Assembly (NCBI GenBank): GCA_949775045.1
Contig: OX459096.1
Location: forward strand, 41,146,959 to 41,210,958
From: Metridium senile
Lineage: Eukaryota; Cnidaria; Anthozoa; Actiniaria; Metridiidae
Length of the DNA: 64,000 nt
Direction: 5' to 3'
Positions 1 to 64,000 of the stretch are shown one piece after another. The position numbers were made by a program, and so were the translations under genes. Each line of letters begins with the position of its first letter. Positions within the stretch are counted from its first letter, which is position 1. The notes under the pieces were generated by a model, which did no database searches, was not told where the DNA came from, and worked only from the letters and a program-made list of their open reading frames with translations.

Positions 1-1600
1 CATTGATAGAATCAAAATGGTTAAGAGCCGTTCCACGGAACCTCCGCGTTTTTTTAGAAACGGGTCAGATACAAGCCCACATGAAACGAGTATTGAACAA
101 TTGTCTATCCTAAATAATTCTGATCTTTCTTGTCTACCTGGATACTAGCGTATTAGTTCTACAAAGTATACTAGTTACTCGCTAGTTTCCATTACTATTC
201 TACATATAACGGCCATAACACCACAGGAAGCCCAAACTCCCAAACCACAGATGATGAGTCAGGCCGGGATGCCTGTGGTCTGAAAGATCAAAAAATCGAA
301 TTCTGCAAATAATCAATATTTTTTTACATGGTCAAATAGATAATCAATTAAGCTTTGAAACATTGTGTTTTATGTTCATTGAATAATTTATTTTACTTTC
401 ATAGATATTTGAAGTAAAGACATTTTATGGTTGTTGTCCGGCGAACCCGTAATTTTTTTAGTCATTTTGCATCGTGACTATTGTTCGCTACAAATCACTG
501 GTTTATTTTTTAGTTATGAAGGTTGAATTTTTGTCACGCAATACCGTGACGTGTACCTGAATATGTATTAAAATTAAAATTATTTTACCCAAATTGAACG
601 ATGCTGGTATCAAAATACAAATAAAATGGAGAAATCGAACCAAAATGATACGTGAAATTTCATCACTACCACGCCCATATCGTCATCTCAAAATACAGGT
701 CATTTTCAGAATTTCCGACGAGGACTCCCGCCCTACCCCTTTTATAAGGGATCCCCCCCCCTCCCCCCCGGTTGAAAAGCCAAAGATTCACCGCGCTATT
801 TAGGTACTACCAGCTTTTGACAATTAAGTGGGATTGAAGCTAAAAACTGAGAAAAGGCATATTTTTGCTTGATTTGCTTTTTTGCCAAAACAAGGCATCG
901 AAGGCCTCAGCAGAAAATTACATACAAATCTCTACATTTTTCATTTTGCATATAACTTCTTTGGTATTTTAGCCAGAGCATCAAAACCTTTCAAACATGC
1001 CTATTTTAGGTGGTTCTTTCATATGACAGTGCTAAAATACTAAAATATCTGTTTACTTGAAAAAGCATTTTCCGTTACATATTATGGTATTTATGAAAGT
1101 AAAATACTAAAATATCTGTTTACTTGAAAAATCATTTTTCGGTACATATTATGGTATTTATGAAAGTGGTCTATATAATCTTAACATATGTTGTCATAAA
1201 AGCAGTGCAGCAGTATATTAAATCATACTCTTCTGATCTACCCCTTGGAAGCCTTGGATACTAGTATCTTCTAAAACGTCGAATCGCTTCGTCTCGTCCA
1301 CTCAGACTATCCGAGTCATTCTCGAGTTTTTATCGAGTTGCCAGAGTGAAATGTCCTAGCCCGACCGGGACGTTCTGGATCGATAAATTCACAAAACCTT
1401 ATTTACATCTTTTATTACACTAATGAAATTTTTGACAATAATATTATTTGACAATTTTTAATGGATTTAGTCCTGTTGTGAGTTTGAATAAGACTAAATG
1501 AAAGTTATTTTAAAATGCCTGACAGATCAATTCCTCTTCGTAAAGAAGTCGGACATTTCCAATTCTTCGGTATCTTCTCGGGATTGCAAGGAGCATTTTG
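1..1600. other. Upstream intergenic DNA, no gene seen
   Basis: No convincing coding sequence is seen. The stretch holds a copy of a dispersed repeat at 885-1173 (listed separately) and a solo CCACAGGAAGCCCA motif at 221 that recurs at transposon ends elsewhere in the window. A short pyrimidine-rich run with C homopolymers lies near 745-770. The open frame at 594-803 has low-complexity composition and no recognisable domain, so I do not call it a gene. Confidence 0.6.
885..1173 (+). repeat. Dispersed repeat copy A with internal 67-bp tandem duplication
   Basis: This segment matches 34338-34546 over most of its length: the shared text begins near the word AAGGCCTCAGCAGAAAATTA and ends with GAAAGTGGTCTAT. 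Inside copy A a ~67-bp unit is present twice in tandem (1033-1099 and 1100-1166), whereas copy B at 34 kb has only one unit. No inverted termini or coding capacity are visible, so the element class is unknown. Confidence 0.75.
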
Positions 1601-1737
1601 ATTGGCTGGTTTTCTTTGATCTCTTATCACGACGGCGCGAAAAGTAATCGGGCTTCTTCCATTTCAAAATTTGGCCTTTGAGTTGTTGTCTACTCTGGTG
1701 GAGTTAGAGGCTTTTTCAAGCTTTTAAGGCTTTTCCG
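1601..1737 (+). promoter_or_regulatory. Probable KPNB1 core promoter and 5' UTR
   Basis: Directly upstream of the importin start codon lie an inverted CCAAT box (ATTGG at 1601-1605) and an E2F-like GGCGCGAAAA at 1634-1643, followed by a pyrimidine-rich leader up to the ATG at 1738. Both motifs are common in promoters of constitutive and proliferation-linked genes. No TATA box is obvious. The transcription start is not known; a transcript end map would settle it. Confidence 0.4.
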
Positions 1738-4700
1738 ATGGATCTTACCCAAATTCTCGAAGCTACTGTATCTCCAGGTAATGTTTTCCAGTGAATGCAT
1801 GTTTTTTCACTTGAAACTGTTGATTCAGGATAGTTTTCAGCGCGAAAGCACATGGCCGATAACGTTACGTCCGCCTCAAATACTACCGGCTTATTGCAAA
1901 AAAAATTCGCATGACCGTCTTTTTTTTCTTTTTATTAGATCTAAATGAGCTACAGGCTGCACAAAAATACTTGGAGCAAGCTGCTCTTACAAATTTGGTA
2001 AGTAGAAACGTCGTTCATATTGACTGCTGACGAGTAAACGGTTGTTGAGGAATGTGATGATGGAGTTTCCGGTCTACTTTCATACTGTTTGTGATAAGTA
2101 CCTGTATTTTACTGTTGTTTTTTGACAGCCCCAGTTTTTGGCTGCCTTGGCCAGTGAATTAGCCAATGTTGGGAAATCTCAAGTCGCCCGTATGGCGGCG
2201 GGTTTACAGCTCAAAAATCAGTTAACGTCGAAAGATCCTAACGTCAGAGCTCAGTTTCAACAGAGATGGCTTGGTTTGGACAACACTCTGAGAGATCACG
2301 TTAGAAGTTTGGTAAATATATATCCACTTTAAATCATGTAAAGATACACAAGTTTTATTATTTATTGTGAATTTGTACATTTTTGTTCGGAAAAGTACAA
2401 AATATGTGAATGTCATGAATTCATTATTCTTTGTTTGTAGACTATTGGAACACTTGGAACCGAAACTTCCAAACCAGCCATTGCTCCTCAAGTAAGTTGT
2501 GTATAATACCAGTAATAATATTCACTCTAGCATAGTTTATCCTGTGCCCGTTGACTACTCTTTTACAACTTCAAAAAATCTCAATATTATTATGGGTTTT
2601 AAAATGCTTATAATGGTAATTTTATTGTAATGTGTAGTGTGATTGAGATAACAACCAAACAACTATAATAGTATACTATTGAATTTAGCCAAATATGAAA
2701 CAGTTTCTTATTATGTGTAAATAGACACTTACAGTGCGAGGTGCAAAAGTATGACCACTTTTAATATATTCGCATACTTCTATGCAGAGACTTTATGCTG
2801 CAAAACGAGTTTTTACACGCCTTATTCGGTAAAATCAGACAACTTCACATCAAATGTGTCTGTTTTAAGTACAAACTCCTGTGCATAGAAGTATGGGAAT
2901 ACATTAAACATAGTCATACTTTTGCGCCTCGCACTGTAAAGCAACTCCAGTCATTCCAAGTGCATTAATTAACTCCAGACCCTACCAATCGATAATTTCG
3001 ATAATGAATGAAAATTGATAATAATCGATAATTATCATTAATATGCTAATAGTTACCAAATCTGGAAGACTTGCATCAATCGTCCAATAATTGAATTTTT
3101 TTTTGGATGAATTACGCCAATAGTCCAATAACTGAAAAATTATTGGATGACTTATGTCACACGCAGAGAGCAGGAAAATGGCTGCCTCCAATCCAGGACG
3201 GTTTCCCTCACTTAGCAAGGAAGAAATGGCCGCATTTTTGCAAAAAACACAAAAATAGTCAACAAAAAAAACACAAAATATTGTTCTGACAATATATGGG
3301 GAAGAAAATCTTGATTTGTTAGTTTTGATGTATTAAACTATCATAAGAAGAAGCACCATTTTGAATATATATAACTGGAGCCATAAAAATATTTTGAATG
3401 AATAATAAAACAATCATTGAATTAGGCTTTTGTGTGATATGAAAATTATGCAAACCTCGGAGGGCGTTATCCTCCTCAGCCTACAGCTTCAGCAGATAAA
3501 ACCTTCCTTGGTTTGCTTAATTTTTCATATCATACTCAGCCTCATCCAATAATTGCTTAATGTTATTATTAATATCAATATTTATATCGGAATTCAATGA
3601 AAATTGATAACACTAAAATGTGTGAGTATTGATTATCATTGGTTATCATAGGCTTCTATAATCAATATTAAACAATGAGAATCAATGAAAAATAGTCATT
3701 GAAAATCTATAGTGGTCGATAAATTAAGGAAGCTTGGGTTGTGAGTATCGATTCTCATTGATTTCTGATAACAAAGTATCAATTCTCAATAACAATCAAT
3801 ACCAATCAAATGATTATTATTGATTTATCGATGAATTTGAATAGTCTCTGATGATAGATTTTTATCAATTGTTGGGTCGGGAATAACTATTTTTTGTGAA
3901 TTTTTTCTTCTGTGCCTTGAATGAGTGCATTCAGCAATCATTTATTGATTCTTGATATCCATCTTGTAGTGTATTGCAGCTATTGCTTGTGCAGAGATTC
4001 CCAACAACGAGAATTTTGAGCTAATTGAGACTTTGGTTGTCAATGTGGCAAATCCAAGGGACTTAGAGACACTCCGAGAACAGTCATTGGAAGCAATTGG
4101 TTATATATGTCAAGACATTGTAAGTCAGCTGATAACTTATTCCTAATTATATACAAATTGAACTGTTTAGGTGATTAGAGTTGAATAATATGTGAATTAT
4201 TGAAAAGAAATGAGCAGCATAATGTGTGGAAAAATACTTTTCCAAAATATTTTAAATAATACGATATCATGCTAATATAATAGTTGATATTATATTTGAT
4301 CAAGTTTATATTTTATATCGATTCTGATAAAGTGTTAAACACAAATTTTGCATTTAAAACCTAACCAAATCAATTTATAATTTCTTTTTCCAGGAACCAG
4401 AGCATTTGGTTAGCCAAGGAAATAAAATCTTAATGGCTATTATGCAAGGCATGCGAAAAGATGAACAAAGGTAGCTTATTTATTGGAACTTTTATGTAAG
4501 AGTTGAATACTGAAGAGATAGGCTTTTAGCCATATACATCCTATTGGCTGTTGGCCCAACAGATGTGTATGGATAAAAGCCAATAGTTGATGTATTTAAG
4601 AGTGGATGTCTGTAAACATTGAACATTTTTTTAACAAGATGTGAGCGAGCGTGATGCGCAGTAGTAAGGGTCTGGAAAGGGCTGACTATGTATAGTTAAG

Positions 4701-7700
4701 GAAACGAGCAGGAGTGTTTTATCAGGATTTAAACCATGTGGCAAAGCTAAGTGGTTTAAATCCTGATAAAACACGATCTGCGAGTTTACTAAACGGCTTA
4801 AAAAATTCTAACCTATATTTTGTGTTTTTGTAAAAAAAATCAAGGATTTAGGAAAGTTTATTAGAGAAAATTCAGGTTAAAGTTTATGTAAATTAGGGTG
4901 AATCTTTATCGGGATTTAGACCACTCGTTATGATTACGATTTCTTTTGTCAATTTGGACAAAATAGTCATTACTCATGAATTTTTTAAATAATCTTAAAA
5001 TATGTTGTCATAAAAGCGGTAATATTAAGGTAGTACCGGATACTTGGATTTCTTCAATGAATTTTTTTATAAATCCTGTCATTTATAGATCATTGTTAGG
5101 CAAGTCAAAAAACGTGAAAAAAAATTGGGGTCACCGTATTGGTTATAGAGTTATAAGATATAGTAAAAGTAGGTTTTTGCAATAATTTGCGGTGATTTGC
5201 TCAAAAGTACCTATTGAAAGCAGTCAAGAGAATGCGAACGTATCCTGCTAGGAAAAGTATAATATTATATCAAACGATAGATCTAAGGGTTATCTAACAT
5301 TTCCTGTCATAAAAATCATTTCCAAATATGGGTATAAGTGAGCCATAGAAGCACAATTATACTCCAATTACGCACACTACATGTGTATAGACTTGTACCA
5401 TTTGTAAAATTTCAGAAAATCCAATCAATGAATATTTTATTTTTTATTCTAAATCGTAAGAGTAGTAAATGCAGTCTTGAATAAAAAGAAAAAAAATGGG
5501 GGTCCCCGTACTAATAGGCGAGTTATAAGCGACCAAATCCATTTTTTTGTTAAAAAAAACACGGCAACGGTTCGCGCGGGACTGGGTTCTAGTACTTTAA
5601 ACATCTGCTTGAAACTTGTCAAATTATCCTTGTCATCTCCAGAAACCCTAAAACCTATTTTGTATTAGTTTTGCGACTAAAGACGTCAAAATCATATTTT
5701 ATCTATTCATTTTTACAAAGTTGTAAATTTGTTGTTTTGAGACAAAACAGCGACCTTGTCAGGTAGTGAAAATCTGAGCATGTTTCGAAAAATGTCCCAT
5801 GTTACCTCCAAAGTTGCATGAAATGACATAATACTTTCTTAAGTTATAGATAAGGATTCAAATTAAAATATTATTTAGATAAATTTTCAAAAAAACGCAA
5901 ATAAATGATGGAAAACGAGATGCGTGAAATGGATGCGCAGTAGCAAGTATCCGGTACTACCTTAAATCATCGAAACGTTTCAAAAAATCAAATCCCCTCA
6001 AATTTTGTCCAGATGTAGTATATTATATTACTAAAAGCCCTATAAAGGTTTTTCAAATCGCTGTTTTAGCAGCAAAAATTGGCTATGATTTTAGTGGACA
6101 CATTGACTACCTAAACAATTCCTTTGTACTCAAAACTATCCAAAACCTATTGTATGTCATCTTTACATTCATTTATGTGATTTACAGCAAAATTGTATTT
6201 CTTTGAAATATTAAAAATAATTTTAGCCTAACATTATGCCGCTAAATCCAGTGAGCTTCTGTAAATTGAATAACCTAATAATATCAGGGTTCGTACGGGT
6301 TTTGGAAAGTCTTGGAAAGTTTTGGAAATTGGTAATGCATTTTCCAGGACCTTGAAAGTTTTGGAAAATTCCTTTTTCACCTGCTGGGCTATGGAAAAGT
6401 TATGCATTTTTTGTCGGTTGCCCAGCTCCTACCTTGCAAGGCTGATGATTTTTTTGCTTGCCGCAATCAATGCCCGTTGGCACTTTTCGCTTGTGTGGTT
6501 TTGGAATTTTGAGTAATAGGCTTTGAAAAAGTTTTGGAAAAGTTTTGGAAATTTTCTCTGAGGATTCTGTACGAACCCTGTAATATGCTATAACATAAAA
6601 ATATCTTTGGGGAAATCTCTCAAATGTTGTTTTTCTCTCCTATGCCACAAAGGTTTTTCTATACATTATCTGGTTTTCCTTCCTCCACAAAAATGAACAT
6701 GTGAACAGAGTTATGTGCTAAAATATGTAATGTAGAGGTAGTGAGTGTGACGTCTGAGTTTCTCTAATTAGTAGGGCACTTGTGTCTGTATGCTAAGTAC
6801 ATTGAAACATTTAAAAAGTGATTTATTTTAATATTTTAATCTTGTTTTGCAGTGACAATATCCGATTAGCTGCAACAAAAGCTTTGCTCAACTCCTTGGA
6901 ATTTACCAAAAAGAACTTTGAAACAACAGTAAGGATGCATTAAAAACCTATGGTTTTGTTGTTGTCTTTTTCTCTTTGCTTACAACATATTTCTGCATTT
7001 CTCTTTGAAAGGCGGAAAGAAACTTCATCATGGAAGTTGTGTGTGAAGCAACACAAAGCACTGAGATGCCGGTAAGCATGTTAATTAGGACAATGATAAT
7101 GCTCATGTTGGTAAAAACCTGCAAGTGATTAAAATGCTGGTTTGCATTGACGTCATCAAAAATATTGACGTAGTAGTATTTTTGTAGATCAAGACAAAAT
7201 ATAAGTTAGAGTGCATTTAGTCAAACAGTTGAATGGTTGATGTTACCTAAATTAGATAGATGAATTACTTTTTTAGTTAACATCACATGAATTTGAAATC
7301 ACTTGAAAACAAGATTGTGTGCCTTATTTTTCTTGTAAATGTTTGTTGATCGTGATTAGAGGAATCCCCCTGATTTGTTTGACCGTTCATTTTAGGTGAC
7401 AACTAAATATCTCACTAGATTTATCTAACTATTTAATGGTTTGACTAAATGTAGTCTATTATAATAATATTTATATATGTGAATAAGTACCATTGGTAAT
7501 AATCATTATCGATATATTGTATCTATGATTGTATCTATTATGTTAAACAATATAGTACAGAACTACTTGGAAACAGATATTATTTTCTTCTATTTCTTTC
7601 ACACTTCTTGTAGTTACAAACTTCTTTAACATTATTGTCGAAAGTCTTTAAGATACGGTAATACGAGCAATAAAAACGTAAGACTCATTTTACTTTTTGC

Positions 7701-10700
7701 AACAAAACCTCCAGATGCTGCACACTTTACCACTCCATAGGAAACTTGTTTTTGCAGAAAATTTGATTCTAAATGGCTTCCGGGCTCTTCAGGCACTCCT
7801 GATTGGCTACCAGGGGTCACATGACTCAACTTGCAACAAAGAGATTAGTTGTGCAACGAGTTGTGTTCGTGGATTGTAAAAATGAGCACCGTGGCGTTGC
7901 AACTTGCAATGCAACAATGTTGTGAGATGAGTTGTACGTTTTTGTTGCTCACATTATCGTACCTTTAGATTGTAGCTACAACTTACTAGATTTAATGAGT
8001 GATCTTAATGGAAATGCTTTATTAACAAAAGTATGAATGTGAAATATTATCTTATGACTCTTTAATTGCATATATTTTTCTTAGATAAAAGTTGCAGCAT
8101 TACAATGCCTGGTGAAAATAATGTCCTTATACTATCAGTTAATGGAGGAATATATGAGAGTTGCTCTCTTTGCTGTAAGTATTACAGTTCTAACACTTGA
8201 ACTTACTTTATAAACTGAATTATTTCCATTTTATTTTACACACCTAAATGCTCAAATATTGCACCTTGTACCATAGGGCACAGTACTTGGTCAAAGCTCG
8301 ATAATTATTAGAACTACTCTAATCTAAGATCAACCTTAGGTTTTAATGCGTTAAACTAGGATTAGATATGGCTTTATTCAACCAATCCCAGATGTTAATC
8401 AGCTGCCGAAGTTACAGTGTAAAACACAAATGTTTGACCTTAAGGCCTTTGTACTGTTAATTCTCACCAAAAAAAAACCCCTCCAATTTTCTTGTTACAA
8501 GCAAATAAAATATGTAACATGAATATAGTATGTGAATCAATGCATTAAAAGTGGTCATACTTTAGTGATTCATGCTGTTATAAGTGAACATGAAAAAATG
8601 ATCTTAATATCTGTTTTAAGAAAAGATTGTTAAAGATACCTTTGGTAGTGATATTTCGCAAAATGTAAAAATAATGGATTCACTCACAAAAACTGAAGTT
8701 GATTATATATTAACATAATATTTACCAGTATTTGCTTAATAAATGACAACAATATTGTTAATTACAATGATTCCAACAAAATTATAAATTTATGTTAAAT
8801 TTTATACATGGTAAAAACAATAAACTTGTAACTATATACCTTACATGAAATGTTGTCTAGAAAGGTTTTTATTCAATTATTTTTGGATTAGTCTAAATGT
8901 TATTTGCTTATATGTACTATTATAGATAACTATGGAAGCTATTAGATCTAGTTGTGATGAAGTCAGTCTACAAGGAATAGAGTTCTGGTCATCTGTGTGT
9001 GATGAAGAAATGGACTTGGCTATTGAGTTTGCAGAGGTATGCTAAGTAATCTTTGACATATTTATTTTATAATATTTATTTTATAATATATTTATAATGC
9101 GCAGGTGAGCATCTTCCCATGAATCCACGCGCATTATATACTTAGGTAATAAATTATTAAATTATTATTACAAACAATTCATAGATACACTATCCATTGT
9201 GTTCCATCTTGTAATTTATGTATTCTAAGAGTACTTTGGGAAAATCTTTCTGAAATCTACAATGTTTGTCAGACATTCTATATTCCAGTCGAAATACTGC
9301 GCAATTGTTTCATGTTCACTCGAACAAATTCTGGATCTATGAATTGAACAAGTTGATCAGTATATTACTCGACTGTTTCTTTACTCTAGGCACAAGAACA
9401 AAACAGATCTCCAGAGCAAACAAGTCGTTTTTATTCTAAAGGTGCCCTTATGCATCTCATTGGACCATTGACAGAATGTTTAAAGAAACAGGTAAACACA
9501 ATGATGATGATGATAATGATTGTATTTGTTTTTATCATTGATGATTATGACTATAATGATATAATTTTAGTTGTATTTGTTTTTATAATGGTGATGATGG
9601 TGGTATTTGCAATGATAATGATAGTAATAATGATGATGATGATAATAATAATGTAATGATTATGAAGGTAATTGTGGTGATGATAATTCTGGTGGCAACA
9701 ATAATAATTGTACTTGTTTATGGATATAAATAGCATAAATATTCAGACTTTTAAAGCAAATTTTCATAGCATTTGCCTTTGAAACACTCTCTATGTTCCT
9801 GGTTATTTTCAGGAAGAGTTTGATGACGAAGATGACTGGATACCATCAAAAGCAGCTAGTGTTTGTTTAATGCTGCTTGCCCAGTGTTGCGAGAATGCTA
9901 TTGTACAACCTGTGTTGAACTTCGTACAGGAAAATTTTCAAAGTCAAGATTGGAGAGAAAGAGATGCAGCTATCATGGCATTTGGTATGTGCCAACACAA
10001 CATTGAATTTTAGAATGGTCGTGTTTTTCAATTTATTACAAGCTCTTGTAAATATTATAACAGAGCTCGAAATAGCTGCCTGTCAATGGCCAAATATCAG
10101 GCTAATTTCAAGGTTTGGCAGGGTAAAATTATTATGAACTGCCAAATGGATAATGAAATTGCACTCAAAATTTACTGGAAATCATATTTCACAGATTCTG
10201 CATCTGGAAGTGGCAGGCCAAATTAATTTCTTAGTTCGAGCCCTGTATAATAGACAGCAGATCAGATAATGAAAGTTTTGCTTAAATAATCAATACCTTC
10301 TCCAAACAATCTTTCCTTATTACCTTCAAAGTACTAGATAATAATTCATTTAGAGTCGGTTTAAGTGGACCCATCCAATAGTGAATGTGTGTGTGGTAAA
10401 AGCATTCTTATGGAGGTATTGATTTGCTATTGTAGGTGCTATATTGGAAGGACCTGATAGTGCTTCCTTGGAACCCTACATTACATCAGTAAGTACAAAC
10501 AGTATAAACAGAACCAAGTCATCCTTTCACAATAAAATAAATACACAAATGGAAGGATGAATGAATGAATATTTAAAGGAATCACTGCGAATGACACTAG
10601 ATAATAATTAATAGAATTAATGATGAGTGACCTTCTGTGAGAGCAAGGGCCTTTCACCACTGTGAACTAGTAATAGTAGTAGGTTCTTGTATAGCGCACT

Positions 10701-13700
10701 ATACATATGTCTTGTGTAAACATGATAGTCATAAAATCAATGTGCGTAAATATACAATGAAAATTTAAAAGACTAAAGAGTCACTAAGAAATAAATTTGT
10801 TTTCAATAAAGTCTGAATCTAAGAACTGGGTATTGATTCTTGCTCAACAAGTGAACTGAGTTTGTTTTTATGTGTCTATTTTCTGCTGGTTATCCAGTTT
10901 TCCTTCCTTGACAAAAAGAGTTGTGTGTTGTAGATATTGAATGTAATGTTAGTGAGTGTCAGTGAACATATACATTACTGTTATGACCAAATAAGTGAAC
11001 AACTGACTCGCAAACTGAGTGACAGATTACTGATTGGCTGAGCAAATGAGATGAATGAATGACAAATGAATGATTTGTCTTGTCAGGGTAGCCAGAACCC
11101 CTCTAGAAATGTGCACCTTATCTGCAAATAAACACTTAACCCTTACACAAATAAATTAATGAATGAAATGTTTCTATTTGTCTTAAAAATAAAGGCACAT
11201 CTTGGTCAATAATAAGTGTCACTTATTGCCAATAATTTATGTTTTATGATTTTTTTCCCCCAGGCTTTGTTACCTGTACTGGCTGAGAGAATGAGTGATC
11301 CATGTGTATCTGTAAGAGACTCTGCAGCTTGGGTCATTGGCCACGTCTGTGAACTGATGCCTCAAACAATTATCAATGAACAACATCTTGAAAAAATAGT
11401 GACAACACTCGTTGAAAACTTAACAGCAGAACCAAGGGTTGCAGCTAATGTTTGTTGGGTAAGTAAGGGCCTCTTTAAACAGGCCCAACATATTAGTCCA
11501 ACACTGTTGCTCCAACATTTTGGACCCATTTCAGGTGGATCAAAACTTTCGCAAAGCAGATTTCTTGATTTTTTTAACTCGCTCGCTTCGCAAAAGTATC
11601 GCGCCAATTTAACTGAAATTTTGATATAATATAATTTGGTTATTCTACCTATTAGCGATGTACTTTATTTGTACATTTTCTTAGTGGTTTATTGGAAACA
11701 GTGGATTTTCAAACGACGGTATTTTTAGTTTTTACCGATTATTTCCAAATCCAACAGTCCGATCGTTATCAAAGTTTCAGGATCTTATAATCACTTATAA
11801 AGCTCTAGGTCCTGTGAACTTAGTTGGAAAAGCTGGGCTAGAAAAAAAGATATGAACATGGTTCAAATTTGAGGCCGTAATCTGAAGCATATAAAGTATA
11901 GAGCTTTAGAATAAATAGTATACATAGGATTACCTTCAACTTTCAGTATCTTAATGCTCAATTATTCTTAATAAATATATCAAAATTTCAGTTTCATAGC
12001 TTCGAAATTAAAGGAGTAATATTTTTTTTAACTGAAGGTACGTAGAGACGGTAAAATATGAACTTTCTTTAAAAATCACATTTTCCCTGTTTGCTTTAAA
12101 ACTGCTCCAGAGATTTCTTTTAAATTCCTAATATCAATAGTTCAAGGCTTTATCTAAGTCATAGTGAAGTTTGTATGGCTTGTCCTATCCTAACTTGGAA
12201 GAAAATATTTTTTGAACTCAGGTATATTTATCCGTTGTACAACGCTTCTGATAATGTATTCAAGTTCGAACAGCGACACTGAACTCGGCCGTTCCGCATT
12301 CTTGCGTTCGGAAGAATATTTGCATAACGACAAAAATATCGGGGGGTGACTGCCATAGGACACAGGAAGCCCAACAATTCAGGCTTTGCGCTAAAATTAC
12401 GTACTTTATGACACTAACATCGATGAGAAACGTAATAAAACACAACTGTGCATTACCGAACTAATACATACCGCACGAATAAATGGATAAACATTTCATG
12501 AAACAATGAATGTTCGCAAGTCTATTCAATCTAAAGAATTCAATTGTAAGAGAAAATATTGAAATCACACTAGATATAGAGTATAATAAATGCTAGTAAA
12601 ATAAAGGATATATTTAGTGAAAGTTTAGTTTGCAAATCCAGTCAAAAAGTACGTAATTTTAGCGCAAAGCCTGAATTGTTGGGCTTCCTGTGTCCTATGG
12701 CAGTCACCCCCCGATATTTTTGTCGTTATGCAAATATTCTTCCGAACGCAAGAATGCGGAACGGCCGAGTTCAGTGTCGCTGTTCGAACTTGAATACATT
12801 ATCAGAAGCGTTGTACAACGGATAAATATACCTGAGTTCAAAAAATATTTTCTTCCAAGTTAGGATAGGACAAGCCATACAAACTTCACTATGACTTAGA
12901 TAAAGCCTTGAACTATTGATATTAGGAATTTAAAAGAAATCTCTGGAGCCGTTTTAAAGCAAACAGGGAAATGTGATTTTTAAAGAAAGTTCATATTTTA
13001 CCGTCTCTACGTACCTTCAGTTAAAAAAAATATTACTCCTTTAATTTCGAAGCTATGAAACTGAAATTTTGATATATTTATTAAGAATAATTGAGCATTA
13101 AGATACTGAAAGTTGAAGGTAATCCTATGTATACTATTTATTCTAAAGCTCTATACTTTATATGCTTCAGATTACGGCCTCAAATTTGAACCATGTTCAT
13201 ATCTTTTTTTGTAGCCCAGCTTTTCCAACTAAGTTCACAGGACCTAGAGCTTTATAAGTGATTATAAGATCCTGAAACTTTGATAACGATCGGACTGTTG
13301 GATTTGGAAATAATCGGTAAAAACTAAAAATACCGTCGTTTGAAAATCCACTGTTTCCAATAAACAACTAAGAAAATGTACAAATAAAGTACATCGCTAA
13401 AAGGTAGAATAACCAAATTATATTATATCAAAATTTCAGTTAAATTGGCGCGATACTTTTGCGAAGCGAGCGAGTTAAAAAAATCAAGAAATCTGCTTTG
13501 CGAAAGTTTTGATCCACCTTAAACACCCTGTTGGATGATGTTGGATGAAACATTATCCAACATTTCTTTTGTTCTTGTGTCCAACAAACCGTATCGTAAC
13601 ACTGTTGCTCCAACATGTCTGGCCCATTTAAACACCATGTTGGACGATGTTGGATGAATTGTAACAATTTTGGTCCAAGACTTCTTTTTTAGTTTGCCAT

Positions 13701-16700
13701 TATCATCCTGATTGTTGTATTTGTCTGCTGCAAAATACTTTTATGTTTTTGATGACGAAAGCCAAAGAAGTATTTCACAACAAACTATTGGAATGTCTGA
13801 GTTCTCCAAAAGTCAGAAACCACAGTAAAATATAAATTATTCCCCTTTCCTTTTCTCAGGCATTTAATTCTCTAAGTGAAGCTGCATACTTAGCAGCTAG
13901 TGACCCTAACATGGGGGATGAACCAGCAACATACTGTCTATCAGCTAACTTTGCAACAATAATTGAAAAGCTTCTTGAAGTAACTGTAAGGTAAGCCTTT
14001 ACTGAGAGTTTCACACTTATTAAACTATAAAAAATAAAATTACATTTAATTTAATGTGGAAGAAACGACTTCTAATTAATTATGATTCCCACTTACAAGG
14101 AAATATTGGATATAAAAAAACTATTACAACCATTATAGTCAAAGTGTGACCTTTGAAGCATGAAGTCTAGTTTTAAAACCTGGAGTCAAATGGATGACCA
14201 TCAATGCAATTTACTTAACCAAGTCCTACCAAGTGATAGTGATACAAAATGTCAATTCTGTAAACTTGGAGATTAAACATACTAAAAATGTACAATGCCC
14301 TGCATATATATATATATATAATGACTAAATTTTATGATTTGGGGTAATGAGGTTTTCTCTTATTGTTCAGAGATCTATATATGTACTTACATGGTTTCCT
14401 CGTTGTTGTCCAACTTTTTGAAATCCTTTCTATTTTCTTATTGCAGGCCAGATTCAAACCAGTGTAATTTAAGAAGTGCAGCTTATGAAGCTATTATGGA
14501 AATGATAAAAAACAGTGCAAAGGTATGTATCCATACTCTAGACCAGTTTTATAAGCAGCTATAGTTTTGGATGTAAAAAAAGGTAGAAACAAAACCTATT
14601 CTGTTTTTACTATTTATTGGTATGTACATACATGCGAAATTGTATCACATGCTATCAAGGAAAAGATGAAGCATTAAAGAAATTAAAACTCAGTGGTTAA
14701 TTTACTCACATTGCTGAAGTCATTCCTTCTGATTGCATGAAATGTCTTTCTCTTTTCAGGATTGCTACAGTGTTGTCCAAAGTACCACCCTTCTTATCAT
14801 TGAAAGGCTACAACATATTCTACAGATTGAGGTATATACCTAGGTGGTGTAGTGTTTGAATATGCAAGTAACTAATCCCTTTACTCTTTACATTGAATGT
14901 GTAGAAACAAGTACAGAATTCTGACAGGAGTCAATACAATGACATGCAGGCATTACTGTGTGCAACATTACAGGTGGGTGAACTGATAGATAATGATGGG
15001 CTTTGTGATACTAGACATCTTGCATCTTGGGATGATGTTATACCTTGTTTTTTTTTGTATATGATAGCTCTGTTGTTTTATATGATAGTTCTGTCCTGTT
15101 GCTTCATTTCAACAATGAAATAGAGGGATGGAGAAGCAATATCAAGACCTGTACGATTGACCCTCTTTTAAAGCATTAAAAGTTTTTTCTTGCATCTTTG
15201 GATGATATAATACCTTGAGACAATGTTGTTTTATATGATATCTCTGTCCTGTTGCTTTATTTCAACCTTGAAATAGAGAGATGGAGAAAAAGTATCCTGA
15301 TTGAAGTGGATAAAACTAATTATATAATCATGTACAAAAACTGAATGCCCTCTTTTTGTCTTATTTCTCATATTGTTGTTCTGTTCTAACCAGAGTGTGT
15401 TAAGAAAAGTCAGTCCATCAGATGCACTACGAATAGCTGATCCTATTATGAACGCCTTGTTGATGATGTTTGATACTTCAGCAAGAGAGAATATCAGTGG
15501 AACTCAGGAGGATGCTTTGATGGCTGTAGGGACTTTAGTTGAAGGTAATATTATCTTGCAGTCATTATTCAAAGAGCATGTTATATCAGTATAAATGCTA
15601 TAGAGTACTAATTTGACAGTGGAAACATTAGCAATGACACTGTTTACATACAGGCTCAGTGAATATCGGTTAATAATAACCTCGACTCTGTCTCGGTTAT
15701 TATTCACTGATATTCTCTAAGGCTTTGGCGAATAATTGTTAAATATTCCAGACGTTTAGCACTAAATTGTTACCATTTTCTTGTAGTTATTGGTAACAGT
15801 TTTATGAAATACATGGATCCCTTCCTTCCTTACCTGGAGGTTTCTTTGAAGAACATTGCAGAATACCAGGTTAGTCTCATACCTTGTCTGATAGACACAC
15901 TTATTTTTTTTTACAAATATTGGGAGTTATTAAATAATTGTTGTTGTTTTATTGCAGGTGTGCATTGCAGCCATTGGTCTTGTAGGAGATATAGCAAGAG
16001 GTCTTGGAGTCCATATAACTCGATACACTGACTTATTTATGAACATCTTCTTAACACATCTTGCTGTAAGTATGGATAAACTGGATAAGAGTTATCCAGT
16101 GTATAGAATTTGTATAGGTTTTATCTGTTGGATAGGGATTTATCCGTTGGATAGCGCTATTCAGGCTTCGTACAACTTCCCCTGGCATTTACAATCAAAT
16201 GAGGAAATTATACAAACAAATCATGCTTTGCATAAAAATGTAATCAAGAAGACATTTTAAATGATAATTTGTGTTTTCCTGTAACAGGATGAAAATGTGC
16301 ACAGGTCAGTCAAACCTCACATTCTTTCAGCATTTGGTGACATTGCCCTTGCTATTGGACCCTACTTCAAGAACTACCTTGGATCTGCTATCAGTGCCTT
16401 GAAACTGGCTTCTGAGTTTAGAGTGGAAAAGGTATTGATGATATTATAGTCAGTAGGCAGTATATAGTATGTTAATAGGCAGTACCCTGTGAGCTGTGTT
16501 TTTGTTCTCTAAGGGTAAGAGAAAAAAACCCTTTGTGTGTTGGGTAGATAGGCAGTAGAACACTTAATGTTTCATAGACATTTACTCCAGTAGATAAGCC
16601 TGTGCAGTTGGCTATATAAGGAGATTAGGAAGAGCAGGAAGGAGAGAGGGGAGTAAGGGAATTCTTTCAATCAGTTTAGAGAGCAAGTCAATAGATACAC

Positions 16701-18522
16701 TGCAAAACAGTCCCTACTACACTTGTTTCTGCATTTTTGCGAAAAAGTAGGGACTTTGCAGTTTAGAACTAGATAAATGAAGAGTTAGTAAATGACAAAA
16801 TAAATAGATATATGAATGAATAAATAAATAAAACCAATTATTTTTTAATTATTTATCATGAACTATTTTGTTCAAAATGTTTTCGAGCGCATTGCTGGTG
16901 AAACATCCAAACTTGGCCAAATGTCAACAATCACATGAATAAATAAAACAATTTACCAATAACAATACATAAAGTTAATAATTACATTATTTCATTTCAG
17001 CCTGATTATGATATGATAGATTACATCAATGAGCTCCGCGAGTCCTGTCTTGAGGCATACACTGGAATTATTCAAGGACTAAAAGGAGATGATGAAAAAG
17101 CTGTTAGTCGTAAGTACTCCTCCATTCTCAATTATTCATGTTGCTTCTTATTCCACAGCCTGCAGAACAGACATTCTCGTGGAGTCTTGGGAAAATCGAA
17201 ATTTGGGTTTCCTACTTATGTGGATACCCGTGAAAAAACGGGAACCTCAAACCCGTTTTTTCCCAAAAACTCCACAAGAACACCTGATTTGCAGGCTATT
17301 TATTCCACAAATCAACAACTTTGGTATCGGTGTGACACTGTGATAATTAAATCTCCAGGGCTCACTCATTCAAACAATTGTTATTCCAGTTAGATTATGA
17401 ACTTAACCAGGAATAACACAAATTGTGGTTTGAAGGGCATAGAAATATAACTTTTTTGAGGAAGGTCGTATACATGTTTTTACATGCACAAGACTTATGT
17501 AATGTTTATTTTCCAGCCGAAGTGGAAGTAATGAGACCTCACATCCCCCATATTGTTAGTTTCTTGGAACTTATTGCTGAAGACCCTGAGAAATCAGAAG
17601 GAGCAATAACATGCGCCAGTGGACTTATTGGGTAATTGATTTAGTAGTTATATATAGTCATTTTAACAAAAGGTGGTTAAGGTTTTGTTGCTTGTTGGAC
17701 ACAAAGCCCGAAATGCACAATGCATGATATGAATTCAAGCAGCGAAAGTTCAAAACAATATGGAATTTTTTCAAACTTTGTCTAACCTGCATAGCAGCTC
17801 TTGAGGATTGAGGAGAGATTGGGGAGCCTGGCTACGCAGGCTAAACTTTGTCTGCAGTGTTTTGCATATTTTATTCTGTGCTTATATTATTAACATATTT
17901 CAAGCTAGATAAGTAGCAAGCAGTGTGCAACACAATTCTCACCAACCTTTGTTAAATAGCTGTATATTCATAGCTGGCACTGAAGGATTGAGAAGAGAGG
18001 AGAGACATATTTGCTCCTCTTTGTTTCCCCTTTTCCCTCCTTATCTTTTTTCAATCCCCAGCGCGAGCTACGGAAGCTTAGATACTTCCTTTTACTTGTC
18101 TTGGTAATTCCGGCGTTAGAAAGCCAAAGGGTTTCACTTTCATCACACTCTCTGTATGGGTTAACACAGGAAACCCAGAGATGCCTATTAGCTAATTTTC
18201 ATTTTTTTTTTTTTTTTTTTTCATTTTTCTTTATCTAATACGCTGAGCCTCCCATTTTGAACGAGGCACTGTTTTCAACTAGCCAAAAAGTCTAATAGAT
18301 GCGTTTTAAAGTGATTCATAGATGTGTTTTTATATTATCACTGAAATTGGCATTTTTATTTTCAGGGATATTTGTGAGGCGTTTGGTGGTATAGTACATC
18401 CAATGCTAGACAAACCAAGCATCAATGAACTACTACAAGAAGGAAGACGATCCAAGACCAAGAAGACTAAGAATGTTGCTACATGGGCGTCGCGAAAGCT
18501 GCGCGCCTTGAAGCAGCTATAA
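1738..18522 (+). CDS. KPNB1: Importin subunit beta-1 (karyopherin beta-1), complete, 25 coding exons
   Basis: Nuclear import receptor: its HEAT-repeat solenoid carries importin-alpha/cargo through nuclear pores and releases it on RanGTP binding. Exons: 1738-1777, 1939-1997, 2129-2311, 2441-2491, 3970-4119, 4394-4470, 6853-6928, 7012-7071, 8085-8174, 8926-9036, 9390-9491, 9813-9984, 10436-10488, 11264-11458, 13860-13990, 14447-14522, 14760-14831, 14905-14973, 15394-15544, 15787-15869, 15958-16065, 16288-16431, 17001-17109, 17517-17631, 18366-18522. All are bounded by GT-AG and the phases join without a frameshift, giving 877 aa against 876 in human. The model follows the family end to end, from MDLTQILE through GNSQVAR-like, [26 protein letters not shown], the acidic loop EEFDDEDDW (about residues 334-342), [28 protein letters not shown] and a C terminus rich in Lys/Arg. 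The start is the first in-frame ATG and fits the family N terminus. Confidence 0.97.
2730..2938. mobile_element. TA-flanked MITE in KPNB1 intron 4
   Basis: The termini CAGTGCGAGGTGCAAAAGTA and its near-perfect inverse close a ~205-bp element (2732-2936) flanked on both sides by TA. The TA duplication and the CAGTG start resemble Tc1/mariner-type non-autonomous elements. The interior also contains inverted copies of CATACTTCTATGC. There is no coding capacity. Confidence 0.8.
2985..3850. repeat. AT-rich TGATTATC-type repeat tract with embedded hairpin, KPNB1 intron 4
   Basis: Intron 4 holds a long run of degenerate words such as AATCGATAAT, TTGATTATC and TCAATGAAAATTGATAA in both orientations. 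In the middle, 3431-3534 is a cleaner hairpin with GATATGAAAATTATGCAAACC on one side and GGTTTGCTTAATTTTTCATATC on the other. This looks like a decayed element, but no clear ends were found. Confidence 0.45.
4714..4774. repeat. Short hairpin in KPNB1 intron 6
   Basis: GTGTTTTATCAGGATTTAAA at 4714 and its inverse complement ending at 4774 form a near-perfect stem with a short loop. No target duplication was noticed. Confidence 0.6.
5025..5965. mobile_element. TTAA-flanked ~0.94 kb non-autonomous transposon, KPNB1 intron 6
   Basis: GGTAGTACCGGATACTTG at 5029-5046 and its exact inverse complement at 5944-5961 are perfect terminal inverted repeats, each bordered by TTAA. A TTAA duplication is the hallmark of piggyBac-type insertion, although the usual CCC terminus is absent. 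The interior has two related words (GGGGTCACCGTA near 5128 and GGGGTCCCCGTA near 5509, each followed by GAGTTATAAG) and no transposase. Open frames inside (4976-5185 and 5477-5668) are not recognisable. Confidence 0.75.
6279..6586. mobile_element. CAGGGTTCGTACGGG-type MITE, copy 1 (empty site for nested insert)
   Basis: This ~296-bp element (6285-6580) starts CAGGGTTCGTACGGGTTTTG and ends TCTGTACGAACCCTG, with TAATAT on both flanks as a likely target duplication. The second copy at 20256-20694 is the same sequence but carries an extra 132-bp insert. The interior is rich in TTTTGGAAA words. It lies in KPNB1 intron 6. Confidence 0.8.
7647..7967. mobile_element. ~320-bp inverted-repeat element, KPNB1 intron 8
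   Basis: The left end contains GAGCAATAAAAACGTAAGAC and the right end an imperfect inverse (GTACGTTTTTGTTGCTC), with ~40-bp diverged termini. The middle contains repeated TTGCAACAA-type words. No transposase and no clear target duplication were seen, so the class is uncertain. Confidence 0.55.
9495..9720. repeat. Imperfect ATG/ATA trinucleotide tract, KPNB1 intron 11
   Basis: A run of degenerate ATGATGATGATA and TAATAATAATG words just inside the intron donor. It produces open frames on both strands (long runs of Ile, Met and Val, or Ile and Asn) that are artefacts of low complexity. Confidence 0.8.
10056..10250. mobile_element. CAGAGCTCGAA-type MITE, KPNB1 intron 12
   Basis: A 185-bp element (10061-10245) begins CAGAGCTCGAAATAG and ends CTTAGTTCGAGCCCTG, imperfect inverted repeats of ~16 bp, with TATAA on each side. 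CAGGG...CCCTG ends are typical of hAT-like non-autonomous elements, though those usually duplicate 8 bp. Confidence 0.65.
11483..13670. repeat. Host repeat interrupted by the giant palindrome
   Basis: On both sides of the palindrome (11483-11532 and 13520-13670) lie copies of the same text: CACTGTTGCTCCAACAT, GGACCCATTT or GGCCCATTTAAACACC, and GTTGGATGATGTTGGATGAA. The palindrome therefore sits inside, or recombined within, a separate repeat family. The right side has extra tandem copies. Confidence 0.6.
11533..13519. mobile_element. Giant near-perfect palindrome (foldback element), KPNB1 intron 14
   Basis: The left arm at 11533-12412 (880 bp) and the right arm at 12641-13519 (879 bp) are inverted complements of one another, separated by a 228-bp unique spacer. 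Reading the arms against each other I noticed only a handful of single-base differences (for example near 12081, 12113 and 12407), so identity is very high. There is no recognisable transposase; open frames at 11216-11629, 12260-12445 and 13440-13667 run through it but resemble nothing. The arms carry the CACAGGAAGCCCA motif at 12361 and its inverse near 12690. It lies in the sense intron between exons 14 and 15, so the KPNB1 pre-mRNA should contain a very long double-stranded stem. Confidence 0.93.
13776..13827. mobile_element. Solo end of the CTGCAGTTTTCGAC MITE family, KPNB1 intron 14
   Basis: The ~50 bp from CACAACAAACTATTGG to CAGAAACCACAG match the right end of the full element at 58556-58739 and are followed by the same TA. 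The left half is missing, so this is a truncated relic. Confidence 0.6.
15010..15293 (+). repeat. Diverged direct duplication in KPNB1 intron 18
   Basis: Text containing TGTTTTATATGATAGTTCTG, CTGTCCTGTTGCTTCATTTCA and GAAATAGAGGGATGGAGAA near 15068-15135 recurs near 15228-15290 with scattered changes. It looks like an old local duplication of ~100-130 bp. Confidence 0.7.
15655..15740. repeat. Short hairpin repeat, also found at about 43520
   Basis: GTGAATATCGGTTAATAATA and TCGGTTATTATTCACTGATA form a stem, followed by GGCTTTGGCGAATAATTGTT. A related version (TCGGTTTTTATTCGTTGATA, then GCCTTTGGTGAATAATTGTT) lies at 43518-43566 in the reductase gene intron, showing a dispersed family. Confidence 0.55.
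16069..16182. mobile_element. 5'-truncated relative of the GGGCCAGTTGTACGAAG MITE, KPNB1 intron 21
   Basis: The words TTGGATAGGGATTTATCC, GGATAGCGC and CAGGCTTCGTACAAC follow in the same order as in the full element at 62730-62856. The left terminus with the GGGCC end is missing here. Confidence 0.65.
17157..17297. repeat. Imperfect inverted repeat in KPNB1 intron 23
   Basis: AGCCTGCAGAACAG and its partner TTTGCAGGCT, plus inner GTGGAGTCTTGGGAAAA and TTTTCCCAAAAACTCCAC, make a ~140-bp foldback. It creates spurious open frames next to the exon 23 donor. Confidence 0.6.
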
Positions 18523-19860
18523 ATTGTAAGTTTAGCTTCCTGGAATTTGAAATATGAAATAACCCCAGTTTAAATAGATACAACTTCAACCTTGGAAAAT
18601 TTGAGTCCCAGGATGGTCTACTGCCTGGAATTCCTACAAACAATGGTAGTTATCGAATATATCAGTGTAAACACCATTAAGGGAATAATAGTGGGTCCGA
18701 AACGTACATTACCTCAATACCCCCTGCTACATCTCAATTTTTATATAGTTTACTATTTAGTAAATATCTACATGTATATGTGTTATAAATAAAGAATTGA
18801 ATTGTCTAGTAACATTGTAGATAAATTGATTGATTGATTGTCTACAATTGCATTATCATTTTTATACGATGTTCACGCTATAGTATTACTCGAACAGACA
18901 TAGGCTATTGTTATTTAACCTATAACTATCTTCAAAAAGAATAATGATTTCCTTTTTGATTTCAGGTCGAGAGGAGATTGCGACTGCGTGAGAGCGAGCG
19001 TGAGCGTGCGCGCGAATGCGAGTGTGCGTGAGACTGGAGATAGGTGACAGCGATGACGTCATTACTGGAAAACGTACAGAAACACACATCACTTACCGAA
19101 TTGCAAGAATGGTGACAATGCCTTTGCAGAGATAATACCACACACGTTTAGCCAACACCCATTTTAGTGGTGCTTCCAGACTGTTACCTGACTGAATTGT
19201 CGACTTTTAAGCTCGACTCAATACCATATGATGAGTGGTTATACTTTTCTCCTTGAAGAATAATACTTCTATGAATTGACCATATAATTATTGAAAAAGC
19301 CAATCCCAAATGGAGGATCAAAACGGCAAAATAATGTATACTTGAAAAATGTTACTCTTTTTTGATCCTCGCATTCATTTTGAATAAGGGATTGGATTCC
19401 AGTTTCATATCAAAGTCAAATCACAAATCAAATCACCAATCCCAAATGGAGGATCAAAACGGCGAATGTGTGCTTGAAAAAATGTTACTCAGTTTTGATA
19501 CTCGCATTCATTTTGAACAAGGGATTGGTTTCCAGGGTCAAATCAAAGTCAAATCACTCATTTATGGGACTGAACTAAAGAATGTAATTTCTCTTTCTGA
19601 TGAGATGAGAGAAAATGAATTCTATTTCGTAATTATATAAGAAACAGCGACGTATAACCGAAACTAGAACGGAGTAAAAATACTTTATATCATATAAATA
19701 GGAAGTGAAATTATAGTAGTTTACCTGCAAATTGTCATTTTTTTAGATTGAGACTTTGTGAGTGAACTATATGTGAATCAGTCGTTGTACAATGTATGTC
19801 AACCTATCGTTTGAGATTATTGCTACAATAAACCCTTTTGGAACATCTCAGTATAAACAG
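18523..19860 (+). other. KPNB1 3' UTR region, possibly spliced
   Basis: A consensus-like donor (GTAAGT at 18527) begins four bases after the TAA stop. A pyrimidine-rich acceptor (TTTTTGATTTCAG, ending at 18965) follows, so a 3' UTR intron is possible. Candidate polyadenylation signals are AATAAA near 18788 (unspliced) and AATAAA near 19828 (spliced or long form). A transcript read across 18526/18966 would decide. Confidence 0.4.
19300..19561 (+). repeat. 136-bp tandem duplication with internal foldback
   Basis: CCAATCCCAAATGGAGGATC begins at 19300 and again at 19436, and each copy runs on to AAAGTCAAATCA. Within each unit GGAGGATCAAAA faces TTTTGATCCTCGC and CCAATCCC faces GGGATTGG, so each unit can fold. 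The tract lies in the likely KPNB1 3' UTR. Confidence 0.8.
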
Positions 19861-19986
19861 TGCAGTTATATTTGATGAGTACTAATGGGGCCACTTGTTT
19901 AAAGCCCGATTAATGCCTGTCCTAGTTTTTTAACTTCTAGAGTAAACTAGTATAGGCTGCGTCGGTGTTTGATATAAACTATAGGT

Positions 19987-20087
19987 AATATAAGGAAATT
20001 TGTAACACCGTAAACATTTAAGTAACTATTTTTTTTAGTAAAGTTAAGTACACATTTTTTTACGGTGTTACAAATTTCATTATATTG
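19987..20087. repeat. ~100-bp hairpin element
   Basis: AATATAAGGAAATTTGTAAC and its inverse (GTTACAAATTTCATTATATT) plus inner ACACCGTAAA and TTTACGGTGT give a stem of ~28 bp. No coding capacity; a MITE-like structure. Confidence 0.7.
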
Positions 20088-20255
20088 AAACCCGGGTTAT
20101 TTTGATCTTTTCACAATAAAGCCCCGAGTGTACTGATATTTAGCATGTCCTTTGCTCCCCTTCAGATAGTCTTGGGGACAGACCATTTGATGGTGTGGTG
20201 GGTTAAATCCACAAAAGAATCTTTAGCAAACATAAGGCCCTGAAATAAATAATGT

Positions 20256-20694
20256 CGGGGTTCGTACGGGTTTTGGAAAGTTTTGAAAATTGGTAAAACA
20301 TTTTTCCAGGACCTGGAAAGTTTTGGAAAATTCCTTTTTCAACTGCTGGGCTATGGAAAAGTTATGAATTTTTTGTCGGTTGCCCAGCTCCTACCTTGCA
20401 AAGAACTGTTTTCGTTGTAATTAAAAAACGGCTGATGATTTTTTTGCCTGCCACAATCAGTGCCCGTTGGCACTTTTCGCTTGTGTGGTTTTGGAATTTT
20501 GAGTAAGGGGCTGTATATATGATTGCGAGTTGTCCCTGCTAGCCGGGATAACTCTATTGTTTTGTGTTCCCCGGGGAATTCAAAACAGTAGAGTTATCCC
20601 GGCTTGCAGGGACAACTCGCTTCCATATAAACAGCCTCTAATAGGCTTTGGAAAAGTTTTGGAAATTTTCTATGAGGATTCTGTACGAACCCTG
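20256..20694. mobile_element. CAGGGTTCGTACGGG-type MITE, copy 2, with nested insert
   Basis: Same family as 6285-6580 (starts CGGGGTTCGTACGGG, ends TCTGTACGAACCCTG). It differs by an extra ~25 bp after CCTACCTTGCAA and by a 132-bp hairpin at 20507-20638. The open frame at 20530-20853 is a by-product of this repeat. Confidence 0.85.
20504..20641. mobile_element. 132-bp hairpin MITE with TAA target duplication, nested in copy 2
   Basis: The insert (20507-20638) runs from GGGGCTGTATATATGA to CCATATAAACAGCCTC, an imperfect 16-bp inverted repeat. Its interior folds on itself (GCGAGTTGTCCCTGC against GCAGGGACAACTCGC). Copy 1 of the host element reads GAGTAATAGG where copy 2 reads GAGTAA-insert-TAATAGG, so TAA was duplicated on insertion. 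A 3-bp TNA duplication points to a PIF/Harbinger-type element. Confidence 0.9.
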
Positions 20695-20999
20695 ATGTGC
20701 AACGTCCAATATGGCGAAATATTATCGAGCGAGCTTATAAAACATATCGTGCAGTACTTGAGGACAAAAATATATCGTTATGGACCCGCTGCTCAAACCA
20801 CTGATAGTTATCTTGTTTTGGCTTTACTGGCCCGACCACACAGCAAAAAATAAATGTAAAGAAATACAGCAAAACACTTCAAAAAGTTCCGAGACATTTC
20901 CAAGTCAAATCCACGTTTACTATGTAAAGTCTTGCCAATCAAAACGTTAACCTCACTATTATGAACAAATTACCTAGTCACTGAGCCTATCACCTCCTT

Positions 21000-22841
21000 C
21001 CCCCTCCCCCCCCCCCCCCCCCCCCAAAAAAAGAAAAATCCAACCAATATATAGATATACTGATTTCTACAGTAACTCCCAGTAAAAACTGAATCGGAAC
21101 GAGGTTTTTCTATTTGTGCACTTAGTACGTGCTGTAAACGACCGCTTTAGTTAGTTGCTAAGATTCTAAGATCAAACCAGCTGATATGTAGACACGATAA
21201 ATGTTGCGTGCTAATAGTACATTCACTCTGCACGAAAACTGACGATGAACAAGACATGCCATTCAGTATCCCCTATTGCCAACAATTGCAACCAGCACCT
21301 ACATCTTTTCTTTTCCCTATTTTTTTACTCCTAGTTAGTTAGTACCCAACGTACGTAAGATTATTGTTAGCAAGACTTGTTCAAACTATCCCCATTTTAT
21401 AATACAGTCTGAGCTTACTACCATACGTTGAACTGATTTGTCGATAAGCAGCGAAAAATATAGTGCATGGTCTTCATCAAATCGTAAAACATAGTTTACT
21501 AATTAGAGTCTCATGGACAGACCAAGACAACAGTAAACAACATAATTAACAATTTTTAAAACAAAACTGAAGTGTTTTCATTAATGTGTGAAAACCACAG
21601 ACGAAAAGACAGATAAAAACTGTTAATTAAGAACAAATATTTATTTTCAATTGTTACAGATTGCCTATTTGACTTGTCACTGTTCGAGCCTTCTTATCAA
21701 ATGATATTTAATCGTGATCTACTCCTGTTTACGGCTATGTCCACACGGGATGCACGCGCCTTCCGTGACAATATCCCAATGATATTGCAGGGGGTTTGAC
21801 GATCAAACAACCCGCAAGATCGTCTTTACTCAAGGAACCACAAAAGATCAATTGTATTCTAACATGGAAATATTGACAAGATATCATTCATTTATAAGAC
21901 AATTGTTAATTAAATTTAAAATTTAAACAGTTATCTAAAGCTCTTACTTTTTTTAAAAATTGGCTTTTTAAAAGCTTATTAGAGGATCGAACAAAGCTTA
22001 TGTTCACTTTAAATCTTTTAAAAATGCATTGTACACTTGAAATGCATACACGTAGGGGGTTTATTATTTCTTTTCAATTTGTTTTATTAGCACTTAGGAG
22101 ATACAAAACCCAAATCTTGATTATCTTGGTGCTAATCCATATGTACTTTCTTTTACACTGATAATCAGCAGTATTTCACGAAACAAGTTACCAGCTGAGA
22201 GTACGTTCTGAAGGAGATTGTGGAACTCGGAGTATGCGATGCATATCGTAATAGAACATTGTACGGTACATATTTCCATATTTAATACATGTAGCAACTC
22301 TTGTAACCCTGCATGGGCTCTGCAAAGCAAGATACTGAAGGGTTTCAGTGTTTTTCAAAATAGTTTTATGAGGTGTTAAATTTGTCCAAACGAATCCCAG
22401 CTGCAACTAAAAACAATTTTTTTTTATTGCCACTAAACTGTAACGTTTTATTACTAATACAATGAGTAATATTTTAAGTGGTTGTCAGTTCAAGATTCTT
22501 ACAGAATAAAAAATTTAGTTCGGAACGTCCAATTTAATGAAATCGTGAAATATGTGAAATCGATCTATTGACAAAGTAAACACTTTGGTTGTTTTTCCTG
22601 ATCGCAAAACTGTTGTTGAGTGGCTTTGGTCAGGTTTCTCAATATCCCCTATCCCTAACATATTTCACAAGTTTTAAATAACATTTATATATCAATAGCT
22701 GCGTAGCGAGCTCAAGGGGAAGGGAGAGAAGGAGAAGGAGGGGGAGAGAGAGGATTCAGTCTAGTATGTCGGCTGATGTGAGATGTCATGGTCATTACAG
22801 AACTAAAAATGATTACGGTTTAAAAAACTGCAAAAAGAATA

Positions 22842-22876
<35 letters not shown>

Positions 22877-23040
22877 AAAAATATATATATATATAAATAA
22901 ATAAACAGATAAATTAATTAATAAATTAATAAATAAATAAGCAAATCTATATAAATAAAATATATGTAGATCGCAAACAGTATAACTACAAAATCGGCAT
23001 ATAATTGCGCTGAACAGTTCTATGCGCCGATCACCTACCA
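21000..23040. other. Intergenic DNA without recognised genes
   Basis: Contains a C homopolymer at 21008-21026, a purine-rich stretch at 22700-22755 and a long (AAAT)n-like tract at 22833-22945. Open frames at 22121-22406 and 22820-23041 are AT-rich and resemble nothing; the second is generated by the AAAT repeat. Confidence 0.5.
22833..22945 (+). repeat. (AAAT)n microsatellite, interrupted
   Basis: Runs of AAATAAATAAAT, interrupted by ATATATATAT, and continuing as TAAATTAATTAATAAATTAA. Low complexity only. Confidence 0.9.
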
Positions 23041-23113
23041 CTTGGACCCTCCCCCCGGAGTGCTTATCGTCTTACTGAGCTGCAGTTCAAAGAAGATTAT
23101 AGTGATTTTGATA

Positions 23114-24774
23114 ATGGCTGGATCTTCAAAGGAGGACCCTGATAAAATATTTGAGATGAATATTGAAGGAGAATTGCGAAAAAAAGATGGACAAATACAA
23201 ATTAGATTAGCTGTTGTACAATTATCTATTCTTTTATTTCGGTAAACAAACTAACAAATATAATCACACCAAGAAATCAGTATCAAACAAGCAAGAAAAC
23301 AAAGAAAATTGAACAATAAGTTTTCAATATTAATCTACCCCCTTTAAATTCAACATCAATCATAATAAGGCCTTGTCTCTGTTTTAATTTTTCTACAGTA
23401 GTCAATTTTGTGTTTTTTTTATAAATCCTACATTTACAGAGCAAGGGGTAAAGGTTGTCAGTTGAAGTTTAATGGTTTCAAGGCATATCTCCAATATTAT
23501 GAGAAAATTATCGCTGTAAAAAAAACACTGAATAATAAGCATATACCCACCTGACAAAATATACAAACTTAAGAAAAGCATTAGATATTATTGAAATAGT
23601 AAATCATAGTACAAATTATCATTAAAATTATCATTATTTAATTGTAACAACTATTCCTATTATTGTAAAAAGTAAGATGTTCTAACATTAACTATATTGT
23701 CTTCTCGTGAGTCACATTTATCATGGCACTCTCTAATTGTAAAGTTTGTGTGTGTGTGTGTTCGTTTCTCTATGTTGTTAGTTATTAATAAAAAACAAAA
23801 ACAATAAGCTTACAAAGCAAAAAGAAGGAAGGAAAGCAAGAAAGTAATAAAAAGGTCAAGAGGTAAAGAAAGAAAGAAAGAACACTAAAGCAAAGAAAAA
23901 CAAAATAACAAATAAATTATATATTCCCTTTTAAAGTGTCACAAATAAGTTTTTTTTATCAAATTCTATGTATGCAAGGAATGGGGATCATGTTACAAAA
24001 ATCTCAAGCAAAACATTGATTATAAAAGGTCCAATACAAGATACAATTCAATTATCTATAAATTGCAGCAATGGCTTACAGCACTATAGAAGTTACTTTT
24101 TGGTAGATAAAAAAAACCAAATTGTTACAAGATATACTATAGAAAAGCTTGTCTGTTTTGTTTTAAGTTAGGAGAGAGTCTGCATATTTTACATATGATA
24201 ACCTTAATGTAGTAAATCTGTGTAAGCTATCTGGGGAAGCGATATTTGATACCATCAATGACATAGTATACACAGAGTACACAGGGTTAAAATGGTTAAA
24301 ACAACAATTTACGATCGAATCCATGATCGAATTGACACAAATTCAGAGTTCTTCAAATTAAAAAATAATAAAAAAAAATAAAAACGCAACGCAACGCAAC
24401 GCAACAAAACACACCACACCAACCCCAAATTAATCAAATGAAAACAAACCCATAAAACTCAACAACAAAAATAACAACAACAAAACATTAACAACAAAAA
24501 GCAACATAGCTAGCACACCAGCTCGCTTCTGAAATTTCATTTTTTAAATTGAGCAATTGCAATAGTGACTGTTAATCACTTATTTTTTCGTTATTCAAAT
24601 TTTTTTTATAAGTTCCAAACTCCAATTGTGAGGTGCAAAAGAGCTGTGCAGAATTTACCAGAATTGTTATCATATATTGTTTGCAATAATTGTAACAAAG
24701 ACATTCCACGAACTCTAAGAATCACAATCAATGGATACCGTAAAATACCACAGCTTAAAAAAACATTGCCCTAG
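23114..24774 (+). CDS. Candidate multi-exon gene of unknown family (weak model)
   Basis: I do not recognise this. An ATG at 23114 opens a frame beginning MAGSSKEDPDKIFEMNIEG that ends at a plausible donor (CG|GTAAAC at 23241). A good acceptor (CATTTACAG, ending at 23439) leads in phase to a second exon at 23440-23554 that continues KGCQLKFNGFKAYLQYYEK before a TGA, giving an 80-aa product as read. Two further open stretches of non-repetitive, protein-like composition follow: 23968-24171 (contains KTLIIKGPIQDTIQLSINC) and about 24610-24774 (contains YIVCNNCNKDIPRTL, with a CxxC). The joins to these last two lack good splice consensus. It could be one short gene, a longer gene whose joins I misread, or a decayed insertion. 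No domain is claimed. Confidence 0.3.
24383..24406 (+). repeat. (CGCAA)n short microsatellite
   Basis: Four tandem copies of CGCAA followed by A/C-rich low-complexity sequence up to about 24510. Confidence 0.85.
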
Positions 24775-26280
24775 CTGATCAGAAACTGGGATAGTTTACC
24801 ATTATATCTCTAAATCAAAATGCACAGACTTAGCTCTTGAGACATTTATATGTCCAAAGCTAGACAGTTCTACTTAGAGAAAGTAATTATAAAATTATTT
24901 ACATAAACTTTGGATGACTTAAATGATGTTTTGATTCTACAAATGTTGTTATGGTTAGCAAATGCCAATTTAAGAAGATTTCGTTTATATTTTGAAAGAT
25001 CGTATCGTAATATAAAACGATGAAGTAAATCACGGTTTAAACTTCCTAATTTGCTCCATTAAATGGGTATTCACAATGCAGGGATACTATAGTCAAATAG
25101 TGTCAAATATCTCACAAAAGGTGATCAACAACTGTTATAATCTTCATTTGTTTGTCTTGCGGTTAGGAATGTGACGAGCTGAATGAGAACAAAAATAAAA
25201 GTATACTCTTTGTAAGGCTATTAATGAAAACTGTTTTTGTAAATCCAAATTAACTCAATTTCCATACTTCTATTGAATTTCATTGGACTCTTGAAATAAC
25301 ATTAACAAATATCCCCAGGGGTATAGTGGGATTAATTTATTAACATAATCGACAAACATACGGCCACAGTACAAACATATTAAAGCCTGCAGATATCGAC
25401 GAGTTTGCTTCAAAAATATTCCACATTACTATTATCGACCGATGCAAACTACACAACCAAACAAAAAACACAAAATCAATCAACGATGGATATAACCCTA
25501 GGGCAATCGACACATTTACAATTAGACTAGATTTACAATCTACATTAATTGAAGTACAAATGTTTCTTACAATAAAAGCGAGACATTTCTGATGTGATTT
25601 CGATAAGAAATAGAGAATGTACTAAAAGTTTTAGTATAAAACAGTCGAGGAAACAGATATAGTTTTGGTGTTGTGATACGCGTCGTTTGTCGGGCATTCA
25701 TTTCAAACGCCAACGCAAATTACATTTCGATTGTGTACAAGTATTGTGTATTTACTAAAAGGAAAGTTCACGCAACAGCACACATTTCCACGATGCAATC
25801 TTGTGATGATGTTTTTATTCTAAGACGTTACGGTTCACGAGACGACTGCGTTAGATCCACAGTTAGTATATCATTAGCGTCAAACAACAGGTCACGATAC
25901 GTACGCGGGAAAATGACATGACATCTATCGCCGGTCACAATTATTTCTGTCACATACTGATACACTTTAAAACGTGACATTTCCGTCAAAAATGTCCACT
26001 TTAAAAATCACTGCCTTGAGCAATAAATACAAAAACACATAAAATGTGATTATGTATTTTATAAAATGATTTCGAGCGCAGGAATCGAGTATTTTGTTGA
26101 AGAGAATTGATGTTGAGCCTACAATGTCTACAGCTGATTTGAGATCACTTCTCAAAATAGATGTTTCCATATAAGGATGTTAAAAATAAGCCCTTTGAGT
26201 GATAATGCTCAATCGCTCCCCATTGGCTGGATATTTTGGTTGTTTTGACTAATTGTCTGTGTTGATAAATACCCATCGAC
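24775..26280. other. Intergenic DNA, nothing recognised
   Basis: No coding region or repeat with clear ends is seen. The open frame at 25673-25921 lies upstream of the KLF gene but resembles no family. The stretch probably contains distal regulatory sequence of the KLF gene, which the sequence alone cannot show. Confidence 0.4.
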
Positions 26281-26281
26281 G

Positions 26282-26533
26282 ATTGGTCTATTTGTCATGT
26301 ATTGTCCAATCACAAGGTGCAGATTGAAATCACAATTAAATACAGCACGTACCCAATGGAACTTTCGGCCCGCTCTAATTTCCGCCATTGATTTGAGCGT
26401 CGGGGAAGTGCATGACACTACGAATACCAAGTGTTTTGTGAGCTACAGATTATATATCTGCCAAATTCCAGCGCTGCACTGGGCCGTAGTCCACTTTCAC
26501 TGGTGCACTCACTCGCTCTGTTCTTTCTTCACT
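26282..26533 (+). promoter_or_regulatory. Probable promoter and 5' UTR of the KLF6/7-like gene
   Basis: CCAAT-type elements occur in both orientations at 26282-26286 (ATTGG) and 26306-26310 (CCAAT), with further CCAATGG at 26354. They lie within 260 bp of the start codon at 26534. The leader is less AT-rich than its surroundings. No TATA box was noticed at a canonical position. Confidence 0.4.
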
Positions 26534-27578
26534 ATGGATCTTCAATCAAGTATACCTTCTTCTACGATATTTGTAGAGTTGCAAACAGTTCACGATACAG
26601 GTTATTTCTATTCTTTACCTTCACTAGAGGACGATTGGGCACAGGTAACGTTTGTTTTGTATGTCTTACTATAATAATACTACTACTACTGCAGTCGCTG
26701 CACGAGGTCTAAGTTTGTTGATTACCACAAGTTAGCTACTATTGCTATAAAGTTGCACGGCAACTGTTTGTCAAACTGTTTCACTTTCTATTCGATAATC
26801 AATCTTTGACATTGTTGTTTTTCAGACAAGACTTGAAATGGATCGATATTTGTGTCCAGAACCCAATGCAGTAGAAAACAAAGAATCAAATTTAGGAACT
26901 CCAACACCTTGGAATGAATTTCTATTACCGTTTGACGAGACTACATTTCCTTTCGGAGACGATTGGGACTTAAAGCCTATTGACTTCAATACATCGCCAC
27001 ATTCACTGCCAACTGTACCGACTGTTATGCCCGATACACCAACTGAACCAAAGCAACAGTGTGTAGAGCTTACGGTAAAACCATTAAAGATCAAGTTACC
27101 TATCCACGTTTCTGGGGATCTCAGGGTCTCTAAACCCGTTTTACCGTTAACTCCACCGAGCTCACCGGAGTCCCCTATTCCTTCAATCGTAAGTCAACAA
27201 CGGGTAGCGCGGCCTGTGTCGCGTGGACCCCGCACTAAAGGTAATAGTAATGCAGGAGTAGCAGCAGCTAACACTAGTAGGCCTAGCAGCCCGAAGGACG
27301 GTGCCGAAAGCAAGCGCAGAGTACACCGATGCGACTTCAGTGGCTGTCGCAAAGTATACACTAAAAGCTCACATCTAAAAGCTCATCAACGCACTCATAC
27401 TGGAGAGAAACCGTACAAATGTTCGTGGGAAGGTTGTAATTGGCGGTTCGCTCGCTCTGATGAACTTACTCGCCATTATCGAAAACACACTGGAGCTAAA
27501 CCATTCAAATGTGTGCATTGTGATCGATGTTTTTCAAGATCGGACCATCTAGCTTTACATATGAAGAGACATACATAA
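26534..27578 (+). CDS. Krueppel-like factor of the KLF6/KLF7 type, complete, two exons
   Basis: Sequence-specific zinc-finger transcription factor acting in the nucleus, expected to bind GC/CACCC boxes. Exons 26534-26644 and 26826-27578 (donor CAG|GTAACG, acceptor TTTTTCAG, phase 0) give 287 aa, close to human KLF6/7. The N terminus carries the KLF6/7 signature [14 protein letters not shown]...[10 protein letters not shown], followed by LEMDRYL. The middle has the conserved LTPPSSPES block (about residues 145-153) in a Ser/Pro-rich region. The C terminus has three C2H2 fingers (about 204-228, 234-258 and 264-286) with TGEKP and TGAKP linkers and KLF contact residues such as [10 protein letters not shown] and [10 protein letters not shown]; the protein stops one residue after the last finger. 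The two exons suffice for a full protein. A vertebrate-style split of the finger region is absent. Orthology to the KLF6/7 ancestor is well supported; no separate paralogue assignment is possible. Confidence 0.95.
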
Positions 27579-30500
27579 AAGCAACTCTACTAGACAAGAT
27601 ATTTTAATTTAGAATCCATCTCACAAACTTGCCATTGTGGAGAATTAGAATATTTCCATAAATAATTCAGAGTCGTGCACCCCAGGTGCATGGACGAGGC
27701 GCCGTGAACTCGTCATATGATATTCGTAACATATGATTCCAAAACAACGCGAAACGACGACAACCAAAAAGCAGCGTGGAATCTATGGATTTGCTGCTTT
27801 CTTTAGACCTTATTTGAATTGAGATTGATCGTGAGTTCACACTTCGTCTATGAGACAAGTGCAAAGCAGATTGTTTGCATACAAATGAGTTAGCGGAAGG
27901 AAAAAGAATATAGCTTAGTTGAATTATCCAATGTTCAATCAGAACGTAAAAAAGATATAGCAAGAAAAACTGAAAGAACTCTTAATACAGATGTATAGAG
28001 CACGACGAGCGAATTTGCTTCGAGTTCTTAGCCTGTCTAAAAAAACATATAATGACATGGTCCAATGATATGTATATATTCTAGACCAACAACAATGACC
28101 AAACTCCAAATCATTCAAATTCACACATAAAATAACATAAAGTATATAGAGTCAACTTGTAAATACATCCACTTACTAGACATACAAATTAATTGTATAT
28201 AAAAAATATTAAAATTGAAAAAGACTAAATACTTCGAGTCAGTCTTTGATTTCTTTGGAAAAAAGAGACTATTTTTCATGAATGTATTGTTCCAACGCTA
28301 ACCAGATGTCCTTTGATTCGAACTAAAAGGACGCTCTCTATGCGCTTCAAGTGCTCTTGCTTTAAAACTGATATTTTTTTCACGTGGATTTCATCTACTA
28401 TTTTTGGTATCCTTTTCATGAGTAAACTAGACACCTACATAAAAAAAAACCAAGCCAACAAGTCTTTTATTTGTGATCATTCACTTGTTGTTATTGCACT
28501 GGACATTTAGTGGTTTCCACAATAATTTATGGTTAAAACATATTCCTTTTCAGGGTATTTTCATTCTAAATACGTGTAGTGCCGTGAAAAAGGGTAATCG
28601 TTGAAATTTGAATTATTGGCATCCAATGAAAATACTAGCACCTAGAATACTTATTGAGCTTATTGTAGTTATATAACATCGACTATTTATTTGCACTGCC
28701 ATGACCTTTTCGAAAACGAAAAAGTGTTTTTCCTTTAAAATACCGTTTTGAAATTTGATCTATTTGTCGGATTGAAAGAATTAAAAGGTTAAAACGAAAA
28801 ATACTACACTTGTTTTTAAAATATCTAAAAGCTAGATCCGATTCTGAAAGTATATTTATAATCTTATAGACACAATACACGTTGAATGAATGAAATCGTT
28901 TCAAAGAGAATGCAGCGATAGAGATTTGCTGGCTGATGTTAATACAACCAGTTGAATGTTTCCAAAGCCGACGCCGCTGTGGAGGTATCGGCCTCTGAAT
29001 GGCAGTTCATTTAGCAGGCGATCACCTGCTCCGTCGTCATTAAAATTTAAACCATCATTCACTTTTTTCAAAAGCCATTTATCTCGAGAAATATTAAATA
29101 CGCTGATTAAAATAACAAATTCTATTAAGCTGATAGTCATAAAAAAGCGTATGGGGAATGAACGCTAGCGAACGGAGTTGTGGTAAAAGTATGGAACAGT
29201 GTGTTAGAATTTTAATATTATCGCGAAGAAGATTGCAGACTGATTGTAAATGTCAATTACTAAAAGGAATTGTACGCGTGTCAACAGTATTTGTAGTGAA
29301 TCACTATATCCTGGATATGCAAAAACATAATTCCTTCAGACGGTCGTACATTTGTAATGATCGACTCCTGCCAAGAATTGGTATTCCATATTCAAATTCA
29401 ATTCTAGTACTCCACTTAGTTTTATTTAATTTGTTACATTTTGTGAAATACTCCTTATTGTAGGGTTAAAATTTCAACAAATGTTTTCATAAATATTTAA
29501 CTGCAATTTGGCAAACATAAGTTGTAAACGAAAACCACAGAATGAAAATGAATTAAATATTTGGAAGGAAAAAGCCGGGATGCAATCCATAACAAACCCC
29601 CCGTGTGAATGATGTTTTCGTTTTTTATTTTTATTTTTGACATTTATAAACTGTACGATCGTAGATCAGCGTCGCGCCGCTTGCTTTTCAATGCTGGAGA
29701 GTCCATTCGCGATTGACCTATCAACCTTTGAGATGAATGAAATGGCATTTATTTTCCCACGCATTAATCCAATATATAAAGAAACAGCTTATAGACATAT
29801 AGATTTATTATACTCGTTATTGTTTTCGATGACTGTGTGAATACAGGGAGTCGATCAAGCGTGTCTACCTATTGAATATGCTAAATCGAGAATGTGTTAT
29901 TGAAAATGAACGACCTGAATATTATTAACACAACTAGAGCGTTCTAAGCCATGCTCTTGGGTCAATCAAGCGGAAATGGAAAGATTAGCAAGCCTTTAGT
30001 GTATAGTTAGACTTCAAAAAGGTCGCAGTGTTCACTATTGAAATCAATTTCAAAGAAACATTCTTGTTGCTGATTGATAAAATGCAGTGCGATTAGTATT
30101 TAAATGTGCAAGATCGTAATTTGTGTAATTCACCTAGCTTAGTTCATATAGTATATATTCCCCTCTATTAACTATGATTCCACGAATATTGAATAAACAG
30201 AAAACCATATAGCGGAACGTAAACAAGACTAGTATAGGAGAACAAAATAATACTAGCTATGTATTAAAAAACTACAAAAATATATTCGAATTTGTGTTGT
30301 AATTTTTAAGATCAAATCAAACATCTTGAAGAAAGTAAAAGCAAATTAAAAACTTCTTTGTTGACTAAAATTAATAAATTCAAACCAAACACTTTTTGAC
30401 AAACACTCAATAAGGACTTGAAATACTGATGCGCAAATGCCATCAAAGAGTTCCGAAAAGAAGCCGACGCAAAATTAGCCAATTCAAACGATTTCTTCTC

Positions 30501-33500
30501 AAGAAGAGCACACAAAGTCAATGTTACATAATAGTTAAATATAACCACTTGAATACTTAAGTGTATCATGCGTGAGGTACAAAAATGGGATTTGAAAGAG
30601 ACATTCCGTAACGTAGACATGAAGTATTAACCTTAAGTAACTAGACACGGAGTCAAGGAAAACTGTGTCGGTATTTGTATTTGTAAGGAAATAAATTAAG
30701 AAACAATGTACCGGTAATGTTAAAGTCTAAAGAATGCAGTACTTGAGTCTCGGACCATAGGTAACTATGCTCGGACGTTAGTTCTTTGTTTGAAGACAAC
30801 CATCAGTAAGTACAAGCTCTAGATAATGTGTTTATAAAGGTAGTGATAACTGGATAGTGAAAGAGTAAATGAAATGAAATGCAAATAAACAAACAGAGGT
30901 AACAAGTGCCATGCCTCATTATTTCCTGGAAAGCAAAACAAATTGTGAACTTCTACAGAGAATATAGATCATAACACTTTTGTCTTTTTCAAGGGCAGAC
31001 CCAGAAATTTGACAAGGGGGGTGAACTTCGATATCCTTTTGGCAGATAACGGCAGACAATGTGCCCGCTTTTCTTTGCTAAAATGGGACTTTATTGCAAA
31101 GTGAAAAGGTGAAAAGTCACCCAGTTCACCCCCCTCTGTTATTCTAAAAGATATAAGATTTGAAGCAAGGTTTTGACAAACTCTACATGATAGTTCAATT
31201 TCTGAGCTATCCATGATTTATGTGTCTATCACTATAAAGATATATATCAGTAGGAATATTTTTAATTCAATTAAAGCTATTCATGTATTTTATAATGACT
31301 ATAAATATTTACTTAACATATATGATGTTTTTCTAATGATATTAATAATATAAATATTGAATGAATTAATAATCAATGAGTAAGGTACAAAATCAAAGTT
31401 TTGAAAAGCTCAGTATATTGAGTTGCAATTCATGTATCTTATTGACAATAATGACAGAAATATTTACTATCTATTGATGTTGATGATATATAAATATTTA
31501 TTTATGAATATGTTAATAAGGAACTAAATGAAGAATTGTTTGGAATTAGAAATATTAAAACAAACAACAAATATTTATTGTAGTAAATAACAAATATTTA
31601 ATATATTACCTTGAAGATGAGATTTAAAACTACTACATAATTCCCTAAGTTTTCAGTTTGTCTATAGATATAGATAACACATTGATATAAAGTTGATATA
31701 AAGCACTTTAGTGAGTTAAATTGTGCGCTATGATTGGCTGCGAAGTGTTCTCAATAACTAGTGCATGATGCGTCACTTTGTTTGATTTTAACTACTGAGT
31801 ATTTTATAAAAGAAATAGCAAACTTGTCAGCAGTGCTCTGTCAGGTTAAAGAACACTTAGGAATTTTAAGAAGACTCTAGAAGTGCTGAGAAGCACTCCG
31901 CTACGCATCATGCTTCTCCTAACACTTCTCTCGTTTTCTTAGAACTCCCTAAGTTTTTCTCTTTCTTCATTACATTCTGCATTTCATCTCTGATTTCGTT
32001 TGTTTGAAATTTATTCTGCTCTGGCTAGTTCCAGAAAATGAATCAAAATACTAATGTTAAGTTAAGAACGTTGTAAACAGCTAAAATGGTAATGTATATA
32101 TTGTTCTTTTGTTTTGTCATATGTTATGTCTGCCACTATCAGCATGCTCTACCCAGGCACAGATTCCCTAGTGAGAATAGAAAAACACCTCTGCTCTTTA
32201 GATTAAAATATAACAACAATTTTTAATATTCTGCTTTCTTTTAAAGATAATCCAATTATAAACTTAAAGCTCCTTTTTTTTAAATATACTACATTTTTGT
32301 CTATGCAATCCATTGAAAACAGGTTTATGATGTAAAAAATGTTTGCAACAATATATTGTTGTATTTTATTCATTTGATATCAATACTGAAAAATATTGAA
32401 ATATGAAAATTTGCCAATTTTATTTGTTTCAATAATCTGCAGAATTCAAACATTTTGGACTGACGGTATTTTATGAGCTTTATTTTATATGTATATTTAC
32501 GTACACCAAATTGAAATGGCAAGAAATTTGAATAACAATAATTGCTGTATTACTTGTCTGGAATGATGAGGCATGTTTACATGTGAAGATCCTACTGTGT
32601 ATGAACATCAATTAAGCTAGCCAGTCAAGAACAATATTCAATTTTACAATATGTTACTTCGCATTGTCCAGAATTCAAGAATAAATAAACGAATGAATAA
32701 AAAAATAAATATATATATAAAAGTACATCAACTAAAAAATTGAAAACAAATATTACAATGATAAATAAACACAAACAACAAATGGTCAAAATAATTAAAT
32801 TATAAACAAATAAATAACAAACAAACATAATGATGATAACAGATGATATAAAATAATCGTTTTTTAGCATTTTTGACAAAAACTATATAATGAACAAACT
32901 GAAATGACTTGACTACTGAAAGCTGTTAGGTTATAGCAGGTGTTACCATACACAGGCTGAAAATTCTAAAATTATATTAATTTCATCTTTTAATTTTGAC
33001 TATTTGGCGTGAAACATAAGTGTGTTTTATTAAAAACAATTTGAAATTTTGTGATTTAAAAACTTCATCTGGTGTTTTTCTGGCACTTATTCCACAATTT
33101 CTCTATTATCATTTTTGTTCATTTTTCAGCTTTTTATCATATAATTTAAAAGTGAAATGATTTTCTTAAGGTTTGGACACCTGTTTAGAATGGTAATAAA
33201 ACTTGTGGCACCATGATGGTGAACAACAATATATCTGACTTTTGCAGTAATGAGAAACCATAATTATTATACTGTCTTATCAGGAGACAAAGCAGAGTTA
33301 AAACAATTTGAAGCAATCAAGATCTAGAATATGGTTAACTAGAAGTGAGCTGGTTGGTGACATTTTCAAGGAGCCACTTATAGGATTATTGTAATAAAAC
33401 CAAAAAAATCATTATTTTTGCATGAAATGTTTTTAGCATAATAATATTATGATCTTGAAAATTTTAGAAAGAATTGTTCCTAAAAAACAATTATGTATTT

Positions 33501-34700
33501 GAGATTAAGTCGGATTTTTCCCCCTTTTGACATCTGGAATACATCAAATGAATGAATCTGCTAAACATGCATTGTTGTCTGTTGTTCTCAGTAGTTTAGA
33601 AGACAATTCTCAACATATCTTGCATATGTTATAATTATGTTTTTCAATTATAATTATAACAAATGCAAAAAAATATTTCATATAGTACCATAGTAGTTTA
33701 GCTTGAAAGCTTGTTAGACAACAATTTTCAACATATGCATTAATTAAACGATTATTATAATTAAATAAATACTACTTTAATGCCATCTTCCTGTTTTTTC
33801 ATTTATTATTATAATCCTGATTTAAATATTTTTTTAGAATGGGACTAAAAAGAGCCCATATACTTTTATCTATATTTTTCTTCACCAACAGTCTCGTTTC
33901 CACATTTGAAAAATACAGAACTTATTAAAACATAATGAAAAAATATAATTATAAACATTTTTAATAGGATAGTGACCATTTAACTTTAACATTTAACAGT
34001 ACAATTCTGATATATAAAATATGCACAAATAGTCGTCAATTCAAATAAACCAAAGTAAGTAGATATTCATGGATTTGTAGAATTAATAAGTCTTTAGAGT
34101 TCAAAATAATGACTTCAATTAATGCTAAATATGATGAATTTAGAAGGTTGCATGTATAGACGACTTTCGTAAATGGCCACCACTAATTATCATAATTTTT
34201 AAAATTGATATTTTTTTTAGAAAAAAAAGCCATCATATGATAGACATTCACCATTACAATAACTTGTGACATTTGAGAAAAAAAAAAAAAAATTAAATTT
34301 GCAAGAAGCTATAAGAGTTTGAAAAACCAGAAAAACACCAAAACGAGGTATCAAAGGCCTCAGCAGAAAATTACATACAAATCTCTACATTTTTCATTGA
34401 GCATAACTTTGGTACTTTAGCCAGAGAATCAACACCTTCCAAACATGCCTATTTTCAGGTGGTTCTTTCATATGACAATGCTAAAATATTAAAATGTCTG
34501 TTTACTTGAAAAATCATTTTCCGGTATTTATGAAAGTGGTCTATTTGCTGGCAAAAAACTAGCTAGGTATGTGGACAATATATACGTCTACTGATAAAAT
34601 AGGTAGACCAAAGGTAGCCTAAGTTATGTATCAGTGATCTCATATCAGCCCAATAACAGAGTAACCTAGGGGAATATATGGTAATATCCTATACAAAATA
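27579..34700. other. Long gene-poor AT-rich stretch
   Basis: No coding gene was found in this ~7 kb. Its first part (27579 to perhaps 28240) is probably KLF 3' UTR, but no clear AATAAA was found there. The rest is AT-rich with small low-complexity tracts (around 31290-31610 and 32690-32850). The segment 31690-31980 shares words such as AAGAGTGCTTCTC, AACACTT and CCCTAAGT with the loop of the foldback at 40905-41150, hinting at another dispersed family. Open frames here (for example 28683-29463, 30312-30620 and 30969-31214) show no recognisable domain. Confidence 0.5.
34338..34546 (+). repeat. Dispersed repeat copy B
   Basis: Same family as 885-1173: shares CAAAGGCCTCAGCAG, ATTACATACAAATCTCTACA, CATGCCTATTTT and ATCATTTTCCGGTATTTATG in order, but has only one copy of the unit that is doubled in copy A, and a small internal deletion. 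Confidence 0.75.
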
Positions 34701-34707
34701 TGTATCA

Positions 34708-34923
34708 AACAGGTTCCCATTTAAATCTGTACTTTCCCATTTAAATCTGTATTTATGCAAATTGTGTTGATGTGTGCTAAATAAACAGATCAACCAATCA
34801 GAGTATATTATTTTATGAAGTGAACTTCTCTGATTGGTTGATCTGTGTGTTTAGCACACATCAACAAAATTTGCATAAATACAGATTTAAATGGGAAAGT
34901 ACATATTTAAATGGGAACCTGTT
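34708..34923. mobile_element. 216-bp palindromic MITE
   Basis: Arms of ~95 bp run from AACAGGTTCCCATTTAAA to TTTAAATGGGAACCTGTT and are almost fully complementary (shared blocks TTTATGCAAATT, TTGATGTGTGCTAAA, GATCAACCAATCAGAG). The whole element folds into one hairpin. No certain target duplication is seen. Confidence 0.85.
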
Positions 34924-35556
34924 ATTAATAATAAAAGTAAATGTTCTCACATGTGTGTCATGTTTTATTTTGACTACCGACTATTCAAAGTTCAAGTAAT
35001 ATATATTGAGATGTTTTTCTAAAATTTAGCGAAGGTAACATGTCTAGCATGAGAGCTACATGTAGCTTGGTAAATGCTAAAACTGAATCAGCCTCTAGTT
35101 GTCAAAATTACACATATGACCAGTCTCCCTCACAGCCGTTTTTAGTGTTGGGCTTCTTGTGTCCCTCATGACTCAACACTAACATTTTCAAAAGCTCTTA
35201 TTTTTCAAGATGTTTCCAATCTGACATGTTACTCAAGACCTAGCAGCTCTGTAATGGCTTTCAACTCAAGTTAAATGTTTCTGACTCATAAAAATCATTA
35301 AAATAATGTCTACCAGATGGTATATAAATGTACATTGTATATGATAAGTGGGGCCAGACTATAAGCAGATTTGCACCTCATGGATTCATCTGTTTGACTT
35401 GATGCAGCATTGCAATAAGACAGTCTAATACCATAAATATTTCACAGAATAATATAAAATTTATTGATCAGAAAACTTGGTTTAGAAAACTTGGTTTAAA
35501 CCAAAAAAACAACAAATTAATTTTGCAATTGAAATATCTAAATAACATTATACTAC

Positions 35557-36813
35557 ATATACACCTACTTGCAATAAGGTTGTCATACAGAAATAGAACA
35601 TTTGTCATAAAGAAAATAGAACATTTGTGATTTAGTAGGATAGGAATTGAATAAAAGACAACAGACGATCATTCAAGCTGAACTCTCTCTTTTGTCTTTT
35701 AACCCTTTGACTACTGGGCTTTTTTGACATTTTGAGCGATTTTCTGGATATAAACGATCCGTAGGATTTCTTGACTCCGTATTTGGCGTTACCATGGAAA
35801 GTGCTGCTGTTTTGTAATCTCAGGGGCTCAAGTTCTCAGGCCACATGACTTTTAGATCGTTTGAAAGCATCGTTGGATATTTACACTGGCTCAAAGTTGG
35901 CTTAAATGGGAATTTCGTTAATTTTAGGGTCATATTTTGCCTTTAGTCACTACTGGAAGAGCATCATTAAGCTTCAAGGTAGAAAAGAGCTCACTTTCTG
36001 GAAGAAATCAACGAGGAATCTCACTTTGTCAGCAAAAAATGATCGATGTTTGGTTCATTCGGTTTTGGCGGGCTTAGAACAAAGTCAGGTTTGGAGTTGA
36101 ACTAAAGGCAAATTCTCGGACCTGCCGCGGCTATTTATCGAAGTTGTGATGATAGAGGAACACAACAAGCGCGAAATTTTGGCAGAAAACCGAGGTGACC
36201 CTAGACTTATAAAAAATGTATAAAAGGACGGCGGGGGGTACTCCATGTGCCAAATTGTCATGGTTACCCACAATGCTTTGCAGTCGTAAATACTTGAAAA
36301 CACGTGTGTATCAAAATGGCCGTAATCAAACGACCGCAGCTCAGTTCGTGAAGTGAAAAAAAGTGAAAAAACTTGCCAAAGCTATAGCACAAGGACTGAA
36401 TTTTGTTGTGAAAACGGCCTTTTCGTCTAAAAACGATTTTTTTCGATAAAAAATCCAAGGTCAAAAAAGTGTGATTTTCACTATTGAAAAATAAGGCAAA
36501 AACGGTCATTTTTGACTTTCCTAAAGTTCATATGGAATTTTTGTGCTAAAATTGCTTGTTTCTTTTGACTGACATGCTATGAAAATTTGAAAAACTTCCT
36601 AGTGCTTACTAAAATTCAAACGGCTGGGAAAATTTGGCTTGTTTAAAAAAGTTAGAATTTTTCAAAGCAAGGTCGTTTTTTTACGGGCGGTTTCGGGCGC
36701 CGTAGGAGTCAAAGGGTTAATTAATTCCTTTCGCACTAAATCACAAATGTTCTATTTTCTTTGTGACAAATGTTCTATTTTGTATGACAACCTTACTGCA
36801 AGTAGGTGTATAT
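35557..36813. mobile_element. Hairpin MITE split by a piggyBac-like insertion
   Basis: Outer arms at 35557-35655 and 36725-36813 are inverted complements (ATATACACCTACTTGCA, GGTTGTCATAC, AGAAAATAGAACATTTGTGA and partners). Without the inner element at 35699-36720 the arms would form a compact hairpin element of ~240 bp; the inner transposon went into its loop. Confidence 0.85.
35699..36720. mobile_element. piggyBac-like non-autonomous transposon, ~1.0 kb
   Basis: TTAA-CCCTTTGAC at the left and GTCAAAGGG-TTAA at the right are the classic piggyBac arrangement (TTAA duplication, CCC...GGG ends). The termini are imperfectly matched beyond ~9-12 bp. The 1014-bp interior has no transposase; open frames at 35906-36100, 36085-36509 and 36639-36848 are unrecognisable. 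It may be a deletion derivative or a MITE mobilised by a piggyBac transposase elsewhere in the genome. Confidence 0.8.
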
Positions 36814-36918
36814 ATACATTATATATATATACCTATGTTGAAAGCTAATTATCAACACTATTTACAAGTTAATATTACACATTATATGTGAATACTGTAA
36901 GTATATAATATTATGTAG

Positions 36919-36980
36919 AGTTTACAACATGAGCGGCTGTGTTGTATCGCCGATACAACACGGACGCGAATGTTGTAAAC
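36919..36980. repeat. Short double hairpin
   Basis: GTTTACAACAT faces ATGTTGTAAAC, enclosing TGTTGTATCG and CGATACAACA. Related TACAACACTAGTGTTGTA lies at 37085-37110. Probably a relic of a palindromic element. Confidence 0.6.
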
Positions 36981-37375
36981 TACTTAAAAAATGTCTAGGT
37001 AAGCTCTTTCATATTTGACCAAAATTTTCAAGATTAAAATAAATTTTGCCGTAAAATTACCAGTTAAAACTTATGCAAATCTGGATATACAACACTAGTG
37101 TTGTATCAGATTTACAACACTCATCATGGTCATGGTTTCTTTTGAAAATGTCTCATTAATTATTCATGAATTTTTTAATATTATATAATAGATCTATACA
37201 TTATCGTACTCAAAGTACACAAATTTTAAAAATTGAGTTAATATACAGTATTAATTATTATACATAGCACACTATCTTTTATAATTGGCAAGCTTAAGTA
37301 GAGATAAAACCTCTGGCATAAATTCAAAATAATATATAAAACACTTTTAATACTAGTAAGATTGACAGTACTTGA

Positions 37376-40300
37376 TTAATCCTGATATTCATCGCCACAG
37401 TCACCCGTGGACTTGAATAGATCACGTCCTTTCTTTAATACATCACCAAGATTATCAAGTTCTTTTTGTTCTAGCTGTAAGTTTAAAGTTCTCAAGTTAT
37501 CCTCAATATGCTCTGTTCCTGGTATTCCAAAGCGACACCCTATGATGACTGCTGCAACAGCTGGTTTGTCCAGAATATAACTCGATGCCACATTAGCTAT
37601 ACTTGTATCTGAACCATGAGCTTTGGCAATTGTCGATAATTGTGTAAGAAGTTGCTGAAATAATTCCCATCCTCCCCAAGCATCAATTAACTGTTTGTAC
37701 TTCTTAAGTGATGCAGTTGGTAGCTCATCAATTTTAGGTTCTGCCATGTTTAAATACTTTTCAGACAAAAACCCTCCAGCTACTGTTCCATAAGTTAGAA
37801 GTCCAATACCATGTTTTTCACAAAATTCTGACATTTTTACTGAAGCTCTATTGTCTATGACTGAATATTGAATCTGATTGGTTGAAATTGTGATTCCTAG
37901 TTTTGTAACTTCTTTTAAGTGAGTAGTGTTAAAATTAGTTAAAGATAGTTCTTGTATAAAACCTTGTTTTTGTAGTTCTGATAGATGCACTAGTGCATCT
38001 AAGTACCTTTTGTCATTGAAGTCCCACCAATGAAACTGTAACATGTCCAACTTATCAACACCCATACGTTTTAAGGATTTTTCCATGCTTGTTTGTACTA
38101 TCCTTTTAGTCATAACTCCTGGATGAGGGACCCATTTTGTTAGTGCTGGAAATAAAAGTGATATGTTTAGAAACTTGATAATTCTTTAGTGATAAAACTA
38201 ATGACATAATTAGTTTTTAAGCTTGACGTTTCAACACTTGCTTGTGTCATTATCAAAAGTGGTTTTATTTGAATAAGCGGTAAGATTTAAATACTGGAAA
38301 TTAGTTAACAATAATAACAATTGAATAACAATTGAGTCTTTTTAAACAAATACTTTAGCTCTGCAAGAGTCTGATTGTTTGTTTAGATAGGGCTTAAGTT
38401 CTTGAATGGCAAGCATTTCGTGGACTAGGCACTATAAATATAACCACTTTTGATAATGACACAAGCAAGTGTCGAAAAAACTAGTCTTGTTGTCATTAGT
38501 TTTATCACTAAATGTTTTAAGACCAAAACTTTAGTTGATAATTCTTGTTAAGAAATTAATCTAATAATATCTAAAGCTAAACTTATCAAATAAATTAATA
38601 ATAAAATAATTTAACAATTATTTTCATTAATATATTGATATTAAATTACTCTAAAACGTTCAGCCTCCTTCTCATGTTGATGACGACTTGTTGTGCATAT
38701 TGTTTATTTGTGGCCCTTGAAGCATCATTTTCAGTCGCCGTGCTTTGGCACACAATTGATGCTAATAATCAGACCACAAATACCTACTATGCTCTCCAAG
38801 TCATGTTATTGTCCTATTCACAATGCCTTACTATCATAACTGTCAGTTGATTTATAAGTATATTTTTTTACCCAAAGTAACCTAAATCTACCCTTTAAAT
38901 CACATTGGTTTTCCTGTGTTATTGGAATACAGTCGACTCTCTCGTAATTAGTGACCATGTACCCTTGAATCAGAAGAAAGTGGATGCTTACAGGAGAGTC
39001 AATTATGAGACTCTTAACCGAGGAAGCCCAAACCATGAGAACCCTTTCAGTTATTAGTTTAGTTATTAGTTAGGACCAATACCTAAAATTATATATTGTA
39101 CAACAAATTGTAAATTCATGCAAGGTATAAATAAAAATTATTGTATTGTATTGTATTGTATTGAAGCCCAAACCATGTGCGTAATTTGTAACACGACTGG
39201 ACACATGTCAAAAATTATCAACGAATTTCAAAATTACTGTATCTTAATTCTTTGAGTGGTTGTTCAGAGAATCGACTGTAGTTACCACATGATGGATTGA
39301 TTGGGACAAATCTTAACACGTTCTGAGGACATAAATATTATTAGGAGCAATTTTTTGGATGACAAAAAAAACAAACAATAGCATTTATTTTACATGGACC
39401 AAATGGTTTTGGGAAAACATGTGCGCAATGTTAGAATGTTTACGGCTAATCAACCTTTGTTATTTAATATGTTGTCTGGAACATCCATATTCATCACATA
39501 CTTATAGTCATCTGGAACAGACATCATTTCAAACAAATATGTCACTTAGGTCACTTGTAATTGCACCCGGAGAAGTGGAAGTACTGAGCTAACATTGTTA
39601 TGGGCTTCCTGTGGTATTTTTGTTTGATGGCAGAGCTGACTTTAGCCTACTGTGCAGACTAGATTATTTGTAAAAATTTGACCCTCTTCTAATATTTATG
39701 TCTGGATCAGATGGAGGAAGGCAATTTACAAATCGTTTTCGAATCTGTGTCAATCAATTTATTGTGGCATTGAGAAGCTGAAAATTTCAGTTCTAATAGC
39801 TAGCACGATTATTATACCGAAACTCCTCATTCAAAGGTTCTGAGGAAAGGTTTTTTGCTGAGACTAGGAGCCATTGGAGTCTGAGATCAGCAAAGTTGCC
39901 TGTGGCATTAAAATCCAAAGCTACCATTAAAAGGCCTAAACATTATTATCCTATTATCTTCAATTCAGGAGCGATATTTTGAGTAAACATGAAAACAGTT
40001 TAGATCACTAAAACAGAAATGCCAACCTCCAACATTATCGACAATCCCTGATACTCTAACGATTTACCACAACCCATTGGCAACTTGTGCTTTTTTCCCT
40101 ACATTTGCTTGCAGTTGAAATTTCAATCACTGATTTTAAAAACATCACAAAGCAGCTTTCATCGATCGTTATCCCCATTTTGAATTTTGTCTGTGTCATT
40201 AGGACTAATCAGAATCTACTTTCTTGTATACAGTAAGCTCCCTCTGATTTGCCAGAAATTGATTAGTGGCTCGGTTCTGCAAACTCTACTCTTTTGGCGA

Positions 40301-43300
40301 ATATTTTGAGAACAAAAATTCGAATCTACAAACAAGGCTAAGCTGACTTTCCCTTATGAAAATTTACCATGAATACTAAATGCACTTGCACTTTAATATA
40401 TCTATTTTCAATTACTGATTGAGTAACTTCCTACCTCTTTATTTGATTTTCTATTAATAACTCATTTTTAGTAATTAATGGAAATATTTGTTTGTCCTCA
40501 TACTTATTCTTGTTTAACACTACAGCTTTGGTAGACAGATATACATACTTCCCTGTGTTGGAAAATGAAGGAATAGAAAACGCGCGTGCGTGCTGTGTGC
40601 AGTTATAAAGCATGCAGGGATTCACAATAATAATAATAAAAAATCTTTATTGGGTATCAAATAAAGCAGAGCTTTTTTCCAATCTGGCCCATAGACTGCG
40701 AAGAATAATTGTTTTTAGATAAATACGAAGGTGATAATTTAAAGAAAGTAAAAATATCCATTAAAAACTGTTCATTTCCTATGTCTTAAAAGCGCATTGG
40801 ATGAATATCGAAAAATAGTCCAAAGTTCTCAAACCAATCAGTAAGTGCATATTTATACCAATTATTATTGGAAGCTACATTTAGTGACTAAATCTGCTAG
40901 TGCTGTATTATAAAATAATACAGAACATAAGAGAAGTGTTAAGAGAAGCACGTGTTAAGAGTGCTTCTCAACACTTTTCGAGTGTTCTGACAATCCCTAA
41001 GTGCTTTATAACTGTATACAGCACAGAAAGCAAGTTTTCTATTTCTTTTATAAAATACAATTTGATCAACATGCAAACACGCGTGCTGTGTGCTCTCATA
41101 TAGCAAGCGCCTCAACCAATCAAAATATGTGATTTCAAATAGTTATTTATAGCACTAGCAGATTTATTCACTAAATGTAGCTTCCAATAATAATTGGTAT
41201 AAATATGCACTTACTGATTGGTTTGAGAACTTTGGACTATTTTTCGATATTCATCCAATGCGCTTTTAAGACATAGGAAATGAACAGTTTGTATAGGATA
41301 ATGGATGAGCTCCGAGGCTTATTAAAAATATTATATATAATATATATAATTTGCAATAAGCCGAGGAGCGAGGCCATTATCCCATTTAATACACATTCTC
41401 ATTGTTTTCGAAGGAAAACCACTTACTAACAATTCCCAAAGGGTCCATTAACTAAACTATTTTTCTTGTCCGTCCCATGGGACCAATGCTAACAATGTCT
41501 TTTGTAACAAGTATCGGTTGGTCAGATAGCATACAGCGTTAGGTGTAGGAATTCGAAGGCAGAGATTGCGGGTTCGAATCTCGTTGGTGTCATTTGATTT
41601 TTTCTTTACTTTAAATTCAAGTCTAAGCCAACAAGGGGCCATTTCACTGCGCATGCGCGTCATGCTTGAATTGCCCTGGTCATAGCACTTGTTCGTAGCA
41701 CGTTCTCTCAGTAGAGGTGCTCACATAAAGATATGTTGAAGAAATCCGTTTTTTCTTCTTCTGTAATTAATTGATCAGACTCAAATAATAAGGCTGATAT
41801 CGAATATGTGTCCTATATGCGATTCAAGCGAAATCATTGGAGTATTGTTTCGAGAAAAAATGTTAAAAGAGTCATTCAAGCTGACTCGCGAAGAAGAGAA
41901 AATGGCGACTGTAACGTACTTTGTAAACATACTTTGCCGTCGGTATAACTCAGGAAATAAGACTATCTGATGCCAGGTCTTTTAACACGATGAGTGGGAT
42001 GCTATTTGTACTGTAACACAACCTTTTGTGTTAAAATCGACTGCAATGGGTGGCGAAAATTTTCACATTGCCTTCATGTCAGAATTGATAAATTCGGGCT
42101 GTTTGGCATTTTTCATCTTGAAATGTTATTAAATGTAGTGAAAATACCAATGTGTTTTAAGCAGAAATGATGATATCCATATGCATTGGTAATGTTTTAT
42201 CGTGAATCTTTAATTGGAAAATTGGGGAAGATGGATTTTTTTGCCAATTAAAGATGTAAACATTGTTTACATGGTCATTATTAATTGGTCAAAACTCTTG
42301 AACTTCGAAATACTTGAGCCTGAAATAAGTCACATTTAGTTTATGTACCATTCATGAAAGGAGATCCTCGATATCCCAGCAATCGAACAATTTGTTGGCT
42401 TTTTATGAAGCATCAAACACAGTATGATTATCATCCTCGGGAACCCAGGGGTATTCTTCTGTCGCTCGTTTCTCGCTTCCACAACATATACCCCTGGGAA
42501 CGTAGTCTGTTGGAGCTTGTTCCGGAAGTCAAAATTCAGCTCTTTCCTGATTGGTCGACCTTATTAGGTCGACCAATGAAAATCAAGATAACCATTCAAA
42601 GAAAGTCGTTTTAAAAATAAGTTTGAATTTTGACTTCCGGAACAAGCTCCAACAGACTACGTTCCCAGGGGTATATGTTGTGGATGCGAGAAACGAGCGA
42701 CAGAAGAATACCCCTGGGTTCCCGAGGATGTATGATTATGCGAATATGGTTATTATTATTCTTGATTACATGGCTAACTTCTGCGAGAGAATACCACACA
42801 AATTCCATTTGATTTTATGTCCTTTGTTTCTATACTTTCGATCTATCATGTTTGATTTGTTGGAAAAATTGGGTAAGGTAGCAAAATTTTCAATTTTCTG
42901 CCATAAAAAGTGCTGCTTTGTCTAGAATTTTGGCTCCTTCTGCTTCATTCATTGTTTAAATTAAGTCTTTTGTTATTTCTATTGAATTACGTAGACTGTG
43001 TTTCTGCTACACTCACAAATAGCAATGGAAATGATAAGAAAGATAGATAAATATAACAAAACACAATAGCTTAGCGACATTTGGTTACAAGTGAACGAGT
43101 GGGTAGCCTGTGGTGAGCCTGCATTGCGATGCCACAGTACAGCATTTCGCGCATGGTCATGCAAAATGGCCCCTTGTTGTCTAAGCCTTAAGTCTAAGTT
43201 TCATATCTATCAAAGTATCTTTCAAACCTCGATCTGGATCAAAATAATAACCTCTAGCTCCAAATAATAACCTCTGGTTCTTATTGAGTGACTACAATAA

Positions 43301-44814
43301 TGACCTATGAATAATTAATTCATCAGCCCCACTCTTCCCTGCTGAATTCAAAACCCTCCCCAGCTTGAAGATTCTCGTAAATAATAACTACTTCGAAACA
43401 TTGAAAGTGTGTATTAATTAATGGATATTTTTACTTTTTTTTAAATTATCACCTTCGTATTTATACTAAAACAATAATTCTTCTCAGTCTCTCTTCTCAG
43501 GCTCGCTCCACTCTCTCTCGGTTTTTATTCGTTGATATTCACCTCGCCTTTGGTGAATAATTGTTTGAGCCTATTCATGGTGTACAAAAAAGTTCTTTAA
43601 TAAAACAATAACACATCTATCACTAGTGTTGCAGTTCCTTGAGCAAAATATGTTATTTCAACCTGGATATGACGTCTTCAACTTTGACAAAATCTGAAGA
43701 CATGAATGGCCGGCATGAATAGTCAATGAGCTGCGTTGTGAGCTGCGTTGTGAGCTGCGTTGTGAGCTGCGTTGTGAGCTGCGTTGTGAGCTGCGTTGTG
43801 AGCTGCGTTGTGAGCTGCGTTGTGAGCTGCGTTGTGAGCTGCGTTGTGAGCTGCGTTGTGAGCTGCGTTGTGTGCAAAATAATTAACGTAGAGGTAGTAA
43901 GTGTGTGTCTGAGTCTCCCCAATTAGCCACTTGCTAAATACATTGAGACGTTAAAAAAAAAGTGATTTATTTTTAATGCAGAGTTGTTGCAGGTTCCGCC
44001 CCCCTCCAGTCAACAACAATCACTGTTTACAATCTTACGAAGATTACTGTTTGAGTCTTATGGTGTTTATCAGGTCAATAATCAATCGAAACATCCCTTA
44101 CGCATAAGAAAAATGAAAAAATGCTGAAGAACGAAGTAAAAGTGTTGGAAAAGTAGGCCAGAATTGTGTACACAGGAGATCCCGCTGTGGTTTGTAAACC
44201 GCCTTTACTTGGTTTTTATGCAGCAAATACGAAAGTTAACGCCTTAAATGACAACAAAACTACATCGAAATATTTGATTTGCTTACCCTGTATCTTTTCT
44301 GCTGCTTTATTACCACGTTTTGCTTTGAGCTGCAACAGAAAACGTCCAAAAATATCCTCTGCAGGGCCGTAAATGTCGGCCATATCGAATGTAGTAAGTC
44401 CTGCATCGTAATATGTAAACATATCCTCAACAGCCCGATCGACATCAATGGATCCGTGCGAGCCTGAAACTTGCCACATTCCATTTATAATACGACGAAC
44501 TTGTAGGCTGTTCCTCAATCGACATAACGAAACCGTGGACATATTAACTGTAGACCCCACAATCAACTAAATAACCACATTTTGGGACGAGAGTTGACAA
44601 TCACAAGAATCTCAAGTTGGATATAGGAGGACTACTCGACCCAGTCTCTAGCGGACACCGACTACCGATATTTGCTGACTTGGCAAAAAAAGCCAAAAAT
44701 TAATTTTACGCTGTTTAGTTATCAAAATGCCAAAATTTGAAAAAGCTTTTTTATGTGATAACTTTAATAGTAAAAAAATAACAAACTTACCATTCGTTGA
44801 GCGCTTGACAACAT
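37376..44814 (-). CDS. Aldo-keto reductase, three coding exons (first one tentative)
   Basis: NAD(P)H-linked oxidoreductase of the AKR superfamily; the substrate cannot be told. Coding exons on the minus strand: 44814-44791 (tentative, eight residues MLSSAQRM, donor ATG|GTAAGT), 44566-44287 and 38145-37376. This gives 357 aa in phase throughout; starting instead at the ATG at 44542 gives 341 aa. The fold is covered from NGMWQVSG (beta-1) to the C terminus. The tetrad is intact: Asp69 and Tyr74 in FDMADIYG, Lys105 in ALTKW, His140 in LQFHWWD (numbering of the 357-aa model). The cofactor-side segment [15 protein letters not shown] matches AKR IxGxR-type loops. The last intron (~6.1 kb) is full of repeats. 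It is divergent from the EFHB gene, 1.46 kb apart. The family resembles uncharacterised AKRs of corals, fungi and plants rather than the classical AKR1 group; this is a judgement from motifs. Confidence 0.88.
38185..38512. mobile_element. 328-bp inverted-repeat element in the reductase intron
   Basis: TTTAGTGATAAAACTAATGACA at the left and its exact inverse at the right, with inner arms CACTTGCTTGTGTCATTATC and partner. It lies 40 bp from the acceptor of the last reductase exon. The middle is AT-rich and non-coding. Confidence 0.8.
39021..39616. repeat. Repeat-derived patch with (TATTG)n tail and CCACAGGAAGCCCAT motif
   Basis: A short (TATTG)n run at 39139-39163 follows ATAAATAAAAATTATTG, which looks like the 3' tail of a retroposon. 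GAAGCCCAAACCAT occurs at 39025 and 39166, and ATGGGCTTCCTGTGG, identical to the inverted terminus of the MITE at 61072-61300, lies at 39601-39615. Element boundaries are unclear. Confidence 0.4.
40627..40720 (-). mobile_element. Possible LINE 3' tail, minus orientation
   Basis: Read on the minus strand the segment ends ATAAAGATTTTTTATTATTA, an (ATT)n-tailed terminus preceded by AATAAAG, as in many LINE-type retroposon tails. No reverse transcriptase is present, so only a severely 5'-truncated copy could be involved. Confidence 0.35.
40765..41290. mobile_element. Foldback element with 140-bp arms
   Basis: Arms 40765-40904 and 41151-41290 are almost exact inverted complements (from AAACTGTTCATTTCC to CTGCTAGTGCT and back), with a ~246-bp spacer. 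The left arm has AGTGACTAAATCTG where the right gives AGTGAATAAATCTG, one of very few differences. It lies in the reductase intron. Confidence 0.9.
41296..41385. repeat. Short hairpin next to the foldback element
   Basis: GGATAATGGATGAGCTCCGA-GGCTTATT faces AATAAGCC-GAGGAGCGAGGCC-ATTATCC across a TA-rich loop (AATATTATATATAATATATA). It begins six bases after the end of the preceding foldback element. Confidence 0.65.
41520..41592 (+). mobile_element. tRNA-related SINE head (possible)
   Basis: TTGGTCAGATAGCATACAGC resembles a degenerate A-box/D-arm, and CGGGTTCGAATCTCG 50 bases downstream is a good B-box that can form a T-stem with wobble pairs. No matching acceptor stem is present, so this is not a functional tRNA gene. 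It fits the 5' region of a tRNA-derived SINE. Confidence 0.4.
42423..42739. mobile_element. MULE-like palindromic MITE with 9-bp target duplication
   Basis: The 299-bp element (42432-42730) has ~105-bp arms starting CATCCTCGGGAACCCAGGGG and ending with the inverse; the centre contains GGTCGACC-TTATTA-GGTCGACC. It is flanked by exact copies of TATGATTAT (42423-42431 and 42731-42739). A 9-bp duplication with long terminal repeats is the Mutator-like pattern. Open frames at 42354-42925 are generated by this palindrome. Confidence 0.92.
43728..43871 (+). repeat. 12-bp minisatellite GAGCTGCGTTGT x 12
   Basis: Twelve head-to-tail perfect copies of the 12-mer. The unit length is a multiple of three, so it gives clean open frames on both strands (Ser-Cys-Val-Val and Thr-Gln-Leu-Thr repeats) that have no start context or family. 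It lies in the reductase intron. Confidence 0.95.
43880..43980 (+). repeat. Dispersed repeat also present at 6730-6835
   Basis: GTAGAGGTAGTAAGTGTGTGTCTGAG...CATTGAGACGTTAAAAA...AGTGATTTATTTT follows the same order as GTAGAGGTAGTGAGTGTGAC...CATTGAAACATTTAAAAAGTGATTTATTTT in KPNB1 intron 6. A third fragment may lie near 10870-10965. Confidence 0.6.
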
Positions 44815-45137
44815 GATTCTGATTTCCAAATCTGGATTGAATCCTGGAGTTTCAGCAGGAGCCCATTATAGAGGGCCCTGGTTTCTATGGGGTGTTATTA
44901 CCGTGTAAAGTAAAGCAACAGGTTTTTTTTATCAATTGCTTTTCTTATCGAAGATCTTCTCCATAATTCTTTTTATTATATAACATATAGTGGTATACCG
45001 AGTGATATCAACTAGATAAAAAGCCTATCCTAGTCATGAAGATATCATTGATATCGCACATGTGTGATATCACTCTCAACCAATCAACTTTCAAAATGTT
45101 TTTTTTTTTCTTCAATCTGTTATATAATAAACAGAAC

Positions 45138-45272
45138 ATTACATGTGCGCTTGGAGATATGAATTTTATCTTCTCGTGTTGAAAAGATATCCCACTTATT
45201 CGCTGCGCTCACTCGTGGGATATCTTATCAACACTCGAAGATAAAATTCATATCTCCGCGCGCCCATGTAAT
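45138..45272. mobile_element. 135-bp hairpin element upstream of the reductase gene
   Basis: ATTACATGTGCGC-TTGGAGATATGAATTTTATC faces GATAAAATTCATATCTCC-GCGCGCCCATGTAAT, enclosing GATATCCCAC and GTGGGATATC around a CGCTGCGCTCACTCG loop. It lies in the 1.46 kb space shared by the divergent reductase and EFHB genes. Confidence 0.8.
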
Positions 45273-46277
45273 ATCCTCTATATATTATTACGCGGTGATG
45301 AGACCGTGGTGCCTGTGAGCATGCATATCAGAAAAGCCAAAATGAGTTTGAGGAATGCTAAAAATGCTACACGCGGGCGTGCACTTTTTTCGCGCCAATT
45401 TTCAGGAAAAATAATGGGACGTACAAAGTTATTTAGGAGTTTGGTCTTCAGTTCTTCAATATATATGTTATAATATTTTGAGCAAAACTCCAATGTTTTT
45501 TTTTTTTATAATAACAATTAAAGGACCCATTCACTGAGAGGGCAACATGATTCCGGCCTTTCCAACTAGAACCTCAAGTTTATTTTTTAACGCAAAGAAA
45601 CCCAAATGCAGCCATTAATGTCTAAATACTTCTAAATACCGTGATGTAAAATAAAGCAATATATTTTTTTATGAATTACTTTTCTTATCAATTATTTTAT
45701 TCAAAATTCTTATCGCGCGATTCTTATCGAATAGTCCAGGCAATTTCATTGTTTTTTTTCCTGGTCAGTTTCAAAGTTATAAACATTTTCTAGTATTTAA
45801 TTTGTACTAACATTTATTTTAGGTTAACAGATCTGGAAAAAATGCATACCAGTATCCAGGTACGTATCCTTCATGCAAACATACCGGAAAAGACAAACCA
45901 CCGGAAATGATATTCTATCCGGACATTTGTTGCTAGGTAACGAGAAGCTTTGGGTCACCAAACGTGGCAACGCTCAAGTTTATTTACATGGAGATCCTGA
46001 ACTGAGACGGTAGCCCTATAATTCGATCACAGAAAAACAAGACTGTTTCTTGCTTCTATACAATTTTCACTTGTATATTGCAAGGACGTATATATCACAA
46101 CTCAGCGTGCAGTAAAAACGATCAATCAGAGAAAGATATCAACATTTTTGGGGTATTTTAGGACTGATAGAGCTGCGACACCTGGCCGACCGGAATCCCT
46201 CATTATCTTCATAATTCTCGTGATCTTTCACTAAAGCACGAAAAGGATTCTATATTAATCAACAGGAGGAATCAGAA

Positions 46278-49200
46278 ATGCTTAGCAATTCAGGGAAATT
46301 CATTGACCGAAATAGAGATGTTCCAGCGGTAAGTTTTTCAACCCTTGTAGAAGCACAACAGGATCGTCTATGGTTTCCTTTGCATGTTTGCATCCAAAAG
46401 TGTCAGTAGAAATGATTTGAACAACAATTTTATTCTTAATTTATTGTAAATTTCTCTTAGATTTTGTGTCCTTACAGAAGCTTAGTTTTTCAAATGTTTG
46501 CGTTGCGAAGTTTCATTACAGTAAAACATTTTCATTGATGATGCGGAGTAGTGCTAATTTGGATAATTTCCCAGTCATTTAGCCACAGTTTGAATTAAGT
46601 GATAAGAGTAATAATACAATGATTTTAATGTTATAAATCTCGAAAATTGTATCGTTCTAATTATCATTATCACGCTGGGAACGACAATGACTTATACTAA
46701 GACTAAACAATAAACAAAACAGCGCCATATCATTATACATGTTTTAATATTTGATGTGCTGCTCTTGTTCATAGGCTGGAAAACTCTTTGACGGTGGCCA
46801 CACTGCTAGAGAATGTCTTGAAATAAAAGAAGTGGTAAGAATAATGATACAATCTATTGTTGAGAGCAATTTTGTTTTGTGTGTGATTTTATTTGCAAAT
46901 ATTTTTTTTTACATGATGCATAGTTTTTTATTGATATCAATCAAACATATTATTATAAATATTTTTTATCAATTTATTTTAGTGCTGATTTTTTTTTACC
47001 GCACTTTTAATAACCGATTATTATTATCAATACAATCATAATTTACTACTATTTTTAATTATTATTAATTTCATAATTAATATCCATGTATTTTTATCCT
47101 CTGTAGACAGAATATGCTGATAAAGTCAAGAAATACAGGGCAACTACTCAACCAAGAGCTGGTGAGGAAAGAGTTTTTCATGGACGTGCTGATGACCCTA
47201 ACATTGCACAGTATATATCACATGGAGTTAGCACTAAACCATCATTTTGGGTAAGTAATTAGCTTTCGTAGCCAGCCGTTTATGGATGGGGGTGGGGAAC
47301 AGAGGTTGGAAAGAAGGGCTAAACTGAATTAACATGCAACCATTATTTATTTAAAAATACATATTTCCAATTATCACTCTCCATTGGGGCTCTTCCATGA
47401 GGTTCGCTCACACTAACTACCACTAGCGCTAGCATGCGTCACATCAAGTCTGGATGTGACGCAGGCTAACTACCACTGCATTCTATGTTTTTGACATATA
47501 ACACTCGCTTCACATGTTTATTTTTGGTGGAGTTGGAGAATCATGGAACCATAAAATCATTGTGGAAAGGGACAGCAACAGATCAAACAAATTCAACAAA
47601 ATTTATGCAAAAAGTTGGACTTGAATCTGTATCTGTGATTGTAATCAAGATTATGATTTACTAAATAATGTTTTTGTTGTGATCCTGTAACAGGCAGGTG
47701 ACCTTGCAAATCCACCAAAAAAGTCCTTATTTGCACAGACGATGCTTGAAAAGAAAGAAGGCCTCTATGCAAGCAGTCAAAAGGCTCCTTTAGGTACCGA
47801 AACATTGCATGTTTTACAGCCTTTGTTGATATGATTTAATATAAATATGCAGGTGCATTATTATACAAAAATATTGTGCTTTGACTTTTTCTATTATTGT
47901 AAATATTAATTAGTTATTTTCTAGTAATTATTGTGTGTCTTTCATCTTTGTCAGGTCAATGTCATGACCAAATGCCAAACCTACCAAATGGAGCTCAACT
48001 ATATGAAGACTGTTATGGAGTAAAAACAATTAAAGGTACATATTATTATTAACCATATCTGTGTAATTTAATTAAAACATGTCTGCAACCACCATAATGT
48101 TTTTTCCTACATAAGCTAAATAAGCTACATTCAGTGGTCTGTTTGAAGCCCTTGTGAATCCATTCAATCTTCTGTGGTTATAATTATTAAGCTTTATATG
48201 AAGAGCAGCATAATCAGTGATGACCATACAAGTGCCTATATAAATTTATACCACTTATTATAAACTTACCTTGAATCATGAGTTGTATTCTAAAACTAAT
48301 TTCAGATGGCACATCTGGGGAGTTGGTAAGCCCTGCAAAAACTGCTCGACAAGTACTGCAAGAATCAATGGTTGGAAAAGATCTCTACAAATTCAGTCAC
48401 CATGACTACGATGTTGGTAAGTAACTAGTTTTGTGATCAAGTTGGGATGACAGCATAATATGGGATATATTCACAACAAAAATTGCAGGGATGCAATTTC
48501 TTTAAAACAATCACATGGACACAAATTACCAGTACCTTTTTAATTTTGGGGATTTTGCAAAAGCTCTGATAAGTGTCTGACCATATATATATTGTGTTGT
48601 GACTTATATTGTATCTGTAGTAAACATCTTTATGTTGCAAGACCGATAATCTTGTTTTCATGCTACCCTCATGCAATACCGTCGGTTTGTTGTATTCTTT
48701 GATAAGAGCTATTGAAATGCCAACTTTGTTTGCAAGATGACTATATTATAAATTCTTATATTTACAGGTGAAGGTTATGAAAGAAAGTATGATTGGAGTC
48801 GAGTACCTAAGGACAGTACATTTGGTATTGAAACCCCACATAACAATGATGGCATTCATGTCAAAAAAAGTTTAAAATGGCTTCATGACACCCAACAGTA
48901 AGTTCAGTCATTTTGTTCTTTTTGTTAGATGTACATTATTGTTATAAATGTTAGTAAAATTTATATTTGTGTATGGATAATTCAAATTGAATTTGATAAA
49001 TAAGCAAAACAATTATTTATACAAATGGATTGATAAACAGGAAATCAGTATATAATATTATAGCAAAAAGAGAAATGGTAATTATAGTTGTTTTTAATTA
49101 AACTTTCAGTAGAACCAAGTAGAACATTTTTACATGATTATATAAGTATTTCATTTTGTTACAGGGCAAAGAGCACTAAAATTGTATCCAAAAGAGTAGA

Positions 49201-52200
49201 TAACTTTAGAGAAAGAACACAACCTCAACTTGGACAAGTACACGATCCTATCAAAGACACTCTTAATGTTGGACCTGATCATGTGTTCGGTGTTATTGTT
49301 AAACCAGATGAGCATGGAGCTGGTGATTTGATACATATGAGAATGCCATCAGAATTCCTACGGGGAAAAGAGAGAGAAAGAGGAATAATTGCAGCCATCA
49401 GACAGCATCTAAAGAAGGCTAACTATCACAACTTTAATGATCTTCAGGCTGCATTTGCACATTATGATACAGTAAGAAACATATTAATAATATATTGAGA
49501 ACATGGTAGCCTGCAACTTAACAAATGAAGGTCAGTTTTCTATGGGTCTGTACTGTAATCGACAATCAAATTTACGTCACAAATGATCAAAACTCAAGTG
49601 GAACTGCGAGCGCAGCAAGGGGTTTTACTGCAAAGTTTTGATCATTTGTTACGTAAATTTGATTGTCGATTACAGTACAGACCAATAGAAAACTGACTTT
49701 GATTTGATTTTTACCATCAATAAGCGAAAAACAACTAAAAAAGTTTGAAGAAAACCGTTTTATCAACTCGCGCACGGATGTCTTATTATTATTACTCCTG
49801 TAATAACATCAAGCTTACCTCTTAGCACCCAACCCCAAGCTCATCATTGTCGATGAGTTTTAATTAGCAACATATAGCCACACCCTCACATGGGATGTCT
49901 AACAATATTTAGCACAAACTTTATTTTTTTACTGTATTTTAGACAGGATTTAATTATTTTAATATCTGACATACTATTTGAGTGTTGTGTTTTGGTTGTC
50001 TAAGAAAAATAGGATGATTTCTATGGTCATGTAGCATAATACTCAGTCATTTCTTCCTATTGTTTATAACTTGTGACAGACCATTTAATAACAAATGGTT
50101 TATTTAATTCTAGGATAAATCAGGGAAGATCACTTTGGATGAGCTAGCAAGTGTTTGTATACAGTTCAACCTTCCCGTAGAACAAGAGCTTTTATCATCC
50201 CTTCTTGCAACATGTGATGCTGACAAAGATGGACAAATAAACTACATGGAGTTTGCTAACTTTCTGAATTGGAAGGACCAAATGCCCAGTGGTAGAACTG
50301 GAGACAATAAAAGAGAGGTAACTTTCTCACTGATAAGTTTTAGACTTCATTTTGAACAACGGCAAGTGATAGTGTTCTTGAAAGTACGCTCAGTGAGCTG
50401 GACAGGAATGAATTGAGTGGTGCATATTTCATACAGAGAGCCATAAAAAGACTCTGGAAATTGTAGACTCTCAGATAAATTATAGTTGCTTTCCAATAAG
50501 TTTTTAGCTACACATTTAGCTGGTGGGCAGGATGAAGTTTGCTGCATACATGTATCTATATACATGATGCATACTTGTTATCACATGGTGTTATTTTGAA
50601 CAAGTCTACTAGTTAATCCCACCCATAAATCAATAAGTCTTCAGGTCTTTTGTTCTACAACCACCATCTGTTTTCACAAATGTTGTCCAAAACGGAAGAA
50701 GAAATGATAAAATCTTAGTTTTACCTCATAGACCTAAATAAAATATTTGAGTTACTAATCTACCATGCTACGTACGTACTTACAGCAGTTAGTGTAATGT
50801 GTGTGCAATCTTTGTTTTCGTTGTAATTTCAAAGTTTATTTTTTCAGGCAGAGAAGGAAGATGAACTCAAAAAATCATTGTCCAAACAAATTGATAAAGC
50901 TGTTGGTGGCTGGAAGAAGTCATCATCACTGGTGAATGCTACTGTTGGAGGACTAAGGACAAACAGTAAGTCTATAAATGCATTCCTGTTGTTCTTTTAA
51001 TTTTCACAAATTCATTATTTATTTAATCAATTAGTATATATACTCACAATTGTTTGTACATTATGTATGCCTTCATATTTGTTTTTATTCATTTGTAGAT
51101 CAATTACTTTTTTTGTAACTACAATTTAGCTCCTTTTAAGATTATCAATTTTTAAAATGTATGCAATCTTTCAATAAATTTTAATAAATTTTCCACATAG
51201 TTCCATTCATTCATTTATTTGGTTCATTTATTAATTTGCTAGACTAACTGTATTTGGTTCTCATTGTTAGACTGGAGAGCTTATGGTGTGCCAACAATAA
51301 GATCAGATCTTGCAGCACCAAGGATCAAAAGAGTTGGAGATAGAGTGGTAGGTTGAATTAGAATCTTCTTCACTATATTATATAGTGAAGAAGTCATGGT
51401 TTTCATGATGCTCATTTTGAGGCTTAGGGAGCTTTCACTTATTAGTGTATCAGACCTGCTGTCTTTTTCAATTACTACCCAACCCCAACCCCCCTTTTTC
51501 TGGTTGGCTAAAATATCATAACCCCCTATATTTTGTCGAGTTTTTACTAAACCCCTACAAAATAGTATGCAATTTGCAACAACCCCACTATATAGCTTCC
51601 AAAAATAATGTAACCCCCCTCAATATTGTCGACCCCCCATACACTAATACATGAAAGCCCCCTAAATGCCTTTAGTGAATATTGTTTGCATACTGAAAAG
51701 CCTAAGATACAATAAGACTGATTTCCTTAAACATCATCCTTATGTCCACTTCCAATATATTTGAATGGCAGTTATCATCTAATGGTCATATTTTCTAAAA
51801 ATAATCCTTGTCTGAATTCACAGAATTATGGTGATGAATCAGATGCCTATGGACTCATCAATCCTTCATTATACAGTAACCATGGTGTTTATGAAAAAGA
51901 CTTCTTTCAATCAAGAGACAGGTTTGAGGTACAGTAAATGCATCAGTAACTTTCTTATTGTCATATATAGTATAGAGTACTAAAGTGTGACGTCACAAAA
52001 AAATAAATTTTGGCTTTAACACTTTTTGGTTGCCAAATGTGACACACTCCAAATGTGACAAGAATTGGTCAAATAGCAGCTGGTATATGGTCACTTGAAT
52101 ATATAATTTCCCCATACAAATCACTGTAATTTAAGCTCTGTTACAAAAGTTTGGAAAGACCCGAAAATACAGTGTTTTGTATGGGAAAATTATATATTCA

Positions 52201-53272
52201 AGCGGCCATATATCAGCTGCTATAGGGCGAATTTTGGTCAAATTTGCTATGTGAACATCATTTTTGATTGCCCATCAAAATTGATATAGTGAAAATATTT
52301 TGTTATGACGTCATCACTTTAGTACTCTATTATTATAGATATTGTCAGTGACAAAAGTAGAGGTGGCAAATTGTGAATTCCAGATGTGTCTAGAAGATGA
52401 GACAGCAATTTAAGATTTTGAAGATTCTTTAGATTTAAAAAACATAAGTCTGAGATTTCTTCAGTAGACTGATAGCCAAGAACATTTGAGACTCCTTAAA
52501 AAATATTGAGCAAAAAAACTGACACACCATCGAGGAAGCAAGATTCTGAGAACTGCTAATTGTTTGTGATAAGTTGAATCTTGGGGTATCATTTGTCATT
52601 TCTAAATTAGCATTAGATGATAATTATGGTCAATAAAGGAATACTCTACTATATATGAAGACTTATATGGTTGTTCTTGACAAATGCCTATGCCACTAAT
52701 TACATCCCTCTGGATGATAAGTCATGAAGGATATTAATTTTAGTCTAAATATCCCTCATGATTATATTCACGAGGGACGAATCATTCAGTGCAGTAAGGG
52801 AATTACAATACAGTAATAAAAAATAAACTTACTGGAAAGTAAATTCTAATGTACAACATGCAATTGTTTCAACAGATGAGAAGAATCATAGATGGTATTG
52901 GTGTTGAAATGAACCCTGAGACATTTGACAAAATATGGGACATGGCAGCTTCTTCTAGTTCACAAGGACTGGTAAGAACAACTTGATCAGTTTGAAATAT
53001 CTGCATATTGAACTTTTAAATTCTCTCTTTGATAAGACAGTTTTGCTATAGTTGTTCATGTTGCAATGCACTTCTATTGTACTCTAGTATATTATTTCCA
53101 TTGACCTAAAGATATATATTTGCTTTAAACTATATTATTATAACAATGAAAATATTTAGTTTCAACTATTTCTGAAGCAATATTTTCTTCATTTTAGGTC
53201 AGTGTAGAGTCATTTAGGAATATCATGGACGAAGCAACTGCCCCCCAAGTACTACAGAGTCAAGCAGTTTAA
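46278..53272 (+). CDS. EFHB: EF-hand domain-containing family member B, complete, 14 exons
   Basis: Calcium-binding protein known in the family as a ciliary/flagellar doublet microtubule inner protein (CFAP21). Exons: 46278-46328, 46775-46834, 47107-47250, 47694-47793, 47955-48035, 48306-48416, 48768-48897, 49165-49471, 50114-50317, 50848-50965, 51271-51347, 51824-51928, 52876-52971, 53198-53272. Phases join to 552 aa. Two canonical EF-hand loops are visible: DTDKSGKITLDE (327-338) and DADKDGQINYME (363-374), each with Asp at positions 1 and 3 and Glu at 12. Family landmarks outside them include GVSTKPSFWAGDL, PLGQCHDQMPNL, DHVFGVIVKPDEHGAGDLIH and NWRAYGVPTIRSDLAAPRIK. It is shorter than human EFHB (833 aa) at the N terminus; an upstream coding exon may have been missed, but none was seen before 46278. 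AATAAA overlaps at 53279-53288. Confidence 0.95.
49522..49706. mobile_element. 185-bp hairpin MITE in EFHB intron 8
   Basis: CAAATGAAGGTCAGTTTTCT at the left and its near-perfect inverse at the right, with continuing complementarity through TGTACTGTAATCGACAATCA and AATGATCAAAACT. The loop contains CTGCGAGCGCAGCAAGGGG. It lies just after the exon 8 donor. Confidence 0.85.
51973..52329. mobile_element. TA-flanked palindromic MITE in EFHB intron 12
   Basis: GAGTACTAAAGTGTGACGTCA at the left and TGACGTCATCACTTTAGTACTC at the right close a 353-bp element bordered by TA. A second, inner pair of arms (CAGCTGGTATATGG, GAATATATAATTTCCCCATA and partners) makes almost the whole element self-complementary. 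Confidence 0.8.
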
Positions 53273-53856
53273 AGTTCAAATAAATAAAATATCAAACACT
53301 GTAAATAAATACTAGAGTGATATGCAATGTTTTTACTTGATTTATTTTTATTTTTTAAATCAATCTATCTGATATACTGTGCAAATCTGACAAAACTTGC
53401 TATAATTGTAAGATATTGAATAATATTATGGTTAGTCTGTAAGACTTCATATTGTCAATAAAATTAAAAAAATTTTTTATTTAAAAACAGGTAACAGAAT
53501 ATTGAAGATTTGTGCTCAAATCTATCTAGAAAATTTAATTGTGATATATCTCAACCCACTAATCGGAAATTGTTTGAATTTTATAATGTGCATTTAATGT
53601 GCTATACTACTTCTACATTATTTGAAACCCGAATTTAACTCCTATAAATATTTACAGTATTGACCCCACAATCTTGCCGCATACCTCACCCCTCTAAAAT
53701 TTCTACTGCAAACAGAAGCATTTAACTATGACATTTTATGGCAGCCAAAAGCACCTAAAAGTCCCAATTGACCATAAGAATGTCTGAGTTTGCACAAAAA
53801 TCTATTGTGCCTTATCATCTATATTTAATTACATGTAAAGAGCTGCAGGGCAACTC

Positions 53857-53935
53857 TAGCCTCCTCTGCAGGCTACTCCATAGAGATTCCTTTGTTGATG
53901 TTATCTGTTATCTGAGATACCTGCAGAGGAGGCTA
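53857..53935. repeat. Short inverted repeat between EFHB and gasdermin
   Basis: TAGCCTCCTCTGCAGG and CCTGCAGAGGAGGCTA are exact inverses ~47 bp apart in the 850-bp convergent intergenic space. A minus-strand AATAAA (TTTATT at 53958-53963) that would serve gasdermin lies ~25 bp away. Confidence 0.75.
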
Positions 53936-54123
53936 GGGCAACTCCATCAACATCCTATTTATTAGCCATTACAAACACTGCAATATATAAAGCAACCTGT
54001 AGTGGTTAGACAGCATACCGGTCTTGTTTTTATAAATTCCAAATTCTGCACCCTTGCAAATCCATTGTGCAAGTTATGCGTAAAGAGTAGGTTGATTGGT
54101 TACTTAGCTCCATCAATGATTTA

Positions 54124-57100
54124 CTAAGAAGCCATTACAAAAACTGCAATGTAAGCCTCCTCTAGTGGACAGTAAACATCGGCAGGTAATACCAGCATAT
54201 CTTTTCCTTTCTCTTTCTCAAGTTTAAACCCTAAAGCCAACAGCAGATTCTTCCCTGGGTTTGATGAATGTGTGTAGATTCTCTTAACCTTGGGGTCATC
54301 AGCTGAGGTGTTCTTACCATACATTGCACTACGTATCTGCAAAGTGAATTTCAATACATTACAGATATTTGTATTTATAAATGAAACATTAGTGAACTTT
54401 GAAATTTCATAAGTTGAAAGAAAAAAATACATCAGAAAAAAATAAATTGCCCTTGGTGGGACTCGAACCCATGGTTTGGGCTTCATAAGTAGGAGAACAC
54501 ACTTCCTCAATAGAAATTTATTTGCGTCTTGTTGTTTGAATCACTGATAACCAGTGAATGCTCACTGATAACCAGTGAATGCTACTTATAACAATGGTGG
54601 CTGAAGAAGCCTTTGTGGATAATTTGGTGTCTTGTAACACCAAGTGTCCAAAAAATTGATACCTTTAATTTGTTATTTCTACTGAACTGTTTGGGAAAAC
54701 AAAGGTTAACAATCAGCTTACCAAATACAAGAGTTGATCACAGTATTCTGATGTGAGATCCTTCAGGGCACTGCACTGTTGACTGGTAAGACCTGCATGA
54801 ACAAGAAATTCATATTAGTTTTATCTTAATGATTGTAATATCATATAATCATTGCTCATTAGTATTGCTGTTAGAATTATCATAACTTAATTATTATATT
54901 TATTTTTTCCTTGATAAATATATAATAAACTGCATCATCTATCGATTGAACGATTGGACAATTCCTGGCACAGAAACTTGATCAATAACCAAGTTGACAT
55001 ATTTTACCATGTAGAGCAGTTGCAAGCCCACAGCATGATAAGACCAGATCCTTGAAATCATCCTCAGGATAGATCACTTTTCCTTCTTTATTGTCATCAA
55101 ATGTAAAGCCTAAAATCTTGAGTAGTTTCTCCCAGACATTGCAAGAACCAAACAAGGTTTTCAAGTCATCATGGGTGTATGGCTTGACTTTTTCTTTATC
55201 AAAGAAATCACAGGCATCATCAAGCTGCAGAAAACAAGTAAAACATTATACCCTTATCAGCATCACTAATATTATTCCAATGGTTTAGAAATGCTCATAG
55301 GGTGAAAATACTCAAATGATTCTCAAATCACCAAAAAGGATTTGAATCCATTTCACCTGTCAGTCTTTCATCTATTAGGGACCAAATGTTCATTTTTTTC
55401 CAAGTGCGATATGAATCTAATTCCCTTAGTCAGTGTTACATTTTACTAATCATTTCTTATCATGAAGGAGAGGTGGTGATTGGTGAATCTTTGCAAAAAT
55501 GTTTGTGTACCTCAATTAGTTTTAATTTGTACATCGTTTTTAAACATGACTTTCCTTTCAATATATAACTTTTGATGCCTGACGCCCCCTCCTTTAATTA
55601 TGGCCATTTTTGGTGTGTCCTCCCCCTTAATATCACCAGCATTTTGTCCTGATAATACTATATTGTGAAGTACTGCTTTTCGTTGAACATTCATTATTTC
55701 AACGTAAGAATAACTCTTAGAATGTTTTGTAAGATCCGGTTAGGTAGACAATTCAATACAAAGTTATGAATACATTCATTTGTAAATTTCACATATGAAA
55801 TATCATACCAAGTGTTCAAGTTTTGCCAAGCATTCTGGGGTAGCTAGGAGTTCCCTGAAGCATGTGATGATGTCATTTTTGAGTGGAGAATTCATCAATG
55901 CATTGAAAGCAGATGTCAGTGCACTATCTGATATGTACAACAAAAATTGAATAATTTTGATTGTTACAAATATTTTCTAAAGCATTTTATTACATTAGCA
56001 TTATCAGACCATGATTTTGGACCATTATCGTTTGATGGTCTAAGGACAGTTGATCAGTGATAAGGACAGTCGCTCAGTGCTAGGGACAGTTGATCAGTGC
56101 TAGGGGCAGTTGATCAGTGCTAGGGACAGTTGATCAGTGCTAGGGGCAGTTGATCAGTGCTAGGGATAGTTGATCAGTGCTAGGGACAGTTGCTCAGTTG
56201 ATCAGTGCTAGGGACAGTTGATCAGTGCTAGGGACAGTTGATCAGTGCTAGGAGCAGTTGATCAGTGCTAGGGATAGTTGATCAGTGCTAGGGACAGTTG
56301 CTCAGTGCTAGGGACAGTTGATCAGTGCTAGGGACAATTGATCAGTGCTAGGGACAGTTGATCAGTGCTAGGGACAGTTGCTCAGTGCTAGGGACAGTTG
56401 CTCAGTGCTAGGGACATGCACAGTTGATCAGTGCTAGGGATAGTTGATCAGTGCTAGGGACAGTTGCTCAGTGCTAGGGACAGTTGCTCAGTGCTAGGGA
56501 CAGTTGATCAGTGCTAGGGGCAGTTGATCAGTGCTAGGGGCAGTTGCTCAGTGCTAGGGACAGTTGATCAGTGCTAGGGACATGCACAGTTGATCAGTGC
56601 TAGGGACAGTTGCTCAGTGCTAGGGACAGTTGATCAGTGCTAGGGACATGCACAGTTGATCAGTGCTAGGGATAGTTGATCAGTGCTAGGGACAGTTGAT
56701 CAGTGCTAGGGGCAGTTGATCAGTGCTAGGGACAGTTGCTCAGTGCTAGGGACAGTTGATCAGTGCTAGGGACATGCACAGTTGATCAGTGCTAGGGACA
56801 TGCACAGTTGATCAGTGCTAGGCTAGTGCTAGACTTCAAAAAGTTATCCTCAGGGTTGTTATTTTGTAATCCAATAACTTAGAATCCTAATTAAAAATGC
56901 TCCTACCTGCTCCATCTGGTTGATCAAGTGCAGGTGACATCTTCCCATCTGGTGCATCAGACACTACATCTTCTAGTTTCTTGTCTATAGTTAATTCTAT
57001 TTGACCATATCCTTCAAATATATTGACTTCATAGCATCCATATGCCAAGACAGTGTCTTTTGGTATGTCAAAGGAACGATGATGTGTGTCTTGGACAGAT

Positions 57101-60100
57101 CCACCCATGTTAATTGATGTGTTGGCATTAACAGTTGCTTCAGCATCAGCTTTCCCTGGTAAAATGAGAATGAAAAACATAAGTATCTTACAGCGTTCCT
57201 ATCGAGGTTGGAAGGCTCAATTTATTCTTCCAAACTTGATTTTTAATTTGTTTTGAAATTTGCATAAATGAATCGAATCTTGTAAGTTTCAAAAACCGCC
57301 TCAAATCAAAACATTACTTTCAATGGTTTTTTTTGGACAACGGAAACTTGCTAAACCTAGTCTGCTTACAGAAATATTGTTTTAAATACTTACTAAAGTA
57401 TTCTATTACAATAGCATTATCATTACCACAGATCGTGATTTCGGGACCATTATCAGGTGACAGTTGAAACTTACATGACTTGATTCATTTATGCAAATTT
57501 CAAAACAAATTTAAAACCAAGTTTTGAAGAATAAATCGAGCCTTCCAACCTCGATAGGAACGCTTCAGTAGGTTTGGCTGTAAACTTATCATTCTTCATT
57601 GTTTTCTTTGTTTTAATATCAATGGTTTGTTGGCAAACCCATAACAAAACTATGTCCACCTATTACTATATTAATTATATTAAGGGAAATGCACTTCAAT
57701 TCGCACAATGATAAAGTTACTCTTTAAAATGGTTAACCAAGAAAATAACAATCATACTGTCTATTAAATGTATATTAGATCTAACAATTTAATAACACTT
57801 AATTACATTGACAAATATAATGAAGGTGTTGCGAATGGTAAATCCCAGACGCCAAGACGTATGCTTTAAATCCAAGACAAAGACTCAGTTCATTTTAAAA
57901 ATCCGAGACCAACATTTTAGTTTTTCAAAATCGAATAAAAAATCAAGACTCAGAGAAACAAAAAAAAAAAGAATGAAAAACGAGACTCTGAGACTAAGCG
58001 TACAAAGGGCAAGTTCTGAGACTTGGCTATTTTTTCTGATAATTTTTTTTTGGGGCCCATTCACCACCCCTTAATGACAACCATGATCTTCATACCTTCT
58101 ACATTAAGGTCTGATTGTATCTGTGTATCTTTAGTAGTTTTCAGTTCTTCAGCTATAATACACAGCTTTCTTCTTTTGCTGTTTAGAATAGCCTGAATAA
58201 ACTCATGGTCAAGATTAATGGACTGATCTTTGATAGAATCATGTAAAACTTGCCATCTTATCTCACTCTTGTTAATAGTCCCTAGATCCATTTTAACCAC
58301 AAATGAATCTGCTGTGGACACATCAATACCAAGCTCTTTTGCCAACTTCATCCCAAGCTTACCAGATACACTGAGGGTGGGGTCATTAGCATAGTTGGCA
58401 ACAAACTCTGCTGTGCTGACTTTACTGCTGACATCTATAGGCTGAAGAGAAGATGAACATTTCAATTGTAATTATAATAATTGATTCTTGATTGGACCCT
58501 TGAAGGAAAATTGAAACAATTAAAGATGACTTTTAAGGAAGTATTGTCTTACTTACTGCAGTTTTCGACTTTCTGCGAAGTCAGACATTTCCACGACTTG
58601 TTGTGAAACACGTTTTTAGCTGCCGTCAATCAAAACTTATTAGTCGGTACCTTTTAAGTCCTTGATTGACGGCAGCGAAATATGTATTTTACAACTAACC
58701 GTTGGAATGTCTGAGTTTGCAGAAAGTCGAAAACCGCAGTAATGGCAAACCAATTTGAAAGCATAAAACAAAGCCTTCTAATTATGAGAGTCTTATGAGT
58801 GCCCAGTCCCCTTCTACAAGGGCAACAGCACAGCATGGTAGACTGGAGCCAAGTGGAAAATTTTCAAGCAAGAGGGGGGTATATAAACATTTTTTTCCAG
58901 GGGTGTATAGTTCTGTAATTCGCTATTGGCGACAGGAAACTAAACCAAAGGAAATACTCTAAATATTAAGGTGGCTTGATTCAGTTTTTTTTACGACCTG
59001 ACCACCAATTTTCAAACAAAAAAATGTGCTTTGAAACAACCACAGTATGTTATACCATCTACTTACTAGAAATAGATTGAAGTCTACTATGCAATCCGAT
59101 CTCGAAAAAACGTATTTATCATTTGTATGTCTGTATGTCATTAGCATACTGTAGAAAATTGTTTCAAAGCACATTTTTTTTGGTTGAAAACTGGTGGTGA
59201 GGTCGTAAAAAAACCTGAATCGAGCCACCTTAAAGTGCATTTGAAATTGCTTGTTGCATAGTGTCCAATATTTTCTAGGCATTTATTACAACACTTCATA
59301 ATCACTAAGTTGCATTTCTTATTTCTAGCAAGACAACATGGCAGCCAAGTCATTCCCGGTCCCTCTAATTGTGCCTTACTGTTCATGTGTCAAATGTCAC
59401 ATAACGCTTATCCACGATCAGTGTAGTGTTTGTTTAGCTCGCAGAATTGAAGCATTGTAGAAGCATGACATTTTAACTGCTCTTGATTTAAAAAGCAAAC
59501 AAATTCTGAAATTATATAACCGTTTATAAAATAATTTAGATACTACGCAAGCTCCGATTGGTCAAAAACCGTGTTGGATGAGGCTATCTAAACATGCGTG
59601 CGCATATTGATGGCACGCGTATTGAGAATTGCTATTCTTATCAGCAATTAAAATGCCGATTTAGCCTCAAAAAATATTTTATAAAAGCAATAGAAGACGA
59701 TTTTCCATGTTATATAGCCTGATCTAAACACGTGTGATGTTGGGAGAATGCGAGAGAGCATAGGAAAATCACAAGCCATTAGGCGTCTTCTATTTCTTAA
59801 ATATTGCTATGAATCAAAATGTGTGATGTAAGTATGTGTCACATAAACTGTGCTCGTGTGTAATGGCCTTCAGACTCCAGGACACTTTTCAGATTATTTT
59901 TGAAAATAAACTGGCTAAATTTGCAAGATGTATCTACAAACTAGTTGGTATCTCCAAAAAAATAATTATGCACAGTATTACTTGCAAAATCAGAAGCTGG
60001 AAATCAAATATTTTTAATTCTTTTTGTGTGGTAGCATAATAACAACAAAACTTGTGCCACTGATGCCTTGTCCGCGAATTATAGACATAAAAAGTGTTTT

Positions 60101-61055
60101 AGGTGGGAATTTGATGTTTTCCAGGAGTGGATGATGAAAGTGGGAAAATTATGGGAATTCCAGGGGTAGACCCCCTCCATGGGGGGGGGGGGGGGGGGGG
60201 GGGGGTTTCTTCTAGACCTACACATTCCAACTAATAAACAAAAACATCAAACAGTCACCAATTTAAAGTTTGCAAGATAAGGAGTGATGGCCCTTTACTA
60301 TCGGGCTACCCTAGAAAATAGACGGTTTCTTGATCTAGTATTTGTATTTATCATCTGTACATCTGTGTTTGTTATTCTCAAGAGAAACCCTCTAGCCCAA
60401 CAAGCCTAGTCTTTTGAATTCACCAAGCCAATCAGAAGCGGAGGATCAGAGTCTGAACATGGCCTTCTGATTGGTTTAAGTCTATGTAGACCCAACAGGT
60501 AAGAGATTTAATGGATTATATGCCAATTAATGAATTAATGAATATATTTTCATATTAAAAATACAATAATGCTCATAAAATATAACTCAAAGAGATTTCA
60601 AGTTGTTAAAAAACACACACAAAAAAAATTCAAGCAAAAAAACAGCAGACATTCCCATGCACTATACTATACTAAACGCTTTGGTGGCCATTTTGTGTTT
60701 GAACACTATAAATACCCGAAAAATACTGTTAATGAATCGAATTCATCTTAAAATGCTGGGCAATAAAAAAAGATCGAAACAGATTCAAATCTCAAGGTTA
60801 ACTATTAAAAGGGAGGAGTATTGTCGAATACGACGTAATTTCACTTTCACATTCACACACCTTCGTTAGCAGTTCGTTCAGTGTAAATTGTGTTGGCAGG
60901 TATTTCGTAGACTTCCAAAACCAACGGCTTTTCTTTCTCTCCACGATACACATAACCCTACATAGAGCAGCTGAATTAAGATCCAACACAGGACGAAGAG
61001 ACGAACGTCCTGTATCCTTCACTAGTTGTTTTGAACAAGACTCAAACAGCGCCAT
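54124..61055 (-). CDS. GSDME: Gasdermin E-like pore-forming protein, complete, seven exons
   Basis: Gasdermin: an N-terminal pore-forming domain held inactive by a C-terminal domain and freed by protease cleavage of the linker, causing lytic cell death. Minus-strand exons: 61055-60861, 58441-58096, 57155-56907, 55927-55809, 55224-55008, 54792-54722, 54336-54124; the phases give 469 aa (human GSDME 496). The N-domain starts [14 protein letters not shown] and has the family's [11 protein letters not shown] basic/aromatic strand, then [11 protein letters not shown] and [10 protein letters not shown]. The linker (about 238-264) holds two caspase-3-type tetrapeptides, DAPD (ending at residue 250) and DQPD (ending at 261), each followed by Gly. 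The remainder is the helical repressor domain. It is convergent with EFHB and in tandem with the UBA gene. A minus-strand AATAAA lies ~160 bp past the stop. GSDME rather than pejvakin is inferred from the full C-domain and the DxxD sites. Confidence 0.93.
54450..54520 (-). mobile_element. tRNA-like B-box segment in gasdermin intron 6 (weak)
   Basis: On the minus strand ATGGGTTCGAGTCCCACC forms a T-arm with a consensus B-box and is followed by AAGGGCAA, but no pairing 5' acceptor strand or convincing A-box was found. It is most likely a SINE or tRNA pseudogene fragment. Confidence 0.3.
56036..56831 (+). repeat. 20-bp minisatellite, about 39 units, in gasdermin intron 3
   Basis: The unit GATCAGTGCTAGGGACAGTT is repeated head to tail with a small set of variants: GATCAGTG or GCTCAGTG, and GGGACA, GGGGCA or GGGATA. 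An 8-bp insert CATGCACA occurs in several units toward the right half. The array ends 76 bp from exon 3. Neighbouring units show mixed variant order, as expected from unequal exchange or slippage. No unique spacers exist, so this is not CRISPR-like. Confidence 0.95.
57192..57564. mobile_element. 373-bp MITE in gasdermin intron 2
   Basis: AGCGTTCCTATCGAGGTTGG and its exact inverse form the ends; complementarity continues for ~95 bp (AAGGCTC, TTTATTCTTC, AATTTGTTTTGAAATTTGCA, ATAAATGAATC and partners). The centre is unique and non-coding. Confidence 0.88.
58554..58741. mobile_element. CTGCAGTTTTCGAC MITE with TA duplication, gasdermin intron 1
   Basis: CTGCAGTTTTCGACTTTCTGC at 58556 and GCAGAAAGTCGAAAACCGCAG ending at 58739 are near-perfect inverted repeats bordered by TA. 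An inner stem (GCTGCCGTCAATCAA and partner) closes the loop. A truncated relative lies at 13776-13827. Confidence 0.85.
58966..59233. mobile_element. TTAA-ended MITE, gasdermin intron 1
   Basis: TTAAGGTGGCTTGATTCAG and CTGAATCGAGCCACCTTAA close a ~268-bp element; complementary inner blocks (TACGACCTGACCACCA, AATGTGCTTTGAAAC and partners) extend the arms to ~70 bp. The TTAA borders suggest piggyBac-type target choice. Confidence 0.8.
60181..60205 (+). repeat. G25 homopolymer in gasdermin intron 1
   Basis: A run of about 25 G. Its length is likely unreliable in any assembly. On the gasdermin transcript strand it reads as poly-C. Confidence 0.9.
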
Positions 61056-61071
61056 TTTGGTTTTGGAATTA

Positions 61072-61300
61072 CCACAGGAAGCCCATCAATTTTACCTGAG
61101 GGGAGGGGGAGATTTTAAAACATTCGCTAAATTGGCTTGAAATGGCTACAATATACCAAAACAACGCACAAAACACTTGTGTATCAAGAAAGACGTAAAC
61201 AGCACTTCGTATAAGCAAGAAAGTACTTTCATAAACACATTACGGACATTACATTCAGTTACATTCTGCTGCTCACAATACTTTTATGGGCTTTCTGTGG
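61072..61300. mobile_element. CCACAGGAAGCCCAT MITE at the gasdermin 5' end
   Basis: CCACAGGAAGCCCAT at the left and ATGGGCTTTCTGTGG at the right (one mismatch) bound a 229-bp non-coding element. The left end lies 16 bp upstream (in gene orientation) of the gasdermin ATG at 61055. The same 13-15-bp motif recurs at 221, 12361 (and its inverse near 12690), 35149 and 39601. Confidence 0.75.
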
Positions 61301-62311
61301 AATGACGTAGAACAGATTTCGTATGACTGTGAAAAGTTCAGTGCCGTGTGCGTGCCTTGATGTTTTCTAGGAACTTGCTGTGCCTTACCGTGCCTTGACC
61401 GCATTCGTGCCGTGAGCTTTTCATAGTCTTACGAAATCTGCTCTAATGGTACACAGGGATTCCAAAAACACAGGCTACCCAGCAGATCAGACAGAATGCG
61501 CAAAGAAATTTGTTACAGGAGAACCATGAATCGATGCGTGATAGCGAGGACCCAGTCCAGTCTGTAAATCAGGCTAATTGAATGCCAGACAGTTTTGTTT
61601 AATACACTAAAATATAAATTATTTGTTAGATAAACATTCTATTCGTAAAATATTCTACCTTTAAAAATTACCAAAACAATTTTTGTCGATTTTAGAAATC
61701 TTTTACCGATTGAACTACATACGAAGTCAAAACTGTTGTGACTCTGCGCGCTATATTTGTTTAAACAGCTATTTATTATCAAACTAGACGCACTTAGTGC
61801 GTTTATTCAGGCTACGTCATAGAGTAGTTGTGGTTTACCTGTGGCATTACGTCATGTGTAATCTAGTCCTCGACACAACGAAAGACCCATCCAGATAGAT
61901 AGAAAAGGTAAACTTAGACTCAGGCTCCCCTGTGGGGTAGCCTGAGTAACAAAGTACAAACTGCATGGGCTTTAGACATTATTTTGCTGATTTTGAAACA
62001 AACCCCCTTACCTGCATAAATGTAGGTCTTTTTCTTAGTCTGAAATCACACATGACAAAAATATCCTAGATGATTATGATCAAAGGACGGTGAGAATTCG
62101 CCATATAAGCTCTGCTTTGTTGCTAAAGGTAAGCTTGACTGGCAAGAACATTGCCTCCGCCGACCACCCCTGCTATTTGGACAAAAGGAGTGCCCCCCCC
62201 CCCCCCCGATTTTAGACGTACATTTTGTATCTCCAAACAAAACATTTCAGTACGAGGATGAAACAATGAATATCGTTCAGAATGACTTACTATAATTTAA
62301 TAATATTCGGG
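61301..62311. other. Space between gasdermin and the UBA gene
   Basis: No coding sequence is seen. If gasdermin transcription starts beyond the MITE, its promoter lies here. The 3' UTR of the UBA gene occupies the right side; a minus-strand ATTAAA-type signal (TTTAAT at 62297-62302) lies ~10 bp past that stop. A short C homopolymer sits at 62192-62208. Confidence 0.5.
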
Positions 62312-63840
62312 TTATAAATTGTTTGTATATCCACAAGATGATAACAATGCTTTATATTCAGCGATAATCGATGCTTCGTCGACAAGGGTAAGGTCAAGGT
62401 AATCCTCTTGGTCAGCGTCCTTCGTTATATCAGGGACTAGTTCTTCTAAAGCTTGTTCCAGGTCGGATTCCTCGCTGTCTGAGCTAGGGCTAGACGATTC
62501 AGCTACGAGAAAATTAGAACAGAATAAAAAATATTTATTAAAAGTATTGAATGTCAAATTGAATCGGTAAAATAATAAAAAAGAAGAATGAAAGCGTTTG
62601 ACAGGTGCCACGCACAAGAACGGCATCACCATAAAAATGACATTTTTTGCAGTTGTTAACTTAACTGTTTTTTTTTTTTGCCGGAATATTGTTGGATCAA
62701 AAACGGGTTTTGCATACTATAACAATCTGGGGCCAGTTGTACGAAGCCTGGATCAGTAAAGTTATCCACTGTGTGGATAGAATTCGTATAGATTTTATCC
62801 GTTGGATAAGGATTTATCCAGTGGATAGCGCGATTCAGACTTCGTACAACCGGCCCCTGGTGATTTGAGGTCGACCTCTACAAATGATATAAAACACATA
62901 ATACACCTGCGATATGGACTATATGGATTCTATAACCTGCGATGGACTATATATTGTATCCGCCATCCAGGGGTTTCAAAATCAAATAATATTGAAATTA
63001 ATTTATTTCTTTAGTGCATCCCAAACAATTTTTGATGATTCTAAAATCAATTACACCATAAACAGATCAGAACGATATAGTTAATCCACTATATATAATT
63101 CAATTTTTCCAATGATAAGAAGGCATACATTTACGGCCTGACCTGATTTTTAGACGGGCCTGGGTCCTATACGCTATTGCTCCTCCCATGCAGACCCGTC
63201 TGAAAACCAGGCTAACATGCATTTACCATGTGACGAACATGACGCCGGGATAGTGCCTCCTGTTGCAACCAGTTCCTCTATGGCTCGCCGGCTATTACCG
63301 TTAAATCGTTTTAAAGTTTCCTTGATGGCATCGATGTTAAAACCCATGGAGACTATCTAGAGATTAGTGAAAACAATAACATTGATAATAATCACCGTCT
63401 TCACTGCCATTCTCACTACCATTATCATCGATAACATTACTATAATTCAACATTATCAACACCACCATCATCAATCACCCTATCATCATAACATCATATG
63501 AACAACATTATTACCAACATTAACATTATCAAAAACACCATCATCGGCATCATCCGCCCCATCATCATCATCATTATCAACATAAACAACATTATTTCCT
63601 TGCAGCATCATTTACCTCATCACCATTACAACACCATCATTGACATCATTCAGCATATCAGCGTATTTTCACTATCATCATAACTCTATAATATCATTCG
63701 GCATGTTTTCCAAGTGCCTCGTCCTAGTCGGTTATTAATCTTAGTTCATCATTTCAACCATTGACAAAAAGAATTGTTGTTTTTTTCTGCATGCTAATAC
63801 CTGTGCAACAAGTTCATCCGATGGTTCAAAATCTTGTGAT
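62312..63840 (-). CDS. C-terminal exons of a UBA-domain protein, probably NUB1-like (partial)
   Basis: Three minus-strand exons are visible: 63840-63801, 63356-63227 and 62502-62312, joined in phase (phase 0, then phase 1) and ending in TAA. They encode SQDFEPSDELVAQ, then a UBA-type three-helix segment (IVSMGFNIDAIKETLKRFNG...RRAIEELVATGG), an acidic Ser/Asp/Glu stretch, and a tail with EDYLDLTLVDEASIIAEY. The MGF turn and hydrophobic spacing are typical UBA (ubiquitin-binding). The acidic DYLDxTLxxE...IIAEY tail is, to my recollection, that of NUB1, the NEDD8-binding proteasome adaptor. The gene continues beyond the window, so the ubiquitin-like domain expected near its N terminus cannot be checked. 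Confidence 0.6.
62727..62859. mobile_element. GGGCCAGTTGTACGAAG MITE with CTG duplication
   Basis: A 127-bp element (62730-62856) with GGGCCAGTTGTACGAAG and CTTCGTACAACCGGCCC ends, bordered by CTG. It is internally palindromic (TTATCCACTGTGTGGATA; TTATCCAGTGGATA). A 3-bp CNG/TNA-like duplication suggests PIF/Harbinger. It lies in the last intron of the UBA gene. Confidence 0.75.
63130..63214. repeat. Short inverted repeat in the last intron of the UBA gene
   Basis: CCTGATTTTTAGACGGG and CCCGTCTGAAAACCAGG form an imperfect stem ~40 bp apart. A MITE-like relic; no target duplication was noticed. Confidence 0.6.
63370..63690. repeat. Imperfect (ATC)n-type low-complexity tract
   Basis: Degenerate CATCATCATTATCAACA words over ~320 bp in the intron before the UBA exon. 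It generates an Ile/Asn/His-rich open frame (63498-63683) that is not a gene. Confidence 0.85.
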
Positions 63841-64000
63841 CTATTGAGACAATGAAAAGAGGTTTGTCTTGATAGAGGGAAGAGAAACACACATTCAAAT
63901 ATCTCTTCTTTCTATTCAGTTCAATAGCGATATTTCTCCTTCCTCCCTATTTTCCCCAGTCAGGATTTCTCCCATCTCACAATCTACGTGGAGGCCCGGG

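Follow-up and report, generated by a model that had tools for sequence, protein, structure and literature searches.

Galileo and Tetris have been described as foldback elements (PMC4168063, PMC4079207), and hence the kind of element considered here is already known. One Galileo copy has 959-bp ends that are 99.9% identical, and a 9-kb copy consists only of its two ends (PMC4168063). Long ends, as proposed by the authors of the Galileo studies, attract recombination and conversion (PMC3573991). The Kolobok superfamily, reported from cnidarians, is defined in the cited accounts by the TTAA target and by 5'-RR...YY-3' termini (PMC9587614, PMC6004289). The terminal motif of piggyBac elements is CC[C/T]T, and MITEs are usually under 500 bp (PMC2872659).

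The window, that is, the whole analysed stretch of 64,000 nucleotides from Metridium senile (C2:41146959–41210958), contains a long palindrome, described in an earlier note as near-perfect, with limits at 11533–13519 and a 228-bp spacer. The self-alignment of the window yields inverted arms at 11529–12412 and 12641–13523 (884 nt, six mismatches and one gap) with a spacer of 228 nt. Thus the palindrome and the spacer length agree with the earlier description, and the limits do not: they exceed the element by one base on either side, as the element without its target site occupies 11534–13518 (1985 nt). The left arm (11534–12412, forward strand) begins with GGTGGATCAAAACTTTCGC, and the right arm (12641–13518, reverse strand) is its inverted copy; the arms are 879 and 878 nt long and differ by five mismatches and one gap in 879 nt, leaving perfectly paired runs of 117, 34, 154, 239, 21 and 304 bp. 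The inverted ends account for 1757 of the 1985 nt, that is, they make up most of the element, as in foldback elements. The spacer, or loop (12413–12640), has three parts. The 50 nt at 12413–12462 have no match in the relatives and replace one loop flank, the segment 12463–12604 is the common loop (94% identity to the copies L010 and L012), and 12605–12640 is equivalent to the inner arm end of L010 and L012.

The right copy of the target site (13519–13522) is TTAA, and the left one (11530–11533) is TTCA, apparently a mutated TTAA. A tandem paralogue of the flanks is situated in the same intron (13598–13658, forward strand). It lacks the element and runs uninterrupted across the insertion point, providing the empty site CCCAT-TTAA-ACACC. 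No coding capacity is seen in the element, and no homologue was found for the 81-aa frame that spans an arm and the loop edge. No tandem repeat is reported inside 11534–13518 at score 50, no Rfam family matches within the window at the gathering score, and the search against viral contigs yielded no exact 23-mer match. When folded as RNA, the inner 1000 nt have the energy of -727.9 kcal/mol, compared to -205.3 ± 6.4 kcal/mol for 20 shuffles. Since this is far more stable than the shuffled sequences, chance is excluded, and the palindromic inverted repeat is confirmed as real.

The host intron (11459–13859, forward strand) has the donor GTAAGT at 11459 and the acceptor CTCAG ending at 13859. 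It separates the exons 11270–11458 (5' limit approximate), whose translation ends with AANVCW, and 13860–13991 (3' limit approximate), and the reading frame continues across the splice as NVCW|AF. The gene is taken to be KPNB1-like (importin-beta), as its exons were matched to a human KPNB1 sequence; the matches extend from 2.1 to 18.5 kb of the window. The exon matches, splice sites and frame bear out the placement of the palindrome inside an importin-beta intron, also made in the earlier note. KPNB1 is in general constitutively transcribed, and the intron transcript is predicted to be able to form a long dsRNA stem, a putative substrate for the editing, small-RNA production or splicing effects suggested in the earlier note. 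The window also contains a Krueppel-like factor gene whose identity to Krueppel-like factor 6 of Nematostella vectensis is 83%, in keeping with a probable sea-anemone host.

The palindrome is not unique in the genome. We searched 389,276,800 bases in 169 contigs with one arm and obtained 71 matches, which were paired by hand into at least 37 sites; this is a lower bound, since the best 40 of 131 candidates were scored. The exact sequence TTAAGGTGGATCAAAA, consisting of TTAA and the element end, occurs 118 times (57 + 61) in the whole genome, and its reversed control does not occur at all. In total, 59 sites were sampled (37, then 8, one pair of ends on C11, and 13), many of the last 22 being read just 1.5–2.2 kb inwards; one of the 59, L064, has merely the 16-mer in common with the family. 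Both ends are present in 32 of the first 37 loci. All 32 two-ended copies, the window included, have GG...CC termini (GGTG...CACC), and 30 of the 32 are flanked by TTAA on both sides, the exceptions being the window (TTCA on the left) and L010 (TTTA on the right). The dispersed element family supposed in the earlier note is thus found. Over the outer 100 bp, the arm ends that received a score (the best 40 of 151 candidates) show 100% identity, and the end of L017 bears a small gap.

Comparison of 96 flanks demonstrated that they are unrelated save for three locus pairs, L018/L019, L055/L067 and L029/L039. In the former two pairs the similarity reflects duplicated segments. L018 and L019, both of subfamily B, are located about 32 kb apart on C13; their flanks match in all 200 nt compared on either side, and their arms have one difference, so this is a segmental duplication carrying the palindrome. 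On the other hand, L021 (C2:37638310) and L028 (C4:15841465), also of subfamily B, have one differing site over both arms and unrelated flanks. Such near-identity at unrelated places indicates that the family has moved recently. Intact copies are 1.6–2.0 kb long and consist of two arms of about 0.8–0.9 kb and a loop of about 20 to 228 nt. Being non-coding with inverted ends, they resemble MITEs; their size does not. Hence we assign the window palindrome, with a probability of roughly 85%, to a dispersed family of non-autonomous foldback-type DNA transposons that insert at TTAA and whose ends have expanded to fill almost the entire element.

The family may be divided into two subfamilies. Subfamily A (the window and L009–L013) has, in its intact copies (the window, L010, L012), arms of 879–919 nt and a loop of 179–228 nt. 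In subfamily B the arms are about 795 nt and the loop is about 20–25 nt. The subfamilies are 98% identical over the first 120 bp and 73–81% identical beyond 600 bp; better-kept ends are as expected if the transposition machinery needs them. One-armed copies are seen as well (L013, L016, L022). Other palindromes occur in or near members of the family. An unlike palindromic element of about 300 bp (L027:3833–4134) lies within the short loop of a subfamily B palindrome, and a 303-bp palindromic short element of the window (42431–42733) is 97.7% identical to an insert (L030:2139–2437) in the deleted subfamily B copy L030. The C10 stretch L045/L013 contains, at reverse coordinates 8372–9069, one more long self-palindrome (91%, about 700 bp) that is outside the TTAA palindrome family. 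Tandem repeats of the window include a 20-bp minisatellite, CTAGGGACAGTTGATCAGTG, at 56040–56774 (about 35 copies) and a perfect 12-bp array, TGAGCTGCGTTG, at 43727–43872 (12 copies).

In subfamily A, the arms were compared over the first 850 alignment columns. The window arms differ from each other in 5 of the 850 columns, and from the arms of other copies in 18–29 columns. Changes private to the window among the sampled arms are present in both arms in eight columns and in one arm in five, with 0.0025 identical coincidences expected if the arms mutated independently. For L010, L011 and L012, there are 1, 1 and 9 private both-arm columns, respectively (five of the nine in L012 being one 5-nt insertion), and 10, 7 and 4 private one-arm columns; the expected both-arm numbers under independent mutation are 0.0016–0.0098 over the four copies. 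The homogenisation effect is strong in two of the four copies and weak in two, L010 and L011, with a single symmetric change in each. The loops of the window, L010 and L012 are 94–98% alike. Such a common loop points to one ancestral palindrome in which the symmetric changes arose later, and hence to homogenisation of the arms.

For subfamily B, we considered 24 copies and 24 diagnostic sites that distinguish the left arm from the right one, several of them adjacent at the loop; L030, L034, L038 and the one-ended copies were excluded. In five of the 24 copies (L017, L023, L031, L036, L041) at least four consecutive diagnostic sites are equalised. The remaining 19 have from 0 to 6 equal sites and no such run. 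Some equal sites are common to several copies and hence are inherited.

The earlier note had offered recent origin or gene conversion as the reason for the near-identity of the arms. For the window copy, homogenisation between the arms accounts for the data better than recent insertion does. Its recency is at odds with the distance of 18–29 columns from the relatives, the eight private both-arm changes and the TTCA copy of the target site. Divergence of the arms as an age clock was rejected, since the arms homogenise. Homogenisation could predate the insertion, having occurred in source elements, or it could reflect exchange between copies.

Palindromes in general tend to break at hairpin tips. 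With the limit of 16 nt, chosen after the first ten copies, and with end points hand-read from BLAST tables, a deletion or truncation stops at most 16 nt from the loop or the arm/loop boundary in 13 of the 26 copies that bear one (7 of the first ten, 6 of the later sixteen), and the other 13 break elsewhere. Among 20,000 simulated random placements, the mean number of such tip breaks was 1.37 and the maximum was 8 (p ≤ 5e-5). Copies with small gaps only were left out of the set, and so were L064, the duplicate L056 on C11, and two copies that bear insertions, L027 and L069, of which the latter would have been a miss. In L016, L022, L059, L060 and L065, one arm and about the loop are followed by unrelated sequence or, in the case of L059, by a scrap of the far end. 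Some of these half-palindromes could be assembly errors at palindromes.

Indeed, palindromes are hard to assemble, and the fact that half-palindromes stop at the centre in several copies might suggest that the whole structure is a false inverted duplication produced by hairpin reads. However, copies that share their ends and are bounded by TTAA on either side occur at many sites, with flanks that are unrelated save for the three pairs, the arms carry copy-specific differences, and a paralogous empty site exists. As TTAA-flanked copies are found elsewhere in unrelated surroundings, an assembly artefact is very unlikely, close to negligible. Another explanation retains the palindromes and dispenses with arm-to-arm conversion: each of them might have arisen anew by inverted duplication of one diverged arm. 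One-armed copies that could serve as such a source do exist (L013, L016, L022), and four further both-arm changes are common to the window and the one-armed L013 only. At that, the loop shared by the window, L010 and L012 argues for descent from one palindrome, and in subfamily B the left/right differences that hold family-wide are wiped out in runs within single copies. Hence we consider repeated origin by inverted duplication unlikely, and retain homogenisation of the arms as the preferred reading. Finally, the palindrome might be kept as a regulatory source of dsRNA for importin-beta, acting through editing or small RNAs. While the intronic arms do fold into a near-perfect stem, an equal structure is present at many other genomic sites and nothing peculiar to the importin-beta gene was observed, and thus such a role seems highly improbable. 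The intronic copies allow one to test whether long intronic dsRNA in cnidarians is edited, diced or tolerated.

The features of the family correspond to the Kolobok definition, as both the 4-bp TTAA target-site duplication and the 5'-RR...YY-3' termini are observed, and a Kolobok-type transposase is the probable source of its mobility. In the case of piggyBac, the TTAA target fits, but the CC[C/T]T terminal motif is absent, the ends being GGTG...CACC, and piggyBac is thereby excluded. An autonomous Kolobok partner would have the family ends and encode a DDD/E transposase with THAP and H2CH motifs. No element with both family ends and a transposase was found among the 59 sampled sites, many one-ended sites being read 1.5–3 kb inside the end. 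At L047, L048, L058, L060–L063, L065 and L068 just 1.5–2.2 kb inside the end were covered, so that an autonomous element of great length might have gone unnoticed there.

Four candidates for the autonomous partner were considered. L013 with its neighbour L045 has one arm, no second end in about 10 kb and a weak DDE_Tnp_4 fragment. L046/L054 retains 143 bp of the end and a small inverted arm piece, has no second end in 8.2 kb, and its open frame matches no family above the cut-off. The convergent ends L055/L056, located 20 kb apart on C11, might delimit a long element. However, the short copy L067 has an identical left flank over 50 nt and is 96% similar to the right arm taken together with a short flank, and the interior of L055/L056 encodes OTU and DUF6570 domains, a combination presumably typical of Helitron-like elements. 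Given the L067-like flank and arm and this interior, L055/L056 is interpreted as a duplicated copy that received an insertion later. At L055 itself (C11:4872839–4875838), an open frame of 892 aa that encodes OTU and DUF6570 is inserted 40 bp inside the family end and contains DVELNPGP, which we take to be a 2A-like motif; the insert is probably a Helitron-like element. The last candidate, L057/L070 (C1:10850868–10854800), has a DDE_Tnp_4 frame beside a rearranged end and is not proven as a partner.

The latter case raises the possibility that the family is moved by a PIF/Harbinger-type (DDE_Tnp_4) transposase rather than by a Kolobok-type one. The 360-aa open frame of this locus has a DDE_Tnp_4 match (E 1.1e-23) and lies about 1.1 kb inside the family end at C1:10850914, and the fragment 2.2 kb inside L013 has a below-cut-off match to the same domain (E 3.8e-4). 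However, all that is left of the family element at the C1 locus is its outer 17 bp and a piece of the inner arm, followed by an apparent end of another element, presumably Tigger/pogo-like, and no right end could be recognised with confidence within 3.9 kb. Moreover, DDE_Tnp_4 genes are abundant in the genome (153 matches, with the best 150 of 557 candidates scored), so that one of them near a family end is not telling. No DDE_Tnp_4 gene was seen by eye between two family ends among the matches listed, covering 100 of the 118 ends and 150 of the 557 candidates; the L057 gene itself is absent among the listed matches of the genome search. Harbinger target sites usually have three bases, and here TTAA is present on both sides. 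A Harbinger-type mover is therefore an improbable one, and a Kolobok-type transposase remains the preferred candidate.

Taken as a life cycle, these observations may be arranged as follows. A transposase, most likely of the Kolobok type, would act in trans on the conserved ends and move the element by cut and paste. Pairing of the arms into a hairpin or cruciform in the chromosome, or recombination within the element, might allow a change in one arm to be copied into its partner. A break at the hairpin tip would remove one arm partly or entirely, so that a half-palindrome remains, and a copy in a transcribed intron should yield a long dsRNA stem. A stronger and rather doubtful possibility is that the family actively keeps itself palindromic, that is, hairpin-mediated arm conversion in the life cycle restores the mobility of each copy by providing two equal ends, with tip breaks being the cost. 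If so, this would be a transposon that evolves as one arm and not as two, and the hairpin might be an intermediate of transposition or repair.

Thus, in kind, the element is a foldback, non-autonomous DNA transposon with Galileo-like behaviour and Kolobok-like ends. Among the titles and abstract openings of the open-access papers listed by our literature searches, none evidently describes an anthozoan foldback element that combines the TTAA target with Kolobok-like ends. In animal genomes, long palindromes are difficult to study and prone to instability, and dozens of dispersed natural ones, with visible homogenisation of the arms and deletions concentrated at the centre, form natural replicates for palindrome repair and conversion in animal cells. 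Kolobok and the non-autonomous T2-MITEs share with the family the TTAA target and the 5'-RR...YY-3' ends, here GG...CC. The Xenopus elements described in these accounts are 6.8–13.9 kb long and are listed with short termini only, whereas the element considered here is filled by its inverted ends (PMC9587614, PMC6004289). The coral CMITEs, similar to piggyBac and to our family, have the TTAA target and are non-coding; unlike the palindromes, they are about 100 bp long with short ends, and have CC[C/T]T in place of GGTG (PMC2872659). The closest published case in behaviour is Galileo, the foldback-like element of the P superfamily in Drosophila, with its very long inverted ends; however, it has target sites of 7–8 bp and internally repetitive ends, and here the duplication is TTAA and no tandem repeat is reported in the arms (PMC4168063). 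Finally, the palindromes of the human Y chromosome also feature recombination and gene conversion between arms, but they are huge single gene-bearing loci, whereas the palindromes described here are members of a small dispersed transposon family (PMC7999016).
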